IMG/VR virus record: IMGVR_UViG_3300023082_000254
Location: 1 to 46,722 of that record
Length of the DNA: 46,722 bases
Reading direction: 5' to 3' (one strand)
Source of the DNA: a virus
Shown here: positions 1-46,722 of the stretch, in pieces
Numbering within the stretch: the stretch's first letter is position 1
Layout: each line of letters begins with the position of its first letter
Made by a program: the position numbers and the translations under genes
The notes under the pieces: generated by a model
The model's database searches: none
Told to the model about the DNA's origin: nothing
The model's input: the letters and a program-made list of their open reading frames with translations, nothing else

Positions 1-1110
1 TCAAGGCTCCTTTTTTTGTGCCTTTCGTTCGGGTAAATACCCCGGCTCTAACACGCAACTAGCACGCAGTCGGCCCATGTATCCGTCGATCGCGGCGACC
101 GCCTGCCCCAGGTAGTCCGGCCGGTACTTCGCGTATACCTCCGTCTTGCCGCCATAGGCGCGGTGCCCGATGAAGCCCGCGATCTCAGCCTCGGGCACGG
201 CCTGCGCGCGCATCTCCGTCGCCATCGTGTGGCGAATGTCCTTCGCGACGAACCCCTTCGGCAACTTCGCGCGATCGCGCATTTTCCGCCATGCGGTCTT
301 GAAGCTTTCGATGGGCCTCCCTCTCCAGCTCACGAGCGGGCCGTCAGGCGCCTGCATGAGCCACGGCAGGAGGAAGTCACCCACCGGCACCACGGGGCGG
401 TGCTTGCGCGTCTGCGCGCGCCCTGGCGGGTTCGTGTGGAGTAGGCGGCGGCCGAAGTCGACGAAACCCTTCTCCAGATCGAGGATCGTCTCCGGACGCC
501 CCGCCGTGCCATAGGCGAGAGCGAGGTACATCCGCTCGTGCGGAAGCTCCGCCGCGTTCCACAGCGCGGTCGACTGCGAGACCGTCAGTACAACATCCCG
601 CGGCGGGCCGTCGTTCCCCGGGATCACGTACGGGACAGAATCAATTTCCCCCTCCTTCCACGCCCGAGTCATAGCCGCCTTGCCCACGGTCAGGATGCGC
701 TTGATGTAGCCATCCGACAGCTCGGGCACGCGCTGGGCCTTGAGCCAGGCGATGAACTCGCGCTGCCGCTGCGGCGTCACCTCAGCCACCGTGGCCCCTG
801 CGAAAAAATCGGACCAGTAGCCGAGCGCCACTCGCGCCATCTCGGCCGACTCCAAGCCATCGGCGTGCTGCTGGTAGTAGCGCACGAAGATCATCTCTAC
901 GCTGGTGTCGTGCGCCGCCTGCTTGCCAAGTCTTCCGTGCTTGGCGAACCACTCCCACAAGATCAGCTTCGCCGCTTGAAGATCGTCTGTGCCAAGCGAT
1001 GCGCGTCGCGTTTGTCGAGTGTCGGGGTCGAACCACGTGCGGCACCACTGGTCCGATCCCCGGCGCTTGCTGAGCCAGTAGTCGCCGATTTGGCCGGTGC
1101 GTTCCTGCAT
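1..1110 (-). CDS. int: Phage integrase (tyrosine recombinase)
   Basis: Site-specific tyrosine recombinase of 369 residues that would integrate and excise the phage at attP/attB. An N-terminal arm-binding region (about 1-60) and a core-binding SAM-like region (about 65-155) precede the catalytic domain. Visible catalytic residues are Arg205 (GTAGRPETI), a beta-hairpin Lys near 236, Arg293 (DIRHT), His316 (IGHRAYGG) and Tyr326 (VYAKY) as nucleophile. The position usually held by His, three residues before the second Arg, is Lys290; I believe this substitution occurs in other phage integrases with an IRHT box. The ATG lies inside the preceding xis-like gene, so the two overlap by 148 bases. No clear ribosome site precedes it, suggesting translational coupling. 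The stop codon is the first three bases of the window, so an attachment site just outside is expected. Confidence 0.95.
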   Translation of the reverse strand: MQERTGQIGDYWLSKRRGSDQWCRTWFDPDTRQTRRASLGTDDLQAAKLILWEWFAKHGRLGKQAAHDTSVEMIFVRYYQQHADGLESAEMARVALGYWSDFFAGATVAEVTPQRQREFIAWLKAQRVPELSDGYIKRILTVGKAAMTRAWKEGEIDSVPYVIPGNDGPPRDVVLTVSQSTALWNAAELPHERMYLALAYGTAGRPETILDLEKGFVDFGRRLLHTNPPGRAQTRKHRPVVPVGDFLLPWLMQAPDGPLVSWRGRPIESFKTAWRKMRDRAKLPKGFVAKDIRHTMATEMRAQAVPEAEIAGFIGHRAYGGKTEVYAKYRPDYLGQAVAAIDGYMGRLRASCVLEPGYLPERKAQKKEP

Positions 1111-1286
1111 TGCTGTCGATACTCGTCGAGAATGGTTTCGGTGTAACGGATCACGCGTTGCCCGATCCGCATCGGATGGATCTTGCCGGCGACACGCTCG
1201 CGCATGAGCGTCGCCTTGCTGACGCCGAGGCGACGGGCGGCTTCAGCCTCGTCGAACGGCGCGTGCAGGTCTTCAGCTGCCCCCAT
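963..1286 (-). CDS. AlpA/Xis-like DNA-binding protein (excisionase candidate)
   Basis: A 107-residue protein with an N-terminal MerR/AlpA-type winged helix: an AARRLGVSKATLMRERVAGKI segment shortened here to its core LGVSKATL, then RIGQRVIRY. This fold is shared by excisionases and AlpA regulators and binds att or promoter DNA. Position directly before int argues for recombination directionality factor. The ATG at 1286 was chosen because AGGAGGTG lies four bases upstream, the best ribosome site in this part of the window. The last 49 codons overlap int in another frame, and that tail (rich in Ala, Ser, Thr, Arg) looks non-globular, so the functional part is probably residues 1-55. Confidence 0.8.
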   Translation of the reverse strand: MGAAEDLHAPFDEAEAARRLGVSKATLMRERVAGKIHPMRIGQRVIRYTETILDEYRQQCRNAPAKSATTGSASAGDRTSGAARGSTPTLDKRDAHRLAQTIFKRRS

Positions 1287-1515
1287 GGGGCACCTCCTGT
1301 CGTAGGGCATGCGCGGTGTGCCGCGCGTAAGTGGATACAGCTCGCCAGTAGGCGGCCATGGGGCCCTTGCGCTTCGCCCAGGCCTTCTCGGCTTCGGCGT
1401 TCGCTTGGTGGCGAAGCTCGCGCAGCAGTCGTTCGAGCGGCACCCGCTGCTCCGCCGGCAGGGCCGCGAGCGCGCGCCCGGCATCCAACTGCAAGAGAGG
1501 GTTGCGGTAGCCCAT
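1273..1515 (-). CDS. Small hypothetical protein upstream of xis
   Basis: An 80-residue, mostly helical, Arg/Ala-rich protein with no domain I recognise. Its stop overlaps the start of the AlpA/Xis-like gene by 14 bases, which fits one leftward int operon. The ATG at 1515 is the first in frame. A cytosolic accessory or regulatory protein of the integration module is possible, but nothing in the sequence gives a function. Confidence 0.55.
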   Translation of the reverse strand: MGYRNPLLQLDAGRALAALPAEQRVPLERLLRELRHQANAEAEKAWAKRKGPMAAYWRAVSTYARHTAHALRQEVPHGGS

Positions 1516-1577
1516 CAGTTGCGAACCTCAGCGATGTAGCCCAGGATATGCGCCGAAAAATATTCAGGACCGAGCCC

Positions 1578-1838
1578 ATGGCTGACGCCATCCAAGTCGG
1601 TGCCCAATGGGCGCTTATTGCTACCGTCCCCGATCCCGGCAACTGCGAACGGTGGGTTGGTCGATGGGCTTTGTACCAAGACCACGGCGTGGCCATGGAA
1701 GCCGTTGAGCCGCCTAATGGAACGACTTCTGTATCCGGCGCGACCCGCTCCTGCGCGAGCGAGGCCGAGGCACGGCAAATCGCCGAGCAGGATGCTCGCC
1801 GCACCGAGGCCGTGATCAGCGGAACGTACCGGGACTGA
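1578..1838 (+). CDS. Hypothetical protein, 86 aa
   Basis: Short plus-strand gene, opposite to its neighbours on both sides, starting at an ATG after CGAGCCC (an earlier in-frame ATG lies at 1548). The sequence has WALIATVPDPGNCERWVG and a C-terminal stretch rich in Glu, Ala and Arg (EAEARQIAEQDA), which looks like a small alpha/beta domain followed by a helix. No family recognised. With the membrane gene downstream it forms a plus-strand island between int/xis and the end of the left operon, a place where temperate phages often carry accessory genes. Confidence 0.55.
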   Translation: MADAIQVGAQWALIATVPDPGNCERWVGRWALYQDHGVAMEAVEPPNGTTSVSGATRSCASEAEARQIAEQDARRTEAVISGTYRD

Positions 1839-1905
1839 ACGCGCCTTGCCGCTCGGCCCGACCAAGAGCACCATGGCGCCATTCATCAGGATTGGGAGTT
1901 CACGC

Positions 1906-2457
1906 ATGGGCGAGGTACTCAAGTGGGTAGAGGCGCACCAAGGATCGGCCGCATGGGTACAAGCCATTGGAGCCATCGTTGCGATGGGACTGACGCTGCT
2001 CCTCTGGTGGTCTGACCGTTCCTCGCGACGGTCCCTGGCCGCTGCCCACGCTCGCGCTTCGGCACTCGTGCTCCTGCCGCCGCTCACGCAACACAATGAG
2101 ATGCTTACTTGGGCTCGCAATCAACTTGAAGCCGGCCGCCATGCGAGCAAGATCGGAACGGATGGTCCGAACAACGACATCGCCCTTTGGGACATCGACC
2201 CGTTTCCACAGCGCCTCGTTGATATTCAAGGTTCGCTCGCTGACCTGGGGCCGGCAGCCGCGCCCGTCCAGCGCGCATTCTTTGCACTTCACAGCATGGA
2301 CGAGGAGCGCCGGCTCGCGCGGGAGGGATGGGAATGGGAGCCGCCCGACGATCGCGGTTATACCGTTGAGCAGCTTGATCGCGCGAAGCGGCTTTTGAAC
2401 ACAAGCGTTTCTGGCACTGCCGAGGCGCTCACAGCGCTTCGCCAACTGTTTCAGTGA
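1906..2457 (+). CDS. Single-pass membrane protein of unknown function
   Basis: A 183-residue protein with one hydrophobic segment near the N terminus (WVQAIGAIVAMGLTLLLWW, about residues 15-33) followed by Ser/Arg-rich residues and a long helical cytoplasmic part. The pattern of N-terminal anchor and soluble C-terminal helical domain fits an inner-membrane accessory protein. The ATG at 1906 was preferred over upstream starts because GGGAG lies eight bases before it. It ends eight bases before the convergent end of the left operon. Position and orientation suggest independent expression, possibly in the lysogen; superinfection exclusion or defence is a guess only. Confidence 0.65.
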   Translation: MGEVLKWVEAHQGSAAWVQAIGAIVAMGLTLLLWWSDRSSRRSLAAAHARASALVLLPPLTQHNEMLTWARNQLEAGRHASKIGTDGPNNDIALWDIDPFPQRLVDIQGSLADLGPAAAPVQRAFFALHSMDEERRLAREGWEWEPPDDRGYTVEQLDRAKRLLNTSVSGTAEALTALRQLFQ

Positions 2458-2465
2458 CTGGTGGC

Positions 2466-2762
2466 TCACGACTCCACCTCCACGCCGGGCGCAGCCTTGG
2501 CCTTCTCACGAGTGAGCATGCGGCGATGCAACTCAGCAACGAACAATCGCTTCGGCTCTTCCCAAGTCGTCACCGCGACGCTGTGAAGTAGGGCCATCGC
2601 AAAGTCATCAGGGTTCGTGATCGGCGCCGACGGCACGACCGGGATCACCGTCACCACCTTCGACGGATCGTCGGCTTCAACGACGGCAATGCCCATCTCG
2701 CGCATGCTGGCCTTGTCCTCGGCCGAGAGCTGGCCACGCGGGAATACGATGACCTTGTTCAT
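2466..2762 (-). CDS. Hypothetical early protein, 98 aa
   Basis: Last gene of the left early operon, joined to the gene before it by an ATGA overlap. The 98-residue protein starts MNKVIVFPRGQLS and has a small alpha/beta look: a strand, a helix, then a region of alternating Val (VVTVIPVVPSAP), followed by a helical C terminus with many Arg/Lys. No recognised domain. Confidence 0.65.
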   Translation of the reverse strand: MNKVIVFPRGQLSAEDKASMREMGIAVVEADDPSKVVTVIPVVPSAPITNPDDFAMALLHSVAVTTWEEPKRLFVAELHRRMLTREKAKAAPGVEVES

Positions 2763-3877
2763 GCCTCACCACCCTTGCCCGGAGCGGGCGCGGCGGCGAG
2801 CAGTGGCCGGATTGCTTTTACGACGTCGCCGCATGCGTCACCGTAGCCTCTGGCATATTCCGTTCCGGGTCCGCAAACGTTGTGCGCGATTTCGAAGGGC
2901 ACTATTGCCTCCGCGAGCCGATGTTCCAGCAAAAGGCTTGCATCGGGGAGGGCGATGCCATCGATGGCCGCGTCAGCATCAGCCCCGTTTACGAAGGTGC
3001 CATCACGCTTGCTCTTCGGAATTGCGATGCATGGCATGCCCGGTTCACCCAGCGGCGCAGCGCGCAGCTTCCGATACCTGACAGCATCGACGGTCACCCC
3101 ATCCGGCACGCCCGTAGGGCGCGGCTGGGCCAGGTACACATCTATAGCTCCGTCGTCGGGCATCGGCAGGCCAGCGATCATGTACAGCGTTTCGCCGACC
3201 TCTAGAGCGGCTTCCGCGCCCTCGATCACGAACGACAGCTTGTTCTGACCGTCATCGCCACGCACCACTTCGGCAACGACCTCGGCGGTGTACGGCACCA
3301 CCTCCCCAGCCTGCTCACCCGTGGGGGCGGCACAGAGAAGGTGGTTGCCCGGTGAGAGCTGCTTCCAGGCTTCCATGGGCTGCAACACCGGATCGCCACC
3401 GGGGACAACCGACATCAACGCGACGGCACCCGTGGGGCGGGGATGGGCGAGGGCGGCCTGCCACGATTCCCACGCAATCTGCGTGTCAAAGGACGCGTAC
3501 TTGCCCGGCGACGCCGCGCCCTTAGCATCGCGGACGTGCAGGATGAAATGCTCCGTAGCCGCCCACTTCTCGAACGCCGCTCGAACGTCCGCCGCCTCTA
3601 CAGGCTGAGCAGGCTGGGCGCTCGGCGTGGCGCTTTCTTCGAGGACCAGGTCGGCGTACTTGTGAAAGTTCTCGCGCAAATCCTTCGTGTGCGCTTCCTT
3701 GCCGTGCATCCACGGCTCAGCATGCGCGACAGCCCGCACGTCGTGTCCGCGCTCAATGCCGTAGCGGTCCCAGATAGCGTTAAAGTTGCGCGCCACGGCC
3801 TCGGCGACGGCCTTAGATGGCATCGCCACCAGGTCATCGGGGCCGGCGATATAGATGCACCACAGTTCTTTGCTCAT
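2759..3877 (-). CDS. Mosaic hypothetical early protein, 372 aa
   Basis: A 372-residue protein built of apparently separate modules: an N-terminal part (SKELWCIYIAGPDDLVAM) that reads like a small helical domain, a middle beta-rich part, and a C-terminal helical part. Pro/Ala linkers recur, with two similar joints (AHPRPTG and AQPRPTG) and SAQPAQPVE. Such linker-joined mosaics are common in left-operon genes of temperate phages (Ea22-like proteins), but I cannot assign a domain. The ATG at 3877 makes an ATGA overlap with the upstream gene, which decides the start over longer in-frame options. Confidence 0.65.
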   Translation of the reverse strand: MSKELWCIYIAGPDDLVAMPSKAVAEAVARNFNAIWDRYGIERGHDVRAVAHAEPWMHGKEAHTKDLRENFHKYADLVLEESATPSAQPAQPVEAADVRAAFEKWAATEHFILHVRDAKGAASPGKYASFDTQIAWESWQAALAHPRPTGAVALMSVVPGGDPVLQPMEAWKQLSPGNHLLCAAPTGEQAGEVVPYTAEVVAEVVRGDDGQNKLSFVIEGAEAALEVGETLYMIAGLPMPDDGAIDVYLAQPRPTGVPDGVTVDAVRYRKLRAAPLGEPGMPCIAIPKSKRDGTFVNGADADAAIDGIALPDASLLLEHRLAEAIVPFEIAHNVCGPGTEYARGYGDACGDVVKAIRPLLAAAPAPGKGGEA

Positions 3878-4140
3878 GCGTTCGGCTCCTTGGCGACGGG
3901 CAGGGCGTAGAGGTGGATCTCGCTGCGGTCGCCGTTGGTGACGACGACGGCGTGCTCGAGCAGGCGAGCGGTGCGGATCTTCGCCGCGTCGACGTCGCTG
4001 ATGACGATCGAGCCAAGATGGGTGCCATCGGGATAGTCGCGCACCCACCGATTCCGGCGGTCTTCCTCAAGCTGTTCAAGCTGGGCAACGCGCCATTTCA
4101 GCGCACGCGCCTCGCGCTGGGTGATGTGCTTGGTGGTCAT
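3874..4140 (-). CDS. Small hypothetical early protein, 88 aa
   Basis: An 88-residue protein with an N-terminal coiled-coil-like helix (ALKWRVAQLEQLEEDR) followed by a beta-rich part (HLGSIVISDVDAAKIRTARLLEHAVVVT). It has ATGA overlaps on both sides, so it is translationally coupled within the left operon. No family recognised. Confidence 0.65.
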   Translation of the reverse strand: MTTKHITQREARALKWRVAQLEQLEEDRRNRWVRDYPDGTHLGSIVISDVDAAKIRTARLLEHAVVVTNGDRSEIHLYALPVAKEPNA

Positions 4141-4670
4141 GCGGCCACCATCTGGCCCGTGGCCTGCAGTTCGGCGAGGAAGAGCGGCCAGAGCTTCTCC
4201 CAGAAGCCGACGGCCTGCGGGCTAGGAACTCGGCGCGCGATGTCCCACACCTCCCAGTCGAAGAACAGCGGCTCTTCGGAGAGCGCTACGAAGAAGAGAT
4301 CTTCGCTGGGGTGATGGAGGTCGACGGCTTCCTCGAGCGCATCCCACAACTGGCGAGCCTCATGGTTGCTCAAGTCATCGCGGCGCCGGTGCCTGACGAT
4401 TAACTCCTTCACAGAACGCGCCGTCGTCGCCGCGTCGAACACCATCGCGTCGTTACCCATGAGCTTTCCCATCAGGTAGTCGAAGCTGACATCGGAAAGG
4501 AAGGCAGCCGCAGTTCCACCGATGGCCCCGAAGGTGTAGCCGAACGTGCCGAAGGTCGACTGCACGGTGAGCTGTAGCCAGGTGTTCCTGTACCGCTCTC
4601 CCGTGCGGACGAAGAAGGTGCCGTGCTCGCCGGCGTTGCTGACGGTGTAGGTGTCGGTCAGGGTCTTCAT
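4137..4670 (-). CDS. Conserved-type phage protein of unknown function, 177 aa
   Basis: A 177-residue protein. The N-terminal half is beta-rich with an FGTFGYTFGAIGGTAAAFL segment leading to FDYLMGKLMG; the C-terminal half is helical and acidic, ending FWEKLWPLFLAELQ. This arrangement recalls small conserved proteins found next to recombination and methylase genes in many tailed phages of Proteobacteria, none with a known role. It overlaps both neighbours by four bases and is thus made together with the helicase-methyltransferase. Confidence 0.65.
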   Translation of the reverse strand: MKTLTDTYTVSNAGEHGTFFVRTGERYRNTWLQLTVQSTFGTFGYTFGAIGGTAAAFLSDVSFDYLMGKLMGNDAMVFDAATTARSVKELIVRHRRRDDLSNHEARQLWDALEEAVDLHHPSEDLFFVALSEEPLFFDWEVWDIARRVPSPQAVGFWEKLWPLFLAELQATGQMVAA

Positions 4671-7204
4671 GCGGCCTCCTGCTGTGCCGGCGGAAGGGTG
4701 TCGAACAGCGACGGCATGGACAGCTGGGCCTCGGCAGCCTGCAGGTGCTTGATGCCGTCAAAGAAGTAGGGCGTGCTCAGCTCCACGGCACGGCCGCGAC
4801 GGCCAGCTTTAAGCGCCCTCAGTGGCACAGTGAACAGCCCGCCGAAGGGATCGAACACGAGGTCACCCTCGTTGCTAAAGCGGTTTATGAGCCGGTCCAC
4901 GATGTCGAACTGCAGGGGACAGATATGGTTTTCGAGCCCACGCCGCGTCTGCTCGCCGTTGAGCGTCAGCATGCGATTCACGTCGTGCCAGACGTCAGGG
5001 TGGTGGCTGCCTGGGGCTAGCGACATGAAGCTCGAGGGCAGGGCGCCGCGCGCTTCTAGCGCCTCACCAATCCTTACGTGGGACTCGTAGTCGTAAAGCG
5101 TGTCCAGGGTGTAGTTTGTGAAGAGCTTCGCCAGCTTGTCCGGGCCGAGGTTGGTCAGCTCGTCCACGGTGGGTAGGCGCTGGCCGCTGGAGCGCCAGAA
5201 GGCGTGCGCGTCGATCTGCCAGCGGGCACGGGTGTAAGAAACCTTCTCCTTGCGCACCGGCGTGTCGGCGTAGCCCTTCGACCGGTCCGTCTGCGGCTTA
5301 TGCAGCAGCAGGATGTATTCCGGAGAGCCGGCGCCCATCTTCGTGCCGTCCTTGCACTGCTCCGTCCAGCTAAGGCGATAGGTCTGGTTGTTCTCACGCA
5401 CCACATCGGTGACGACGGTGATCAGGCCGCGGTAGTCGAAGCCGTGACCCTTGAGGCCCAGCGCAGGCATGCCGGAGTAGTGGGCGATGGCTTCCGCGTG
5501 GAACGGGCTGACCGTGGGTACGCCGGCGCCCGTCACGTTGCCGAACTCGATGCGATCCTTCACGTGGATGGCGGCGATCCGTCCGGGCTTCAGGATCCTG
5601 AGCAGCTGGCTGGTGAGGAAGTCCATCTGCGACCAGAAGTGCAGATTGTTGTCGGTGTGGCCGAAGTCGTTGTAGCTGGGGCTGTACTCGTAGTGGTTGG
5701 CAAAGGGGATCGAGGTCACCACCAGGTCGACCGAGTCGTCTTCCATGCCCTGCGTTTCCGCCACGCAGTCGTTGTTCGCCACGACCCAGTCGCGACCGCT
5801 GACCTCGATGCGCTGGACACCGATGGAGCGTGACAGCACGTCGGCCATGGCGGTATGCCCAAGGCCGTATTCCCTGATTATTTCGCTCATCTTTCCCACC
5901 ATCTCGTTATGCCGCGTCCACTTCGCCTGCAGCGTCGCCAATACCTCGCGCTCGCTCTCGGCGTAGACGATCCACACCTCGACCGGGTTCGGCTGCTGGA
6001 AGCGCTGGATACGGTGGATCGACTGAATGAAGTCGTTGAACTTGAAGCCGATGCCCGCGTAAACCGCTTTGTGGCAATGGCGCTGGAAGTTGCATCCGCT
6101 GCCCATCAGCACGGGCTTCCCGGAGAGACGCGCGATCTTGCCCTCGCTGAACCCGATGACCGCTGCCTCCCGGTCGTCGAGCTCCTGATCGCCGTACACG
6201 CTGACGATGCCGGGCACGGCCGCAGCGATGGCATGCCGTTCCGCCTCGAGGTCGTGCCAGACGAGGAAATGATCGTCGGCGTTGTCCTCGAGGATCCGGC
6301 TCACCGCGGCGACGCGCGCCGGCAGGGTGTCGCGCTTTTCGCGCGCGGCATCACGCAGGCCCATGGCTGCGTCGCGGAACAGGTTGCCCTGGCCATCCCG
6401 GTCGGCCTCGGCGCTGCCATGGTCGACGGGCACCTCGACGTAGTGAATCGTCAGGGGCGGTAGGTCGTACCCTTCGTCGCTGAACCCGAGATCCGACGGC
6501 CGCTGGAGAAACAGGGCCCATGAAGCGACCCAGAGCCAGAACTCGCGCTCCTTGTGTGGGTAGATCGTCAGGTTGTTCGCCTGCGTGCTGTCCCGCTTGA
6601 ACCAGCGCGTGAGTGCCTGGCCGGTGTCCATCACCCCGAGGAATCCGGCGTAATGGATCAGCTCCTTGTAGCGGTTCGGGGACGGGGTGGCGGTGGCGAC
6701 GAAGCGGAAGGCCACGGCGTCGAACAGGCGCAGGAACGTCTGGTAGGTCTTCGAGCCGAAGCTGCGCAGCACGGAAGCCTCATCGAGGCTCGCTGCCGCG
6801 AATACGTTAGGGTCGAGCTTGCCGTCGCGCACGCTCTCGTAGTTCGTCAGGTGGATACCTGCAAACGCGGGGTCCACCTCAGCCGTGGTGCGAACGAAGC
6901 GGGTTTCGAGACCGAGCATGGCGGCGTCACGGCGGAATTCCTGCCGGACGCCAAGCGGCACCACGATCAGCCCGGGGCCATTCGCGTGCGCCATGGCCAG
7001 CCGTACGATTTCCAGCTGCTGCACTGACTTGCCCAGGCCGAAGGCTTCGAACAGGGCACGACGGCCGCCGGCGCAGGCCCAGCGCACGGCGGCGCGCTGA
7101 TGCGGCAGCAGGATCGGGTGGATATCTTCGTCGGCGACATCGAAGCCTGCCGTCGGGGCCATGCGGACCTTGCGTTCGAGGAACTCGCGGTATGGATCGG
7201 TCAT
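4667..7204 (-). CDS. SNF2-like helicase fused to N6/N4-type DNA methyltransferase
   Basis: An 845-residue two-domain enzyme. Residues about 30-430 form a superfamily 2 helicase/translocase: Q-motif-like HQRAAVRWA (35-43), Walker A AFGLGKS (54-60), a DEAS box (141-144), motif III TATP (171-174), and motif VI IHRIQRFQQP (396-405). Residues about 465-825 form an amino-methyltransferase with motif IV TSIPF (498-501, variant of the usual TSPPY) first and SAM-binding motif I FDPFGG (784-789) near the end, the order of beta-class enzymes. It probably moves along DNA and modifies adenine or cytosine amino groups. The start at 7204 gives an ATGA overlap with the upstream gene. No nuclease domain is visible, so it would be an orphan methylase, perhaps protecting phage DNA from host restriction; that role is inferred. 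Confidence 0.85.
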   Translation of the reverse strand: MTDPYREFLERKVRMAPTAGFDVADEDIHPILLPHQRAAVRWACAGGRRALFEAFGLGKSVQQLEIVRLAMAHANGPGLIVVPLGVRQEFRRDAAMLGLETRFVRTTAEVDPAFAGIHLTNYESVRDGKLDPNVFAAASLDEASVLRSFGSKTYQTFLRLFDAVAFRFVATATPSPNRYKELIHYAGFLGVMDTGQALTRWFKRDSTQANNLTIYPHKEREFWLWVASWALFLQRPSDLGFSDEGYDLPPLTIHYVEVPVDHGSAEADRDGQGNLFRDAAMGLRDAAREKRDTLPARVAAVSRILEDNADDHFLVWHDLEAERHAIAAAVPGIVSVYGDQELDDREAAVIGFSEGKIARLSGKPVLMGSGCNFQRHCHKAVYAGIGFKFNDFIQSIHRIQRFQQPNPVEVWIVYAESEREVLATLQAKWTRHNEMVGKMSEIIREYGLGHTAMADVLSRSIGVQRIEVSGRDWVVANNDCVAETQGMEDDSVDLVVTSIPFANHYEYSPSYNDFGHTDNNLHFWSQMDFLTSQLLRILKPGRIAAIHVKDRIEFGNVTGAGVPTVSPFHAEAIAHYSGMPALGLKGHGFDYRGLITVVTDVVRENNQTYRLSWTEQCKDGTKMGAGSPEYILLLHKPQTDRSKGYADTPVRKEKVSYTRARWQIDAHAFWRSSGQRLPTVDELTNLGPDKLAKLFTNYTLDTLYDYESHVRIGEALEARGALPSSFMSLAPGSHHPDVWHDVNRMLTLNGEQTRRGLENHICPLQFDIVDRLINRFSNEGDLVFDPFGGLFTVPLRALKAGRRGRAVELSTPYFFDGIKHLQAAEAQLSMPSLFDTLPPAQQEAA

Positions 7205-7413
7205 GCTACTTTCCTTGCGGCGGTAGCCGGCAGGTCGGGGTAATGCCCCCACTTGTGGCGAAGCTCGCCGAAGTGGGGATGGGCGATGCCGCAGCAGATG
7301 CGGTCCGCGTGGCGCTTCATCTCGCCGTCGCGCCAGAACTCACGGCGCTGGGTGGCGACGACGTCGTACACGCCGTCAGGCCAGAAGTCGGTCTGGGTGT
7401 CGGCGCTTCGCAT
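7201..7413 (-). CDS. Small hypothetical early protein, 70 aa
   Basis: A 70-residue basic protein rich in aromatic residues and His (FWPDGVYDVV, FGELRHKWGHYPD). It overlaps the exonuclease stop by one base and the helicase-methyltransferase start by four, so it is coupled to both. Cys-Cys and several His residues could bind metal, but no canonical finger is present. Function unknown. Confidence 0.6.
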   Translation of the reverse strand: MRSADTQTDFWPDGVYDVVATQRREFWRDGEMKRHADRICCGIAHPHFGELRHKWGHYPDLPATAARKVA

Positions 7414-9197
7414 CAGGCCGCCTGCCGGAGCTCGGTGGCCGCCTTCTGGATCACGGCGTAGAGGCCGCGACAGATGGCAACGAAGTCGCTCTCGGCGTAG
7501 AGCTTCGCGCCACGCTCGGTGCTGACCGGATGGAAGCCGATGGATGCCAGGCCGTCGGCGGAGATCGCGAGCGGGGCGATCCGCTGGTTGATCTCGCCGA
7601 GCTTGATCGTGCGGGCAGGTGCGGACGGCGTCGTCGCGAACGGGAGCGGATCCTCCATCGCGCGCAGTTCGGCGGTTACATCACGGTGACCGACGAGGTC
7701 GCCCACCGCCTCGACGTAGGGCTTGCGCGGCTCAGGGGCTGCCGCCGGTGCCACCACCGGTTCCGGCTCTTCTGCAGGCGCAGCAGCGGCGCGCTCGCGC
7801 TCGGCGGCCTCGAGGCGTTCCCGCTCGGCGTCGGCCTGTTCCTTCTCCAGTATCGCGCGCTCCTGCTGGCGGATGCGCTCGCGCTCGGCCTCAAGGCGCG
7901 TTTCCTCCGCTCGCTTGTGAGCATCGATACGAGCAGTGATAGCCAGTTTGAAGTCGTCCAGCGGTTTCGCAGCCAGCTGCTGCAGGTCGGCCAGCAGCGC
8001 TCGATGCTCGCCGGCGTTCTCATCGACCCACGCCAGCTTGGCGCGCAGGTCCTTCGCCTGGCGATCAACGGCGATCTTGCCGTTCGCCAGCGCCGTGTCG
8101 AGCTTGTCGTCGATACTGGTGAGGGTCTTGAGCCCCTTGATAGCGCCTGCGAAGTCCGGCATCACCACATCGATACGGAGTCCATGTATCTCCCGCTGGA
8201 GCTCGGCGACGTGACTGGTGAAGAGCCAGCGGGCGGACTCAATACGCTCAGCACGGCGGCTCGCCTTCTCCCGCTCCAGCAGCTTTTCGGCCATGAGCCG
8301 GTTGTCGCGCACCAGCTTGGTGAGCATGTCTTTCTGGCGCTTCGCCTGGTCGACGCTCTCGATCTGGGCGAGCATCATCGACTCCGCTGCGTTGAGCGTG
8401 TCCTCGGCCCTCTTCATGGCCTTGATCTGCTGGTCAAGGTCGACGAAGTCCTGATCGGTCTGGGGCTCGCGGATCAGCTTGTTGTCGAGGAAGTCGCGGA
8501 GCGCCGTCTCGAACACGTTGAAGTTTTCGCGGATCGATATCTGACCGACGACCTGCACAGCAACCGCCGGAAGCGCCTGGACAACCTCGGCGACCATCAC
8601 CGGCTTCTGTTCCGGGAGGGCGTAATCGGTGAGGTCGCGGTCGAACTGCGCCCATCCGTCCCCGATGCGCTCGAACCACGCGGTGTCGGGAAGAACCTCC
8701 ACCCACACAAGGTTGTCCGGCGTGCCGTCGGACACGGTGAAGATCACGCGCTCGGCACCGGTAATCATCATGATCTGCTGGCACTGCGGCATGTGCTCGT
8801 CGGGCACCTCTCCGACGGCTACCATTGCGGCAAGTGAGGCATTCCACTGCTTATGCTCGAAGGCGGTCTTCCCGTCCATCGTCAGGCCGTCGCAAGACGC
8901 CGAGAGATGGCCGCCCACGTCTTCGTCAGAGCACGTGACGGGGTACAAGTCATCGCCGATGATGGCCTCAACGAGCGGGCGAGCCAGCGCTTCCACGTGA
9001 TGGCCGTGGTCGAGGATGTTCTCTTGCACCCAGTCGCTGAACTCCTTCGCGTCGCCCAGGTGCTTCATGCGGAGAAGGTCGGAGCGCTTCGTCAGCTTGG
9101 AGAGGCCGAGCATGGCTGCGGCTTCGCTGGCACCGTGTCGCGTCAGGCGGAATGCTGCCCACTCGTCGCTACCCTGTACAAGGTCGTGAATCTTCAT
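7413..9197 (-). CDS. YqaJ-type recombination exonuclease with long C-terminal coiled coil
   Basis: A 594-residue protein. Residues 1-200 are a YqaJ/lambda-Exo-type PD-(D/E)XK nuclease: GASEAAAMLG (22-31), Asp103 in SCDG, the Glu114-x-Lys116 pair in FEHK, and a Gln-rich helix PQCQQIMMITG. Such enzymes resect double-stranded ends 5'-3' to feed strand annealing. Residues 230-330 and 420-480 are strongly helical and charged, resembling phage DUF1351-like coiled coils. A Pro/Ala linker (about 490-515) leads to a small C-terminal domain (530-590) with LGEINQRIAPLAISADGLASIGF, reminiscent of a DNA-binding/clamp module. At roughly twice the length of a plain exonuclease it appears to be a fusion. It starts one base inside the stop of the putative annealing-protein gene. 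Confidence 0.85.
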   Translation of the reverse strand: MKIHDLVQGSDEWAAFRLTRHGASEAAAMLGLSKLTKRSDLLRMKHLGDAKEFSDWVQENILDHGHHVEALARPLVEAIIGDDLYPVTCSDEDVGGHLSASCDGLTMDGKTAFEHKQWNASLAAMVAVGEVPDEHMPQCQQIMMITGAERVIFTVSDGTPDNLVWVEVLPDTAWFERIGDGWAQFDRDLTDYALPEQKPVMVAEVVQALPAVAVQVVGQISIRENFNVFETALRDFLDNKLIREPQTDQDFVDLDQQIKAMKRAEDTLNAAESMMLAQIESVDQAKRQKDMLTKLVRDNRLMAEKLLEREKASRRAERIESARWLFTSHVAELQREIHGLRIDVVMPDFAGAIKGLKTLTSIDDKLDTALANGKIAVDRQAKDLRAKLAWVDENAGEHRALLADLQQLAAKPLDDFKLAITARIDAHKRAEETRLEAERERIRQQERAILEKEQADAERERLEAAERERAAAAPAEEPEPVVAPAAAPEPRKPYVEAVGDLVGHRDVTAELRAMEDPLPFATTPSAPARTIKLGEINQRIAPLAISADGLASIGFHPVSTERGAKLYAESDFVAICRGLYAVIQKAATELRQAA

Positions 9198-10261
9198 TAT
9201 TCGGCGCTCCCGTTGTCTGCCCACGATGCGATCTCGAGCTTCTGCTCGGTGGTGAGCGATTCCCGCGTCTGGATCATCGCGATGAGGTCGTTGACTGCCT
9301 TACCGGCTTCGACCGTCTTTTTCCAGCCGGCTTTCTTCTTCTCAAAGGTCTCATCGCTGCACAACGGCAGTTCCTTCGATCCGCTGCTCGTCGTCGTCGC
9401 GCTGCTGCCGCCCGACTGCTCCGCCTTGTTGTCCATCACGCTCTTCCACGACGACTCGCCGTCGCGGATGGCGCCGTAAATGCCTCGCAGGTTCACCAGT
9501 TCGGTAGGCGAGCAGCTGTCGAGCGCGTGGCCGAGGTAGGCGGCCAGATCGGAAGCCTTGACGTTGATCTCGCCGAAGGCGTCCGCCAAGCGCTTCCGCT
9601 CGGCGTCAGGGTCACGCGCAGCCTCGTCCAAGCGGATCGACTTGATGATGCCTTCCGCCTCGTCTTGCAGGTCACCGGGAATGATGCGAAGGCCAAGGGT
9701 GCGGATTGCCTTCGAAATTTGCGCAGCACGCTTGTTGAGCAGGTCATCCTCGGTTGCACGGACGGTGTAGACGTTGTAGTTACGGCTGTTCTTGCGAACG
9801 CTGATGTACTCGCCTTCTGCGGCGCGGGACCGCTCGACAGTTTTCGTGACCCGGACATCGAGCGGATAGGTAAGGTTCGATTCGAGGTCGGTAACCGAGA
9901 CGCGATGGATCTCCTTCGATTCGTCTTCGAAGATCATTGACGTCTCGACCAGCACGTTCGTCATGCAGCGGAGGGCGACCTCAACGAATCGGATACCCAA
10001 GCCCTCGACGCCGTCACCGATGGGTTTGCGGTAATACGCCGACTTGTTATTCGCGAAGCTGGGGCGGCGGCATTCCTTTAGCAGATCCTGACGAACCTGG
10101 TCCCACTGGCGCGGCTTGCGCATCGCCATGATGTAGCGCGCTTCGACCATGGCCTTCGCCTGAGCGGCGACTGCCGACGACGCCGTTTCCTGCACGGCAA
10201 GGGTGGAACTGGTGCCAGCGAAGTCTTCGCGGACGGCTACGGCGTTATCGGAGCGGGACAT
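9197..10261 (-). CDS. Putative recombination partner of the YqaJ exonuclease (candidate annealing protein)
   Basis: A 354-residue protein with no domain I can name with certainty. The core (about 60-210) alternates strands and helices, with FVEVALRCMTNVLVETSM and RVSVTDLESNLTYPLDV, then a helical part and a low-complexity Ser/Thr linker (GGSSATTTSSGSK) before a short C-terminal helical domain ending EIASWADNGSAE. Exonucleases of the YqaJ/RecE type are normally encoded beside a single-strand annealing protein, and this is the only gene here of the right size and place; the exonuclease gene begins at its last base. I therefore infer an annealing protein of an unfamiliar type. The ATG at 10261 follows AAAGGA and a leader hairpin. 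Confidence 0.6.
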   Translation of the reverse strand: MSRSDNAVAVREDFAGTSSTLAVQETASSAVAAQAKAMVEARYIMAMRKPRQWDQVRQDLLKECRRPSFANNKSAYYRKPIGDGVEGLGIRFVEVALRCMTNVLVETSMIFEDESKEIHRVSVTDLESNLTYPLDVRVTKTVERSRAAEGEYISVRKNSRNYNVYTVRATEDDLLNKRAAQISKAIRTLGLRIIPGDLQDEAEGIIKSIRLDEAARDPDAERKRLADAFGEINVKASDLAAYLGHALDSCSPTELVNLRGIYGAIRDGESSWKSVMDNKAEQSGGSSATTTSSGSKELPLCSDETFEKKKAGWKKTVEAGKAVNDLIAMIQTRESLTTEQKLEIASWADNGSAE

Positions 10262-10272
10262 ATCAATCCTTT

Positions 10273-10288
10273 GCCGGTGTCCGCCGGC
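10273..10288 (-). promoter_or_regulatory. Leader hairpin copy A (before the 9197-10261 gene)
   Basis: Perfect inverted repeat GCCGG-N6-CCGGC located about 11 bases before the ATG at 10261, just upstream of the AAAGGA ribosome site. It is one of three similar hairpins in the left operon and could tune translation or mRNA decay. Confidence 0.5.
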
Positions 10289-10304
10289 GCGGTGTGGGAA
10301 TGGG

Positions 10305-10937
10305 TTATGCGTCGACGCCGTCGCGCTGGAGGCAGTGCAGGACGAAGTCGGCGGGGACATCGATCTCAAGGACCGGGTTACGCTGCCCCGCAGCGCGACG
10401 CAGGTCCGGGACGAAGCGCGCCGGCCAGGCGGGCATGGCGTTGTCGTTGAACTCCGGGTCGTAGCTTGCAATGCCGACCAGCCAGGAGCCGGACTCACCG
10501 GGGCAGTGCTGGCCGGTCACGACGAGGCCGACACCGGGCGAGCTGGGGGAGGTGATCGTCCACTCGATGGGCTCGCCACTGGCGCAGTTATCGTGGTCTT
10601 CGCTCGTCACGGCGTATTCGCCAAACGTATCGTCGCTGTGCCCCTCGAAACGAAGCGTTTTCGTGCCGATGACCGGCGCGTCGTTCGCCTCGTCGACCTT
10701 CCGAAACGGGTACTTCTCGGTCGCGTTCTTGATGTGCTGGCCGAAGTGCCGGCCGATGGACTCGGCGCCCTTGAACGCGGCGAAGTCCGCAGCGGTGAAG
10801 TTGTCGTAGTGGTACAGGCTGCCGAGCTCGCCCTTGTAGTTCTTGAAGCGGATCGCGAGCGTGCTGGTCGCGGCATCGTGGCCGATGCTGTGGATCTGCG
10901 AGGACTCGACGGGCGTCAATGCGATGGACTTGGACAT
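10305..10937 (-). CDS. KTSC-domain protein
   Basis: A 210-residue protein. Residues about 8-75 match the KTSC fold: a short strand (IHSIGHD), TSTLAIRFKN, then YHYDNFTAADFAAFKGAESIG cut here to its core YHYDNFT and a final helix (FGQHIKN). KTSC domains occur in phage and plasmid proteins and are thought to bind nucleic acid or protein partners; a biochemical role is not settled. The rest (80-210) is beta-rich, with GYVT-like Gly/Ser turns and three Cys, and I do not recognise it. It is not overlapped with either neighbour, and its start follows AAGGAA with a leader hairpin. Confidence 0.75.
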   Translation of the reverse strand: MSKSIALTPVESSQIHSIGHDAATSTLAIRFKNYKGELGSLYHYDNFTAADFAAFKGAESIGRHFGQHIKNATEKYPFRKVDEANDAPVIGTKTLRFEGHSDDTFGEYAVTSEDHDNCASGEPIEWTITSPSSPGVGLVVTGQHCPGESGSWLVGIASYDPEFNDNAMPAWPARFVPDLRRAAGQRNPVLEIDVPADFVLHCLQRDGVDA

Positions 10938-10948
10938 ACGAATTCCTT

Positions 10949-10962
10949 GCCGGTCGCCCGGC
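10949..10962 (-). promoter_or_regulatory. Leader hairpin copy B (before the KTSC gene)
   Basis: Perfect inverted repeat GCCGG-N4-CCGGC about 11 bases before the ATG at 10937, followed by an AAGGAA ribosome site. Same design and position as copies at 10273 and 12431. Confidence 0.5.
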
Positions 10963-10977
10963 GTGTTGAAAGAGGGG

Positions 10978-11121
10978 TTAACGGATGAAAGCGGCGACGA
11001 TTGCGGCCATGAGCACCAGGCTCACGTACACGCTGACGTCGCTCCATTCCTCACGGGTGATGGGCTTTCGAGCGTCAGCGACGGCACGCACGCGGGTGAT
11101 GTAGTCGTCGAAGTCCTTCAC
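10978..11121 (-). CDS. Membrane micro-protein, 47 aa
   Basis: The reading frame is open far upstream, but a GTG at 11121 forms a GTGA overlap with the lipoprotein stop, matching the coupled junctions on either side. It encodes 47 residues: a charged N-terminal helix (DFDDYITRVRAVADAR) and a C-terminal membrane segment (VYVSLVLMAAIVAAFI) ending in Arg. This is a tail-anchored topology with most of the chain in the cytoplasm. It is coupled to a lipoprotein, so the two may act together at the envelope. Function unknown. Confidence 0.6.
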   Translation of the reverse strand: MKDFDDYITRVRAVADARKPITREEWSDVSVYVSLVLMAAIVAAFIR

Positions 11122-11354
11122 GGCTTCGACCCACACGGTTTGTCCGTCACTTCCACCAGCGGCGTGCCGTAGGCACCGGTCGTGCCGATCTGACGCGTCT
11201 GGTGACCTTTTACACAGTCGTTGCTCGACTGAGTAAGCGTGCTCTGGCGCAGGTCGGGACGAGCCTTGAACGAGCCGCATGCGGTGATCGCGGCAGCGGT
11301 CAGTCCTGCGAGGACAACAACCAGCGAGAGATGGGTGAGCGTGTAGTGCCTCAT
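11118..11354 (-). CDS. Early lipoprotein, 78 aa
   Basis: A 78-residue exported lipoprotein. The signal peptide has a short polar start, a hydrophobic core (LSLVVVLAGLTAAA) and a lipobox ending AITAC, giving Cys26 as the lipidated residue. The mature part is 52 residues with two more Cys (DCVKG, KPCG) that could form a disulphide. It is encoded in the early left operon rather than in the lysis cassette, so a spanin role is unlikely. Phages of other groups use small early lipoproteins to block re-infection at the envelope; that role here is inference. Overlaps both neighbours by four bases. Confidence 0.75.
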   Translation of the reverse strand: MRHYTLTHLSLVVVLAGLTAAAITACGSFKARPDLRQSTLTQSSNDCVKGHQTRQIGTTGAYGTPLVEVTDKPCGSKP

Positions 11355-11557
11355 GCCGCCGTGCTCCCGGTCGGGACGACGCCACGGAAGCGGCGAGCGT
11401 GTTCGTAGGAAACCGACTCGGGCGTCCGCTCGGTCAGCATCGGGAGGCCTGCGCGGATCGCGGCGCGCATCTGTGCCTCGGGCACACCGTTCTGGCGGCC
11501 GTAGCGGCGGATGCGACGGGCGTACTGCATGTGCGTGGTAGGGACGACATTGCTCAC
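11351..11557 (-). CDS. Small basic hypothetical protein, 68 aa
   Basis: A 68-residue protein rich in Arg with a helical centre (ARRIRRYGRQNGVPEAQMRAAI) broken by a Gly-Val-Pro turn, which resembles a helix-turn-helix but is too short to be sure. ATGA overlaps with both neighbours place it firmly in the left operon. Confidence 0.6.
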   Translation of the reverse strand: MSNVVPTTHMQYARRIRRYGRQNGVPEAQMRAAIRAGLPMLTERTPESVSYEHARRFRGVVPTGSTAA

Positions 11558-11841
11558 AGGCGGAACTCCTTCTCTGCGGCCATCTCGGCCTGTTCGTTGA
11601 CGTAGGTGGTTTCCGCGTAATCGACCATCAGGGTCGCGGCGGCGAGGCGGTCGCCGGACCGGACGAGACGGAGGATTGCCGTGCGGGTGCGGGAGTCGTA
11701 GAGCGAGGCGGCCATGCCATCAGCGAGCACATCGTCATCAGCGCCCAGGCTGCGAGTGATGGACTCCACGAAGTCCTGCACCACCTCTTCGTGGTCCAAG
11801 GCATCCGCGACAGCGGCGTCGATGCGGGATTCGAAGCTCAT
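11554..11841 (-). CDS. Small acidic hypothetical protein, 95 aa
   Basis: A 95-residue acidic helical protein (DAAVADALDHEEVVQDFVE; TRTAILRLVRSGDRLAAA). Early operon position and charge would suit a decoy or inhibitor protein aimed at a host factor, but this is speculation. No family recognised. Overlaps by four bases with the genes on each side. Confidence 0.6.
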   Translation of the reverse strand: MSFESRIDAAVADALDHEEVVQDFVESITRSLGADDDVLADGMAASLYDSRTRTAILRLVRSGDRLAAATLMVDYAETTYVNEQAEMAAEKEFRL

Positions 11842-12152
11842 GCGGCACCTTCCGCGCGCTCCAGCGCCATCTGCAGGCGATAGAGGTCCTGCGCCTTGAT
11901 GTGCGCGGCGTACGTGGTTTGGCTGTACGGCATCAAGCGCCCGCCGACGATCTGGTTGAACGGCTTGGTTGCCGCAATCAGCTCTGCGACGATTTCGCGA
12001 GCCGCCTCGGTGGACGCAAGCTCGTCGCGGTGCAGCTTCGCAACGCCTGCTCGATAATTCGCCGGAACCAACGCGATTTCATCGTTAGCCACGGCCAGTT
12101 TGAGGCGGGCAATGCGGGCATCGAGCACAGCCAGAACGTTGACGGCGCTCAT
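11838..12152 (-). CDS. Small helical hypothetical protein, 104 aa
   Basis: A 104-residue helical protein. An N-terminal helix (VLAVLDARIARLKLAVAND) and a middle helix (ELASTEAAREIVAELIAA) suggest a helical hairpin or dimer. No family recognised. ATGA overlaps with both neighbours. Confidence 0.6.
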   Translation of the reverse strand: MSAVNVLAVLDARIARLKLAVANDEIALVPANYRAGVAKLHRDELASTEAAREIVAELIAATKPFNQIVGGRLMPYSQTTYAAHIKAQDLYRLQMALERAEGAA

Positions 12153-12418
12153 GCCACACCGCCAGCGGCTTCGGCAGCCATCGCGGTGTAGTGGTTCATC
12201 GCCCGGCCCACATCGTGGTTTCGGATCGCGACGTTCATCAGTGTTGCAGCGGCGCGATTCAGCGCAGCGTGCGCAATCTCGAGGTCACCGATGACGGCTT
12301 TCGGGAAGGCGAGGGCGTCGGCCTGCTTGCTGATCTTGTAGACGGACCCAGCGGCGGCGCCAACGCTGAGGCTGGCTGCCAAGTGCTGATCGGTCATCGG
12401 GACGAAGGTGAAGGGCAT
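12149..12418 (-). CDS. First gene of the left early operon, 89 aa
   Basis: An 89-residue protein, the first gene behind the left promoter. The start at 12418 (MPFTFVPM) was chosen because GGAG lies six bases before it; ATG 12424 and TTG 12430 are also in frame but poorly spaced. It is helical and Ala-rich (LSVGAAAGSVYKISKQADAL, shortened; NRAAATLMNVAIRNHDVGRAM). It holds the position of lambda N, but it lacks the Arg-rich N terminus expected of an N-type antiterminator. Confidence 0.6.
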   Translation of the reverse strand: MPFTFVPMTDQHLAASLSVGAAAGSVYKISKQADALAFPKAVIGDLEIAHAALNRAAATLMNVAIRNHDVGRAMNHYTAMAAEAAGGVA

Positions 12419-12430
12419 TGCCATCTCCAA

Positions 12431-12445
12431 GCCGGGGTGTCCGGC
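12431..12445 (-). promoter_or_regulatory. Leader hairpin copy C (before the first left-operon gene)
   Basis: Perfect inverted repeat GCCGG-N5-CCGGC about 12 bases before the ATG at 12418 and just 5' of the TTGGAG ribosome site. Third member of the set with 10273 and 10949. Confidence 0.5.
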
Positions 12446-12455
12446 GTTGGAGAGA

Positions 12456-12484
12456 AGATTAGTTGCCAGCTAACGCCTTGTCAA
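12456..12484 (-). promoter_or_regulatory. Left early promoter (PL analogue)
   Basis: Reading leftward, a perfect -35 box TTGACA (12484-12479), a 17-base spacer and -10 TAATCT (12461-12456). Operator 12459-12473 covers the spacer and -10, and operator 12484-12498 abuts the -35, so repressor binding would block polymerase. Initiation near 12449 gives a short leader containing hairpin copy C. Confidence 0.75.
12459..12473. promoter_or_regulatory. Left operator OL1
   Basis: TTAGTTGCCAGCTAA, a 15-bp near-palindrome (one mismatch to TTAGC-N5-GCTAA). Centre at 12466, exactly 25 bp from OL2. It overlaps the -10 region of the left promoter. Confidence 0.75.
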
Positions 12485-12498
12485 TAGCTACCAGCTAA
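12484..12498. promoter_or_regulatory. Left operator OL2
   Basis: ATAGCTACCAGCTAA, one mismatch to the palindromic consensus; centre 12491. Its right half also belongs to an 18-bp perfect inverted repeat (AGCTAAAT-TT-ATTTAGCT, 12493-12510), which adds a further TTAGC half-site. Confidence 0.7.
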
Positions 12499-12510
12499 AT
12501 TTATTTAGCT

Positions 12511-12690
12511 TATGGGACTGCCTGTTCGCGCGTACTCCACAGCCTTACCTGCTGCCATGACGGTATGGGCGCGGCGGGCAATCGTGACGTCACCGGGCCG
12601 GGAAGCTCGGGGCAGGGCCATGCGGGGCCAGTGATGCTGGAGATCATCGCGGAAGTGCCGGATATCGGCTGAACGCGCGCGTAGTCTTCA
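12511..12690. other. Intergenic region without recognised gene
   Basis: Between the left operators and the leader of the toxin-antitoxin genes. Only very short plus-strand frames occur (for example 19 codons from the ATG in GCCATGACGG), with no convincing ribosome site. GC-rich; no hairpin with a T-run seen. It may be the remnant of an older gene. Confidence 0.4.
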
Positions 12691-12720
12691 TAGACGAAGC
12701 TGTCAAGGTGGCGGTATCAT
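12691..12720 (+). promoter_or_regulatory. Candidate promoter for the micro-ORF and toxin-antitoxin genes
   Basis: A -35-like TAGACG (12691-12696), 18-base spacer and -10 TATCAT (12715-12720), pointing right toward 12741-13719. Four and five of six bases match the consensus boxes. No copy of the CI operator overlaps it, so expression in the lysogen is expected. Confidence 0.4.
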
Positions 12721-12740
12721 TGCCAAGTACGAAGCTGGAG

Positions 12741-12836
12741 ATGCCCATGTGGCTCCCGCGAGGTTTCGACGACACTAAGCCAGTTCACCTACCCGACGTG
12801 AGCAGCGATGGCACCTGGGAAAGTTGCAGCGCATGA
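12741..12836 (+). CDS. Possible micro-protein, 31 aa
   Basis: Short plus-strand frame between the candidate promoter and the antitoxin gene. From ATG 12741 it has 31 codons, or 29 from the second ATG at 12747, which lies six bases after GGAG. The peptide (MWLPRGFDDTKPVHLPDV...) is acidic/aromatic and has no signal or membrane segment. It could be a true leader peptide or chance; the good ribosome-site spacing is the main support. Confidence 0.35.
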   Translation: MPMWLPRGFDDTKPVHLPDVSSDGTWESCSA

Positions 12837-12862
12837 GTGCGTGACTTTGGAGGTCCATTTTA

Positions 12863-13294
12863 ATGGCCACCGCGAACGACATTGCAAAATATCTTCTTTC
12901 GTTGACTGATGAAGAGTCCGGCGAACTTATCTCGCATTTGAAGCTTCAGAAGCTTCTGTACTACTGCCAGGGTTTTGCTCTTGCGCTGACTGGTAAGCCG
13001 ATGTTTGCTGAGCGCATTGAAGCTTGGCAGCATGGACCTGTCGTGCCTGATGTGTGGCAGGAGTACCGTGGTTACGGGTCTTCGGCGATTCCGAAACCTG
13101 AGGTTTTCGATCCTACCGTCATCGAGGATTCGATGAAGGAAATCGCGATCGATGTGTACACCGTTTATGGCCAGTATTCTGCTTGGCGTCTGCGTGACAT
13201 GACGCACAATGAGAATCCGTGGAAAAATACGAAGCTCAACGAGGTGATCTCTCATGGATCATTGACTGAGTTCTTTAAGGATCAAGTTGCCTAA
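12863..13294 (+). CDS. Panacea (SocA-like/DUF4065) domain antitoxin
   Basis: A 143-residue protein with the Panacea domain hallmarks: ANDIAKYLL, a LKLQKLLYYCQGF helix (26-38), then EAWQHGPVVP (53-62) and a C-terminal helix ending SLTEFF. Panacea proteins (SocA, GepA relatives) act as antitoxins that neutralise very different toxins encoded next door. GGAGG lies nine bases before the ATG. The gene is more AT-rich than its neighbours by eye, consistent with acquisition as a cassette. The next gene begins 11 bases after its stop, and a strong terminator closes the pair. Confidence 0.85.
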   Translation: MATANDIAKYLLSLTDEESGELISHLKLQKLLYYCQGFALALTGKPMFAERIEAWQHGPVVPDVWQEYRGYGSSAIPKPEVFDPTVIEDSMKEIAIDVYTVYGQYSAWRLRDMTHNENPWKNTKLNEVISHGSLTEFFKDQVA

Positions 13295-13305
13295 GGGGGC
13301 AGCAC

Positions 13306-13719
13306 GTGGGGAAGGGAATCAAGACGCCAGCGCCGGCCAAGTCGTCGCGCTTCAAAGGGACAACCTCCGAACCTGAAAAGCCATCCGTGTTGGGTTACCC
13401 GGTCTTTTGCTTTCGTCATCTTCAGCGTGGATACGACGTTGAAAATTGCCAGAGAGATCAGCAGGCCTCTCTCGCTAAGAAGCTAAGAGCTCTGAGCCAA
13501 TTGACTTGGCTCGAGGTGATGAACGCACCTCGCCACGGTCTGGGCAAAGAAAACATACATCGAAATTCAATGAGCGTGGCGATTCCCGCTTCTATCACAG
13601 ACGACGTTACGATCTGGGCGATTCGATTTGCAGGAATGAATCCGATGGTCGGCTACAAGCGTGGTGACGTTTTTCATATCGTATGGCTCGACCACAATTT
13701 CAGCGTATACGAACACTAA
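13306..13719 (+). CDS. Putative toxin of the Panacea pair
   Basis: A 137-residue protein starting at GTG with AAGGGGG just upstream. The N terminus is basic and disordered-looking (KTPAPAKSSRFKG); the C-terminal third (WAIRFAGMNPMVGYKRGDVFHIVWLDHNFSVYEH, residues about 104-137, key residues Arg107, Asp122, His124, Trp127, Asp129, Tyr135) has the strand pattern of a small RelE/HicA-sized RNA-cleaving or related toxin, but I cannot place the family. Its role as toxin is inferred from its place directly after a Panacea antitoxin, its size and its shared transcript. In a prophage such a pair could stabilise the lysogen or abort infection by other phages. Confidence 0.6.
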   Translation: MGKGIKTPAPAKSSRFKGTTSEPEKPSVLGYPVFCFRHLQRGYDVENCQRDQQASLAKKLRALSQLTWLEVMNAPRHGLGKENIHRNSMSVAIPASITDDVTIWAIRFAGMNPMVGYKRGDVFHIVWLDHNFSVYEH

Positions 13720-13721
13720 AG

Positions 13722-13746
13722 GCCCCGCCGAAAGCGGGGCTTTTTT
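13722..13746 (+). terminator. Rho-independent terminator after the toxin gene
   Basis: Stem GCCCCGC, loop CGAAA, stem GCGGGGC, then six T. It ends the plus-strand pair three bases after the toxin stop. Its right edge overlaps the stop codon of the convergent gene at 13745, so it probably separates the two opposing transcripts. Confidence 0.9.
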
Positions 13747-13942
13747 ATGGTCGCTCGGTCAGGCTGGCCTTGTAGTCGCCCACATACCCGAAGTCCGGCG
13801 CCGGCAGCGGCTCGCTGAACCAGAACGTCGTAAAGGCAGCCACATCGGGCGCCATGAACCAGTGCGCCGAGCCGTCAGCGTCTACCGCCCACGATCGGGC
13901 GAGCTTCGGTGCTTGGGCCCAGTCGACGGCGGGGTGGGGCAT
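13745..13942 (-). CDS. Small hypothetical protein, 65 aa
   Basis: A 65-residue aromatic protein (SAHWFMAPDVAAFTTFWFSEPLPAPDFGYVG, in short WFMAPD and FWFSEP) with no signal peptide. It begins one base inside the PDZ lipoprotein stop, so both are co-expressed, downstream of cI. No family recognised. Confidence 0.55.
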   Translation of the reverse strand: MPHPAVDWAQAPKLARSWAVDADGSAHWFMAPDVAAFTTFWFSEPLPAPDFGYVGDYKASLTERP

Positions 13943-14628
13943 CAGAGCGGCATATCGACAACAACGTCCTGCCCAGCACGACGGACGCTGACGTGAACCA
14001 CATCGCCGGGGCCCACTTTATCCAGCGCATCGGTCCAGTCATCGAGATTGCGGATTCGAACGTCATTGAAGCCCTTGATCACATCGTCGGCTCGCAGTCC
14101 GGCCATATCGGCACGTCCGCCGGGAGTCACCGAGGCAATTCGCACACCGGCAGCTTCGGCGAAGGTATAAACCGGCTGTCCATTGGAGCCAACCACCTGG
14201 GTCATGACGCCTATTTTAAGAGGCTCATATGCCGCCCCAGCCGACTTCACGTACTCGCCAAACGCAACAATCTGATCATCAGAAGCGGGGACGCAGCCGA
14301 ACATATTTGAGCAGCCCACCCACATCTGCAGCGCGGCTCCGTGCTTTCCAGCCTTCTGTCGGTTGACCCTACAAGCGGTGGATGGCGAGTTAGGCGGGCT
14401 GCCGTAAGTCTCTATCAGAACGTCGTTCGACGTTTGAATTTTCATCCCACAATGTTGGCTTACCCAAGTCTGCGCAGCAGACCACTGGGCATCGCACTGG
14501 CGATCAGTCATGCAGACGGGCATTGCGGCGTCTATGCGCGATTGTTTCGCTTGGCGCTGAGCGGGCGAGACGCAACCAGCCAGCGAGATCGTGACGCCGG
14601 CAAGGGCAGCTATGAATGTAAGGCGCAT
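13942..14628 (-). CDS. PDZ-domain lipoprotein (possible lysogenic conversion factor)
   Basis: A 228-residue exported protein. A short basic start, hydrophobic core and LAGC lipobox (Cys19) indicate a lipoprotein. Residues about 30-135 contain six Cys (CMTDRQCD, HCGM, ACRV, GCSNMFGC) that probably form disulphides in the periplasm. Residues about 150-228 form a PDZ domain: VRIASVTPGGRADMAGLRADDV in part (SVTPGGRA, GLRADDVI) and a final VVVDMP strand. PDZ domains bind C-terminal peptides. It lies just downstream of cI on the same strand, so repressor-driven transcription could reach it in the lysogen. The start ATG 14628 follows AAGGA. A change to the host envelope, such as exclusion of other phages, is inferred. 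Confidence 0.8.
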   Translation of the reverse strand: MRLTFIAALAGVTISLAGCVSPAQRQAKQSRIDAAMPVCMTDRQCDAQWSAAQTWVSQHCGMKIQTSNDVLIETYGSPPNSPSTACRVNRQKAGKHGAALQMWVGCSNMFGCVPASDDQIVAFGEYVKSAGAAYEPLKIGVMTQVVGSNGQPVYTFAEAAGVRIASVTPGGRADMAGLRADDVIKGFNDVRIRNLDDWTDALDKVGPGDVVHVSVRRAGQDVVVDMPL

Positions 14629-14684
14629 CTCAGTTCCTTGAGTGAGTGTAAGGCTGTATCGGCCGCAGCCGCACTTCTTTGAGC

Positions 14685-15404
14685 TTAAAACTCGTTGAGT
14701 GTCCACGCCGCCAATGCCCGCCCGCCGATCTCTATGTCGTCCAGCGGGGCATCGATCGATGGGTAGTCTGGATTCTTGCTGAGGATCCGCAGAGTGTTCC
14801 GCCCAACGAACTGCAGGCGCTTCACTAGCACGCGCCCCTCCCACCGGAAGCAGTAGGCCGAGTCCTGGTCGAACGTTTTTATCCGTGTGTCCAGGAAGAT
14901 GAGGTCGCCGTCGTTGTACTGGCCCTTCATGCTGTCCCCACGCCCCGTGATGACCCGGATCACCTCTGGCGGCACGCCGGGGAGCTTGCGCTCAACCCAT
15001 TCGCGCGACACCCGCAGGCTCTCTACGACTTCCGGATAGTCCCCTATGTAGTCACCTTTCCCCATGCCCGCGAATCCCTCCAAGAGTGGGAAGCGAACAT
15101 AGCCCTCTCGAGTCTCAAATCTCGGTACTGGCTGAGATGGGGCGCTATGCATATCAGCCTCGGCCGTCGCCTTTCCAAACTGAGCAACGTCCATCCAGCC
15201 GTGGGGTTTTCCAGCTGCCACCTCAATCTTCCGAGCGACATCCTCGCCCATCTTCTTTCCGCCTTTGAGCTGGCTGAGAAAGGATGGATTCATGCCGTCC
15301 AGGCGCTGCGCCTGATCCTTCGCGCGCACGGTCCCCTTCTGCTCAAGCTCCCCGAGCAAGTGCAGCAAATTTCGATAGCGAGTCTCGATAACGTCCATAT
15401 GCAT
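14685..15404 (-). CDS. cI: CI-type repressor, XRE helix-turn-helix plus S24 peptidase
   Basis: A 239-residue lysogeny repressor. The N-terminal DNA-binding domain (about 8-70) includes AQRLDGMNPSFLSQLKGGKK in its recognition region. The C-terminal LexA/S24 domain (about 105-235) has nucleophile Ser158 in GRGDSMKG and general base Lys195 in VLVKRL, 37 residues apart as in LexA. An Ala112-Gly113 pair lies before it and may be the self-cleavage site used on DNA damage. The gene starts with ATG CAT ATG and no ribosome site; the first operator begins four bases upstream, so the message may be leaderless and autoregulated, as in lambda. Divergent from cro. Confidence 0.93.
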   Translation of the reverse strand: MHMDVIETRYRNLLHLLGELEQKGTVRAKDQAQRLDGMNPSFLSQLKGGKKMGEDVARKIEVAAGKPHGWMDVAQFGKATAEADMHSAPSQPVPRFETREGYVRFPLLEGFAGMGKGDYIGDYPEVVESLRVSREWVERKLPGVPPEVIRVITGRGDSMKGQYNDGDLIFLDTRIKTFDQDSAYCFRWEGRVLVKRLQFVGRNTLRILSKNPDYPSIDAPLDDIEIGGRALAAWTLNEF

Positions 15405-15407
15405 AGC

Positions 15408-15422
15408 TTAGCTACAGGCTAA
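15408..15422. promoter_or_regulatory. Right operator, cI-proximal
   Basis: TTAGCTACAGGCTAA, a perfect TTAGC-N5-GCTAA palindrome centred at 15415, four bases upstream of the repressor ATG. Occupancy would shut off repressor synthesis. Confidence 0.8.
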
Positions 15423-15432
15423 GGCTTGCGGA

Positions 15433-15447
15433 TTAGCTGGTAGCTTG
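15433..15447. promoter_or_regulatory. Right operator, middle
   Basis: TTAGCTGGTAGCTTG, with two mismatches in the right arm; centre 15440, 25 bp from each neighbour. It overlaps the start of the rightward -35 box. The weaker match fits a site filled cooperatively. Confidence 0.65.
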
Positions 15448-15475
15448 ACTTTAAGCATTAGCTCGTGGCTAAATC
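15445..15475 (+). promoter_or_regulatory. Right early promoter (PR analogue)
   Basis: A -35 box TTGACT (15445-15450) with an AT-rich -10 region at 15469-15475 (CTAAATC); the exact hexamer is uncertain (spacing 17-19). It lies between two operators. Initiation would fall at or just before the cro ATG at 15483, so the cro message may be leaderless. Confidence 0.6.
15458..15472. promoter_or_regulatory. Right operator, cro-proximal
   Basis: TTAGCTCGTGGCTAA, a perfect palindrome centred at 15465. It covers the -10 region of the rightward promoter. Confidence 0.8.
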
Positions 15476-15482
15476 TTATCCC

Positions 15483-15716
15483 ATGACTACTCATCCTCTG
15501 GAACGCGTGATCGAAATCCTCGGCAGTCAGGAAGGGCTGGCCGCGACCCTCGGTATCAAGTCGCCTTCGATAAGTGGGTGGAGAAACCGCAAGAAGGTGC
15601 CTGCGGACCGATGCATTGCCATCGAAAACGCCGTTGAGGGGCGAGTGACTCGCTACGACCTCCGCCCCGACGTCTTCGGCGCGGCACCCATGAAGACGCG
15701 GAAGAGGGCGGCCTAG
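15483..15716 (+). CDS. cro: Cro-like repressor
   Basis: A 77-residue helix-turn-helix protein of the Cro/YdaS type. The binding unit is about residues 8-50: a first helix (PLERVIEILGS), then EGLAATLGIKSPSISGWRNR shortened to its core LAATLGIKSPSISGW, and a VPADRCIAIENAV helix typical of YdaS/Cro proteins. It should bind the operators between itself and cI to favour lytic growth. An in-frame GTG at 15465 lies inside an operator, so the ATG at 15483 is preferred although no ribosome site is seen. Its stop overlaps a possible convergent ORF. Confidence 0.85.
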   Translation: MTTHPLERVIEILGSQEGLAATLGIKSPSISGWRNRKKVPADRCIAIENAVEGRVTRYDLRPDVFGAAPMKTRKRAA

Positions 15717-15874
15717 CCGTGTTCCCGTTTTATGGCTTCCGCCAGCTGCCGTTCGAGCGATCGAACATAGGCCTCCGCCAAGTCGCGGCTTGGAGACCTG
15801 ACTCTTTTCAGCGCTTCCGCTTCTCGCCGAGCGCGTTCCAGTCGCCTTTCCAACTCTTCGATGGAGTCTCCCAT
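15713..15874 (-). CDS. Possible small coiled-coil protein, 53 aa
   Basis: A 53-residue frame encoding a nearly continuous charged helix (SIEELERRLERARREAEALK; AYVRSLERQLAEAIKRE) with heptad Leu spacing. GGGGGT lies upstream of the ATG. Its ATG shares the CATG palindrome with the divergent plus-strand gene at 15873, and its stop overlaps the cro stop. It runs against the rightward transcript, so it may be a real small gene or a shadow of the GC-rich region. Confidence 0.35.
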   Translation of the reverse strand: MGDSIEELERRLERARREAEALKRVRSPSRDLAEAYVRSLERQLAEAIKREHG

Positions 15875-16103
15875 GACGTACCCCCTGCTCAGTGAGCGCT
15901 TGGAGCAAGCATGGCACGACCTTCGCCGAAAAGTGCTCGGCGGAGAGGGAAGTGAGATTCCGGCTGTCGAGGCCGACATGCGGGCCTACATCGACGCGTG
16001 GCGGGAACTCGAGAAGTTCCATTCGCAGGACGTGCTCCAGCACCTGTTTCACCTCGCGGCGGTAAGCAGCGCCCGCAAAGAAAGCCACCCCCCAGCCACC
16101 TGA
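15873..16103 (+). CDS. Small hypothetical protein between cro and cII-like gene, 76 aa
   Basis: A 76-residue helical protein (LSERLEQAWHDLRRKVLGG; AYIDAWRELEKFHSQDVLQHLFHL in part). TGGAG lies seven bases before the ATG. It follows cro in the direction of the right operon and uses GC-rich third positions, which favours it over the opposite-strand ORF. No family recognised. Confidence 0.55.
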   Translation: MTYPLLSERLEQAWHDLRRKVLGGEGSEIPAVEADMRAYIDAWRELEKFHSQDVLQHLFHLAAVSSARKESHPPAT

Positions 16104-16181
16104 TTTCTCCTTCGCACCGTTCTCCATGGCGCACACCTTACCGCCGTAACCCCTCAAATTCTTCATGTGAGTGTCCCCGCC

Positions 16182-16643
16182 ATGCATGTTCTCGATGCCG
16201 CAGCACAGACCGTAGACCAGTACCAGGGTGGCGCCGAATCACTGGCGCCTCGCATCGGCATCTCTGCCGGCATCCTGCGCAACAAGGTCAACGTCAACAA
16301 CACGACGAACCATCTCACACTCGCCGAAGCGAACCGCATCATGGCGGTGACGGGTGACCTGTCGATCCTGCAGGCGATGGCGGCGGAACATAACTGCGCA
16401 CTGATCCGCATCGACAATTCCGACAAGGCCGAAAGCCTGATGCACGGCGTGCTCGACCTCGGCGTGGCGGAAGGTGACTTCAATCGCGAACTGCATGATG
16501 CGCTGGCCGACGGCGTGATCACGGGCAATGAGATGAATGGCCTTGGCCAGTCGGCCCTGACGTATCAGGCAGCGATCATCGGCCTGCTGCGCCGCCTCCG
16601 TGAAGCCCATGCGTCCCAGCCGGGATGCGGGGCAGGGCGCTGA
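16182..16643 (+). CDS. Phage regulatory CII family protein
   Basis: A 153-residue protein that resembles the phage CII_2 family: an N-terminal VLDAAAQTVDQYQGGAESLAPRIG segment (cores QTVDQYQGG and SLAPRIG) with a helix-turn-helix, then ILRNKVN, LTLAEANRIMAVTGD and ILQAMAAEH, and a helical C terminus. Members sit after cro in many temperate phages and are thought to regulate the lysis-lysogeny choice. ATG 16182 was chosen; a GTG at 16167 is also in frame. It is followed by the next gene after one base. Confidence 0.8.
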   Translation: MHVLDAAAQTVDQYQGGAESLAPRIGISAGILRNKVNVNNTTNHLTLAEANRIMAVTGDLSILQAMAAEHNCALIRIDNSDKAESLMHGVLDLGVAEGDFNRELHDALADGVITGNEMNGLGQSALTYQAAIIGLLRRLREAHASQPGCGAGR

Positions 16644-16644
16644 T

Positions 16645-16986
16645 ATGGTCCAGCCGATTCGCCAAGAGACATTCTGGGATCGCCCGTTGCGCGTCGTGGA
16701 GACGCCGGCGGCGCGCGCGACCGATCCAGTCACGTCACACATCGCCGCCGCTGAGCACACGGCCAGCGGCAAGCGTGGCTCTAATGTCGCCGCAGTCATC
16801 GACCTCGTGCGCGCAGCGCCTGGACACACCAGCGCGGAGCTCTCGCGCCACAGTCGCGACCTGACCCGTCACGAGGTAGCACGCCGCCTTCCAGAGGCGG
16901 AGACAGCCGGAGCCGTGTTCAAGGGTGCCAAGCGTCGCTGCGAGGTGAATGGCTCGCTGGCTATGACGTGGTGGCCTGCGGCGTGA
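16645..16986 (+). CDS. Winged-helix-like DNA-binding protein, 113 aa
   Basis: A 113-residue protein. After a flexible N terminus (WDRPLRVVETPAARATDPVTSH in part), residues about 50-105 read as a winged helix: AAVIDLVRAAPGHTSAELSRHS in part (VIDLVRAAPG, SAELSRHS), then LTRHEVARRLPEAE and a wing ending LAMTWWPA. It is a likely regulator or accessory replication factor. Its stop overlaps the GTG of the replication gene (GTGA). Confidence 0.65.
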   Translation: MVQPIRQETFWDRPLRVVETPAARATDPVTSHIAAAEHTASGKRGSNVAAVIDLVRAAPGHTSAELSRHSRDLTRHEVARRLPEAETAGAVFKGAKRRCEVNGSLAMTWWPAA

Positions 16987-17813
16987 ACTACTACGAGCGC
17001 CACCTTGGCGACTACGCACGGGACACGGCTCACCTGAGCATGGTCGAGCATGGCGCGTACACGCTGCTTCTGGATCGGTACTACGCCACGGAGCGGGGCA
17101 TCCCGTCTGATCAGGTGCATCGCCTCGCGCGTGCGCGCACCGACGACGAGCGCATGGCTGTCGATGTCGTGCTCGGCGAGTTCTTCCAGTTGGTCGACGG
17201 CCTGTGGGTTCACGGGCGCGTTGAGGTGGAGATCGAGAAGGCCGCTGGCCGCATCAGTGCGGCTCGCGAGAACGGAAGGAAGGGTGGTCGTCCGCGTAAA
17301 GAAGAAACCCAGAAGAAACCCAGTGGGTTTTCGCCGGGTTATGAAAACGAAACCCAGCACGAACCCAGCGAAAAGCTCACCAATCACCAGACACCACCTA
17401 AGAGCGAGAGAGAGACGCACGCGGGCACGCCATCCGGCGATGCAGGCAAAGCGCTCCGCTCCGCAGGCTGCTCGACGCTGAACCTGACGAACCCCGATTT
17501 TCTGGCGGCGCTGGCTGAGGGGGTTACGCCCGACGAGTTCGCCGCCGCCGCAAACGAGGCCAGTGATCGAGGCATCGGGCCGGGCGCGAGATTCGCATAC
17601 GCCGTGAAGGTGGCCCGGTCGAACCATGCCCGAACCGCATCACCCGTCGACGCACCCAATGCCCGCGCGGGTCCAGGACGGCAGAGCACGGGGAAGGTCA
17701 TGGGTCTACTGCAAACACTCGAGGGTATGAAAGATGGACTGGATCAATCGGGAATTTCTCACGGGCTTCCAGATGCTGGCTACGCTCGGCTTGGAAGGTC
17801 AGCCGGCAGCTGA
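16983..17813 (+). CDS. DUF1376 (YdaU-type) replication protein
   Basis: A 276-residue protein in the place of lambda O. Residues 1-90 are the DUF1376 domain (NYYERHLGDYARDTAHLSMVEHGAY in part: YYERHLGDY, LSMVEHGAYTLLLDRYY, LARARTDDE), related to winged-helix replication initiators. A Lys/Gly-rich stretch (NGRKGGRPRK) and a polar linker follow, then a C-terminal helical domain (160-225). It probably binds the phage origin and recruits the replication machinery. The GTG start at 16983 gives the GTGA overlap seen throughout this operon. No iteron array was found inside the gene. Confidence 0.8.
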   Translation: MNYYERHLGDYARDTAHLSMVEHGAYTLLLDRYYATERGIPSDQVHRLARARTDDERMAVDVVLGEFFQLVDGLWVHGRVEVEIEKAAGRISAARENGRKGGRPRKEETQKKPSGFSPGYENETQHEPSEKLTNHQTPPKSERETHAGTPSGDAGKALRSAGCSTLNLTNPDFLAALAEGVTPDEFAAAANEASDRGIGPGARFAYAVKVARSNHARTASPVDAPNARAGPGRQSTGKVMGLLQTLEGMKDGLDQSGISHGLPDAGYARLGRSAGS

Positions 17814-18120
17814 GGTCATCCCGATGACGGTGCAGGTCTGGCTTAAGGCCGTTTGCCGTAACCGCGTTTTCGACCAGGCGAAGGACGCGCCGCGCATTCG
17901 CGAGGCCTTCGCGATGCTCGCCGAGCGGTCGCAGCGCTGGCCGAGCCCGGCCGATTTTCTCGGTGCGCTACCGAGCAACGTCGTTCCGTTCCAGAAGCCG
18001 CCGAGGCTCGAGAGTGAGCAGCGTCGGCAGAGCGGCTTGCGCGCGCTCAAGGACATCGCGGCGAAGTGTAACTTCCCGATGCCCACCGACGACGAACCCG
18101 AGCCGCCGAGGGCTGCATGA
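17734..18120 (+). CDS. Possible helicase-loader-type protein, 128 aa
   Basis: A 128-residue protein overlapping the end of the DUF1376 gene by 80 bases. It is helical (VQVWLKAVCRNRVFDQAKDAPRIREAF in part) with a motif SQRWPSPADFLGALPS and a C-terminal part FQKPPRLESEQRR. Such proteins follow phage replication initiators and may load helicase, like lambda P, but direct similarity is not visible to me. Confidence 0.6.
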   Translation: MDWINREFLTGFQMLATLGLEGQPAAEVIPMTVQVWLKAVCRNRVFDQAKDAPRIREAFAMLAERSQRWPSPADFLGALPSNVVPFQKPPRLESEQRRQSGLRALKDIAAKCNFPMPTDDEPEPPRAA

Positions 18121-18476
18121 TGAAAGCCACGCAGGAACAGATCGTCCAGCGCTTCCGCGCTGGCCAGTCCATCCCCGAGATTGCTATGGCACTCGGTCGC
18201 GGGCGAGAGACGGTGCGCCGACTCATCCGTGCCGTAGTTCCTTCCGCGCGGCGCCGGTCGAGCACGGTTCGAAAGTTCGTGTCGCGTCCTGACGGTGAGT
18301 ATTGCGAGTGCCGCCACTGCGCCGCGCTCGGCTACGGTGCCGACGCCTGGCATCCGGTGACTTCGGAATTCTGGCGTGAGTACGGCGGCACGCTTTCCCT
18401 GGGACAGTGCAAGGCCTGCCTGAGTGAGGTCGAGGCCCGCTCGCGCGGCCTGAAGCCTGCGAGGTTCGACGCATGA
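18117..18476 (+). CDS. HTH plus zinc-ribbon-like protein, 119 aa
   Basis: A 119-residue protein. Residues 5-40 are a helix-turn-helix (QEQIVQRFRAGQSIPEIAMALGRGRETVRRLI in part: AGQSIPEIAMALGRGRETV). The C-terminal half has four Cys (CECRHC, QCKAC) and His that could bind zinc. It is probably a DNA-binding protein with a role in replication or regulation. ATGA overlaps with both neighbours. Confidence 0.65.
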   Translation: MMKATQEQIVQRFRAGQSIPEIAMALGRGRETVRRLIRAVVPSARRRSSTVRKFVSRPDGEYCECRHCAALGYGADAWHPVTSEFWREYGGTLSLGQCKACLSEVEARSRGLKPARFDA

Positions 18477-18685
18477 AGGCCGTGCGCGAAACGATCGCGA
18501 CACGGATCGTCAAGGCGACGACTGGCACGCCGCTGACGATCAAGCAGATCGCCGACGTGATCTACACCGACGAGAGCTCCGTACGGGTGAACCTGCAGCA
18601 GATGGAAGAGAAGGGCCTTATGCGCCGTGCGGGTTTCGGCGCGCCGACGCGTGGGAACACGCCTTACCTGTGGGTGGCAGCATGA
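18473..18685 (+). CDS. Small winged-helix protein, 70 aa
   Basis: A 70-residue winged helix: IVKATTGTPLTIKQIADVIY in part (TPLTIKQIADVIY), recognition helix SSVRVNLQQMEEKGLMRRAG in part, and wing GNTPYLWV. One of several tiny winged-helix proteins in this operon. ATGA overlaps on both sides. Confidence 0.7.
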   Translation: MKAVRETIATRIVKATTGTPLTIKQIADVIYTDESSVRVNLQQMEEKGLMRRAGFGAPTRGNTPYLWVAA

Positions 18686-19134
18686 TCCAGAAGTACACGC
18701 TCAACGCCAACGGTGCCGAGCGCCCTGACGTGCTGGCCAACGTGCATGCTTTCGTCGACCGGCTGCCGGCGTCGAAGTCCTGGCGGATCGAGATCAAGGA
18801 AGCGCGGAAGGAGCGCACCGATCACCAGAACAGGGCCCTATTCGGGGTCGCCTATCCCGCAATCAAGGCGGTCACGGGTGATGATATCGACGACCTGCAC
18901 GAATCGTTCTGCGGCAAGTTCTTCGGCTGGGTCGATCGCGAGGTCATGGGTGAGGTTCGCCGGCGCCCCTATCGCACGACCACGACCGATGAGCAGGGCG
19001 AGCGCGATGTGCTTCCCACCACCGTCTTCGCCGAGTTCTACGACACCGTGCAGCGCATTGCGGCTGAGGCGGGGATCGACGTGCCGGATCCCGATCCGCT
19101 CTGGCGCGAGCAGCGGTGGGGGAGGGCAGCATGA
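18682..19134 (+). CDS. ninB: NinB-like recombination protein
   Basis: A 150-residue protein resembling lambda NinB/Orf, which binds single-stranded DNA and helps recombination proteins load. Visible features are VDRLPASKSWRIEIKEA in the first strand, the RTDHQNRALFG helix, and the C-terminal FAEFYDTVQRIAAEAGIDVPDPD. It lies in a nin-like cluster with DUF1364 and VRR-NUC nucleases, before Q, as expected. The assignment is by pattern, not strong identity. Confidence 0.65.
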   Translation: MIQKYTLNANGAERPDVLANVHAFVDRLPASKSWRIEIKEARKERTDHQNRALFGVAYPAIKAVTGDDIDDLHESFCGKFFGWVDREVMGEVRRRPYRTTTTDEQGERDVLPTTVFAEFYDTVQRIAAEAGIDVPDPDPLWREQRWGRAA

Positions 19135-19490
19135 AGCGCTCCGGCGAGATCAAGCGTACCAAGCCGATGCGGCAGCGAAAGCCGATGGTGAAGGGCATGG
19201 GCTCCAAGATGACAGCAGCACGCAAGGGCGCACAGGGCAGGCCGTGCACAATCCGCATCCCATGCCGGTGTGAGCCGAACCCGGAAACGACCGTGCTGGC
19301 GCACTACAGACTGGGCACTGGCGGCGGACAGAAGCCCGACGACGAGCAGGCGGCCGATGCGTGCTTCATCTGCCACGAGATCGTCGATGGCCGCATGGCT
19401 GCGCCGGAGTTCACGAAAGACCAGATTCGTCTCTGGCACGCCGAGGGCGTGCTTCGAACGCAAGAAGCACGACGCCAGGAGGCTGCATGA
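19131..19490 (+). CDS. DUF1364 (NinX/nuclease-like) zinc-binding protein
   Basis: A 119-residue protein of the phage DUF1364 family: basic N terminus (IKRTKPMRQRKPM), KMTAARKGAQGRPCTIRIP in part, then NPETTVLAHYR and CFICHEIVDGR. Cys39, Cys45, Cys47, Cys78 and Cys81 with His58 and His82 suggest a zinc/HNH-like nuclease fold. It is found in nin regions near recombination genes. ATGA overlaps on both sides. Confidence 0.8.
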   Translation: MKRSGEIKRTKPMRQRKPMVKGMGSKMTAARKGAQGRPCTIRIPCRCEPNPETTVLAHYRLGTGGGQKPDDEQAADACFICHEIVDGRMAAPEFTKDQIRLWHAEGVLRTQEARRQEAA

Positions 19491-19798
19491 GGTACGCCGC
19501 GCGCGTCGACGACAATCAGTCTGAGATCGTTCGTGCGATCCAGCGGATCGGCGCCTATGTGATCGATTGCTCTCACGTCGGATCAGGCTTTCCCGATCTT
19601 CTGGTGGCGTTCCGTGGCCGCTGGACACTGATCGAGATCAAGGACGGCGAGAAGCCTCCTTCGCGCAGGAAGCTGACGCCGTCGCAGACCATCTTCCATG
19701 CCGAGGCACTGGCCAAGGGGTGCAAGGTCCACGTCGTTGAAAGCGTGGATCAGGCGCTGTGCCTGCTCGGCTCGATCGGCACGGCGAGGGCCGCATGA
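19487..19798 (+). CDS. VRR-NUC domain nuclease
   Basis: A 103-residue protein that is essentially one VRR-NUC (PD-(D/E)XK) domain: GSGFPDLLV with Asp37, LIEIKDG with Glu50 and Lys52, then a Gln67 helix (SQTIFHAEALAKG). Stand-alone phage VRR-NUC proteins act as Holliday-junction resolvases, taking the place of RusA or Rap, so it probably clears recombination intermediates before packaging. Confidence 0.85.
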   Translation: MRYAARVDDNQSEIVRAIQRIGAYVIDCSHVGSGFPDLLVAFRGRWTLIEIKDGEKPPSRRKLTPSQTIFHAEALAKGCKVHVVESVDQALCLLGSIGTARAA

Positions 19799-20001
19799 CC
19801 AACGCCGCACGCATCCGCGCAGCACTCGGCGAAGGTCCGGCAACCACGCAGGAACTGGTGGCCGAGCTGGGCATGGCGAGGAACTACATCGCCGCACAGC
19901 TGACCGTCATGGCACGGCGCGGCCATCTCCGGAAGAAGCCGTTTGTCGGCACCGACGGGCACACACGGAACCTATGGTCGCTCCGGAGGGCCCATGGATG
20001 A
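19795..20001 (+). CDS. Small winged-helix protein, 68 aa
   Basis: A 68-residue winged helix: ARIRAALGEGPATTQELVAELG in part (GPATTQELVAELGMARNYI), then VMARRGHLRKKP and a short wing with HTRNLWSL. It is a likely regulator in the nin-like region. ATGA overlaps with both neighbours. Confidence 0.7.
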   Translation: MTNAARIRAALGEGPATTQELVAELGMARNYIAAQLTVMARRGHLRKKPFVGTDGHTRNLWSLRRAHG

Positions 20002-20228
20002 CCGTATACAGACACCTGACCCATGCCATGGCGATCATGCGCAGGGAGCCGGATTACCGGAAGTGGGGGCCGATGATCGATGCCCTGACACCGGAGGAGC
20101 AGGCGGAGTGCCGGTCGTGGCTCCGCGTGCAGGCCGAGATGGCCCGCGCCCGTCAGCGCGCACGGGCTTCGAAGGCTTCCCGACCGGCGTCCTCGGCTGG
20201 CAGCTCGAGCGGGCGAAGGAAGACCTGA
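19998..20228 (+). CDS. Small hypothetical protein, possibly truncated by a frame change, 76 aa
   Basis: The first 55 residues look natural (TVYRHLTHAMAIMRREPDYR; IDALTPEEQAECRSWLRVQ) and begin at an ATGA overlap. The last 20 residues (Ala/Ser/Arg-rich) look like a shadow, while the -1 frame at the same place encodes a good coiled-coil end. The original gene may have continued into that frame. No family recognised. Confidence 0.55.
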   Translation: MTVYRHLTHAMAIMRREPDYRKWGPMIDALTPEEQAECRSWLRVQAEMARARQRARASKASRPASSAGSSSGRRKT

Positions 20229-20299
20229 AAGCTGCCCAGCGCAAAACCGACCTGATACGCCGCGAGTTGAAGCGGCGGAAACGAAAGAACATCGAATAA
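20117..20299 (+). CDS. Overlapping frame with coiled-coil end; separate gene or tail of the previous one
   Basis: A frame ending at 20299 that codes for GWQLERAKEDLKAAQRKTDL in part and RRELKRRKRK, a convincing basic coiled-coil C terminus. Only weak GTG starts exist (20108, 20117), none with a ribosome site. It is either expressed by coupling or frameshift, or it is the displaced 3' end of the 19998 gene. Confidence 0.35.
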   Translation: MAPRAGRDGPRPSARTGFEGFPTGVLGWQLERAKEDLKAAQRKTDLIRRELKRRKRKNIE

Positions 20300-20315
20300 G
20301 AAACAGGGGAACGCA

Positions 20316-20762
20316 ATGCGACGCTCAACACGATTGGAAGACAGGCTCACTGAATGGGCGCGGGAATATGGCGATAACCGTCGCGGCAGCACCGGTGGCA
20401 GCAGCTCCTGGCTAGCGTCGTTGATCCGCTGGGAGGGCAGGGCGCCATCGGGCCTCGGCTACGAAGCGAGCCACACGGCCGCCGATGACGTCCATGAGGC
20501 CGTTGAGGCACTGTCATGCCAAGGTCGCGGCTTCGCACCTGCCATGGTGCTGCGCGCGGAATACTTGGAGCCGGGAAAGACGCGGTCGGAGAAGATCCGG
20601 AGCCTACGGCGCTTGGGCGTGCAGGTCGATACCACGCGCTTCAGTCAGCTCCTACGCCTTGCGAAGGTCCACGTTGCGGGGTGGCTGCGTATTCCGTTCG
20701 AAGAGCCATTGCCGGAGCATGAGCACGTTTCGATGCTGGAAACGATTATTTCTCTTGATTGA
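20316..20762 (+). CDS. Q-like late antiterminator
   Basis: A 148-residue protein in the place of lambda Q: last gene of the right early operon, followed by an intrinsic terminator and the lysis genes. AGGGGA precedes the ATG. It has a basic helical N terminus (STRLEDRLTEWAREYG), a middle containing AMVLRAEYL, and a helix-turn-helix-like LRRLGVQVDTTRFSQLLRLA region, as in phage antitermination Q/DUF1133 type proteins. It would let polymerase read through 20813-20838 into the late operon. The assignment rests on both position and pattern. Confidence 0.7.
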   Translation: MRRSTRLEDRLTEWAREYGDNRRGSTGGSSSWLASLIRWEGRAPSGLGYEASHTAADDVHEAVEALSCQGRGFAPAMVLRAEYLEPGKTRSEKIRSLRRLGVQVDTTRFSQLLRLAKVHVAGWLRIPFEEPLPEHEHVSMLETIISLD

Positions 20763-20812
20763 TCAATAAACCTGTGAAAAAGTGGCACCGTCACATCACG
20801 CCGATGTGCAAA

Positions 20813-20838
20813 AGCCCTGGCACTCGCCGGGGCTTTTT
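20813..20838 (+). terminator. Terminator between Q-like gene and lysis genes (tR' analogue)
   Basis: Stem AGCCCTGGC, loop ACTC, stem GCCGGGGCT (one T-G pair), T-run. It ends the early right transcript and is the expected target of the Q-like protein. I could not identify a convincing late promoter in 20763-20812. Confidence 0.85.
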
Positions 20839-21027
20839 CGTTTCCACCGGTCAGGCCCGCTACACGCACCTTGATGCCCCGACGTGCAGTCGTCGCGGTG
20901 CTGCCATCTCCCGAGCGTTAACCCCTGACGCACCGCCGGACTCCCCTCCGGCAATGGCTCGTTGTGCCTGACCACTTCTTCCGGGCCGCCGGCGCTTAGG
21001 CGCGGGCCCAACCATTTTGGAGTTCCG
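20839..21027. other. Late leader region
   Basis: No gene recognised. GC-rich sequence between the terminator and the endolysin gene. It ends with TTTTGGAG, which serves as the endolysin ribosome site. A short frame runs through it into the endolysin frame but lacks a ribosome site. Confidence 0.4.
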
Positions 21028-21669
21028 ATGGACGCCAGGACATTGCAGCTGGCGGCAGGGATTCCTCCTGCCCTCGCCAGCATGTGGGCACCCCATGTCA
21101 CGGCGGCCATGGCCCGCTTCGGCATCGACACGCCGCAGCGCCAAGCCGCCTTCATCCCGCAGATTTCGCACGAGTCGGCTGGCTTCACGCAGTTGCGTGA
21201 GTCGCTCAACTACTCGGTGCAGGGCCTGCGCACGACGTTCCGGGACCGGGTCAGCGCGGATGATGCGGCGCGGCTGGGCCGGAAAGACGGCGAGGCACCT
21301 CTGTCGGCAGCTCGCCAGATGGCGATCGCCAATCTCGTCTACGGCGGCCGCTATGGCAACAACAGCGCCAACGACGGGTGGACTTACCGCGGTGGTGGGC
21401 TCAAGCAGATCACCTTCCTTGCCAACTACGCCGCGTGCCGCGATGCCATCGGCTTCGACCTGGTCACGCACCCGGAGCTGATTACCACCCCCGAGGTGGC
21501 CGCACTCTCCGCAGGCTGGTTCTGGAAGGCGAACAACTGCAACCACTACGCCGATACCGACGACTTCGTCGGGCTCACTCGAAAGATCAACGGCGGCGTA
21601 AACGGCCTGGACGAACGAAGGGCGCTGTGGCGCGTCGCGCGCCCGGCGCTGGGACTGGTGGCTCTGTGA
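21028..21669 (+). CDS. Endolysin, GH19 chitinase-type muramidase
   Basis: A 213-residue lysozyme of the GH19 family that cuts cell-wall glycan at lysis. Catalytic Glu49 lies in ISHESAGF, with Glu58 in LRESLNYS as second acid; YRGGGLKQIT (120-129), WFWKANNCN (164-172) and LTRKINGG (183-190) are the typical later motifs. There is no signal peptide, so export through a holin is expected. GGAG lies six bases before the ATG at 21028; the longer upstream start lacks a ribosome site. Confidence 0.92.
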   Translation: MDARTLQLAAGIPPALASMWAPHVTAAMARFGIDTPQRQAAFIPQISHESAGFTQLRESLNYSVQGLRTTFRDRVSADDAARLGRKDGEAPLSAARQMAIANLVYGGRYGNNSANDGWTYRGGGLKQITFLANYAACRDAIGFDLVTHPELITTPEVAALSAGWFWKANNCNHYADTDDFVGLTRKINGGVNGLDERRALWRVARPALGLVAL

Positions 21670-22172
21670 CCGAAAATGACCCCGAGGTCGAAGCCGTTAT
21701 CGAACGCGCCGAGGTGACCGAGGCCGAAGCGGCTGAAGTAGCGATGCAGCACATCACCGGGTATGCGCCTTTCGTGGGCGCAGCCGAAACGGTCGAGGAT
21801 CGCGGCATCTCCGCCTTCGAGCGCCTCGCATCGACGCACGCCGTGGCGAAGTCCGAGATGGTCGAGCTCCTTGCCCGTGACCTTCGCCGTTGCGTCCGTT
21901 CGCTGCGATCGAAGACGGTGATCTATCCCCAGATGGGATCGGTCCGCCTGGCTGTGCTGGCTCACGTCACCATGGTGATAGGCAAGCGCGCCTTGAACGA
22001 GTGCCGGCCGCTCTGGGACGCTATCTACGAGAGCCAGTGGGAGGACGCCTCCGACGCGCTGCTCATGACTCGTTGGCCGGAGAAGGCCAAGGTCGACGAA
22101 GAGCGCCGCCGCGTTCTGGAACTTGCCCGGATGATGCGCACGGGGCTCCAACCCGCTGCCTGGACACGCTGA
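21666..22172 (+). CDS. T4-lysozyme-like protein lacking the usual catalytic segment
   Basis: A 168-residue protein starting at a GTGA overlap with the endolysin. The C-terminal 110 residues resemble the helical lobe of T4-type phage lysozymes: ELLARDLRRCVRSL, VRLAVLAHVTMVIG, WDAIYESQWEDASDALLMTRW in part, and the closing RRRVLELARMMRTGLQP. The N-terminal lobe with the Glu-8aa-Asp/Cys-5aa-Thr triad of these enzymes is not visible; instead there is an acidic segment (NDPEVEAVIERAEVTEAEAAE in part). It may be an inactive lysozyme relative acting as a partner of the GH19 enzyme or the holin. Function unknown. Confidence 0.55.
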   Translation: MTENDPEVEAVIERAEVTEAEAAEVAMQHITGYAPFVGAAETVEDRGISAFERLASTHAVAKSEMVELLARDLRRCVRSLRSKTVIYPQMGSVRLAVLAHVTMVIGKRALNECRPLWDAIYESQWEDASDALLMTRWPEKAKVDEERRRVLELARMMRTGLQPAAWTR

Positions 22173-22561
22173 TGGAAGACGTGCTGAAGGTCGCGCTGGA
22201 GCTCATCGCCGCCGTGTCGGCCATGCCCCAGCTGCACGCGGTGCTCGCAGGGCTTCTCGCCGGCGTCGCGGCGGCTTATGCCGTGTCCAACTTCATGCCG
22301 CCCGACATGAACACCGCTCAGGCCCGGCGCATCACCGCACTGGTGTCCGGCGGCATGACGCTGATCGTCGCCCTACTCATTCGCACCACGGTGCTCACGC
22401 TGGCGTGGGCATTGACCATGGCCATGATGGCGCCCGCCGTCTACGGCGCCCTTGTCCGCTGGCTGATCAAGCGGTGGCCTTGGGCCGCCCCAGCCTCGGT
22501 CCTCGATCGCTCTCAGGTCGCTGAGGTCGAAGACAACAAGAAGGCCAAGCCTGAGCCATAA
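22172..22561 (+). CDS. Holin-like membrane protein
   Basis: A 129-residue protein with three hydrophobic segments: about 14-38 (MPQLHAVLAGLLAGVAAAYAV in part), 53-73 (LVSGGMTLIVALLIRTTVL) and 74-97 (LAWALTMAMMAPAVYGALV), then a charged tail (EVEDNKKAKPEP). This matches a class I holin and its place after the endolysin. It would form lesions in the inner membrane to release the endolysin. Starts one base inside the preceding stop. Confidence 0.8.
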   Translation: MEDVLKVALELIAAVSAMPQLHAVLAGLLAGVAAAYAVSNFMPPDMNTAQARRITALVSGGMTLIVALLIRTTVLTLAWALTMAMMAPAVYGALVRWLIKRWPWAAPASVLDRSQVAEVEDNKKAKPEP

Positions 22562-22576
22562 GCCACCGGAGTTCCC

Positions 22577-23059
22577 ATGGCAAAGCTATTCGCTGCACTC
22601 ATCGGCAACGTGATCGGCAAGTGGATCCTCCGCAAGGCTGCGCCGGCGATGCCCGCTGCCACAGAGCCCAAGCCTGTCACCGTTCCCGAATCGATTCCTA
22701 CCACTGCGGCCGAAGCCGCCCCCGAAGAGGTTATCTCCATGTCCATTGCATCCCTCGCAAGCGGCTTCCTCGCCAAGGCCCAGGCTGTCGCCTCGCTTCT
22801 CCCCATCCTCAGCTCCCTCGTGCAGCTGGTGGAAGCCTCGCTCCCCGCCGGCACCCCGGGCGCCGCCAAGCTGAAGGCCGTCGAGGACGCTCTGGCTTCC
22901 GTGTACGCCAAGGAGCAGATCGCCTCCGCGTCGTTCAACGAGATCTGGCCGCTGCTCGCCGGCGTCGCCGGTAGCCTGGTCGCCAGCTTCAAGGCAACGG
23001 GCCTTTTCACGTCGAGCAAGCAGGTGGCCCCGGCGGTCGACCCCGCCCCGGTTGCGTGA
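22577..23059 (+). CDS. Hydrophobic Ala-rich protein in the lysis region, 160 aa
   Basis: A 160-residue protein with an amphipathic N terminus (AKLFAALIGNVIGKWILRK), a Pro/Ala/Glu linker, a long hydrophobic helix (SGFLAKAQAVASLLPILSSLVQLV in part) and a C-terminal FNEIWPLLAGVAGSLVASFK. It looks membrane-associated but is not a clear spanin: no lipobox and no long periplasmic coiled coil. CCGGAG precedes the ATG. Role in lysis or virion entry unclear. Confidence 0.65.
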   Translation: MAKLFAALIGNVIGKWILRKAAPAMPAATEPKPVTVPESIPTTAAEAAPEEVISMSIASLASGFLAKAQAVASLLPILSSLVQLVEASLPAGTPGAAKLKAVEDALASVYAKEQIASASFNEIWPLLAGVAGSLVASFKATGLFTSSKQVAPAVDPAPVA

Positions 23060-23068
23060 GACCCCGCC

Positions 23069-23497
23069 ATGACTGGTCACTACATCGGCACCAAGGTCAT
23101 CAAGGCACAGCCCATGACACGGGCGGGCTACAACGCCTACCGCGGCTGGGATCTGCCGGCGGATGAGAACGGCGCTGACGACGGTTACCTCGTTGAGTAT
23201 CTGGATGGCGGAGCCCCGAACCATCCGCGCCATGCCGGGTACATCAGCTGGTCGCCCAAGGCGCAATTCGACGCGGCTTACCTCCCGATGGGGGATGTCG
23301 AAGACTTCATGCCTCACCAACAGCGCGTCGTCGGCGAGTTTGTCCAACTCAGCGATAAGGTCGGAAAGCTGCGCACCTTTGTAGGTGGCCGGCTGTTCAT
23401 CACTCTCCCGCCCGAGGAGAGGGCAATCCTTCGGGAGCAGCTGTCCGCCATGGAGAGCTACATGGACGTCCTCGCCAAGCGCGTCGCCCGTTTCTAA
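23069..23497 (+). CDS. Two-domain phage protein, crAss001_48-like C terminus
   Basis: A 142-residue protein. Residues 1-70 (YIGTKVIKAQPMTRAGYNAY in part, GYLVEYLDGG, ISWSPKAQFDAAY) form a small module common as a separate phage protein. Residues 80-142 (HQQRVVGEFVQLSDKVGKL, LPPEERAILREQLSAMESY in part, VLAKRVARF) match the pattern of the crAss001_48-related helical family. Both occur in many phages with no known role. It lies between lysis and packaging genes. Confidence 0.65.
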   Translation: MTGHYIGTKVIKAQPMTRAGYNAYRGWDLPADENGADDGYLVEYLDGGAPNHPRHAGYISWSPKAQFDAAYLPMGDVEDFMPHQQRVVGEFVQLSDKVGKLRTFVGGRLFITLPPEERAILREQLSAMESYMDVLAKRVARF

Positions 23498-23514
23498 GCG
23501 GCAAGACACAAGCC

Positions 23515-23561
23515 CGAGCCCCGGTGGCTCGATAACGGAGGGGATGGGCAGATCCCATCCC
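23515..23561 (+). promoter_or_regulatory. Two hairpins upstream of the terminase genes (cos/pac or control region candidate)
   Basis: CGAGCC-N5-GGCTCG (23515-23531) followed by GGGATGGG-N5-CCCATCCC (23541-23561), both perfect and without T-runs. In many phages packaging is initiated next to the small terminase gene, so this structured gap is a candidate recognition site; it could also control terminase translation. Confidence 0.4.
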
Positions 23562-23568
23562 ATAACGC

Positions 23569-24105
23569 ATGGGCGCACCCCGAATGAACGCGGCGTCCAA
23601 GCGGACTGCCGTTCCCAGTAAGGCCACGAAGGGAAACAAGGCGGCGAAGGGTGCCAACACCGGAGGCCGCCCGTCGAAGTTCCGGGAAGAGTTCGTCGAG
23701 CAGGGTGCCAAGCTCACCCGTATGGGTGCCACAGACGCTCAGCTGGCTGACTTCTTCAAGGTGACGCTCTCTACCCTGTACCTGTGGAAGGTCCAGCACG
23801 ACGGGTTTTCGGAGGCCCTAAAGCGGGGCAAGGATGAGGTCGACGCCCAGGTCGAGCAGTCCCTGTTCCGCCGGGCCATGGGCTACACGCACGACAGCGA
23901 GAAGATATTCCAGTCGTTCGGTGCCGTCGTCCGGGCCAAGACCCAGGAGCATTACCCGCCAGACACCACGGCGATGATCTTCTGGTTGAAGAACCGGCAG
24001 CCTGAGAAATGGCGCGACAAGCCAGACGGTGGAGCGGATGACGCACCGCCCACGCCTGTGTCTGTGACGATCGAGGTGCGCGATGCCCGCCGTCAAAGCT
24101 CTTGA
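23569..24105 (+). CDS. terS: Terminase small subunit
   Basis: A 178-residue DNA-recognition subunit of the packaging motor. A basic, disordered N terminus (KATKGNKAAKGANTGG) leads to a helix-turn-helix (EFVEQGAKLTRMGATDAQLADFF in part, VTLSTLYLWK), then an oligomerisation helix (GKDEVDAQVEQSLFRRAMGY) and PPDTTAMIFWLKNRQPEKWRD in part, the hallmark end of this type. An alternative ATG at 23584 is also in frame; neither has a clear ribosome site. It overlaps the large subunit by 23 bases. Confidence 0.9.
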   Translation: MGAPRMNAASKRTAVPSKATKGNKAAKGANTGGRPSKFREEFVEQGAKLTRMGATDAQLADFFKVTLSTLYLWKVQHDGFSEALKRGKDEVDAQVEQSLFRRAMGYTHDSEKIFQSFGAVVRAKTQEHYPPDTTAMIFWLKNRQPEKWRDKPDGGADDAPPTPVSVTIEVRDARRQSS

Positions 24106-25426
24106 GGTCCGGCCGAGCCTGAACGTCCCTCAGGCGCAGTTTCTCGCCTTGCCACACAAGTTCCGGGCCTTCGTGGCCGGGTTCGGCTCGGGGAAGACGT
24201 GGGTCGGGTGTTCCGGGCTCGCGCAGCACTTCTGGGAGTTCCCTGGCATCAATGCTGGGTACTTCGCGCCGACCTACCCGATGATCCGGGACATCTTCTT
24301 CCCCACCATGGATGAGGTGGCCTTCGACTGGGGCCTGCGCGTTGTCACGCGAGAAGCAAACAAAGAGGTCCACGTCTACTCAGGGCGCCAATACCGTGGC
24401 ACGGTCATCTGCCGCTCGATGGAGAAGCCGGAAACCATCGTCGGCTTCAAGATCGGTCGCGCACTGGTCGATGAGCTGGACGTCCTGAAGAAGGAGAAGG
24501 CGCGGGCAGCATGGCGGAAGATCATCGCCCGCTTGCGCCAGAAGGCCGACGGCCTGGTCAACGGCATCGATGTCACGACGACGCCCGAGGGCTTCCAGTT
24601 CGTTTACGAGCAGTGGGTGAAGGAAGTTCGCGAGAAGCCTGAACTGGCCGCGATGTACGGCATGGTTCAAGCCAGCACGTACGACAACGAGGCGAACCTG
24701 CCGGATGACTACATCGAATCGTTGCGCGGTAGCTACCCGCCGCAGCTGATTCAGGCCTACCTCGACGGGCAGTTCACGAACCTGCTCAGCGGCACGATCT
24801 ACCACCAGTTCGATCGCAACCTCAACGGTTGCAGCGACACGATGAAGACCGGCTCCAACGGTCAGGCTCTTGAGGCGCTGCACATCGGTATGGACTTCAA
24901 CGTCGGCAAGATGGCTGCCATCGTCCACGTAAAGCGCGAGGCACAGCCGCGCGCCGTGGACGAGATCATCGACGGCTACGACACACCGGACATGATTCGG
25001 CAGATCAAGGAACGCTACTGGCGTCACGATGGCGATGTCTTCAAGAAGACGTGCGAGATCATGATCTACCCGGATGCCTCGGGCGGATCGCGCAAGTCCG
25101 TTGGAGCCTCGGTCACCGATATCGCCCTGCTGAAACAAGCGGGTTTCGGTGTCTCGGCACCAGGCGCTAACCCGCCAGTGAAAGACCGCATCAACGCCAT
25201 GAACGCCATGTTCTGCAACGCGCTGGGTGAGCGCCGCTACAGGGTGAACGTAGCGAAGTGCCCGCACTATGCGGACCACCTCGAGCAGCAGATATGGGCG
25301 CCCAACGGCGAGCCTGACAAGTCCTCCGGGGCTGACCACACGAACGACGCCGGTGGCTACTTCATCCACCGCACCTATCCGGTCATTAAGCCGGTGTCCA
25401 AAATCACGATGGGATTTGCGAACTGA
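24083..25426 (+). CDS. terL: Terminase large subunit
   Basis: A 447-residue packaging ATPase and nuclease. Walker A is AGFGSGKT (32-39), Walker B ALVDELD (127-133) with Glu131 as catalytic carboxylate, and a TTTP coupling motif lies at about 165-168. The C-terminal RNase H-like nuclease shows Asp271 (GMDFNVG), Asp331 (YPDASG) and Asp422 (HTNDAGGY). Full family length. It ends one base inside the portal start (TGATG). Confidence 0.95.
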   Translation: MPAVKALEVRPSLNVPQAQFLALPHKFRAFVAGFGSGKTWVGCSGLAQHFWEFPGINAGYFAPTYPMIRDIFFPTMDEVAFDWGLRVVTREANKEVHVYSGRQYRGTVICRSMEKPETIVGFKIGRALVDELDVLKKEKARAAWRKIIARLRQKADGLVNGIDVTTTPEGFQFVYEQWVKEVREKPELAAMYGMVQASTYDNEANLPDDYIESLRGSYPPQLIQAYLDGQFTNLLSGTIYHQFDRNLNGCSDTMKTGSNGQALEALHIGMDFNVGKMAAIVHVKREAQPRAVDEIIDGYDTPDMIRQIKERYWRHDGDVFKKTCEIMIYPDASGGSRKSVGASVTDIALLKQAGFGVSAPGANPPVKDRINAMNAMFCNALGERRYRVNVAKCPHYADHLEQQIWAPNGEPDKSSGADHTNDAGGYFIHRTYPVIKPVSKITMGFAN

Positions 25427-26856
25427 TGGCTGGAGACGTCACCACCACGCGCGCGGACTACGACGCTGCCCGCAAGCTGTGGGAGAAGGTCGACGACGCC
25501 ACGGCTGGCGAGTACGCGGTGAAGGAGAAGCGGGAGGCTTACCTGCCGCGCCCGAACCCCACGGATACGAGCCCTGCCAACCTCGCTCGCTTCGATCAGT
25601 ACGTCTTCCGCGCGGTGTATGTGAATGCTGTCGGGCGCACGGTGAGCGGCCTGGTAGGCGTCGCCTTCGGCCAGTGGCCGAATATCGAACTGCCTGCCGC
25701 CCTGGACTTCCTGAAGGATGACGCCAATGGCGCCGGAAGCTCGCTGATCCAGCAGGCGCAGGCCGCTGTCACCGGCAACCTGAAGCGCGGCCGTGGTGGC
25801 CTGCTGGTGGACTTCCCGCAGGTCGACGGCGACGTCTCCAAGGCCGATCAGGCCGAGCAGCGCGTGCATGCCACGATCACGAATTACGAAGCGAAGGCCA
25901 TCATCAACTGGCGTCCCGTCCGCCTGCGTGGCCGCACGGTGCTGGGCCTCGTCGTGCTGGCGGAGACGTACGAGGTCGAAGACGAATTCGGCACCGAGAC
26001 GAAGCCGCAGTACCGCGTGCTGCGTCTCGATAGCACCTACACCATGGAGGTATGGCGGAAGAACGAAGCAGGGCAGTGGGAAACGACCACGACCACGCCG
26101 GTGGATTCCGCCGGCAATCCTTGGACCGAGATTCCGTTCACCTTCTACGGCGCCCAGAACAACGAGCCGGACATCGGCCCGATCCCAATGTACGACCTGT
26201 GCGTGATCAACCTCGCGCACTACCGCAACAGCGCGGACTACGAGGACTCGGTCTACACGTGCGGGCAGCCGCAGGTCTGGCTCGCCGGGCTCGACGAGGC
26301 ATGGCGCGATCATCTGGAAGAGCAGGGCATGTACGTGGGCTCGCGCGCGGTGGGCATGCTGCCCGTTGGTGGCTCGGCCGTGATGCTCCAGGCACAGCCG
26401 AATACGATGGCGAAGGAGGCCATGGACCAGAAGGAAGCCCAGCTCGCCGCGCACGGCGCGCGCCTGGTGCAGCCCGGATCCGCAGCGAAGACCGCGACGC
26501 AGACCGACAGCGAGGACGCAACAGCCCACAGCGTGCTGTCTCTGGTGTGCGACAACGTCTCGGCGGCATTCACAAAAGCGTTGGGCTGGGTGCAGGCCTT
26601 CGAGGGTGTCACTGGCACGGTCAGCTTCGCCATCCCGACGAAGTTCGTGACCGACACGCTCGATGCCCCGACGCTGACCGCGCTGTTCGCCGGCGTGCAG
26701 CAGGGCCTGATTCCCGAGTCCGACTTCTGGGCCAAGGCACGCGAGGCGGGCTTCATCGACGCCGAGAAGACCGACGACGAGATCCGCGAAGAGATCGCCC
26801 AGCAGAACCCGGGCGGCGGCGCGGCTGACGCGCTGGACGATCCGGAGGTGACCTGA
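25426..26856 (+). CDS. Portal protein, DUF4055 type
   Basis: A 476-residue portal subunit that forms the head vertex ring through which DNA passes. It resembles the DUF4055 class: N-terminal YLPRPNPTDTSPANLARFDQY in part, FRAVYVNAVGRTVSGLVG, ITNYEAKAIINWRPVR, and the C-terminal part with SAKTATQTDSE-like polar loop and helical crown. Location directly after the large terminase and before the MuF gene confirms it. Confidence 0.9.
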   Translation: MAGDVTTTRADYDAARKLWEKVDDATAGEYAVKEKREAYLPRPNPTDTSPANLARFDQYVFRAVYVNAVGRTVSGLVGVAFGQWPNIELPAALDFLKDDANGAGSSLIQQAQAAVTGNLKRGRGGLLVDFPQVDGDVSKADQAEQRVHATITNYEAKAIINWRPVRLRGRTVLGLVVLAETYEVEDEFGTETKPQYRVLRLDSTYTMEVWRKNEAGQWETTTTTPVDSAGNPWTEIPFTFYGAQNNEPDIGPIPMYDLCVINLAHYRNSADYEDSVYTCGQPQVWLAGLDEAWRDHLEEQGMYVGSRAVGMLPVGGSAVMLQAQPNTMAKEAMDQKEAQLAAHGARLVQPGSAAKTATQTDSEDATAHSVLSLVCDNVSAAFTKALGWVQAFEGVTGTVSFAIPTKFVTDTLDAPTLTALFAGVQQGLIPESDFWAKAREAGFIDAEKTDDEIREEIAQQNPGGGAADALDDPEVT

Positions 26857-27287
26857 TGAGCGTCGTGGTCCTGCGTGAAGGCGTGCTCGCCTCCGACTCT
26901 CTGGCCTATGGCGGGGACTACCAGACGTCGCCGGGCACTAAACAGAAGCTCTTCCGCCTGGCTGATGGTTCGAGGGTGGGCATCACCTCGGGCAAGGTAG
27001 GGCAGTCCGAGCGCTTTATGGCTTACCTGCGTGGCGAGGTTGAGGCCTCGGCCCTGAGCGACGTCGCATGGGACGTACGCGCCATCGTTGTAAAGCCTGA
27101 CGGCTCGGTCTATCTGGCCGACGACTCGCTGCACATGAGCGGTCCCATCCGGTGCGACTTCTATGCCATCGGGAGCGGAGCCAAGTATGCCTTGGGCGCC
27201 ATCGCGGCCGGGGCCAGCGCGCCGGAGGCAGTCGAGGCCGCCATTCGGTTCGACCAGCACTCTGGCGGCGATGTGAGGACGATCTAA
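26856..27287 (+). CDS. HslV/proteasome-like Ntn-hydrolase in the prohead-protease position
   Basis: A 143-residue protein resembling the HslV/20S proteasome fold. The first strands read SVVVLREGVLASDSLAYGG, where Asp14 (ASDS) matches the proteasome Asp17 and Lys29 or Lys31 (GTKQKLFRL) matches Lys33; the later GSVYLADDSLH, DFYAIGSGAKYALGAIAAGAS in part and FDQHSGG follow the family order. After removal of Met1, Ser2 would be the N-terminal nucleophile in place of Thr1. It is encoded exactly between portal and MuF genes, where phages often keep the capsid maturation protease. Overlaps the portal stop by one base. Activity is unproven. Confidence 0.75.
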   Translation: MSVVVLREGVLASDSLAYGGDYQTSPGTKQKLFRLADGSRVGITSGKVGQSERFMAYLRGEVEASALSDVAWDVRAIVVKPDGSVYLADDSLHMSGPIRCDFYAIGSGAKYALGAIAAGASAPEAVEAAIRFDQHSGGDVRTI

Positions 27288-28372
27288 TGGCTATCTCCGC
27301 CGCACTGGTCGATACCTTGACGCGGCACCAGGTGCTGATCCAGCGCCTAACCGCCGGCGAGGTGGCGGCATTCTCGCCGGCGCTTCGTGCGATTGACGCT
27401 TTGATCCGCAAGCGCCTGAGCGGGGACGAGCTGACGGACTACAGTCGCGACAGGCTGGAGAAGCAGCTCACCGAGACGGAAGTCGCCATGCAGGCCCTGC
27501 AGTCGGCGTTCTGGAAGACGCTGTCCAAGGCCGTGATCGAGTTCGCCCAGCACGAGGCCGCCTTCTCGGCGCGCGCACTGGAGCAAGCCGTGTCGGACTT
27601 CGAGGCGGCCGTGCCATCCGCAACTCAGGTTCGTGCCGCAGTCCTATCCCGCCCGCTCAGCGTGCGCGGCGCCGGCGGCGGCAAGCTGCTGGACCGCTTC
27701 GTCAGCGACTGGAGCCAGAGCGAGCGCGATGCCGTCGTAGGCACGATCCGCCGCGGTGTCTACGAGGGAAGGACATATGCCGAACTGGTGCGCGAGGTGC
27801 GGGGCACGAAGGCTCGTAACTACGCCGACGGCGTGCTGAATACGACCGCCAGGCACGCGCAGGCGGTGATCCACACGTCGATGCAGCATGCCAGCAGTGT
27901 GGCAAGGCAGGAGACGCTGCAGGCGAACGAGGATGTGGTGGTCGGATGGCGCTTCATCGCGACGCTCGACAGCAAGACGACGGCGCAGTGCCGGTCGCTG
28001 GACCAGACAGTGTTTCCCGTGGGCAAGGGGCCGATCCCGCCTGTCCACATCAACTGCCGCTCCACCAGCGTGCCGGAGCTGAGCGACGACCTGTCAGGCC
28101 TGCGACGGGGTGCGAAGCGCCCTGCAGTGGTCAACGGCAAGGCCCAACAGGTCGCGGCGAACGAAACATACTATGAGTGGCTGAAACGTCAGCCTGCCGC
28201 CTTTATCGAGCAAGCCATTGGCCCGACCCGGGCGCGGCTACTCATGGACGGCGGGTTAAGCGCAGAGCGCTTTGCGGCGCTCCAGCTCGACAAGAATTTC
28301 CAGCCGCTGACGCTGGACGAGATGAAGGCGCTGGAGCCATTGGCATTCCAGCGAGCCGGGCTCTCAGATTGA
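27287..28372 (+). CDS. Minor head protein, MuF/SPP1 gp7 family
   Basis: A 361-residue head morphogenesis protein. The MuF signature spans about 225-260: TLDSKTTAQCRSLDQTVFP in part, then GPIPPVHINCRS with Cys235, His254 and Cys257. Upstream is a long helical region (50-215) typical of the portal-associated part. It is present in a few copies in proheads near the portal. Starts inside the stop of the Ntn-hydrolase gene (TAATG). Confidence 0.92.
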   Translation: MAISAALVDTLTRHQVLIQRLTAGEVAAFSPALRAIDALIRKRLSGDELTDYSRDRLEKQLTETEVAMQALQSAFWKTLSKAVIEFAQHEAAFSARALEQAVSDFEAAVPSATQVRAAVLSRPLSVRGAGGGKLLDRFVSDWSQSERDAVVGTIRRGVYEGRTYAELVREVRGTKARNYADGVLNTTARHAQAVIHTSMQHASSVARQETLQANEDVVVGWRFIATLDSKTTAQCRSLDQTVFPVGKGPIPPVHINCRSTSVPELSDDLSGLRRGAKRPAVVNGKAQQVAANETYYEWLKRQPAAFIEQAIGPTRARLLMDGGLSAERFAALQLDKNFQPLTLDEMKALEPLAFQRAGLSD

Positions 28373-28430
28373 CGTTCGCACATAAGCTATCCTCGGCGGG
28401 CGCCGTTCTGGTGCGTACAGGGAGCGTTTT

Positions 28431-28643
28431 ATGAAGGTTGGCTTTTGGGTCCTGGTGGTTATCTTTCTCGCGTACGCGGCATTTACTCTTCCGAAGATTC
28501 AATTGCTCTCGGCCGTCAAGGACCAGTGCAAGGAATCGGTGCTCGATGCGAATCGCGCGCCGTCGCCCAATTTCGATGAGGCGGCGAAGGTCTGCGAGAA
28601 GGCTGGTGTCGTTGCAAAGACTGTTCAAGCTACAACGCCGTAG
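28431..28643 (+). CDS. Small exported or membrane peptide, 70 aa (moron candidate)
   Basis: A 70-residue protein with an N-terminal hydrophobic helix (VGFWVLVVIFLAYAAFTL) after Met-Lys and a polar C terminus with two Cys (DQCKES, KVCEKAG). It is either anchored in the inner membrane or secreted. GGGAG lies seven bases before the ATG. It is set apart from both neighbours by gaps, is less GC-rich by eye, and carries its own terminator, all marks of a moron inserted in the head operon. I could not find a convincing promoter. Confidence 0.65.
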   Translation: MKVGFWVLVVIFLAYAAFTLPKIQLLSAVKDQCKESVLDANRAPSPNFDEAAKVCEKAGVVAKTVQATTP

Positions 28644-28670
28644 TTCGCGGCGAGATGCGTTTATTTCGTA

Positions 28671-28693
28671 AACCCGCCTCGGCGGGTTTTTTT
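28671..28693 (+). terminator. Rho-independent terminator inside the head operon
   Basis: Stem AACCCGCC, loop TC, stem GGCGGGTT running into seven T (28687-28693). It closes the small membrane-peptide gene. Late transcripts modified by the Q-like protein would read through. Confidence 0.9.
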
Positions 28694-28740
28694 ATGCCCA
28701 ATCGCCGGTCGGGCCGGCATCAACGTCTCTGGGAGACACC

Positions 28741-29457
28741 ATGCTGAAGTATCAGATCGACAGCCTTGACGGGCTGGACGAATCCACGCGCGCGTTATAC
28801 GTGGAGAAGGACGGAAAGTTCGTCCTGGCCATCGAAGGCGCACCGCAGCCGGAGGACGTGTCCGGGCTGAAAAAGAAGGTTCAGGAGCTGCTGGACGAGA
28901 AGAAGGCCGGCGACGAGCGCCGCAGGCAGGCCGACGAGGATGCCCGCAAGGCCGCCGAAGAGCTGGCCCGGAAGGGCGGCGATGTCGAAGCTCTCGATAA
29001 GAGCTGGACCGACAAGCACGCGAAGGCCCTCGGCGAGAAAGACACCGAGATCGGGACCTTGCGCCACCAGGTGCGCGACCTGACGGTGGGCCGCACGGCC
29101 ATCGAGCTCGCAGCAGGCCTCGCGGTCGCTGGCAGCGAGCGGATCCTCTCTCGCTTCATCGAGGAACGCCTCGATATGGAAACCCGCGACGGCCGCCCCG
29201 TGGTGGTCGTGCGCGACAAGGACGGCAAGCCCTCGGCGCTGAGCGTTGATGAGCTGAAGACCGAATTCTCCAACGATCCGGCGTTCGCGCCGCTGATCGC
29301 TGGGACACGGGCATCCGGCGGCGGGGCCGGCGGTGCCAAGGGCGGCGGGGCCGCGAAAACGAAACTCTCCGACTATTCCGAGCAGGAGCGAATTGCCCTG
29401 CGCCGGGATGACCCCTCCACCTTCAACCGACTGGTTGAGGAAGCCAAGCAAAGGTAA
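28741..29457 (+). CDS. Capsid scaffold protein
   Basis: A 238-residue scaffold that guides prohead assembly and leaves afterwards. It has the usual pattern: short N-terminal domain, long charged coiled coil (LKKKVQELLDEKKAGDERRR, about 43-90), then ALGEKDTEIGTLRHQVRDL in part, and a Gly-rich linker before a C-terminal basic helix (capsid-binding end). It immediately precedes the major capsid gene. GGGAG lies before the ATG. Confidence 0.88.
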   Translation: MLKYQIDSLDGLDESTRALYVEKDGKFVLAIEGAPQPEDVSGLKKKVQELLDEKKAGDERRRQADEDARKAAEELARKGGDVEALDKSWTDKHAKALGEKDTEIGTLRHQVRDLTVGRTAIELAAGLAVAGSERILSRFIEERLDMETRDGRPVVVVRDKDGKPSALSVDELKTEFSNDPAFAPLIAGTRASGGGAGGAKGGGAAKTKLSDYSEQERIALRRDDPSTFNRLVEEAKQR

Positions 29458-29462
29458 CCCCC

Positions 29463-30491
29463 ATGGCAATCACCACCATCGGTGACATCGTCACCGGCAA
29501 TGAAGCCGTCATCGCCTCGTACCAGACGCAGGAGCCGGTCGAGAAGACTGCATTTTTCGAGTCCGGCGTGCTGACGTCGACCCCGCAGATGGCCGAGATC
29601 GCGAACGGCCCGTCCAACATCGGTAACGTGCCGTTCTGGAAGCCGATCGATGCCAGCATCGAGCCGAACTACTCGAATGACGTGTACGAGGACATCGCGG
29701 TCCCGCGCTCGATCAGCACCGGCGAGATGCAGGCCCGCGTCGCTTACCTCAACGAAGGCTTCGGTCAGGCCGACCTCACGGTTGAGCTGACGACGAAGAA
29801 TCCGCTGGAGTCCATCGCAGGCCGGCTCGACAACTTCTGGCAGCGCCAGGCACAGCGTCGCCTCATCGCGACGGCCGTCGGCATCTACAACGACAACGTC
29901 GGGGCCACCGACGCGTACCACACGCAGAACGACATGGTCGTGACTGCCGCTGGTGGCTGGGACGTGGGCGCTTACATCGACACGACCGCTACGATGGGCG
30001 ATGCGCTGAACGGCCTGGGCACCGTAGCGATGCACACGTTCGTGTACAACCAGCTGCGTAAGCAGAACCTGATCGACTTCGTGCCCGACAGCGAGCAGAA
30101 GACGCAGATCCCGTTCTATCAGGGCTCGCGCGTGGTGTTCGAGGACGGCATGCCCGTGTTCGGTGCCGGCAACGCGCGCCAGTTCCTCACCATCGTGTTC
30201 GGCGCGGGGGCCATCGGCTACGGCGCTGGCTCGCCCAAGACCCCGCTGGAGTACGAGCGCGTCGCCGCTCGTGCCAACGGTGGTGGTGTCGAGACGCTGT
30301 GGAGCCGCAAGACCTGGCTGCTCCATCCGTTCGGCTACAGCTTCACCAGCAACACGATCACGGGCAACGGAACGGAAACCACCGCCCGTTCCGCCAGCTG
30401 GTCTGATCTGGCGCTCGCCACGAACTGGAACCGCATCATGGACCGCAAGCAGGTCCCGCTGGCGTTCCTCGTGACCGGCACCGGTCAGTAA
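29463..30491 (+). CDS. Major capsid protein
   Basis: A 342-residue shell protein of the HK97-fold class used by phages with DUF4055 portals and MuF proteins. It starts AITTIGDIVTGNEAVIASYQ and contains a long loop-like N-terminal part, a spine-helix region (NPLESIAGRLDNFWQRQAQRRL in part) and FVYNQLRKQNLIDFVPDSE in part, then the P-domain sheets. There is no large cleaved pro-domain visible. It follows the scaffold by five bases. Confidence 0.93.
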   Translation: MAITTIGDIVTGNEAVIASYQTQEPVEKTAFFESGVLTSTPQMAEIANGPSNIGNVPFWKPIDASIEPNYSNDVYEDIAVPRSISTGEMQARVAYLNEGFGQADLTVELTTKNPLESIAGRLDNFWQRQAQRRLIATAVGIYNDNVGATDAYHTQNDMVVTAAGGWDVGAYIDTTATMGDALNGLGTVAMHTFVYNQLRKQNLIDFVPDSEQKTQIPFYQGSRVVFEDGMPVFGAGNARQFLTIVFGAGAIGYGAGSPKTPLEYERVAARANGGGVETLWSRKTWLLHPFGYSFTSNTITGNGTETTARSASWSDLALATNWNRIMDRKQVPLAFLVTGTGQ

Positions 30492-30498
30492 CCCACCG

Positions 30499-30524
30499 GC
30501 CGGCGCCAGAACACCGGCGCCGGC
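30499..30524 (+). other. Strong hairpin after the capsid gene
   Basis: Perfect 9-bp inverted repeat GCCGGCGCC-N8-GGCGCCGGC without a T-run, between capsid and next gene. It probably protects the capsid message from 3' decay or lowers read-through. Confidence 0.6.
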
Positions 30525-30542
30525 ATCACCGAGGACACCACC

Positions 30543-30728
30543 ATGGCCAAGGGCCTCCCGCGCTCTCTCAAGAGCGCCAAACCGCAGGTGCCCGCCGCTG
30601 CGACCGCCACCACCGTCGGCGGCGTCAAGAAGGCGGCAACCGTCGCCGCTGCAACCGATGCGGCATCCGCGATCACGCAGCTCAACGCGCTGATCACCTC
30701 CCTCAAGAACGCCGGCACGCTGGCGTAA
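30543..30728 (+). CDS. Small Ala/Lys-rich virion-region protein, 61 aa
   Basis: A 61-residue basic, Ala/Thr-rich protein ending in a helix (AITQLNALITSLKNAG). GAGGA precedes the ATG. Position after the capsid gene suggests a minor capsid or decoration protein, but nothing in the sequence proves this. Confidence 0.6.
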   Translation: MAKGLPRSLKSAKPQVPAAATATTVGGVKKAATVAAATDAASAITQLNALITSLKNAGTLA

Positions 30729-30738
30729 GGAGTTCGAC

Positions 30739-31074
30739 ATGGCAAATGACCACGGCAACGCCGACAACTACACCCGCCCGCAGGACAAGGCCCGCTGGGG
30801 CTTCGGCGGTACGGCCGACAAGATTGAACTGGGCCAGCAGACTGTGGCCGAAACGCCGGAGCAGGGCACACCGAAGCCGGCGCGTTCGAAGAAGGGCGCT
30901 GCTGCCGCGCAGAACAACGGCGGTGGTAAGCCGGGAGCGGGAGACGGCACGAGCCCGCCGGATGATCTGACCATCGACCAGGTCAAGGCCCGACTGGATG
31001 CCAAGGGCATCGAGTATGCTGCCGACGCTGACCTCCCCACGCTGCAGGACCTGCTCAAGGCAAACCAGGCTTAA
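30739..31074 (+). CDS. Protein with C-terminal HeH/LEM-like domain, 111 aa
   Basis: A 111-residue protein. The N-terminal 70 residues are polar and Gly/Pro/Lys-rich (disordered); residues about 76-109 (LTIDQVKARLDAKGIEY, LPTLQDLLKANQ) match the HeH/LEM helix-extension-helix. Such small proteins lie in head-tail joining regions of many siphophages. AAGGAG precedes the ATG. Confidence 0.7.
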   Translation: MANDHGNADNYTRPQDKARWGFGGTADKIELGQQTVAETPEQGTPKPARSKKGAAAAQNNGGGKPGAGDGTSPPDDLTIDQVKARLDAKGIEYAADADLPTLQDLLKANQA

Positions 31075-31077
31075 CCC

Positions 31078-31578
31078 ATGCTCATCATCGAAGACGGAAC
31101 CGGTAAGCCAGACGCGACGTCCTATGCGACGGCCGATGATCTGGCTGCGTATGCATCTGCGCGTGGTATGACGGTTCCGGCCGATGAGCAGGGCCGCGAG
31201 GTGCTCTTGGTGAAAGCCATGGACAAACTGGGCGAATACGACGCGCGGTGGCTGGGCTGCCGCGTATCGCCCACGCAGGCGCTGGCATGGCCTCGAAAGG
31301 ACGTGTGGCTCAATGAAGCACGCTTCCCGTCGAACACCATCCCTCGCGAGCTGCAGTACGCCCAGCTGGCCTTCGCCATCGAGGCGGTGACCAACGACCT
31401 GCAGAAGACCGTCACGCCGCAGGACACAGGACCGATCACTGAAGAGACGGTCGACGGCGCGGTGACGATCAAGTACGCCAACCCCGGCAAGATCCTGCCG
31501 GTGAGCGCGTTCGCCAAGGCTCAGACACTCGTTGCCGTGCTGCTCAAGCGCGGCGGACTCATCGCCATCCGGGCATAA
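31078..31578 (+). CDS. Head-tail adaptor (DnaT-like family)
   Basis: A 166-residue protein of the family often labelled DnaT-like: LIIEDGTGKPDATSYATADDL in part, YASARGMTVP, LVKAMDKLGEYDARWLG, AWPRKDVWLN and an IPRELQYAQLAFAIEA helix. In this place it is the head completion/adaptor protein that joins the portal ring to the connector. Confidence 0.82.
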   Translation: MLIIEDGTGKPDATSYATADDLAAYASARGMTVPADEQGREVLLVKAMDKLGEYDARWLGCRVSPTQALAWPRKDVWLNEARFPSNTIPRELQYAQLAFAIEAVTNDLQKTVTPQDTGPITEETVDGAVTIKYANPGKILPVSAFAKAQTLVAVLLKRGGLIAIRA

Positions 31579-31580
31579 GT

Positions 31581-31934
31581 ATGGCTTTCTACGAACGCAT
31601 GGCGGCCACGGCAACGCGGCTGCTGGGCAACTATGGCCAGCCGATGGCCCTTCGCCGGGTATCCGGGGCCACGGACGATCCCGCAACCGGCGAAACGACA
31701 GGCGGCGTGCCCACGGATATGCCGACGGTGGGCGTCTTCACCAGCATCTCGGCGGACTACGCAGCTGCGAATCAGGTCCTAGCTGGCGACCGGCTGGTTG
31801 TACTCGACGCTTCGCAGGAGCCGCTGATGGGCGACAGGCTTGTCGCAGGCGGGCATTCGCTTGCCATCGTACGCATCGAGCCGATCAATCCCGCTGGGAC
31901 GCCCTTGGCGTACCGCCTGCAGGTGCGCAGCTGA
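31581..31934 (+). CDS. Head-tail connector (stopper-like)
   Basis: A 117-residue beta-rich protein (GQPMALRRVSGATDDPATGE in part; AGDRLVVLDAS; GGHSLAIVRIEPINP). Size, fold type and gene order fit the head closure/stopper protein. It shares a base with the next start. Confidence 0.75.
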   Translation: MAFYERMAATATRLLGNYGQPMALRRVSGATDDPATGETTGGVPTDMPTVGVFTSISADYAAANQVLAGDRLVVLDASQEPLMGDRLVAGGHSLAIVRIEPINPAGTPLAYRLQVRS

Positions 31935-32494
31935 TGCCCGGCTTCCGTGAGAGCGTCGCCGCCTTCGCGAAGCTGGCCAACGACAACATCGACCGCGACG
32001 TGCGGGGAATCACCCTGGCACTGTTCACGGACGTCATTTTGTCGTCGCCGGTCGGCAACGCGGAGCTGTGGGCTGTGAATCGGTCGGCGGCCTATTACAA
32101 CGCCGAGGTGGAAAGCCACAACGCGGCATTGCGCGACGACCCGGCGAACCTGACGAAGGCAGGACGCCTGAAGCCAGGGCGCAAGTTGAAAGACGGCATG
32201 GACATCACGGCGCCGGCAGGCTATGTCGGTGGGCGTTTCCGTGGCAACTGGCAGACCAGTGTCACGGCGCGTGCTGATGGCACGCTCGACCGCATCGACC
32301 CAGCCGGTAGCGCGGCGATCAGCGATGTCGCTGTGAACATGGGCGGGGCAGGGTCGGTGACCCTTCTGACGAACAACCTCCCATATGCGGAGGTGCTTGA
32401 GTACGAAGGTCACAGCACCCAGGCACCTGCCGGCATGGTGCGCGTCGCAATGGCTCGAATTACACAGAACATCCCCTCGATCATCAGGCGGTAA
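31934..32494 (+). CDS. Neck/tail completion protein (HK97 gp10-like)
   Basis: A 186-residue protein with an N-terminal helix (FRESVAAFAKLANDNIDRDV in part), SSPVGNAELWAVNR, a GGRFRGNWQTSVT segment and LLTNNLPYAEVLEYEGHS in part, which are hallmarks of the gp10-like tail-completion family. It joins tail to head. Confidence 0.85.
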   Translation: MPGFRESVAAFAKLANDNIDRDVRGITLALFTDVILSSPVGNAELWAVNRSAAYYNAEVESHNAALRDDPANLTKAGRLKPGRKLKDGMDITAPAGYVGGRFRGNWQTSVTARADGTLDRIDPAGSAAISDVAVNMGGAGSVTLLTNNLPYAEVLEYEGHSTQAPAGMVRVAMARITQNIPSIIRR

Positions 32495-32497
32495 GCA

Positions 32498-32914
32498 ATG
32501 TCGGAGTTCGCGATCAATGCGGCGCTCGTAAGAGCGTGGCAGGGGGCAGGTATTGCCTATCCGACGGCGTTCGAGGGCAAGGACTTCACGCCACCCGACG
32601 CGTCGCCCTGGGCGGCCGTCTTCATGCTGCCGGCCAGCGCTGCCCCCGCCGCGCTGGGCATTCATTCGCCCATCGAGCACGTCGGCATCTTTCAGGTGGA
32701 CATCAACCACCCACTGAACGCCGGCGCGCCGGCCATGCTCAAGGACGCGGACAAGGTGGGCGGCTACTTCAGCCCGGGCGCCTCGTTCGAGTACGAGGGC
32801 ATGAACGTCAACATCGAGCGCTGCCAGCGCTCGTCGATACGCCGGTCGGAAGGCTGGCTCACCGTCTCGCTGTCCGTGCGTTGGCGCGGCTGGCAACACC
32901 GCGTCACCTCGTAA
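32498..32914 (+). CDS. Tail terminator protein
   Basis: A 138-residue protein with the DUF4128-like pattern: short helix (INAALVRAWQGAG), FQVDINHPLNAGAPAMLKDAD in part, and a C-terminal strand pair (MNVNIERCQRSSI; LTVSLSVRWRGW). It caps the tail tube at its final length. Gene order before the tube protein supports this. Confidence 0.82.
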   Translation: MSEFAINAALVRAWQGAGIAYPTAFEGKDFTPPDASPWAAVFMLPASAAPAALGIHSPIEHVGIFQVDINHPLNAGAPAMLKDADKVGGYFSPGASFEYEGMNVNIERCQRSSIRRSEGWLTVSLSVRWRGWQHRVTS

Positions 32915-32930
32915 CCGGAGAAACACCCTT

Positions 32931-33878
32931 ATGACCGCTGGCATCGCCGCATCGGGCGCTCGCGTCGCCTACTACTACGTCGCCGAGGCTGCCGATGGCA
33001 CCATCTCGGCAACCGTACCCGCGTTCAAGCCGATCCGCCTGACGCAGAATGGGCTGCAGGAGCAGACCAGCGAGATTACGTCGAACGAGATTTCGCCCGA
33101 CCGCCACCGCAAGGCATCTCGCCGTGGCGCCACGACGCTGAGCGGTGACCTCGTCGGCGAGCTCTCCTTCGGCACGTTCGATGATCTTCTCGAGGCCGCT
33201 TTCTGTGGCACCTGGGCGAACAACGTCCTGAAGACGGGCACCGTGCGACGCAGCTTCGCCGTGCTCAAGCGCAACCTCGATATCGGCATCGATACGATCT
33301 ACCGCGGCGTGCAGGTCAACCAGCTGAAACTGGCCTGCCCGCTGCAGGAGAAGATCACCGCCACGTTCTCGGTCGTGGGCAAGGCGGAAGAGAATTATGC
33401 CGTGCCCGCTGGGGCCACCTTCGCCCAGCCCACCACTACCGACTACATGACCACGTTCGATGGCTCCCTCGAGCTGGACGACGCCGAGTTCAATGCAGCG
33501 ACCGACCTGAACGTCACGCTGGGCAACAACATCGCTGCCAAGTACAGCCTCTTCAACCGCCCGGCTTACGCCATGAAGATCGGCATGATCGATGTGACCG
33601 GCGACCTGTCCGCCTACATCGAAGATGCGGTCCTCAAGACGAAGTACCGGAACGAGGTCGACACCGAGATGGTGGTGACCATGACGGACAAGGCGGCCGA
33701 CGGCAACGCCTACGTGCTGGGCCTGCCGCGTGAGCGCTTCACGTCCGCCCAGGACAGCTACAACGCCGACGACCTCGGCATCCAGCAGCTCAACTTCCGC
33801 GCGCTGTACGACACCGACAGCACGACCGAGCTGCAGCTCACGCGCGTCGCGTACGTCGCACCCGCACCCGGCCCGTAA
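32931..33878 (+). CDS. Major tail tube protein
   Basis: A 315-residue tube protein that stacks as rings in the siphophage tail. Features are FKPIRLTQNGLQEQTSEITSNEI in part, HRKASRRGATTLSGDLVGELS in part, and later NYNADDLG-like tail end. It belongs to the phage tube_2-like class and is followed by a hairpin and the tail chaperones. GGAG precedes the ATG. Confidence 0.9.
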   Translation: MTAGIAASGARVAYYYVAEAADGTISATVPAFKPIRLTQNGLQEQTSEITSNEISPDRHRKASRRGATTLSGDLVGELSFGTFDDLLEAAFCGTWANNVLKTGTVRRSFAVLKRNLDIGIDTIYRGVQVNQLKLACPLQEKITATFSVVGKAEENYAVPAGATFAQPTTTDYMTTFDGSLELDDAEFNAATDLNVTLGNNIAAKYSLFNRPAYAMKIGMIDVTGDLSAYIEDAVLKTKYRNEVDTEMVVTMTDKAADGNAYVLGLPRERFTSAQDSYNADDLGIQQLNFRALYDTDSTTELQLTRVAYVAPAPGP

Positions 33879-33884
33879 TCCTCT

Positions 33885-33904
33885 AGGCGCGCTTTGGCGC
33901 GCCT
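33885..33904 (+). other. Hairpin between tube and chaperone genes
   Basis: Perfect stem AGGCGCGC, loop TTTG, stem GCGCGCCT, no T-run. It may stabilise the tube message or reduce expression of the low-copy tail genes downstream. Confidence 0.65.
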
Positions 33905-33927
33905 GACTCTCCCTGCCTGATAATGGA

Positions 33928-34353
33928 ATGCCTGTGACCGATACCAAGAACACTCCCATCGCCGCCGAAATGTCGGCCTTCGCCACGCGCAAGATCACCA
34001 ACGGTGGCGTGACGCTCGCGCTGACGCTGCCGGATGGCACGCCAACGTCGCGCTACATCGTGGTGCGGAATTACCGCTGCGACGCGTATCGGACGAAAAT
34101 CGCCGAGATCCGCGACCGCATCTCCGAGAATGGCAAGCCCGACGAGGCACAGCGCGAGGCGGATCGCCTGGCGCTCGTCTCCAGCCTTGTCGTGGACTGG
34201 AACTTCGATATGGAATGCACTCCGGCCAACGTCGCCACGTTCCTGAGCGAGGCCCAGCTCGTCGCCGAGCAGGTCGACCGCTTCGCCATGGACGATGAGC
34301 GTTTTTTCGGGAAAGGCTCGGCCGCTTCTACCGATGGGTCCAAGGCGAGCTGA
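33928..34353 (+). CDS. Tail assembly chaperone G
   Basis: A 141-residue chaperone that binds the tape measure during tail assembly. The mid part (LVSSLVVDWNFDMECTP, ATFLSEAQLVAEQVD) is typical. A -1 slippery site at 34302-34308 near its 3' end lets some ribosomes continue into the T frame, giving the GT fusion of about 240 residues. Confidence 0.88.
   Translation: MPVTDTKNTPIAAEMSAFATRKITNGGVTLALTLPDGTPTSRYIVVRNYRCDAYRTKIAEIRDRISENGKPDEAQREADRLALVSSLVVDWNFDMECTPANVATFLSEAQLVAEQVDRFAMDDERFFGKGSAASTDGSKAS
34302..34308 (+). other. Programmed -1 frameshift site, T TTT TTC
   Basis: In the G reading frame the codons are CGT TTT TTC, so the heptamer T TTT TTC is in exact X XXY YYZ register. A -1 slip leads into an open frame running to 34649 with natural protein sequence immediately after the site. 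A lambda-like GGGAAAG follows directly but is in the wrong register. Confidence 0.85.
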
Positions 34354-34649
34354 AGCTCGACGTCGTGCGGGGTAAGCAGACCGCACGACAGATACTCACG
34401 AAGCACTGGAAGGCCACCGGCAAGAAGCCGCGTCAGCTGACCGACCACGGCGAGTGTCCGGAGGGATTCGATTCCCTCATGGACACGTTCTACCGGCTCT
34501 GCCGGCAGCGCCCGCGTGCGATGGGCATGGACCCCATCAGCCACACCGAGATCGACGCCTTCCAGCGACTGGAGGGCCTTTCACTGCGCCCATGGCAGGT
34601 GCAGGCCATCGAACAGATCGACGCGTTCTGGCGCGCCGTTCAACCCTGA
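34308..34649 (+). CDS. T extension of the GT tail chaperone (reached by frameshift)
   Basis: The -1 frame adds 113 residues to G: a helical, basic region (FYRWVQGELKLDVVRGKQTA in part; ILTKHWKATGKKP) and a C-terminal domain (DAFQRLEGLSLRPWQVQAIEQ in part). T-type extensions bind the tube protein and bring it to the tape measure. No good independent start exists (GTG 34365 only), so production as GT fusion is expected. Confidence 0.82.
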   Translation, partial: RERLGRFYRWVQGELKLDVVRGKQTARQILTKHWKATGKKPRQLTDHGECPEGFDSLMDTFYRLCRQRPRAMGMDPISHTEIDAFQRLEGLSLRPWQVQAIEQIDAFWRAVQP

Positions 34650-34658
34650 GGACGTCAT

Positions 34659-37600
34659 GTGACGGATGAAACCGCCCGCCTAGTCGTAGCGGTCGACAGC
34701 ACGTCGGCCACGAAAGCTACGGACGTGCTCGATGCGATGACGAACTCGGCAGGCAATGCCGAGGATACGGTCGCCGCGCTTTCCAAGGCCTTTGGACCGG
34801 TGGCAGCGGAGATCGCTCGCCTTACTGCTGCCATCGACCGCCAGGTCAGCTCGTACGACAGCCTTGCCACGGTGAATCGCGCCGTGGCGACGGCGAACGC
34901 CCAGGCGACGAAGACCACGGACGATCAGGCTAAGGCCACTGAAGCCCTTGGCGAGACGTCGGAGCAGGCTCGGGACCGCATCCGCGAGATGGTGCAGGCC
35001 TCGCTGGAGCAGGCGCGCGCTGACGCGGCGGCCATCGAATCGACCCAGAAGCGTAGCGATGCGGCGAAGTCTGTCGTTACCGACCTCAACGCACAGGTGG
35101 CCGCAAGCCGCCGGGCACAGGAAGCGGCGGAGGAATACCGGGCGAAATCAGCGGCCAGTGCGGCTGCAGCGAAGCAGGGCGCCGCTGGCACGGATGCGCA
35201 GCGCGACGCGCTCGACAAGCTGCTGAAGCAGATCGACCCGACCATTGCCGCTCTTGAGCGGCTGGACAAGCTGGAAGATCAGCTCGGAAAGGCAAAGTCC
35301 GGCGGCCTGATCGGCGGCGATGACTTCGAGCGCTTCGCGTCCACGATCCAGCAGCGCCGCAAGGACATCGCGGACGCGGGCGAGAGCGTGCATGGGCTGG
35401 GCCTGAACGCGGCGGCGGCGAAGCAGGAGCTCGGAACCCTGATTGCCCAGCTGGCCCGGGGCGACATCAGCGGCTTCGCGTCGTCTCTGGGCACCGCGGC
35501 GAATAACACGGGGTTACTGGCCGCTGCGCTAACGCCAGTTGGCGCGGTGGTGGGCATGGCCGCTCTCGCCGTCGGCTCTCTCGCGACTGCCTCAGTAGCT
35601 GGCGCTCTCGATCAGCAGGCTTTGACGAAGGCTATCGTCAGCACCGGCGATGCCGCCGGCGTCACGGCGGATCAGGTGAACGGCATGGTCGCCGCGATCG
35701 GTGCCAGCAGCGGCCAGTACGGGCGTGCGCGCGAAGCGCTGACGCGGTTGATCGCTTCCGGAAAGGTCACCGGCGATTCGCTGCAGCAGGCCGGGCAGCT
35801 TGCGGTCGACATGGCCGAAGTCACCGGGAAGAGCATTCAGGAAGCCGTGGCTTCCATTGCCTCGCTACGCGATGACCCGGTCAGGTCGGTGAAGGCGCTG
35901 GATGATCAGTACCACGTCCTGAGCGCGACGCAGTATGCGTACATCAAGCAGCTGCAAGAGCAGGGCGACACTGAAAAGGCTGCAGCTGTTGCGCAGGACG
36001 CGGAGGCAACAGCCTTCAGTGCGCGGGCCAAGAAAGTGCAGGACGATCTGGGATACCTCGAGCGAGCATGGACCAGCCTCGGCCGCGTAGCGTCTGCGAC
36101 GTGGGAGTCCATGAAGGGCATCGGTCGCGGGCCGACGACCGAGGATCAGCTGAAGACCATCGATCAGAAGATCGAGGTTCTGAAGACGGGGACCGTAAAT
36201 CCGACCACAGGCAACTGGGAGGTTCCCGACGACGCTCAGAAGAAGATCACGGACCTTCTGGCTCAGAAAACGGCCATCTCCGCTGGGGCTGACTGGGACA
36301 AGTGGGTAGCGGCCAACGATGCCGATAACCGCAGGATCCAGGACGAGGGCAAGAAGGCCACCGATACCCTCGACGATTACGGGCGCCGAGCCAAGGACGA
36401 CGAGGCGAAGGCGAAAGACATCGCAAAGGTGAAGGCTGCGACGCAGGCGGCGCTGGCGGCACGACCTCAGGATCGCGCTGCCATCGAGGCGCAGCAGACG
36501 GCCGCGCTCAAGTACATCGATACGCAGTACACGGACAAGGCCGGCCAGAGCGCCGCGAAGGCCATCGACAGCGCGGAGATCGCCGCCGAGGCCCAGAAGT
36601 TCAAGGACGCCCTAGGCGTCATCACTTCGTCGTACACGAACGCGCAGCGTGAGCTCGACACGCAGCACAAGGCGGGTGCCCTTTCGGATACCGCGTATTA
36701 TCAGCTGTCCATCGACAACCTCAACAAGGAAGAGGCGGCACAGGAAGCGGCCATCAAGGCCGAGATTGCACGGCTCCAGCAGCGGAAGGTCACCGGCGCC
36801 GAGGCCATAAAAAATACGCAGCAGATCTCCACGCTGCAGGACCAAGCAGCGAAGGTGGCCGCCGACGCATCCAGTAAGGCGCGGGTGCTGTCGGAAGAAG
36901 AGGCCGCAGCGAAGGACAAAGCCGCTCGTGCCATCAATGCCTACGTGGATGCCCTCGGGCGGCAAGAGACAGCAGCGCGTGCGGATGCCGACCTTCAGGT
37001 GCAGCGCCTGTCGATGGGCGACCGTGAGTTCGCTAACATGCAGCGGATCATCTCGATTCGCCGGCAGGGCGCTGACGAGCAGGTTCGCCTAGCTTCGCAG
37101 CTGAGCAATAAGCAGATCGACCAGTCCGCGTACGACGCGCAGGCGCAGGCTCAGCAGGCGAGCACCGACCGACTCGTGCAGATCGAAGAGGATGGCCAGA
37201 AGCGTATCGATGCCGCACGGTCCGACTGGACCACCGGCTCGCGGCGCGCCATGGCGGAGCTCAACGATCAAGCGACCGACACGGCGGGCTCGTTCTATTC
37301 ATTCGTCACGTCCACCAGCGGCAACCTTTCGGACTTCCTGACCACGGCAGCGACGAAGGGCACGGCCAGCATCAAGAGCTTCGTCTCGACCGTGCTCACC
37401 GAAGCCACCCGGCTGGCGTCGAATCGCGCTGTGTCTTCGTTGCTCAGCTACGGCCTCAGCTTCCTGACCCCGGGCACTTCGGGCGCGTCGTCGGGCTCCA
37501 GCGGTTTCAGCCTCACTGGTGGCACGTACGCCGGCAGCGGATCCACGGCGATCACGTGGGGCGGTGCCCGCGCAGGTGGTGGCTCGGTGAATCCGAGCAG

Positions 37601-37919
37601 CGCCTACCGCGTCGCGGAACAGGGCCCCGAGGTCTACAAGGACGCCGGCGGCCAGAGCTACCTGCTTACCGGTGACCAGGGCGGCACGATCAGCCCTGTG
37701 CGCGCTGGCGACGGGCAGGCGACCGGATCTGGGACGGGCGGCGTGCAGGTCGCCGTGAGCATCACCATTGCCAGTGATGGCACCTCATCGGCCGAGGTCA
37801 ACGCGGCCGATGCTGGGGCGCTGGGTCAGCAACTGGGTGAGCAGATGCAGGCCGTCGCGGAGCAGGTACTCGCCAGGAGCATGCAGCCGGGCGGAAAACT
37901 CTGGAGGTTACGTGGCTGA
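34659..37919 (+). CDS. Tape measure protein
   Basis: A 1086-residue protein that sets tail length and enters the host envelope. Order: N-terminal coiled coil (50-210), membrane-like segment (about 285-315, LLAAALTPVGAVVGMAALAV), lambda H/TMP_2-like region (318-480, QQALTKAIVSTGDAAGVTAD in part), a long coiled coil (500-860), a lambda tail H C-terminal module (about 880-960, FLTTAATKGTASIKSFVSTV), and a Gly/Ser-rich end with VAEQGPEVY. Starts at GTG nine bases after GAGGA. At about 1.5 angstrom per residue the tail would be near 160 nm (estimate). Confidence 0.95.
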   Translation: MTDETARLVVAVDSTSATKATDVLDAMTNSAGNAEDTVAALSKAFGPVAAEIARLTAAIDRQVSSYDSLATVNRAVATANAQATKTTDDQAKATEALGETSEQARDRIREMVQASLEQARADAAAIESTQKRSDAAKSVVTDLNAQVAASRRAQEAAEEYRAKSAASAAAAKQGAAGTDAQRDALDKLLKQIDPTIAALERLDKLEDQLGKAKSGGLIGGDDFERFASTIQQRRKDIADAGESVHGLGLNAAAAKQELGTLIAQLARGDISGFASSLGTAANNTGLLAAALTPVGAVVGMAALAVGSLATASVAGALDQQALTKAIVSTGDAAGVTADQVNGMVAAIGASSGQYGRAREALTRLIASGKVTGDSLQQAGQLAVDMAEVTGKSIQEAVASIASLRDDPVRSVKALDDQYHVLSATQYAYIKQLQEQGDTEKAAAVAQDAEATAFSARAKKVQDDLGYLERAWTSLGRVASATWESMKGIGRGPTTEDQLKTIDQKIEVLKTGTVNPTTGNWEVPDDAQKKITDLLAQKTAISAGADWDKWVAANDADNRRIQDEGKKATDTLDDYGRRAKDDEAKAKDIAKVKAATQAALAARPQDRAAIEAQQTAALKYIDTQYTDKAGQSAAKAIDSAEIAAEAQKFKDALGVITSSYTNAQRELDTQHKAGALSDTAYYQLSIDNLNKEEAAQEAAIKAEIARLQQRKVTGAEAIKNTQQISTLQDQAAKVAADASSKARVLSEEEAAAKDKAARAINAYVDALGRQETAARADADLQVQRLSMGDREFANMQRIISIRRQGADEQVRLASQLSNKQIDQSAYDAQAQAQQASTDRLVQIEEDGQKRIDAARSDWTTGSRRAMAELNDQATDTAGSFYSFVTSTSGNLSDFLTTAATKGTASIKSFVSTVLTEATRLASNRAVSSLLSYGLSFLTPGTSGASSGSSGFSLTGGTYAGSGSTAITWGGARAGGGSVNPSSAYRVAEQGPEVYKDAGGQSYLLTGDQGGTISPVRAGDGQATGSGTGGVQVAVSITIASDGTSSAEVNAADAGALGQQLGEQMQAVAEQVLARSMQPGGKLWRLRG

Positions 37920-38250
37920 GGTATTCGATTTTCCCGTTGATGCAGGGACGAACGGCGCAAAGACGTTCGCCGTGCTCGAGGCGGGCTACGGCGACGGCTA
38001 CACCCAGCGCGTGCAGGACGGGATCAACAACGCCAGCCGTAAGTGGAATATCACCATGGCCGACAAGTACGCGTACGAGCTCGACCCGCCCAAGGCATTC
38101 CTCGATGCGCGGGCGGGCGCGGCTTCGTTCCTGTGGACCCCGCCCAATGGTGTGCAGGGCTACTTCATCTGCAAGAGCTACACCGAGACGCCCGCCATTG
38201 CGGGGTTGTCTACGCTCACAGCCGTCTTCGAAGAGAGCTTCGTGCCATGA
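37912..38250 (+). CDS. Minor tail protein M
   Basis: A 112-residue distal tail protein like lambda gpM: EVFDFPVDAGTN, VLEAGYGDGYTQRVQDGINN in part, WNITMADKY and FLWTPPNGVQGYF. It starts at GTG with GGAGG five bases upstream and overlaps the tape-measure stop by eight bases. Confidence 0.9.
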   Translation: MAEVFDFPVDAGTNGAKTFAVLEAGYGDGYTQRVQDGINNASRKWNITMADKYAYELDPPKAFLDARAGAASFLWTPPNGVQGYFICKSYTETPAIAGLSTLTAVFEESFVP

Positions 38251-38954
38251 CGTTGTTTCAGGACATTCAGACCCTGGAACCCGGGGCTTGGGTTCAGCTA
38301 TTCGCGCTGGATGCGCGAGCGATAACCGGCGGCGGCGCGGGAGACATCCTTCGATTCCACGGTTACACGCAGGTCGGCCCGATTTACTGGCAGGGCATCA
38401 CATACGACCCGTGGCCCATCGAAGCGGCCGGCTTCATGCTCGACCCGGAACAGCCGCCGGTGCCTACGCTCTCGGTGGGAAACGTCGATGGCCGCATCAG
38501 CGCCCTTTGTCGGGCCTATCAGGATCTCGTAGGCGCCAAGCTCACGCGCCTGCGGACCCTGGGCAAATACCTTGACGTCGAGAACTTCGGCGGGGTGAAT
38601 CCGACGGCCAATCCGGAGCAGCAGGTCCCTCCGGAAATATGGGAGCTCGAGCGGCGGTCCGGCGAGGACAACACGCAGGTCACGTGGGAGCTCTCCAGCC
38701 CAATGGACTTCGGCGGCGCTCAGCTCCCCGCCGGTCAGATCATCGCCAATGTCTGCCGGTGGCTCACACGAGGCGGTTACCGAGGGCCGTATTGCGGCTA
38801 CACGGGCCCCGCCGTCGCGAAAGCGGATGACACCCCGACTGACGATCCCGAGCAGGACGCATGCGGTGGCCGTCTCACATCGTGCCGCTTGCGCATCTGG
38901 CCTACGGGCGAATTGTCGTACGGATCCTATCCTGCAGCGCAGCTGATCAAATGA
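38247..38954 (+). CDS. Minor tail protein L (Fe-S type)
   Basis: A 235-residue distal tail protein like lambda gpL. The C-terminal domain has four Cys (Cys170, Cys183, Cys206, Cys213; VCRW, PYCGY, DACGG, TSCRL) in the arrangement that binds an iron-sulphur cluster in lambda L. N-terminal part: LFQDIQTLEPGAWVQLF, TLSVGNVDGRISAL. ATGA overlaps on both sides. Confidence 0.92.
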   Translation: MTLFQDIQTLEPGAWVQLFALDARAITGGGAGDILRFHGYTQVGPIYWQGITYDPWPIEAAGFMLDPEQPPVPTLSVGNVDGRISALCRAYQDLVGAKLTRLRTLGKYLDVENFGGVNPTANPEQQVPPEIWELERRSGEDNTQVTWELSSPMDFGGAQLPAGQIIANVCRWLTRGGYRGPYCGYTGPAVAKADDTPTDDPEQDACGGRLTSCRLRIWPTGELSYGSYPAAQLIK

Positions 38955-39703
38955 CCCCAGAAACGCAAGCCGACCTGCATGCCCATGCGCTGCAGGAGTA
39001 CCCGCGCGAATGCTGCGGCCTTGTCATCGTCCGGAAGGGGCGAGAGCGATATGTGCCCTGTCGGAACGTGGCGACCACGCCCGACGAGCACTTCATTCTT
39101 TCGCCCGAGGACTACGCAGCAGCTGACGACGAGGGCGAGGTCACAGCCATTGCTCACTCTCACCCTGACGTGCCGGCACGGCCCTCGCAGGCAGACCGTG
39201 TGGGTTGCGAAGCCTCCGAGCTACCCTGGGTGATCGTCAGCGTCATGCAGGGAGAGGATGGTCCCGTTATCGCGGACACGCAGGTCATCGCCCCCGAGGG
39301 CTTCAAAGCTCCGTTGGTAGGGCGCGAGTGGGCGCACGGCGTGCTGGACTGCTGGGCGCTGTGCCGCGACTGGTACGCCGAGGAGCGCGGCGCTGTGCTG
39401 CCCGATCCCGTTCGGCAGGACGGCTGGTGGGACGACGGGCAGAGCGACCTGTACGGCGATGAAGCCATGGGCGCTGCCGGGTTCAGCAAGATCAGCCCGG
39501 CCGACCTGCAGAAGGGCGACCTGATCCTCATGCAGATACGTGCGAAGAACCTGGTGCCGAACCACGCGGCGATCTATCTCGGCGACGGGCTGATCCTTCA
39601 GCACCTGCACGGGCGCCTGAGCTCGCGCGACGTCTACGGCGGTTACTGGCAGGAGGTGACTCGCTCGGTGTGGCGACTTTCAACCCGGAGTACAGAATCA
39701 TGA
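38951..39703 (+). CDS. Tail protein K: JAMM protease plus NlpC/P60 domain
   Basis: A 250-residue two-domain protein as in lambda K. The N-terminal JAMM/MPN site is Glu20 (YPRECCG) with His69-Ser-His71 and Asp82 (HSHPDV, SQAD). The C-terminal NlpC/P60 site has Cys134 (LDCWALC) and His in PNHAAIYL (about 214). It probably trims tail proteins and/or cuts peptidoglycan during tail-tip assembly or entry. Confidence 0.93.
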   Translation: MTPETQADLHAHALQEYPRECCGLVIVRKGRERYVPCRNVATTPDEHFILSPEDYAAADDEGEVTAIAHSHPDVPARPSQADRVGCEASELPWVIVSVMQGEDGPVIADTQVIAPEGFKAPLVGREWAHGVLDCWALCRDWYAEERGAVLPDPVRQDGWWDDGQSDLYGDEAMGAAGFSKISPADLQKGDLILMQIRAKNLVPNHAAIYLGDGLILQHLHGRLSSRDVYGGYWQEVTRSVWRLSTRSTES

Positions 39704-40353
39704 CGGCGACCACCATTCGACTGACCGGCCAGCTTGGCAAGCGCTTCGGGCGCGAGTTTCGCCTTCACCTTGACACGAAGACGCCCGCCGAAGCTTCGCG
39801 CGCGCTGTGCGCGATGGTTGAAGGTTTCCAGCAATTCCTGGTGGCGGCGTCTGAACGAGGCATCGAGTTCGCCGTGTTTCGCGGCAGAGGCGCCTCTCGC
39901 GAGAACATCGGGTTTGACCAGCTGAAAGAGCCTGGCGGTGACATGATCACGTTCGCCCCGGTCCATGCTGGCGCGAAGAATGGCGGCATCCTCACCACGG
40001 TCATGGGCGCTGCGCTCGTCGTCGTCGGCCTCGCCATCTCGGGCTGGTCGTTCGGGACGCTCTCGCCGCTCGGTGCGGCACTCGCCTCGACCGGTATCGC
40101 CATGGTCGCCGGCGGCATCGTGCAGCTGCTCAGCCCCCAGCCGAAGCTCAACAAGTCCGCCGATTCATCTGACAACCAGGCCAGCTATGTCTTCAACGGC
40201 CCGGTGAACACGACCGCGCAGGGCGGCCCGGTGCCGGTCCTGTACGGCGGCCCGATGGAGATCGGGAGCGCCGTCATCTCTGCCGGCATCGAAGCCGTGG
40301 ATTACAGCTCTCGCCAGTCGAATGTCGACGTGGGCACCGTGCTCACCGCATGA
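39700..40353 (+). CDS. Tail assembly protein I
   Basis: A 217-residue protein like lambda I. An N-terminal ubiquitin-like part (TIRLTGQLGKRFGREF, TPAEASRALCAMVEGF) is followed by a hydrophobic Gly-rich segment (about 98-148, TVMGAALVVVGLAISGWSF in part, LASTGIAMVAGGIVQLL) and a beta end (YVFNGPVNTTAQGGPVPVLYG in part). It acts in tail-tip assembly and may leave before completion. ATGA overlap with K. Confidence 0.9.
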   Translation: MTATTIRLTGQLGKRFGREFRLHLDTKTPAEASRALCAMVEGFQQFLVAASERGIEFAVFRGRGASRENIGFDQLKEPGGDMITFAPVHAGAKNGGILTTVMGAALVVVGLAISGWSFGTLSPLGAALASTGIAMVAGGIVQLLSPQPKLNKSADSSDNQASYVFNGPVNTTAQGGPVPVLYGGPMEIGSAVISAGIEAVDYSSRQSNVDVGTVLTA

Positions 40354-40364
40354 CGTAAGCGTTC

Positions 40365-40384
40365 AACGATCCCGACGGATCGTT
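40365..40384 (+). other. Hairpin between I and J
   Basis: Perfect 8-bp stem AACGATCC, loop CGAC, stem GGATCGTT; no T-run. Lies just upstream of the terminator at 40405. Confidence 0.6.
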
Positions 40385-40404
40385 TCACTACCCGATCGCC
40401 TCTA

Positions 40405-40429
40405 GGCCCGCCATGTGCGGGCCTTTTTT
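40405..40429 (+). terminator. Terminator inside the tail operon, before J
   Basis: Stem GGCCCGC, loop CATGT, stem GCGGGCC, six T. It lies 12 bases before the J start. Only antiterminated late transcripts should pass, so it may limit J expression or guard against early read-through. Confidence 0.88.
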
Positions 40430-40440
40430 ATGGGAACACC

Positions 40441-41844
40441 ATGGGCCTTGAACCACGTATCGCTGGTGCCAAAGCAGGCGCCGGCGCGCACACGCCTGTC
40501 GAAGCACCCGACACCCTGCGCTCGATCTCGTACTTTCAGGTGGAAGACCTGCTGTCCGAGGGCGAGATAAGCGGCCTGGTCAACGGCCTGCAGTCGGTCA
40601 AGCTGGACGGCACGCCGGTAGCCAATGCCGACGGCTCGCTGAACTTCACGGGTGTGTCGGTACAGATGCGGACCGGCACGCAGGATCAGGCCTCGATCCC
40701 GGGCTACGGCCAGGTCAAGAACGAAATCTCCATCGCGACGGAGCTGAAATCCGACGCCCCGTGGGTGCGGCAGCTCGCCAATACGGAGCTCTCGGCCTTT
40801 TCCGTGACACTCCAGGTGGATGCGCTTCAGAAGAGCGACACCAAGAACGGCGACATCAACGGCTACCTGATCCAGTTCGCTATCGACGTGTCGACAGACG
40901 GCGGTGCCTACGACACGGTCGTGAACAGCGCCTTCAACGGCAAGTCCACGGGCGCCTACCAGCGCACCATTCGCATCGATCTGCCGAAGGCCTCGACCGG
41001 CTGGAACGTGCGCGTGCGCCGGCTGACTGCCAACGCCAACAGCGCCACGGTGGCCGACACCACGCGCGTCGTCTCGATGACCGAGATCATCGACGCGAAG
41101 CTGCGCTACCCGAACAGCGCCTACGTCGCGATCAGTGGCGACGCGTCGCAGTTCTCGAACGTGCCGGCACGATCCTACGTCTGCAAGGGCCGACTGATCC
41201 GCGTGCCCTCGAACTACGATCCGACGACCCGGGCCTATAACGGGGTCTGGGACGGTTCGTTCCAGGTAACGTGGACGAACAACCCGGCGTGGATCCTTTA
41301 CGACATCTGCACCAACGACCGATTCGGCCTGGGCGATCGCTTCGACCCCGCGCTGATGGACAAGTGGGAGCTGTACCGCATCGCGCAGTACTGCGACCAG
41401 CTGGTCGACGACGAAAGGGTGGGCAGGAGCCGCGCTTCACCTGCACGGTGTACCTGCAGAGCCAGTCGGATGCCTTTCGCCTTGTCGGTGACCTCGCCTC
41501 GGTCTTCCGCGGCGTCTCCTACTGGATGGGTGGTTCGATCACGACCGTGGCGGACATGCCGCAGGATCCGGTTTATACGTTCAACGCGTCGAACGTCATC
41601 GGCGGCAAGTTCACGTACCAGTCGAGCGCGCGGAAGACCCGCTACACCACGGCCCTCGTCACCTACAACGACCCGGCCAACAGCTACAAGCAGGCCGTCG
41701 AGTACGTGCAGGACACGGCAGGCGTCGCGCGCTACGGGTTGCAGCCCACGAGCTTCGTGGCCTTCGGCGCGACCAGTCAGGGGCAGGCGCACCGCGCTGG
41801 CCTCTGGGCCATCACGAGCAGCCAGGTCGAAACCGACTCCGTGA
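40441..41844 (+). CDS. Tail-tip protein J, N-terminal part (frameshifted)
   Basis: First part of the lambda J-type host-specificity protein at the tail tip. Natural sequence runs from the start (ISYFQVEDLLSEGEISGLVN in part) through the N-terminal ring domains to about residue 324 (AQYCDQLVDDE, near 41412). After that the frame turns into Arg/Ser/Pro-rich shadow sequence, while the -1 frame carries the expected continuation (GGQEPRFTCTVYLQSQSDAF in part). One missing base near 41410-41416 (CGACGAAAGGG, where relatives would suggest a Gly codon) explains it. This is a real mutation or a sequence error; no slippery heptamer is in register. Confidence 0.85.
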   Translation: MGLEPRIAGAKAGAGAHTPVEAPDTLRSISYFQVEDLLSEGEISGLVNGLQSVKLDGTPVANADGSLNFTGVSVQMRTGTQDQASIPGYGQVKNEISIATELKSDAPWVRQLANTELSAFSVTLQVDALQKSDTKNGDINGYLIQFAIDVSTDGGAYDTVVNSAFNGKSTGAYQRTIRIDLPKASTGWNVRVRRLTANANSATVADTTRVVSMTEIIDAKLRYPNSAYVAISGDASQFSNVPARSYVCKGRLIRVPSNYDPTTRAYNGVWDGSFQVTWTNNPAWILYDICTNDRFGLGDRFDPALMDKWELYRIAQYCDQLVDDERVGRSRASPARCTCRASRMPFALSVTSPRSSAASPTGWVVRSRPWRTCRRIRFIRSTRRTSSAASSRTSRARGRPATPRPSSPTTTRPTATSRPSSTCRTRQASRATGCSPRASWPSARPVRGRRTALASGPSRAARSKPTP

Positions 41845-44087
41845 GCTTCGCTGTGGGCCTCGAAGGTCTGAAGGCGGCACCGGGACAGATCATCACCGTG
41901 CAGGACCCTGCGCGCGCGGGCGCGAGGCAGGGCGGGCGTATCAGCTCGGCCACCGCCAGCGCCGTCACCGTAGACCGCGCTCCCGACGTCGTGAAGGTCG
42001 GCGACACCCTGACTGTGCTCGATTCGAGCGGCGTGTCGCAGACCCGCACCATTGCCGTAATCGACGGCCGCACGTTGACGGTAGGCCAAGCATTCACCGA
42101 TGCCCCGGTCGCCCAGTCCGTGTGGCATGTCGAAAGCCCGGAGCTGGCGACGCAGACGTTCAAGGTGCTCAACGTCAAGGAGGACGTGGGCAATGGAAAG
42201 ATCCAGTTCACCATCAACGCGCTCCAGCACAACGCGAGCAAGTTCGCCCACATCGACAGCGGCGCGCAGCTGCAGATTCCTCCTATCAGCCGCCTCCCAG
42301 TCGGCTCGCAGAAGCCCGCGACGAACGTGCGCATCACCAGCCACCAGGTGGTGGAGCAGGGCATCGCCAACAACGTGATGACCATCGCGTGGGATGCGCC
42401 GGCGGACGGCGCGGCGAACTACAAGGTGGAATGGCAGAAGGACAACGGCCAGTGGATTCAGGCCGGTACGGTATCCAGCACGTCCACGGACATCGTCGGC
42501 GTCTACACCGGAACCTACGTGGCGCGTATCACGGCGCTGAACAACGCAGGGTCGCCGTCCGTCGTGGCGCTCAGTCCGGCCACGGCGGTCACCGGCAAGA
42601 CGGGTGAGCCGCCGAAGCTCACAACCCTGACGGCCACCTCGCTGCCGTTCGGTATTTCGCTCGACTGGACGTTCCCGCCGAACACGTCGGACACGCAGCG
42701 CACCGAGCTGTGGGCCAGTACCAACGCAGTCCGCCCCGACGCCGACGGGACGATCGCCTACGAGATGGGTGGGTACGCCTACCCGACGAGCCACACGGAG
42801 CTGCACGGCCTGTCTGCGGGAGCCTCGCTGTTCTTCTGGGGCCGCATCGTCGACAAGGCCGGCAACATCGGCGGGTGGTATCCGGAGACGGGCGCCGTCA
42901 ACGGCCAGAGCATTTCGGACCCGAGCCTCCTGCAGGACTACTGGGCCGGGACAATCGGACGCTCTGCGCTCATGGCGGACCTGCTGGAGGATATCGACTC
43001 GGCGGCCGGCGTCGCCGGGCAGGTCCAGCAGCAGGCGCAGGACATTCTGAAGAACGCCCAGGACATCGCCGCCGAAGAACTGGCGCGCGCAAACGCCGAT
43101 AACTCGCTTGGCAGCCACATCACCAATGTGGAGAGCACGGCCAACGATGCGTCGACCAAGGTGGGGCAGCTCACCACGCGGACCACCGCAGCTGAAAGCA
43201 AAATCACAACGCTGCAGCAGACCACAGGCCAGCAGGCCACGCAGCTCACCCAGCTGAATACCACCGTGGGTCAGCACACGACGACGATCAGCGCCCTTTC
43301 GCAGACACAGCAGGACCAGGCCAATCAGCTGAACGAGCTGGAGGTGACCTCTGGATTGCCGGTGAAGGCGGGCGCCGACACCACAAAGGCCGGTGCGAAC
43401 ACGAGAAAGGCGGGCATCTACACCTACTCGGTCGCCCGAGTAGATGGCGACCTAGCCGAAGCGGTGAAGACTGAAACGCTCGCGGCCACCGTAGGCGTTA
43501 ATACCGCGACAATCCAGAATGTTTCGCAGGCGCAGGTCAGTGGCGACATGGCGCTGGCCAGTCGCATCGATACCGTGGCAGCGAGCCTTGCCGGTAACAC
43601 CGCCGCCGTTCAGGCCGTCGCAGATGCTCAGGTCAGCCTCAACGGAAGGGTGTCGTCGTCGTACGTGGTGAAGACACAGATTTCCGCCGGTGGCGTCCCT
43701 TACGCCGCTGGGTTTGCCGTGGGCGTGGACTACAGCGGCGGCACGGTCTCGTCGCAGTTCCTGGTGAATGCCTCGACATTCGCCATCATCGATGCGAGCG
43801 CGGCGGCGACGGTCAGCGTCTACCCCTTTGTCGTGCAGGGCGGGCAGACCTTCATCAACCAGGCGCTGATCGGCACGGGCTGGATCACCAACGCGATGAT
43901 CGGCAACAAGATCGCGTCCACCACGACGCGCCCGAGCGACGGACTGCCCCGATGGGAGTGGAACAAGGACGGTGGCAACGTCACTCGCGGTGACGAATTC
44001 ACGATGAGCCAGCACCCCGACTACGGCATTCACATGACGGCCGTGGCGACTGGCGTTCTTTTCATTGAGTTTGGGAAGCTGCCCTGA
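41415..44087 (+). CDS. Tail-tip protein J, C-terminal part (frameshifted)
   Basis: Continuation of J in the -1 frame, about 890 codons. It contains the phage-tail_3-like core (FRLVGDLASVFRGVSYWMGG in part, YQSSARKTRYTTALVTYNDP in part), fibronectin III-like beta modules (about 42300-42900), a long Ala/Gln/Thr-rich coiled coil (43000-43650, LGSHITNVESTAND, TTLQQTTGQQATQL), and a receptor-facing end with a DUF1983-like segment (SYVVKTQISAGGVPYAAGF in part). Joined to the N-terminal part it makes roughly 1215 residues, the usual J size. It ends one base inside the next gene. Confidence 0.85.
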   Translation, partial: KGGQEPRFTCTVYLQSQSDAFRLVGDLASVFRGVSYWMGGSITTVADMPQDPVYTFNASNVIGGKFTYQSSARKTRYTTALVTYNDPANSYKQAVEYVQDTAGVARYGLQPTSFVAFGATSQGQAHRAGLWAITSSQVETDSVSFAVGLEGLKAAPGQIITVQDPARAGARQGGRISSATASAVTVDRAPDVVKVGDTLTVLDSSGVSQTRTIAVIDGRTLTVGQAFTDAPVAQSVWHVESPELATQTFKVLNVKEDVGNGKIQFTINALQHNASKFAHIDSGAQLQIPPISRLPVGSQKPATNVRITSHQVVEQGIANNVMTIAWDAPADGAANYKVEWQKDNGQWIQAGTVSSTSTDIVGVYTGTYVARITALNNAGSPSVVALSPATAVTGKTGEPPKLTTLTATSLPFGISLDWTFPPNTSDTQRTELWASTNAVRPDADGTIAYEMGGYAYPTSHTELHGLSAGASLFFWGRIVDKAGNIGGWYPETGAVNGQSISDPSLLQDYWAGTIGRSALMADLLEDIDSAAGVAGQVQQQAQDILKNAQDIAAEELARANADNSLGSHITNVESTANDASTKVGQLTTRTTAAESKITTLQQTTGQQATQLTQLNTTVGQHTTTISALSQTQQDQANQLNELEVTSGLPVKAGADTTKAGANTRKAGIYTYSVARVDGDLAEAVKTETLAATVGVNTATIQNVSQAQVSGDMALASRIDTVAASLAGNTAAVQAVADAQVSLNGRVSSSYVVKTQISAGGVPYAAGFAVGVDYSGGTVSSQFLVNASTFAIIDASAAATVSVYPFVVQGGQTFINQALIGTGWITNAMIGNKIASTTTRPSDGLPRWEWNKDGGNVTRGDEFTMSQHPDYGIHMTAVATGVLFIEFGKLP

Positions 44088-44383
44088 TGACGGTAGGACT
44101 GCGATTGCGTGACCCGGTGACGGGTGCGATCCTGATCACGATCGATACCCACCTCACGAAGGTGCTCGGCTTCTTCAACACCGGCACGGCGGACGGATCG
44201 ATAGCGGCGGCCGAACTCGCGAACGGTACGCCCTTCTTCTCGACGCTTCCGGCCAACGGGATGACCGGCAAGGTGCTGCCGACCGTCGTTATCAACACTG
44301 CCGGGATCAGTTGGTCGTGGGCAAACAATCCGCCCGCGGCGAGTCGCGTCGCGGTTGATGTCACTTATGGGTTCTGGACCTGA
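44087..44383 (+). CDS. Tail-tip/fibre accessory protein, 98 aa
   Basis: A 98-residue beta-rich protein starting VGLRLRDPVTGAILITIDT in part. The same opening recurs twice in the next gene, so they share a module. It is probably part of the tail-fibre assembly near J. One-base overlaps (TGATG) on both sides. Confidence 0.7.
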   Translation: MTVGLRLRDPVTGAILITIDTHLTKVLGFFNTGTADGSIAAAELANGTPFFSTLPANGMTGKVLPTVVINTAGISWSWANNPPAASRVAVDVTYGFWT

Positions 44384-45081
44384 TGGCCGTCGGCGTACGC
44401 ATCCGCAACGGAAGTGGCGGCATCCAGATCGACGAGACGTACAAGAACCTGGCACTGCGGGCGAAGGGTACGCTCGTGCCCGCCACGTCCTGGAACGGCG
44501 GGAAGTGGCGGCTGGGCTCGATCACCGTCACCGGGAACTCGCCCGTGCTGGCGTGGCGGTCGGCAAGCCCTGTCGCCATGACGTCATCCAGCCGGTCCGG
44601 CTCGTCAGTGACATACAACTTCATCATGGCTGCTACCGACGGGTCCATCGACTGGTTCCTTTTCGACGAGCCGGTATATGGCTCGGCGCAGGGCTCGGTC
44701 GGGTTGCGGATCCGCAACCCGACCACGGGTGTTGTGGTGTTCGATTCGCGCATGAAGTACATGCGGATCGTCGGCGCCGTCAGCGGTGACTTCAGTTCGC
44801 TCAACCCGCCGGCGAATGGATCCTATGCCGGTAGCCCGGCCATCGTGACCGGCAACTCTCCGTACAACTACATCGTCCAGACCATCGGCGCCCCCGGCGG
44901 TGCGCCGCCCTATCCGTGGATGGAGCTGATCATGTTCCCGATGGCCTCGATCAGTGGCGGGCAAGTCACATGGGTCCGGAAAGACAGCGACGCCATCAGC
45001 CATCAGGCCAACGAGACCGTGCTCAGCAGCGGCTCGCAGTACGCATACAACTACCTCGTCATCGACGTGGCGAATTTCTGA
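44383..45081 (+). CDS. Tail-fibre accessory protein with duplicated module, 232 aa
   Basis: A 232-residue beta-rich protein made of two similar halves: VGVRIRNGSGGIQIDETYKN at the start and VGLRIRNPTTGVVVFDSRMK at about residue 106, each followed by a beta domain containing VTGNSP. This resembles DUF6453-type fibre proteins that follow J in siphophages. It may sit on the tail tip and contact the host surface. Confidence 0.72.
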   Translation: MAVGVRIRNGSGGIQIDETYKNLALRAKGTLVPATSWNGGKWRLGSITVTGNSPVLAWRSASPVAMTSSSRSGSSVTYNFIMAATDGSIDWFLFDEPVYGSAQGSVGLRIRNPTTGVVVFDSRMKYMRIVGAVSGDFSSLNPPANGSYAGSPAIVTGNSPYNYIVQTIGAPGGAPPYPWMELIMFPMASISGGQVTWVRKDSDAISHQANETVLSSGSQYAYNYLVIDVANF

Positions 45082-45088
45082 GGAACCT

Positions 45089-45868
45089 ATGGCACAGCAG
45101 GCAGTTAATTTCGACCCGTCAGTGGGCGATGACACCAGTGCAGCTCTTCGAAAGCACGACAACAACATTGCAGATATTCTGGCGCAGATAGCAAGGGTTG
45201 GCGGTGTTTTCCCCATCACTTACATCTCGGGACTGATGTTCGCGCGCGCGAGCAATACCACCGTTGCTGTGTATGCCGGGGCCGCTTGGGTGCCTGGGCT
45301 TGGGAAACTGGTCGAGGTGCAGGGAACCGTCGTGACGCCAGCCGCCACGCTCGCGGCCAGCGCCATGTATCACCTCTACCTCACCCAGTTGAACGGTGTC
45401 GCATCGGTTGAGCTGAGCGGGACTCCGCCCGCGGCCTATGTCGGCTTTTCCTACACGAAGTCGGGGGATAGCACTCGACGCTATGTCGGCTCCATGGTGA
45501 CCGACGCGTCCGGTGCCTTGATCGACTGCTGGTGCCCTCGGCCAGGCGTACTCCGTTATATCTCGACAATCGGCAACATGAGACCCGTGAGCAACGGCCT
45601 GGCGACCACAGCGGCTGCGGTGAGCATCAGCAACCTGGTTCCGGTAACGGCGCGCGGCCTCGCGCTGCAGGTGTACAACGGCGGCAGTCCTGCCACGGGC
45701 TTTGTAGGTATCGCAGCCAACACGCAGCTCATCAACATCCAGCCCGGGACAAAAGTGATCATAGACGACCTACCCGTCACGTCGCCGGCCTTCACGTACA
45801 ACATGTCGGGTGCAACCAACACCGCAGGTCTCTACGTCGACCTGCTCGGCTATAGCTTTGAGAGGTGA
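45089..45868 (+). CDS. Tail fibre-like protein, 259 aa
   Basis: A 259-residue protein. A short N-terminal helix (TSAALRKHDNNIADILAQIA) probably attaches it, and the rest is beta-rich with Gly/Ala (TVAVYAGAAWVPGLGK; LSGTPPAAYVGFSYTKSGD in part), as in small fibres or side proteins. GAGG lies six bases before the ATG at 45089; the longer upstream frame is the shadow of the previous gene. Confidence 0.72.
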   Translation: MAQQAVNFDPSVGDDTSAALRKHDNNIADILAQIARVGGVFPITYISGLMFARASNTTVAVYAGAAWVPGLGKLVEVQGTVVTPAATLAASAMYHLYLTQLNGVASVELSGTPPAAYVGFSYTKSGDSTRRYVGSMVTDASGALIDCWCPRPGVLRYISTIGNMRPVSNGLATTAAAVSISNLVPVTARGLALQVYNGGSPATGFVGIAANTQLINIQPGTKVIIDDLPVTSPAFTYNMSGATNTAGLYVDLLGYSFER

Positions 45869-45869
45869 T

Positions 45870-46319
45870 ATGAACGGCTACGCATGCATCGAGAGCAATG
45901 GGATCGTGGTTTCGTACCGGATGGTGGACGACGAGGCCCAGCTGGAGCCGAACGAGGTCTTTCGGCAGACCCTGCCTGAGCCGCCGCCGCCATCGTTCGC
46001 GGACTATGTGGCGCGGTACACGCCCCTTCTTCAGGACTGGCTGGAATCCGTGGCTCGGTCCAATGCCTATGACTCCGTGCTGTCGTGCGTTTCGTACAAG
46101 GATTCCGGGGTAGCCCAGTTCGCCGGCGATGCCGTGGCGATGATCGCCTGGCGCGATGCGCTGTGGAAGTGGGCTTCAGAATGGCAGGCCGGATTCAACG
46201 GCCAGCTTCCAGAAAAGCTGCCGACCCTCGAGGAGCTGAAGGCGATGGCTCCGCAACCAGCAGATTCTGGCTGGGTGGTGCACGACCAAGCCAAAGTCAT
46301 CGAGGCGCGCACGTCCTGA
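45870..46319 (+). CDS. Tail-fibre assembly-type protein, 149 aa
   Basis: A 149-residue protein: N-terminal GIVVSYRMVDDEAQL, a Pro-rich hinge (LPEPPPPS), then a helical part (YDSVLSCVSYKDSGVAQFAG in part; MIAWRDALWKWASEW) that resembles the C-terminal helices of fibre assembly chaperones (DUF4376-like). Last late gene. GAGG precedes the ATG. Confidence 0.7.
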   Translation: MNGYACIESNGIVVSYRMVDDEAQLEPNEVFRQTLPEPPPPSFADYVARYTPLLQDWLESVARSNAYDSVLSCVSYKDSGVAQFAGDAVAMIAWRDALWKWASEWQAGFNGQLPEKLPTLEELKAMAPQPADSGWVVHDQAKVIEARTS

Positions 46320-46420
46320 GACTGCGGTTCCTTATTCTTGGCGGATGGCCGTCGTCTGGACAACCCCAAGCCTTCCCGGTGCTCCACAGTTTGCCCTGCA
46401 GGCTCGGCCCGATGGTATGG

Positions 46421-46447
46421 AGGGCGCGCGCCTGATTTCCGCGCCCT
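46421..46447. terminator. Hairpin between convergent genes at the right end
   Basis: Stem AGGGCGCG, 11-base loop, stem CGCGCCCT, without a clear T-run. It separates the end of the late operon from the minus-strand gene at 46447 and may stop both transcripts. Confidence 0.45.
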
Positions 46448-46722
46448 TATCTGAAGGGTAGGGCGTCGATCTCGTCCGCTAGGTCGAGCATGGCCTCGGC
46501 ATATCCACCGATCGGCTCGCTACCGCGCGGCCCGAGCTGTTGCTCCACCCAGTTGGCGGCTGCGTTCACGCCTGCGAAGCCTGCCTCAGCGGATCGGGCG
46601 GAAACGAGGTGGCACCGGAATCTCGCTTCCGCCCAATCCCGCTCGAGCGCCGCCTCGTTCATCGCGATGCAGTCGAGGTTGATTTCGGCGAAGGTCAGGA
46701 CATCGGCCTCGGTTCTTTTCAT
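46447..46722 (-). CDS. Hypothetical protein at the right edge, 91 aa
   Basis: A 91-residue acidic helical protein (NEAALERDWAEARFRCHLVSA in part; GYAEAMLDLADEIDAL) whose ATG is the last base triplet of the window. No family recognised. It is on the same strand as int, and if the genome were closed into a circle its start would follow the int stop directly. It could be a phage gene of the integration region or a flanking host gene. Confidence 0.6.
   Translation of the reverse strand: MKRTEADVLTFAEINLDCIAMNEAALERDWAEARFRCHLVSARSAEAGFAGVNAAANWVEQQLGPRGSEPIGGYAEAMLDLADEIDALPFR

Follow-up and report, generated by a model that had tools for sequence, protein, structure and literature searches.

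The gene lying between the portal and MuF genes of the virus record analysed here (the window, 46,722 bases in its whole length) encodes a protein that is best read, with a probability of roughly 0.72, as an Ntn hydrolase of the PPH family that is mobile and accessory, probably a late peptidase and not a capsid-maturing enzyme. The open reading frame is intact, with an ATG at 26856 and a TAA finishing at 27287. Its placement between portal and MuF, pointed out in a first-pass annotation of the same DNA, is correct, and the gene overlaps both neighbors by one base. The portal stop and hydrolase start form TGATG (26854-26858), and the hydrolase stop and MuF start form TAATG (27285-27289). On the best reading of these overlaps, the hydrolase would be co-expressed with the head genes. 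The gene order of the module is terminase small subunit (TerS), terminase large subunit (TerL), portal, hydrolase, MuF, scaffold, major capsid protein (MCP), head-tail adaptor, and tail tube, with the following features.

23569-24105, plus strand: terminase small subunit (PHROG 309, E 1e-52)
24083-25426, plus strand: terminase large subunit (PF03237, E 3e-32; PF17289)
25426-26856, plus strand: portal protein, DUF4055 type (PHROG 145, E 6e-142; PF13264, E 4e-32)
26856-27287, plus strand: proteasome-like Ntn hydrolase, PPH type, 143 residues (PHROG 1040, AlphaFold, Foldseek, residue conservation)
27287-28372, plus strand: MuF/SPP1-gp7-like head morphogenesis protein (PF04233, E 9e-10; PHROG 241, E 2e-127; TIGR01641)
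28741-29457, plus strand: separate head scaffolding protein, 238 residues (PHROG 206, E 9e-55)
29463-30491, plus strand: major capsid protein, SPP1 gp13/SETP3 type (PHROG 247, E 6e-107)

The head module resembles that of SPP1 and encodes its scaffold separately. The MCP aligns with SPP1 gp13 (4an5) from residue 1 to residue 1 (E 1e-40) and shares 73% identity with the MCP of Salmonella phage SETP3; the alignments show no N-terminal extension relative to either protein. An endolysin gene (PHROG 181, with chitinase-like matches; 20962-21669) precedes the terminase genes by ∼2 kb.

The first-pass annotation had called the protein a proteasome/HslV-like Ntn hydrolase, and family matching, profile searching, and structure prediction agree with that call. 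The whole length of the window hydrolase aligns to PHROG 1040, "peptidase HslV family" (E 1.6e-28), and the same PHROG is matched by 40/40 members of the family alignment A2. Used as a single-sequence query, it gave an E value of 0.0013 against Pfam Proteasome, too weak to pass the Pfam cut-off, and, in the PDB, a weak match to BPH (E 0.024). A 40-sequence profile searched against the PDB reached HslV at 1e-13 and BPH at 2e-13. An AlphaFold model was obtained with a pLDDT of 93.1 and a pTM of 0.87, and its comparison with HslV, which had been suggested as a check, gave a matching fold: Foldseek retrieved BPH, archaeal 20S beta, and HslV (E about 1e-7, probability 1.00, TMq about 0.7) and, against BFVD, phage proteins that carry proteasome or Ntn hydrolase annotations. 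Helix H50-58 of the model is followed by merely a one-turn helix at 64-67.

The PPH family was described by Fuchs, Alva and Lupas as proteins of about 140 residues from tailed phages and their hosts, without helix H2, one helix used in inter-subunit contacts (PMC8665760). The window protein has a predicted proteasome beta-like fold, the catalytic set, and no propeptide; it is 143 residues long, and helix H2 is missing, as in the definition given there. On sequence and model, the window hydrolase is a member of a family already described in 2021. A literature search for tested PPH function or activity turned up nothing further than the description in PMC8665760, and the peptidase is unmentioned in a paper discussing phiM5 relatives. 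A pattern scan of genome contigs for host assignment, with a single protein query, gave 104 matches, 0 of them confirmed.

Asp14 and either Lys29 or Lys31 had been proposed to correspond to Asp17 and Lys33 of proteasome-type enzymes. The assignment stands for Asp14 (Asp in 55/55 relatives) and for Lys31, which precedes Leu-Phe (Lys in 55/55), and it fails for Lys29. Gly106-Ser107-Gly108 (the GSG motif), Ala112, and Gly119 are invariant among the 55 relatives, and Asp133 is retained in 43 and replaced by Asn in 11. Residue 2, a serine in the window, is Thr in 47 relatives and Ser in 8, a count that is partly circular because start sites were picked by a T/S/C motif; the circularity does not affect the Asp and Lys counts. 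The codon preceding this Thr or Ser is ATG, GTG, or TTG in 49/52 metagenomic relatives, leaving no propeptide. Support is strong for the fold and for a catalytic set of Ser2, Asp14, and Lys31, in which Ser2, next to the start codon, is the putative nucleophile, in line with the earlier suggestion. In a maximum likelihood tree, all eight sequences with Ser group in a single clade (ultrafast bootstrap 99, SH-aLRT 89), and one Thr-to-Ser change would therefore suffice. A single-origin clade with a Thr-to-Ser change of the predicted nucleophile is mildly new.

The mechanism of Ntn hydrolases and the action of methionine aminopeptidase are established and form the background to the steps expected of the window enzyme. 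Host methionine aminopeptidase would strip Met1, a removal that Ser at position 2 permits, and the freed Ser alpha-amine would act as the general base. The Ser hydroxyl, backed by Lys31 and Asp14, would attack an amide bond, and the acyl-enzyme would then be hydrolysed. The enzyme probably cleaves host or phage proteins and, as an accessory peptidase of late infection, may serve host takeover, counter-defence, or peptide recycling.

Across phages, PPH genes occupy at least six different locations, and their position relative to the order of head genes is not fixed. They are found between lysis genes and TerS (L001/L009), between TerL and portal (phiM5), near ParA/UvsW (Rhizobium phages), upstream of the terminase (phiAH14a), beside the holin (Salmonella phage QS), by the spanin/endolysin genes (Nonagvirus JenK1), and between Ad1 and Hc1 (L045/L051), and some members are near rIIA/ligase genes. 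No universal partner gene was found beside PPH, and the neighbor families are lineage-specific. The closest relative of the window protein (77% identity) is in an unrelated phage, next to lysis and terminase genes. The DNA identity between the window gene and L009 (76%, blastn) is confined to the gene boundaries, 26857-27281; the sole other blastn match between the two is a 144 bp stretch at 74%, window 19982-20122, upstream of the endolysin gene. A comparable boundary is seen between QS and SETP3, which are ∼90% identical in DNA across the aligned TerS-portal-MuF region. The blastn blocks end at QS locus position 7995 and restart at 8431, where SETP3 is contiguous (24605/24601), and the extra stretch in QS, about 435 bp, is the PPH gene, a clean single-gene insertion relative to SETP3. 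By these sequence comparisons, PPH is an optional, mobile single gene. The jumbo genome of Caulobacter phage C1 (L005) has four PPH genes; the copies at 63-488 and 286890-287315 have identical scores, and the former is inside an annotated terminal repeat.

The same type of head is found in phages that have no such gene. At loci whose portals are homologous (about 40-52% identity), MuF and scaffold homologs are mostly present too, the portal and MuF matches are spaced 21-352 bp apart, and PPH was absent from the flanks. Whole searches found no PPH in 13 records with homologous portals, several of them partial, or in the genomes of SETP3 and PSASB_03, both complete. The portal/MuF junction is occupied by an inverted amidase gene in SETP3 and by a 267-bp hypothetical gene in PSASB_03. 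SETP3, PSASB_03, and the window hold different genes at the same junction, which suggests a site for variable cargo in such head modules.

The first-pass annotation had placed the hydrolase in the prohead-protease slot, and its location between portal and MuF with overlapping start and stop codons would suit an enzyme that cuts the scaffold and/or the MCP. Portal-PPH adjacency also recurs in the L050 group, a second lineage unrelated to the window, where TerL, portal, and PPH follow in order. Searches of PPH phages for Peptidase_S78 (0/27 records) and for a ClpP-type protease (0/33 records) gave no match, each searched set including the PPH-less SETP3; the S77 search carries no information, as its control genomes gave no match either. 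However, the same kind of head module exists without the gene, PPH genes of other phages are located away from head modules, and the MCP, in register with SPP1 gp13 and SETP3 from its first residue, carries no N-terminal extension. SPP1-type heads reportedly have no internal protease (PMC6813328). In Klebsiella phage IME346, moreover, PPH coexists with an annotated head maturation protease that adjoins the MCP gene, PPH being about 9 kb off on the opposite strand. The role of prohead maturation protease is thus rejected on presence and absence, position, and the MCP N terminus, and we regard it as highly improbable. Equally slight is the chance that the inserted Ser-nucleophile Ntn hydrolase was recruited in the window lineage to head assembly, for example to remove the scaffold, in a head of the SPP1 type whose maturation otherwise involves no proteolysis. 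PPH as a replacement for S78 was not accepted, given the two genes of IME346. The L050 group (L050, L054, L058, L059, L062-L064, L066, L073, L075, and L076) is one metagenomic phage lineage. Its PPH has Asn at the Asp133 position, where most members keep Asp, and is followed by a protein of about 154 residues and then an ORF of about 1,550-1,630 residues, for which the L054 copy gave no PHROG match.

A looser link to the head, in which PPH would act late in assembly or in quality control, clearing away scaffold or structural proteins that have misassembled while being dispensable for maturation, would fit two other observations. PPH lies closer to TerL than random placement predicts (permutation p about 0.003 for 17 groups, which were collapsed by hand and include records that are fragments), and it is embedded between head or neck genes in several lineages. 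The members located close to ParA/UvsW, to rIIA/ligase, or to lysis genes do not fit such a role, nor does the absence of the phiM5 peptidase among the proteins annotated as particle-detected, which is weak evidence, and we consider it very unlikely. The proximity to the terminase is instead read as PPH having inserted into the late transcription unit or making use of it, and PPH could conceivably have a side role in assembly. A non-proteolytic Ntn enzyme, either a connectase-like protein ligase or an amidase acting on small molecules or peptides, is unlikely too, though less so. The proteasome-like family includes the monomeric ligase connectase, and PPH is without the inter-subunit-contact helix H2 (PMC8665760), where the model has only its one-turn helix. 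However, conservation extends over the H3/H4 helix region and the catalytic set of the proteasome, and the closest structures both by fold and by profile are proteases. In addition, the window protein is too short at 143 residues for the two-helix S3-S4 insertion of connectase, which is absent from the model. An accessory PPH-family peptidase thus remains the preferred reading.

The present comparison makes the single-gene mobility of PPH explicit and cautions that location between portal and MuF is by itself poor evidence for a prohead protease. The QS/SETP3 pair offers a natural with/without comparison for PPH, Nonagvirus JenK1 (host E. coli K-12 MG1655) a workable laboratory system, and the single-origin Thr-to-Ser switch a natural test of nucleophile choice in a proteasome-type fold.

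Like the PPH proteins of PMC8665760, the window protein combines a length of about 140 residues with the Thr/Ser1-Asp17-Lys33 set, no propeptide, and a missing H2; the family occurs in tailed phages and prophages. It differs in its position between portal and MuF and in its serine nucleophile, Thr being commoner among the collected relatives. PHROG 1040, to which the protein matches in full, is annotated in Rhizobium, Caulobacter, Nonagvirus, and Jedunavirus phages; its members occupy other genomic positions, and many have C-terminal tails, whereas the window protein has none. The fold and catalytic residues are common to HslV (ClpQ) and BPH, although the matched chains are longer (about 164-187 residues) and only about 17-21% identical in the fold alignments, and HslU (ClpY), the partner ATPase of HslV, is not among the head-module genes scanned in the window. 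The prohead proteases (S78/U35, S14 ClpP-like, S49, and S77) are also hydrolases encoded among head genes. In contrast to them, PPH has a different fold and nucleophile, has no fixed place, and is missing from phages whose heads are of the same kind.
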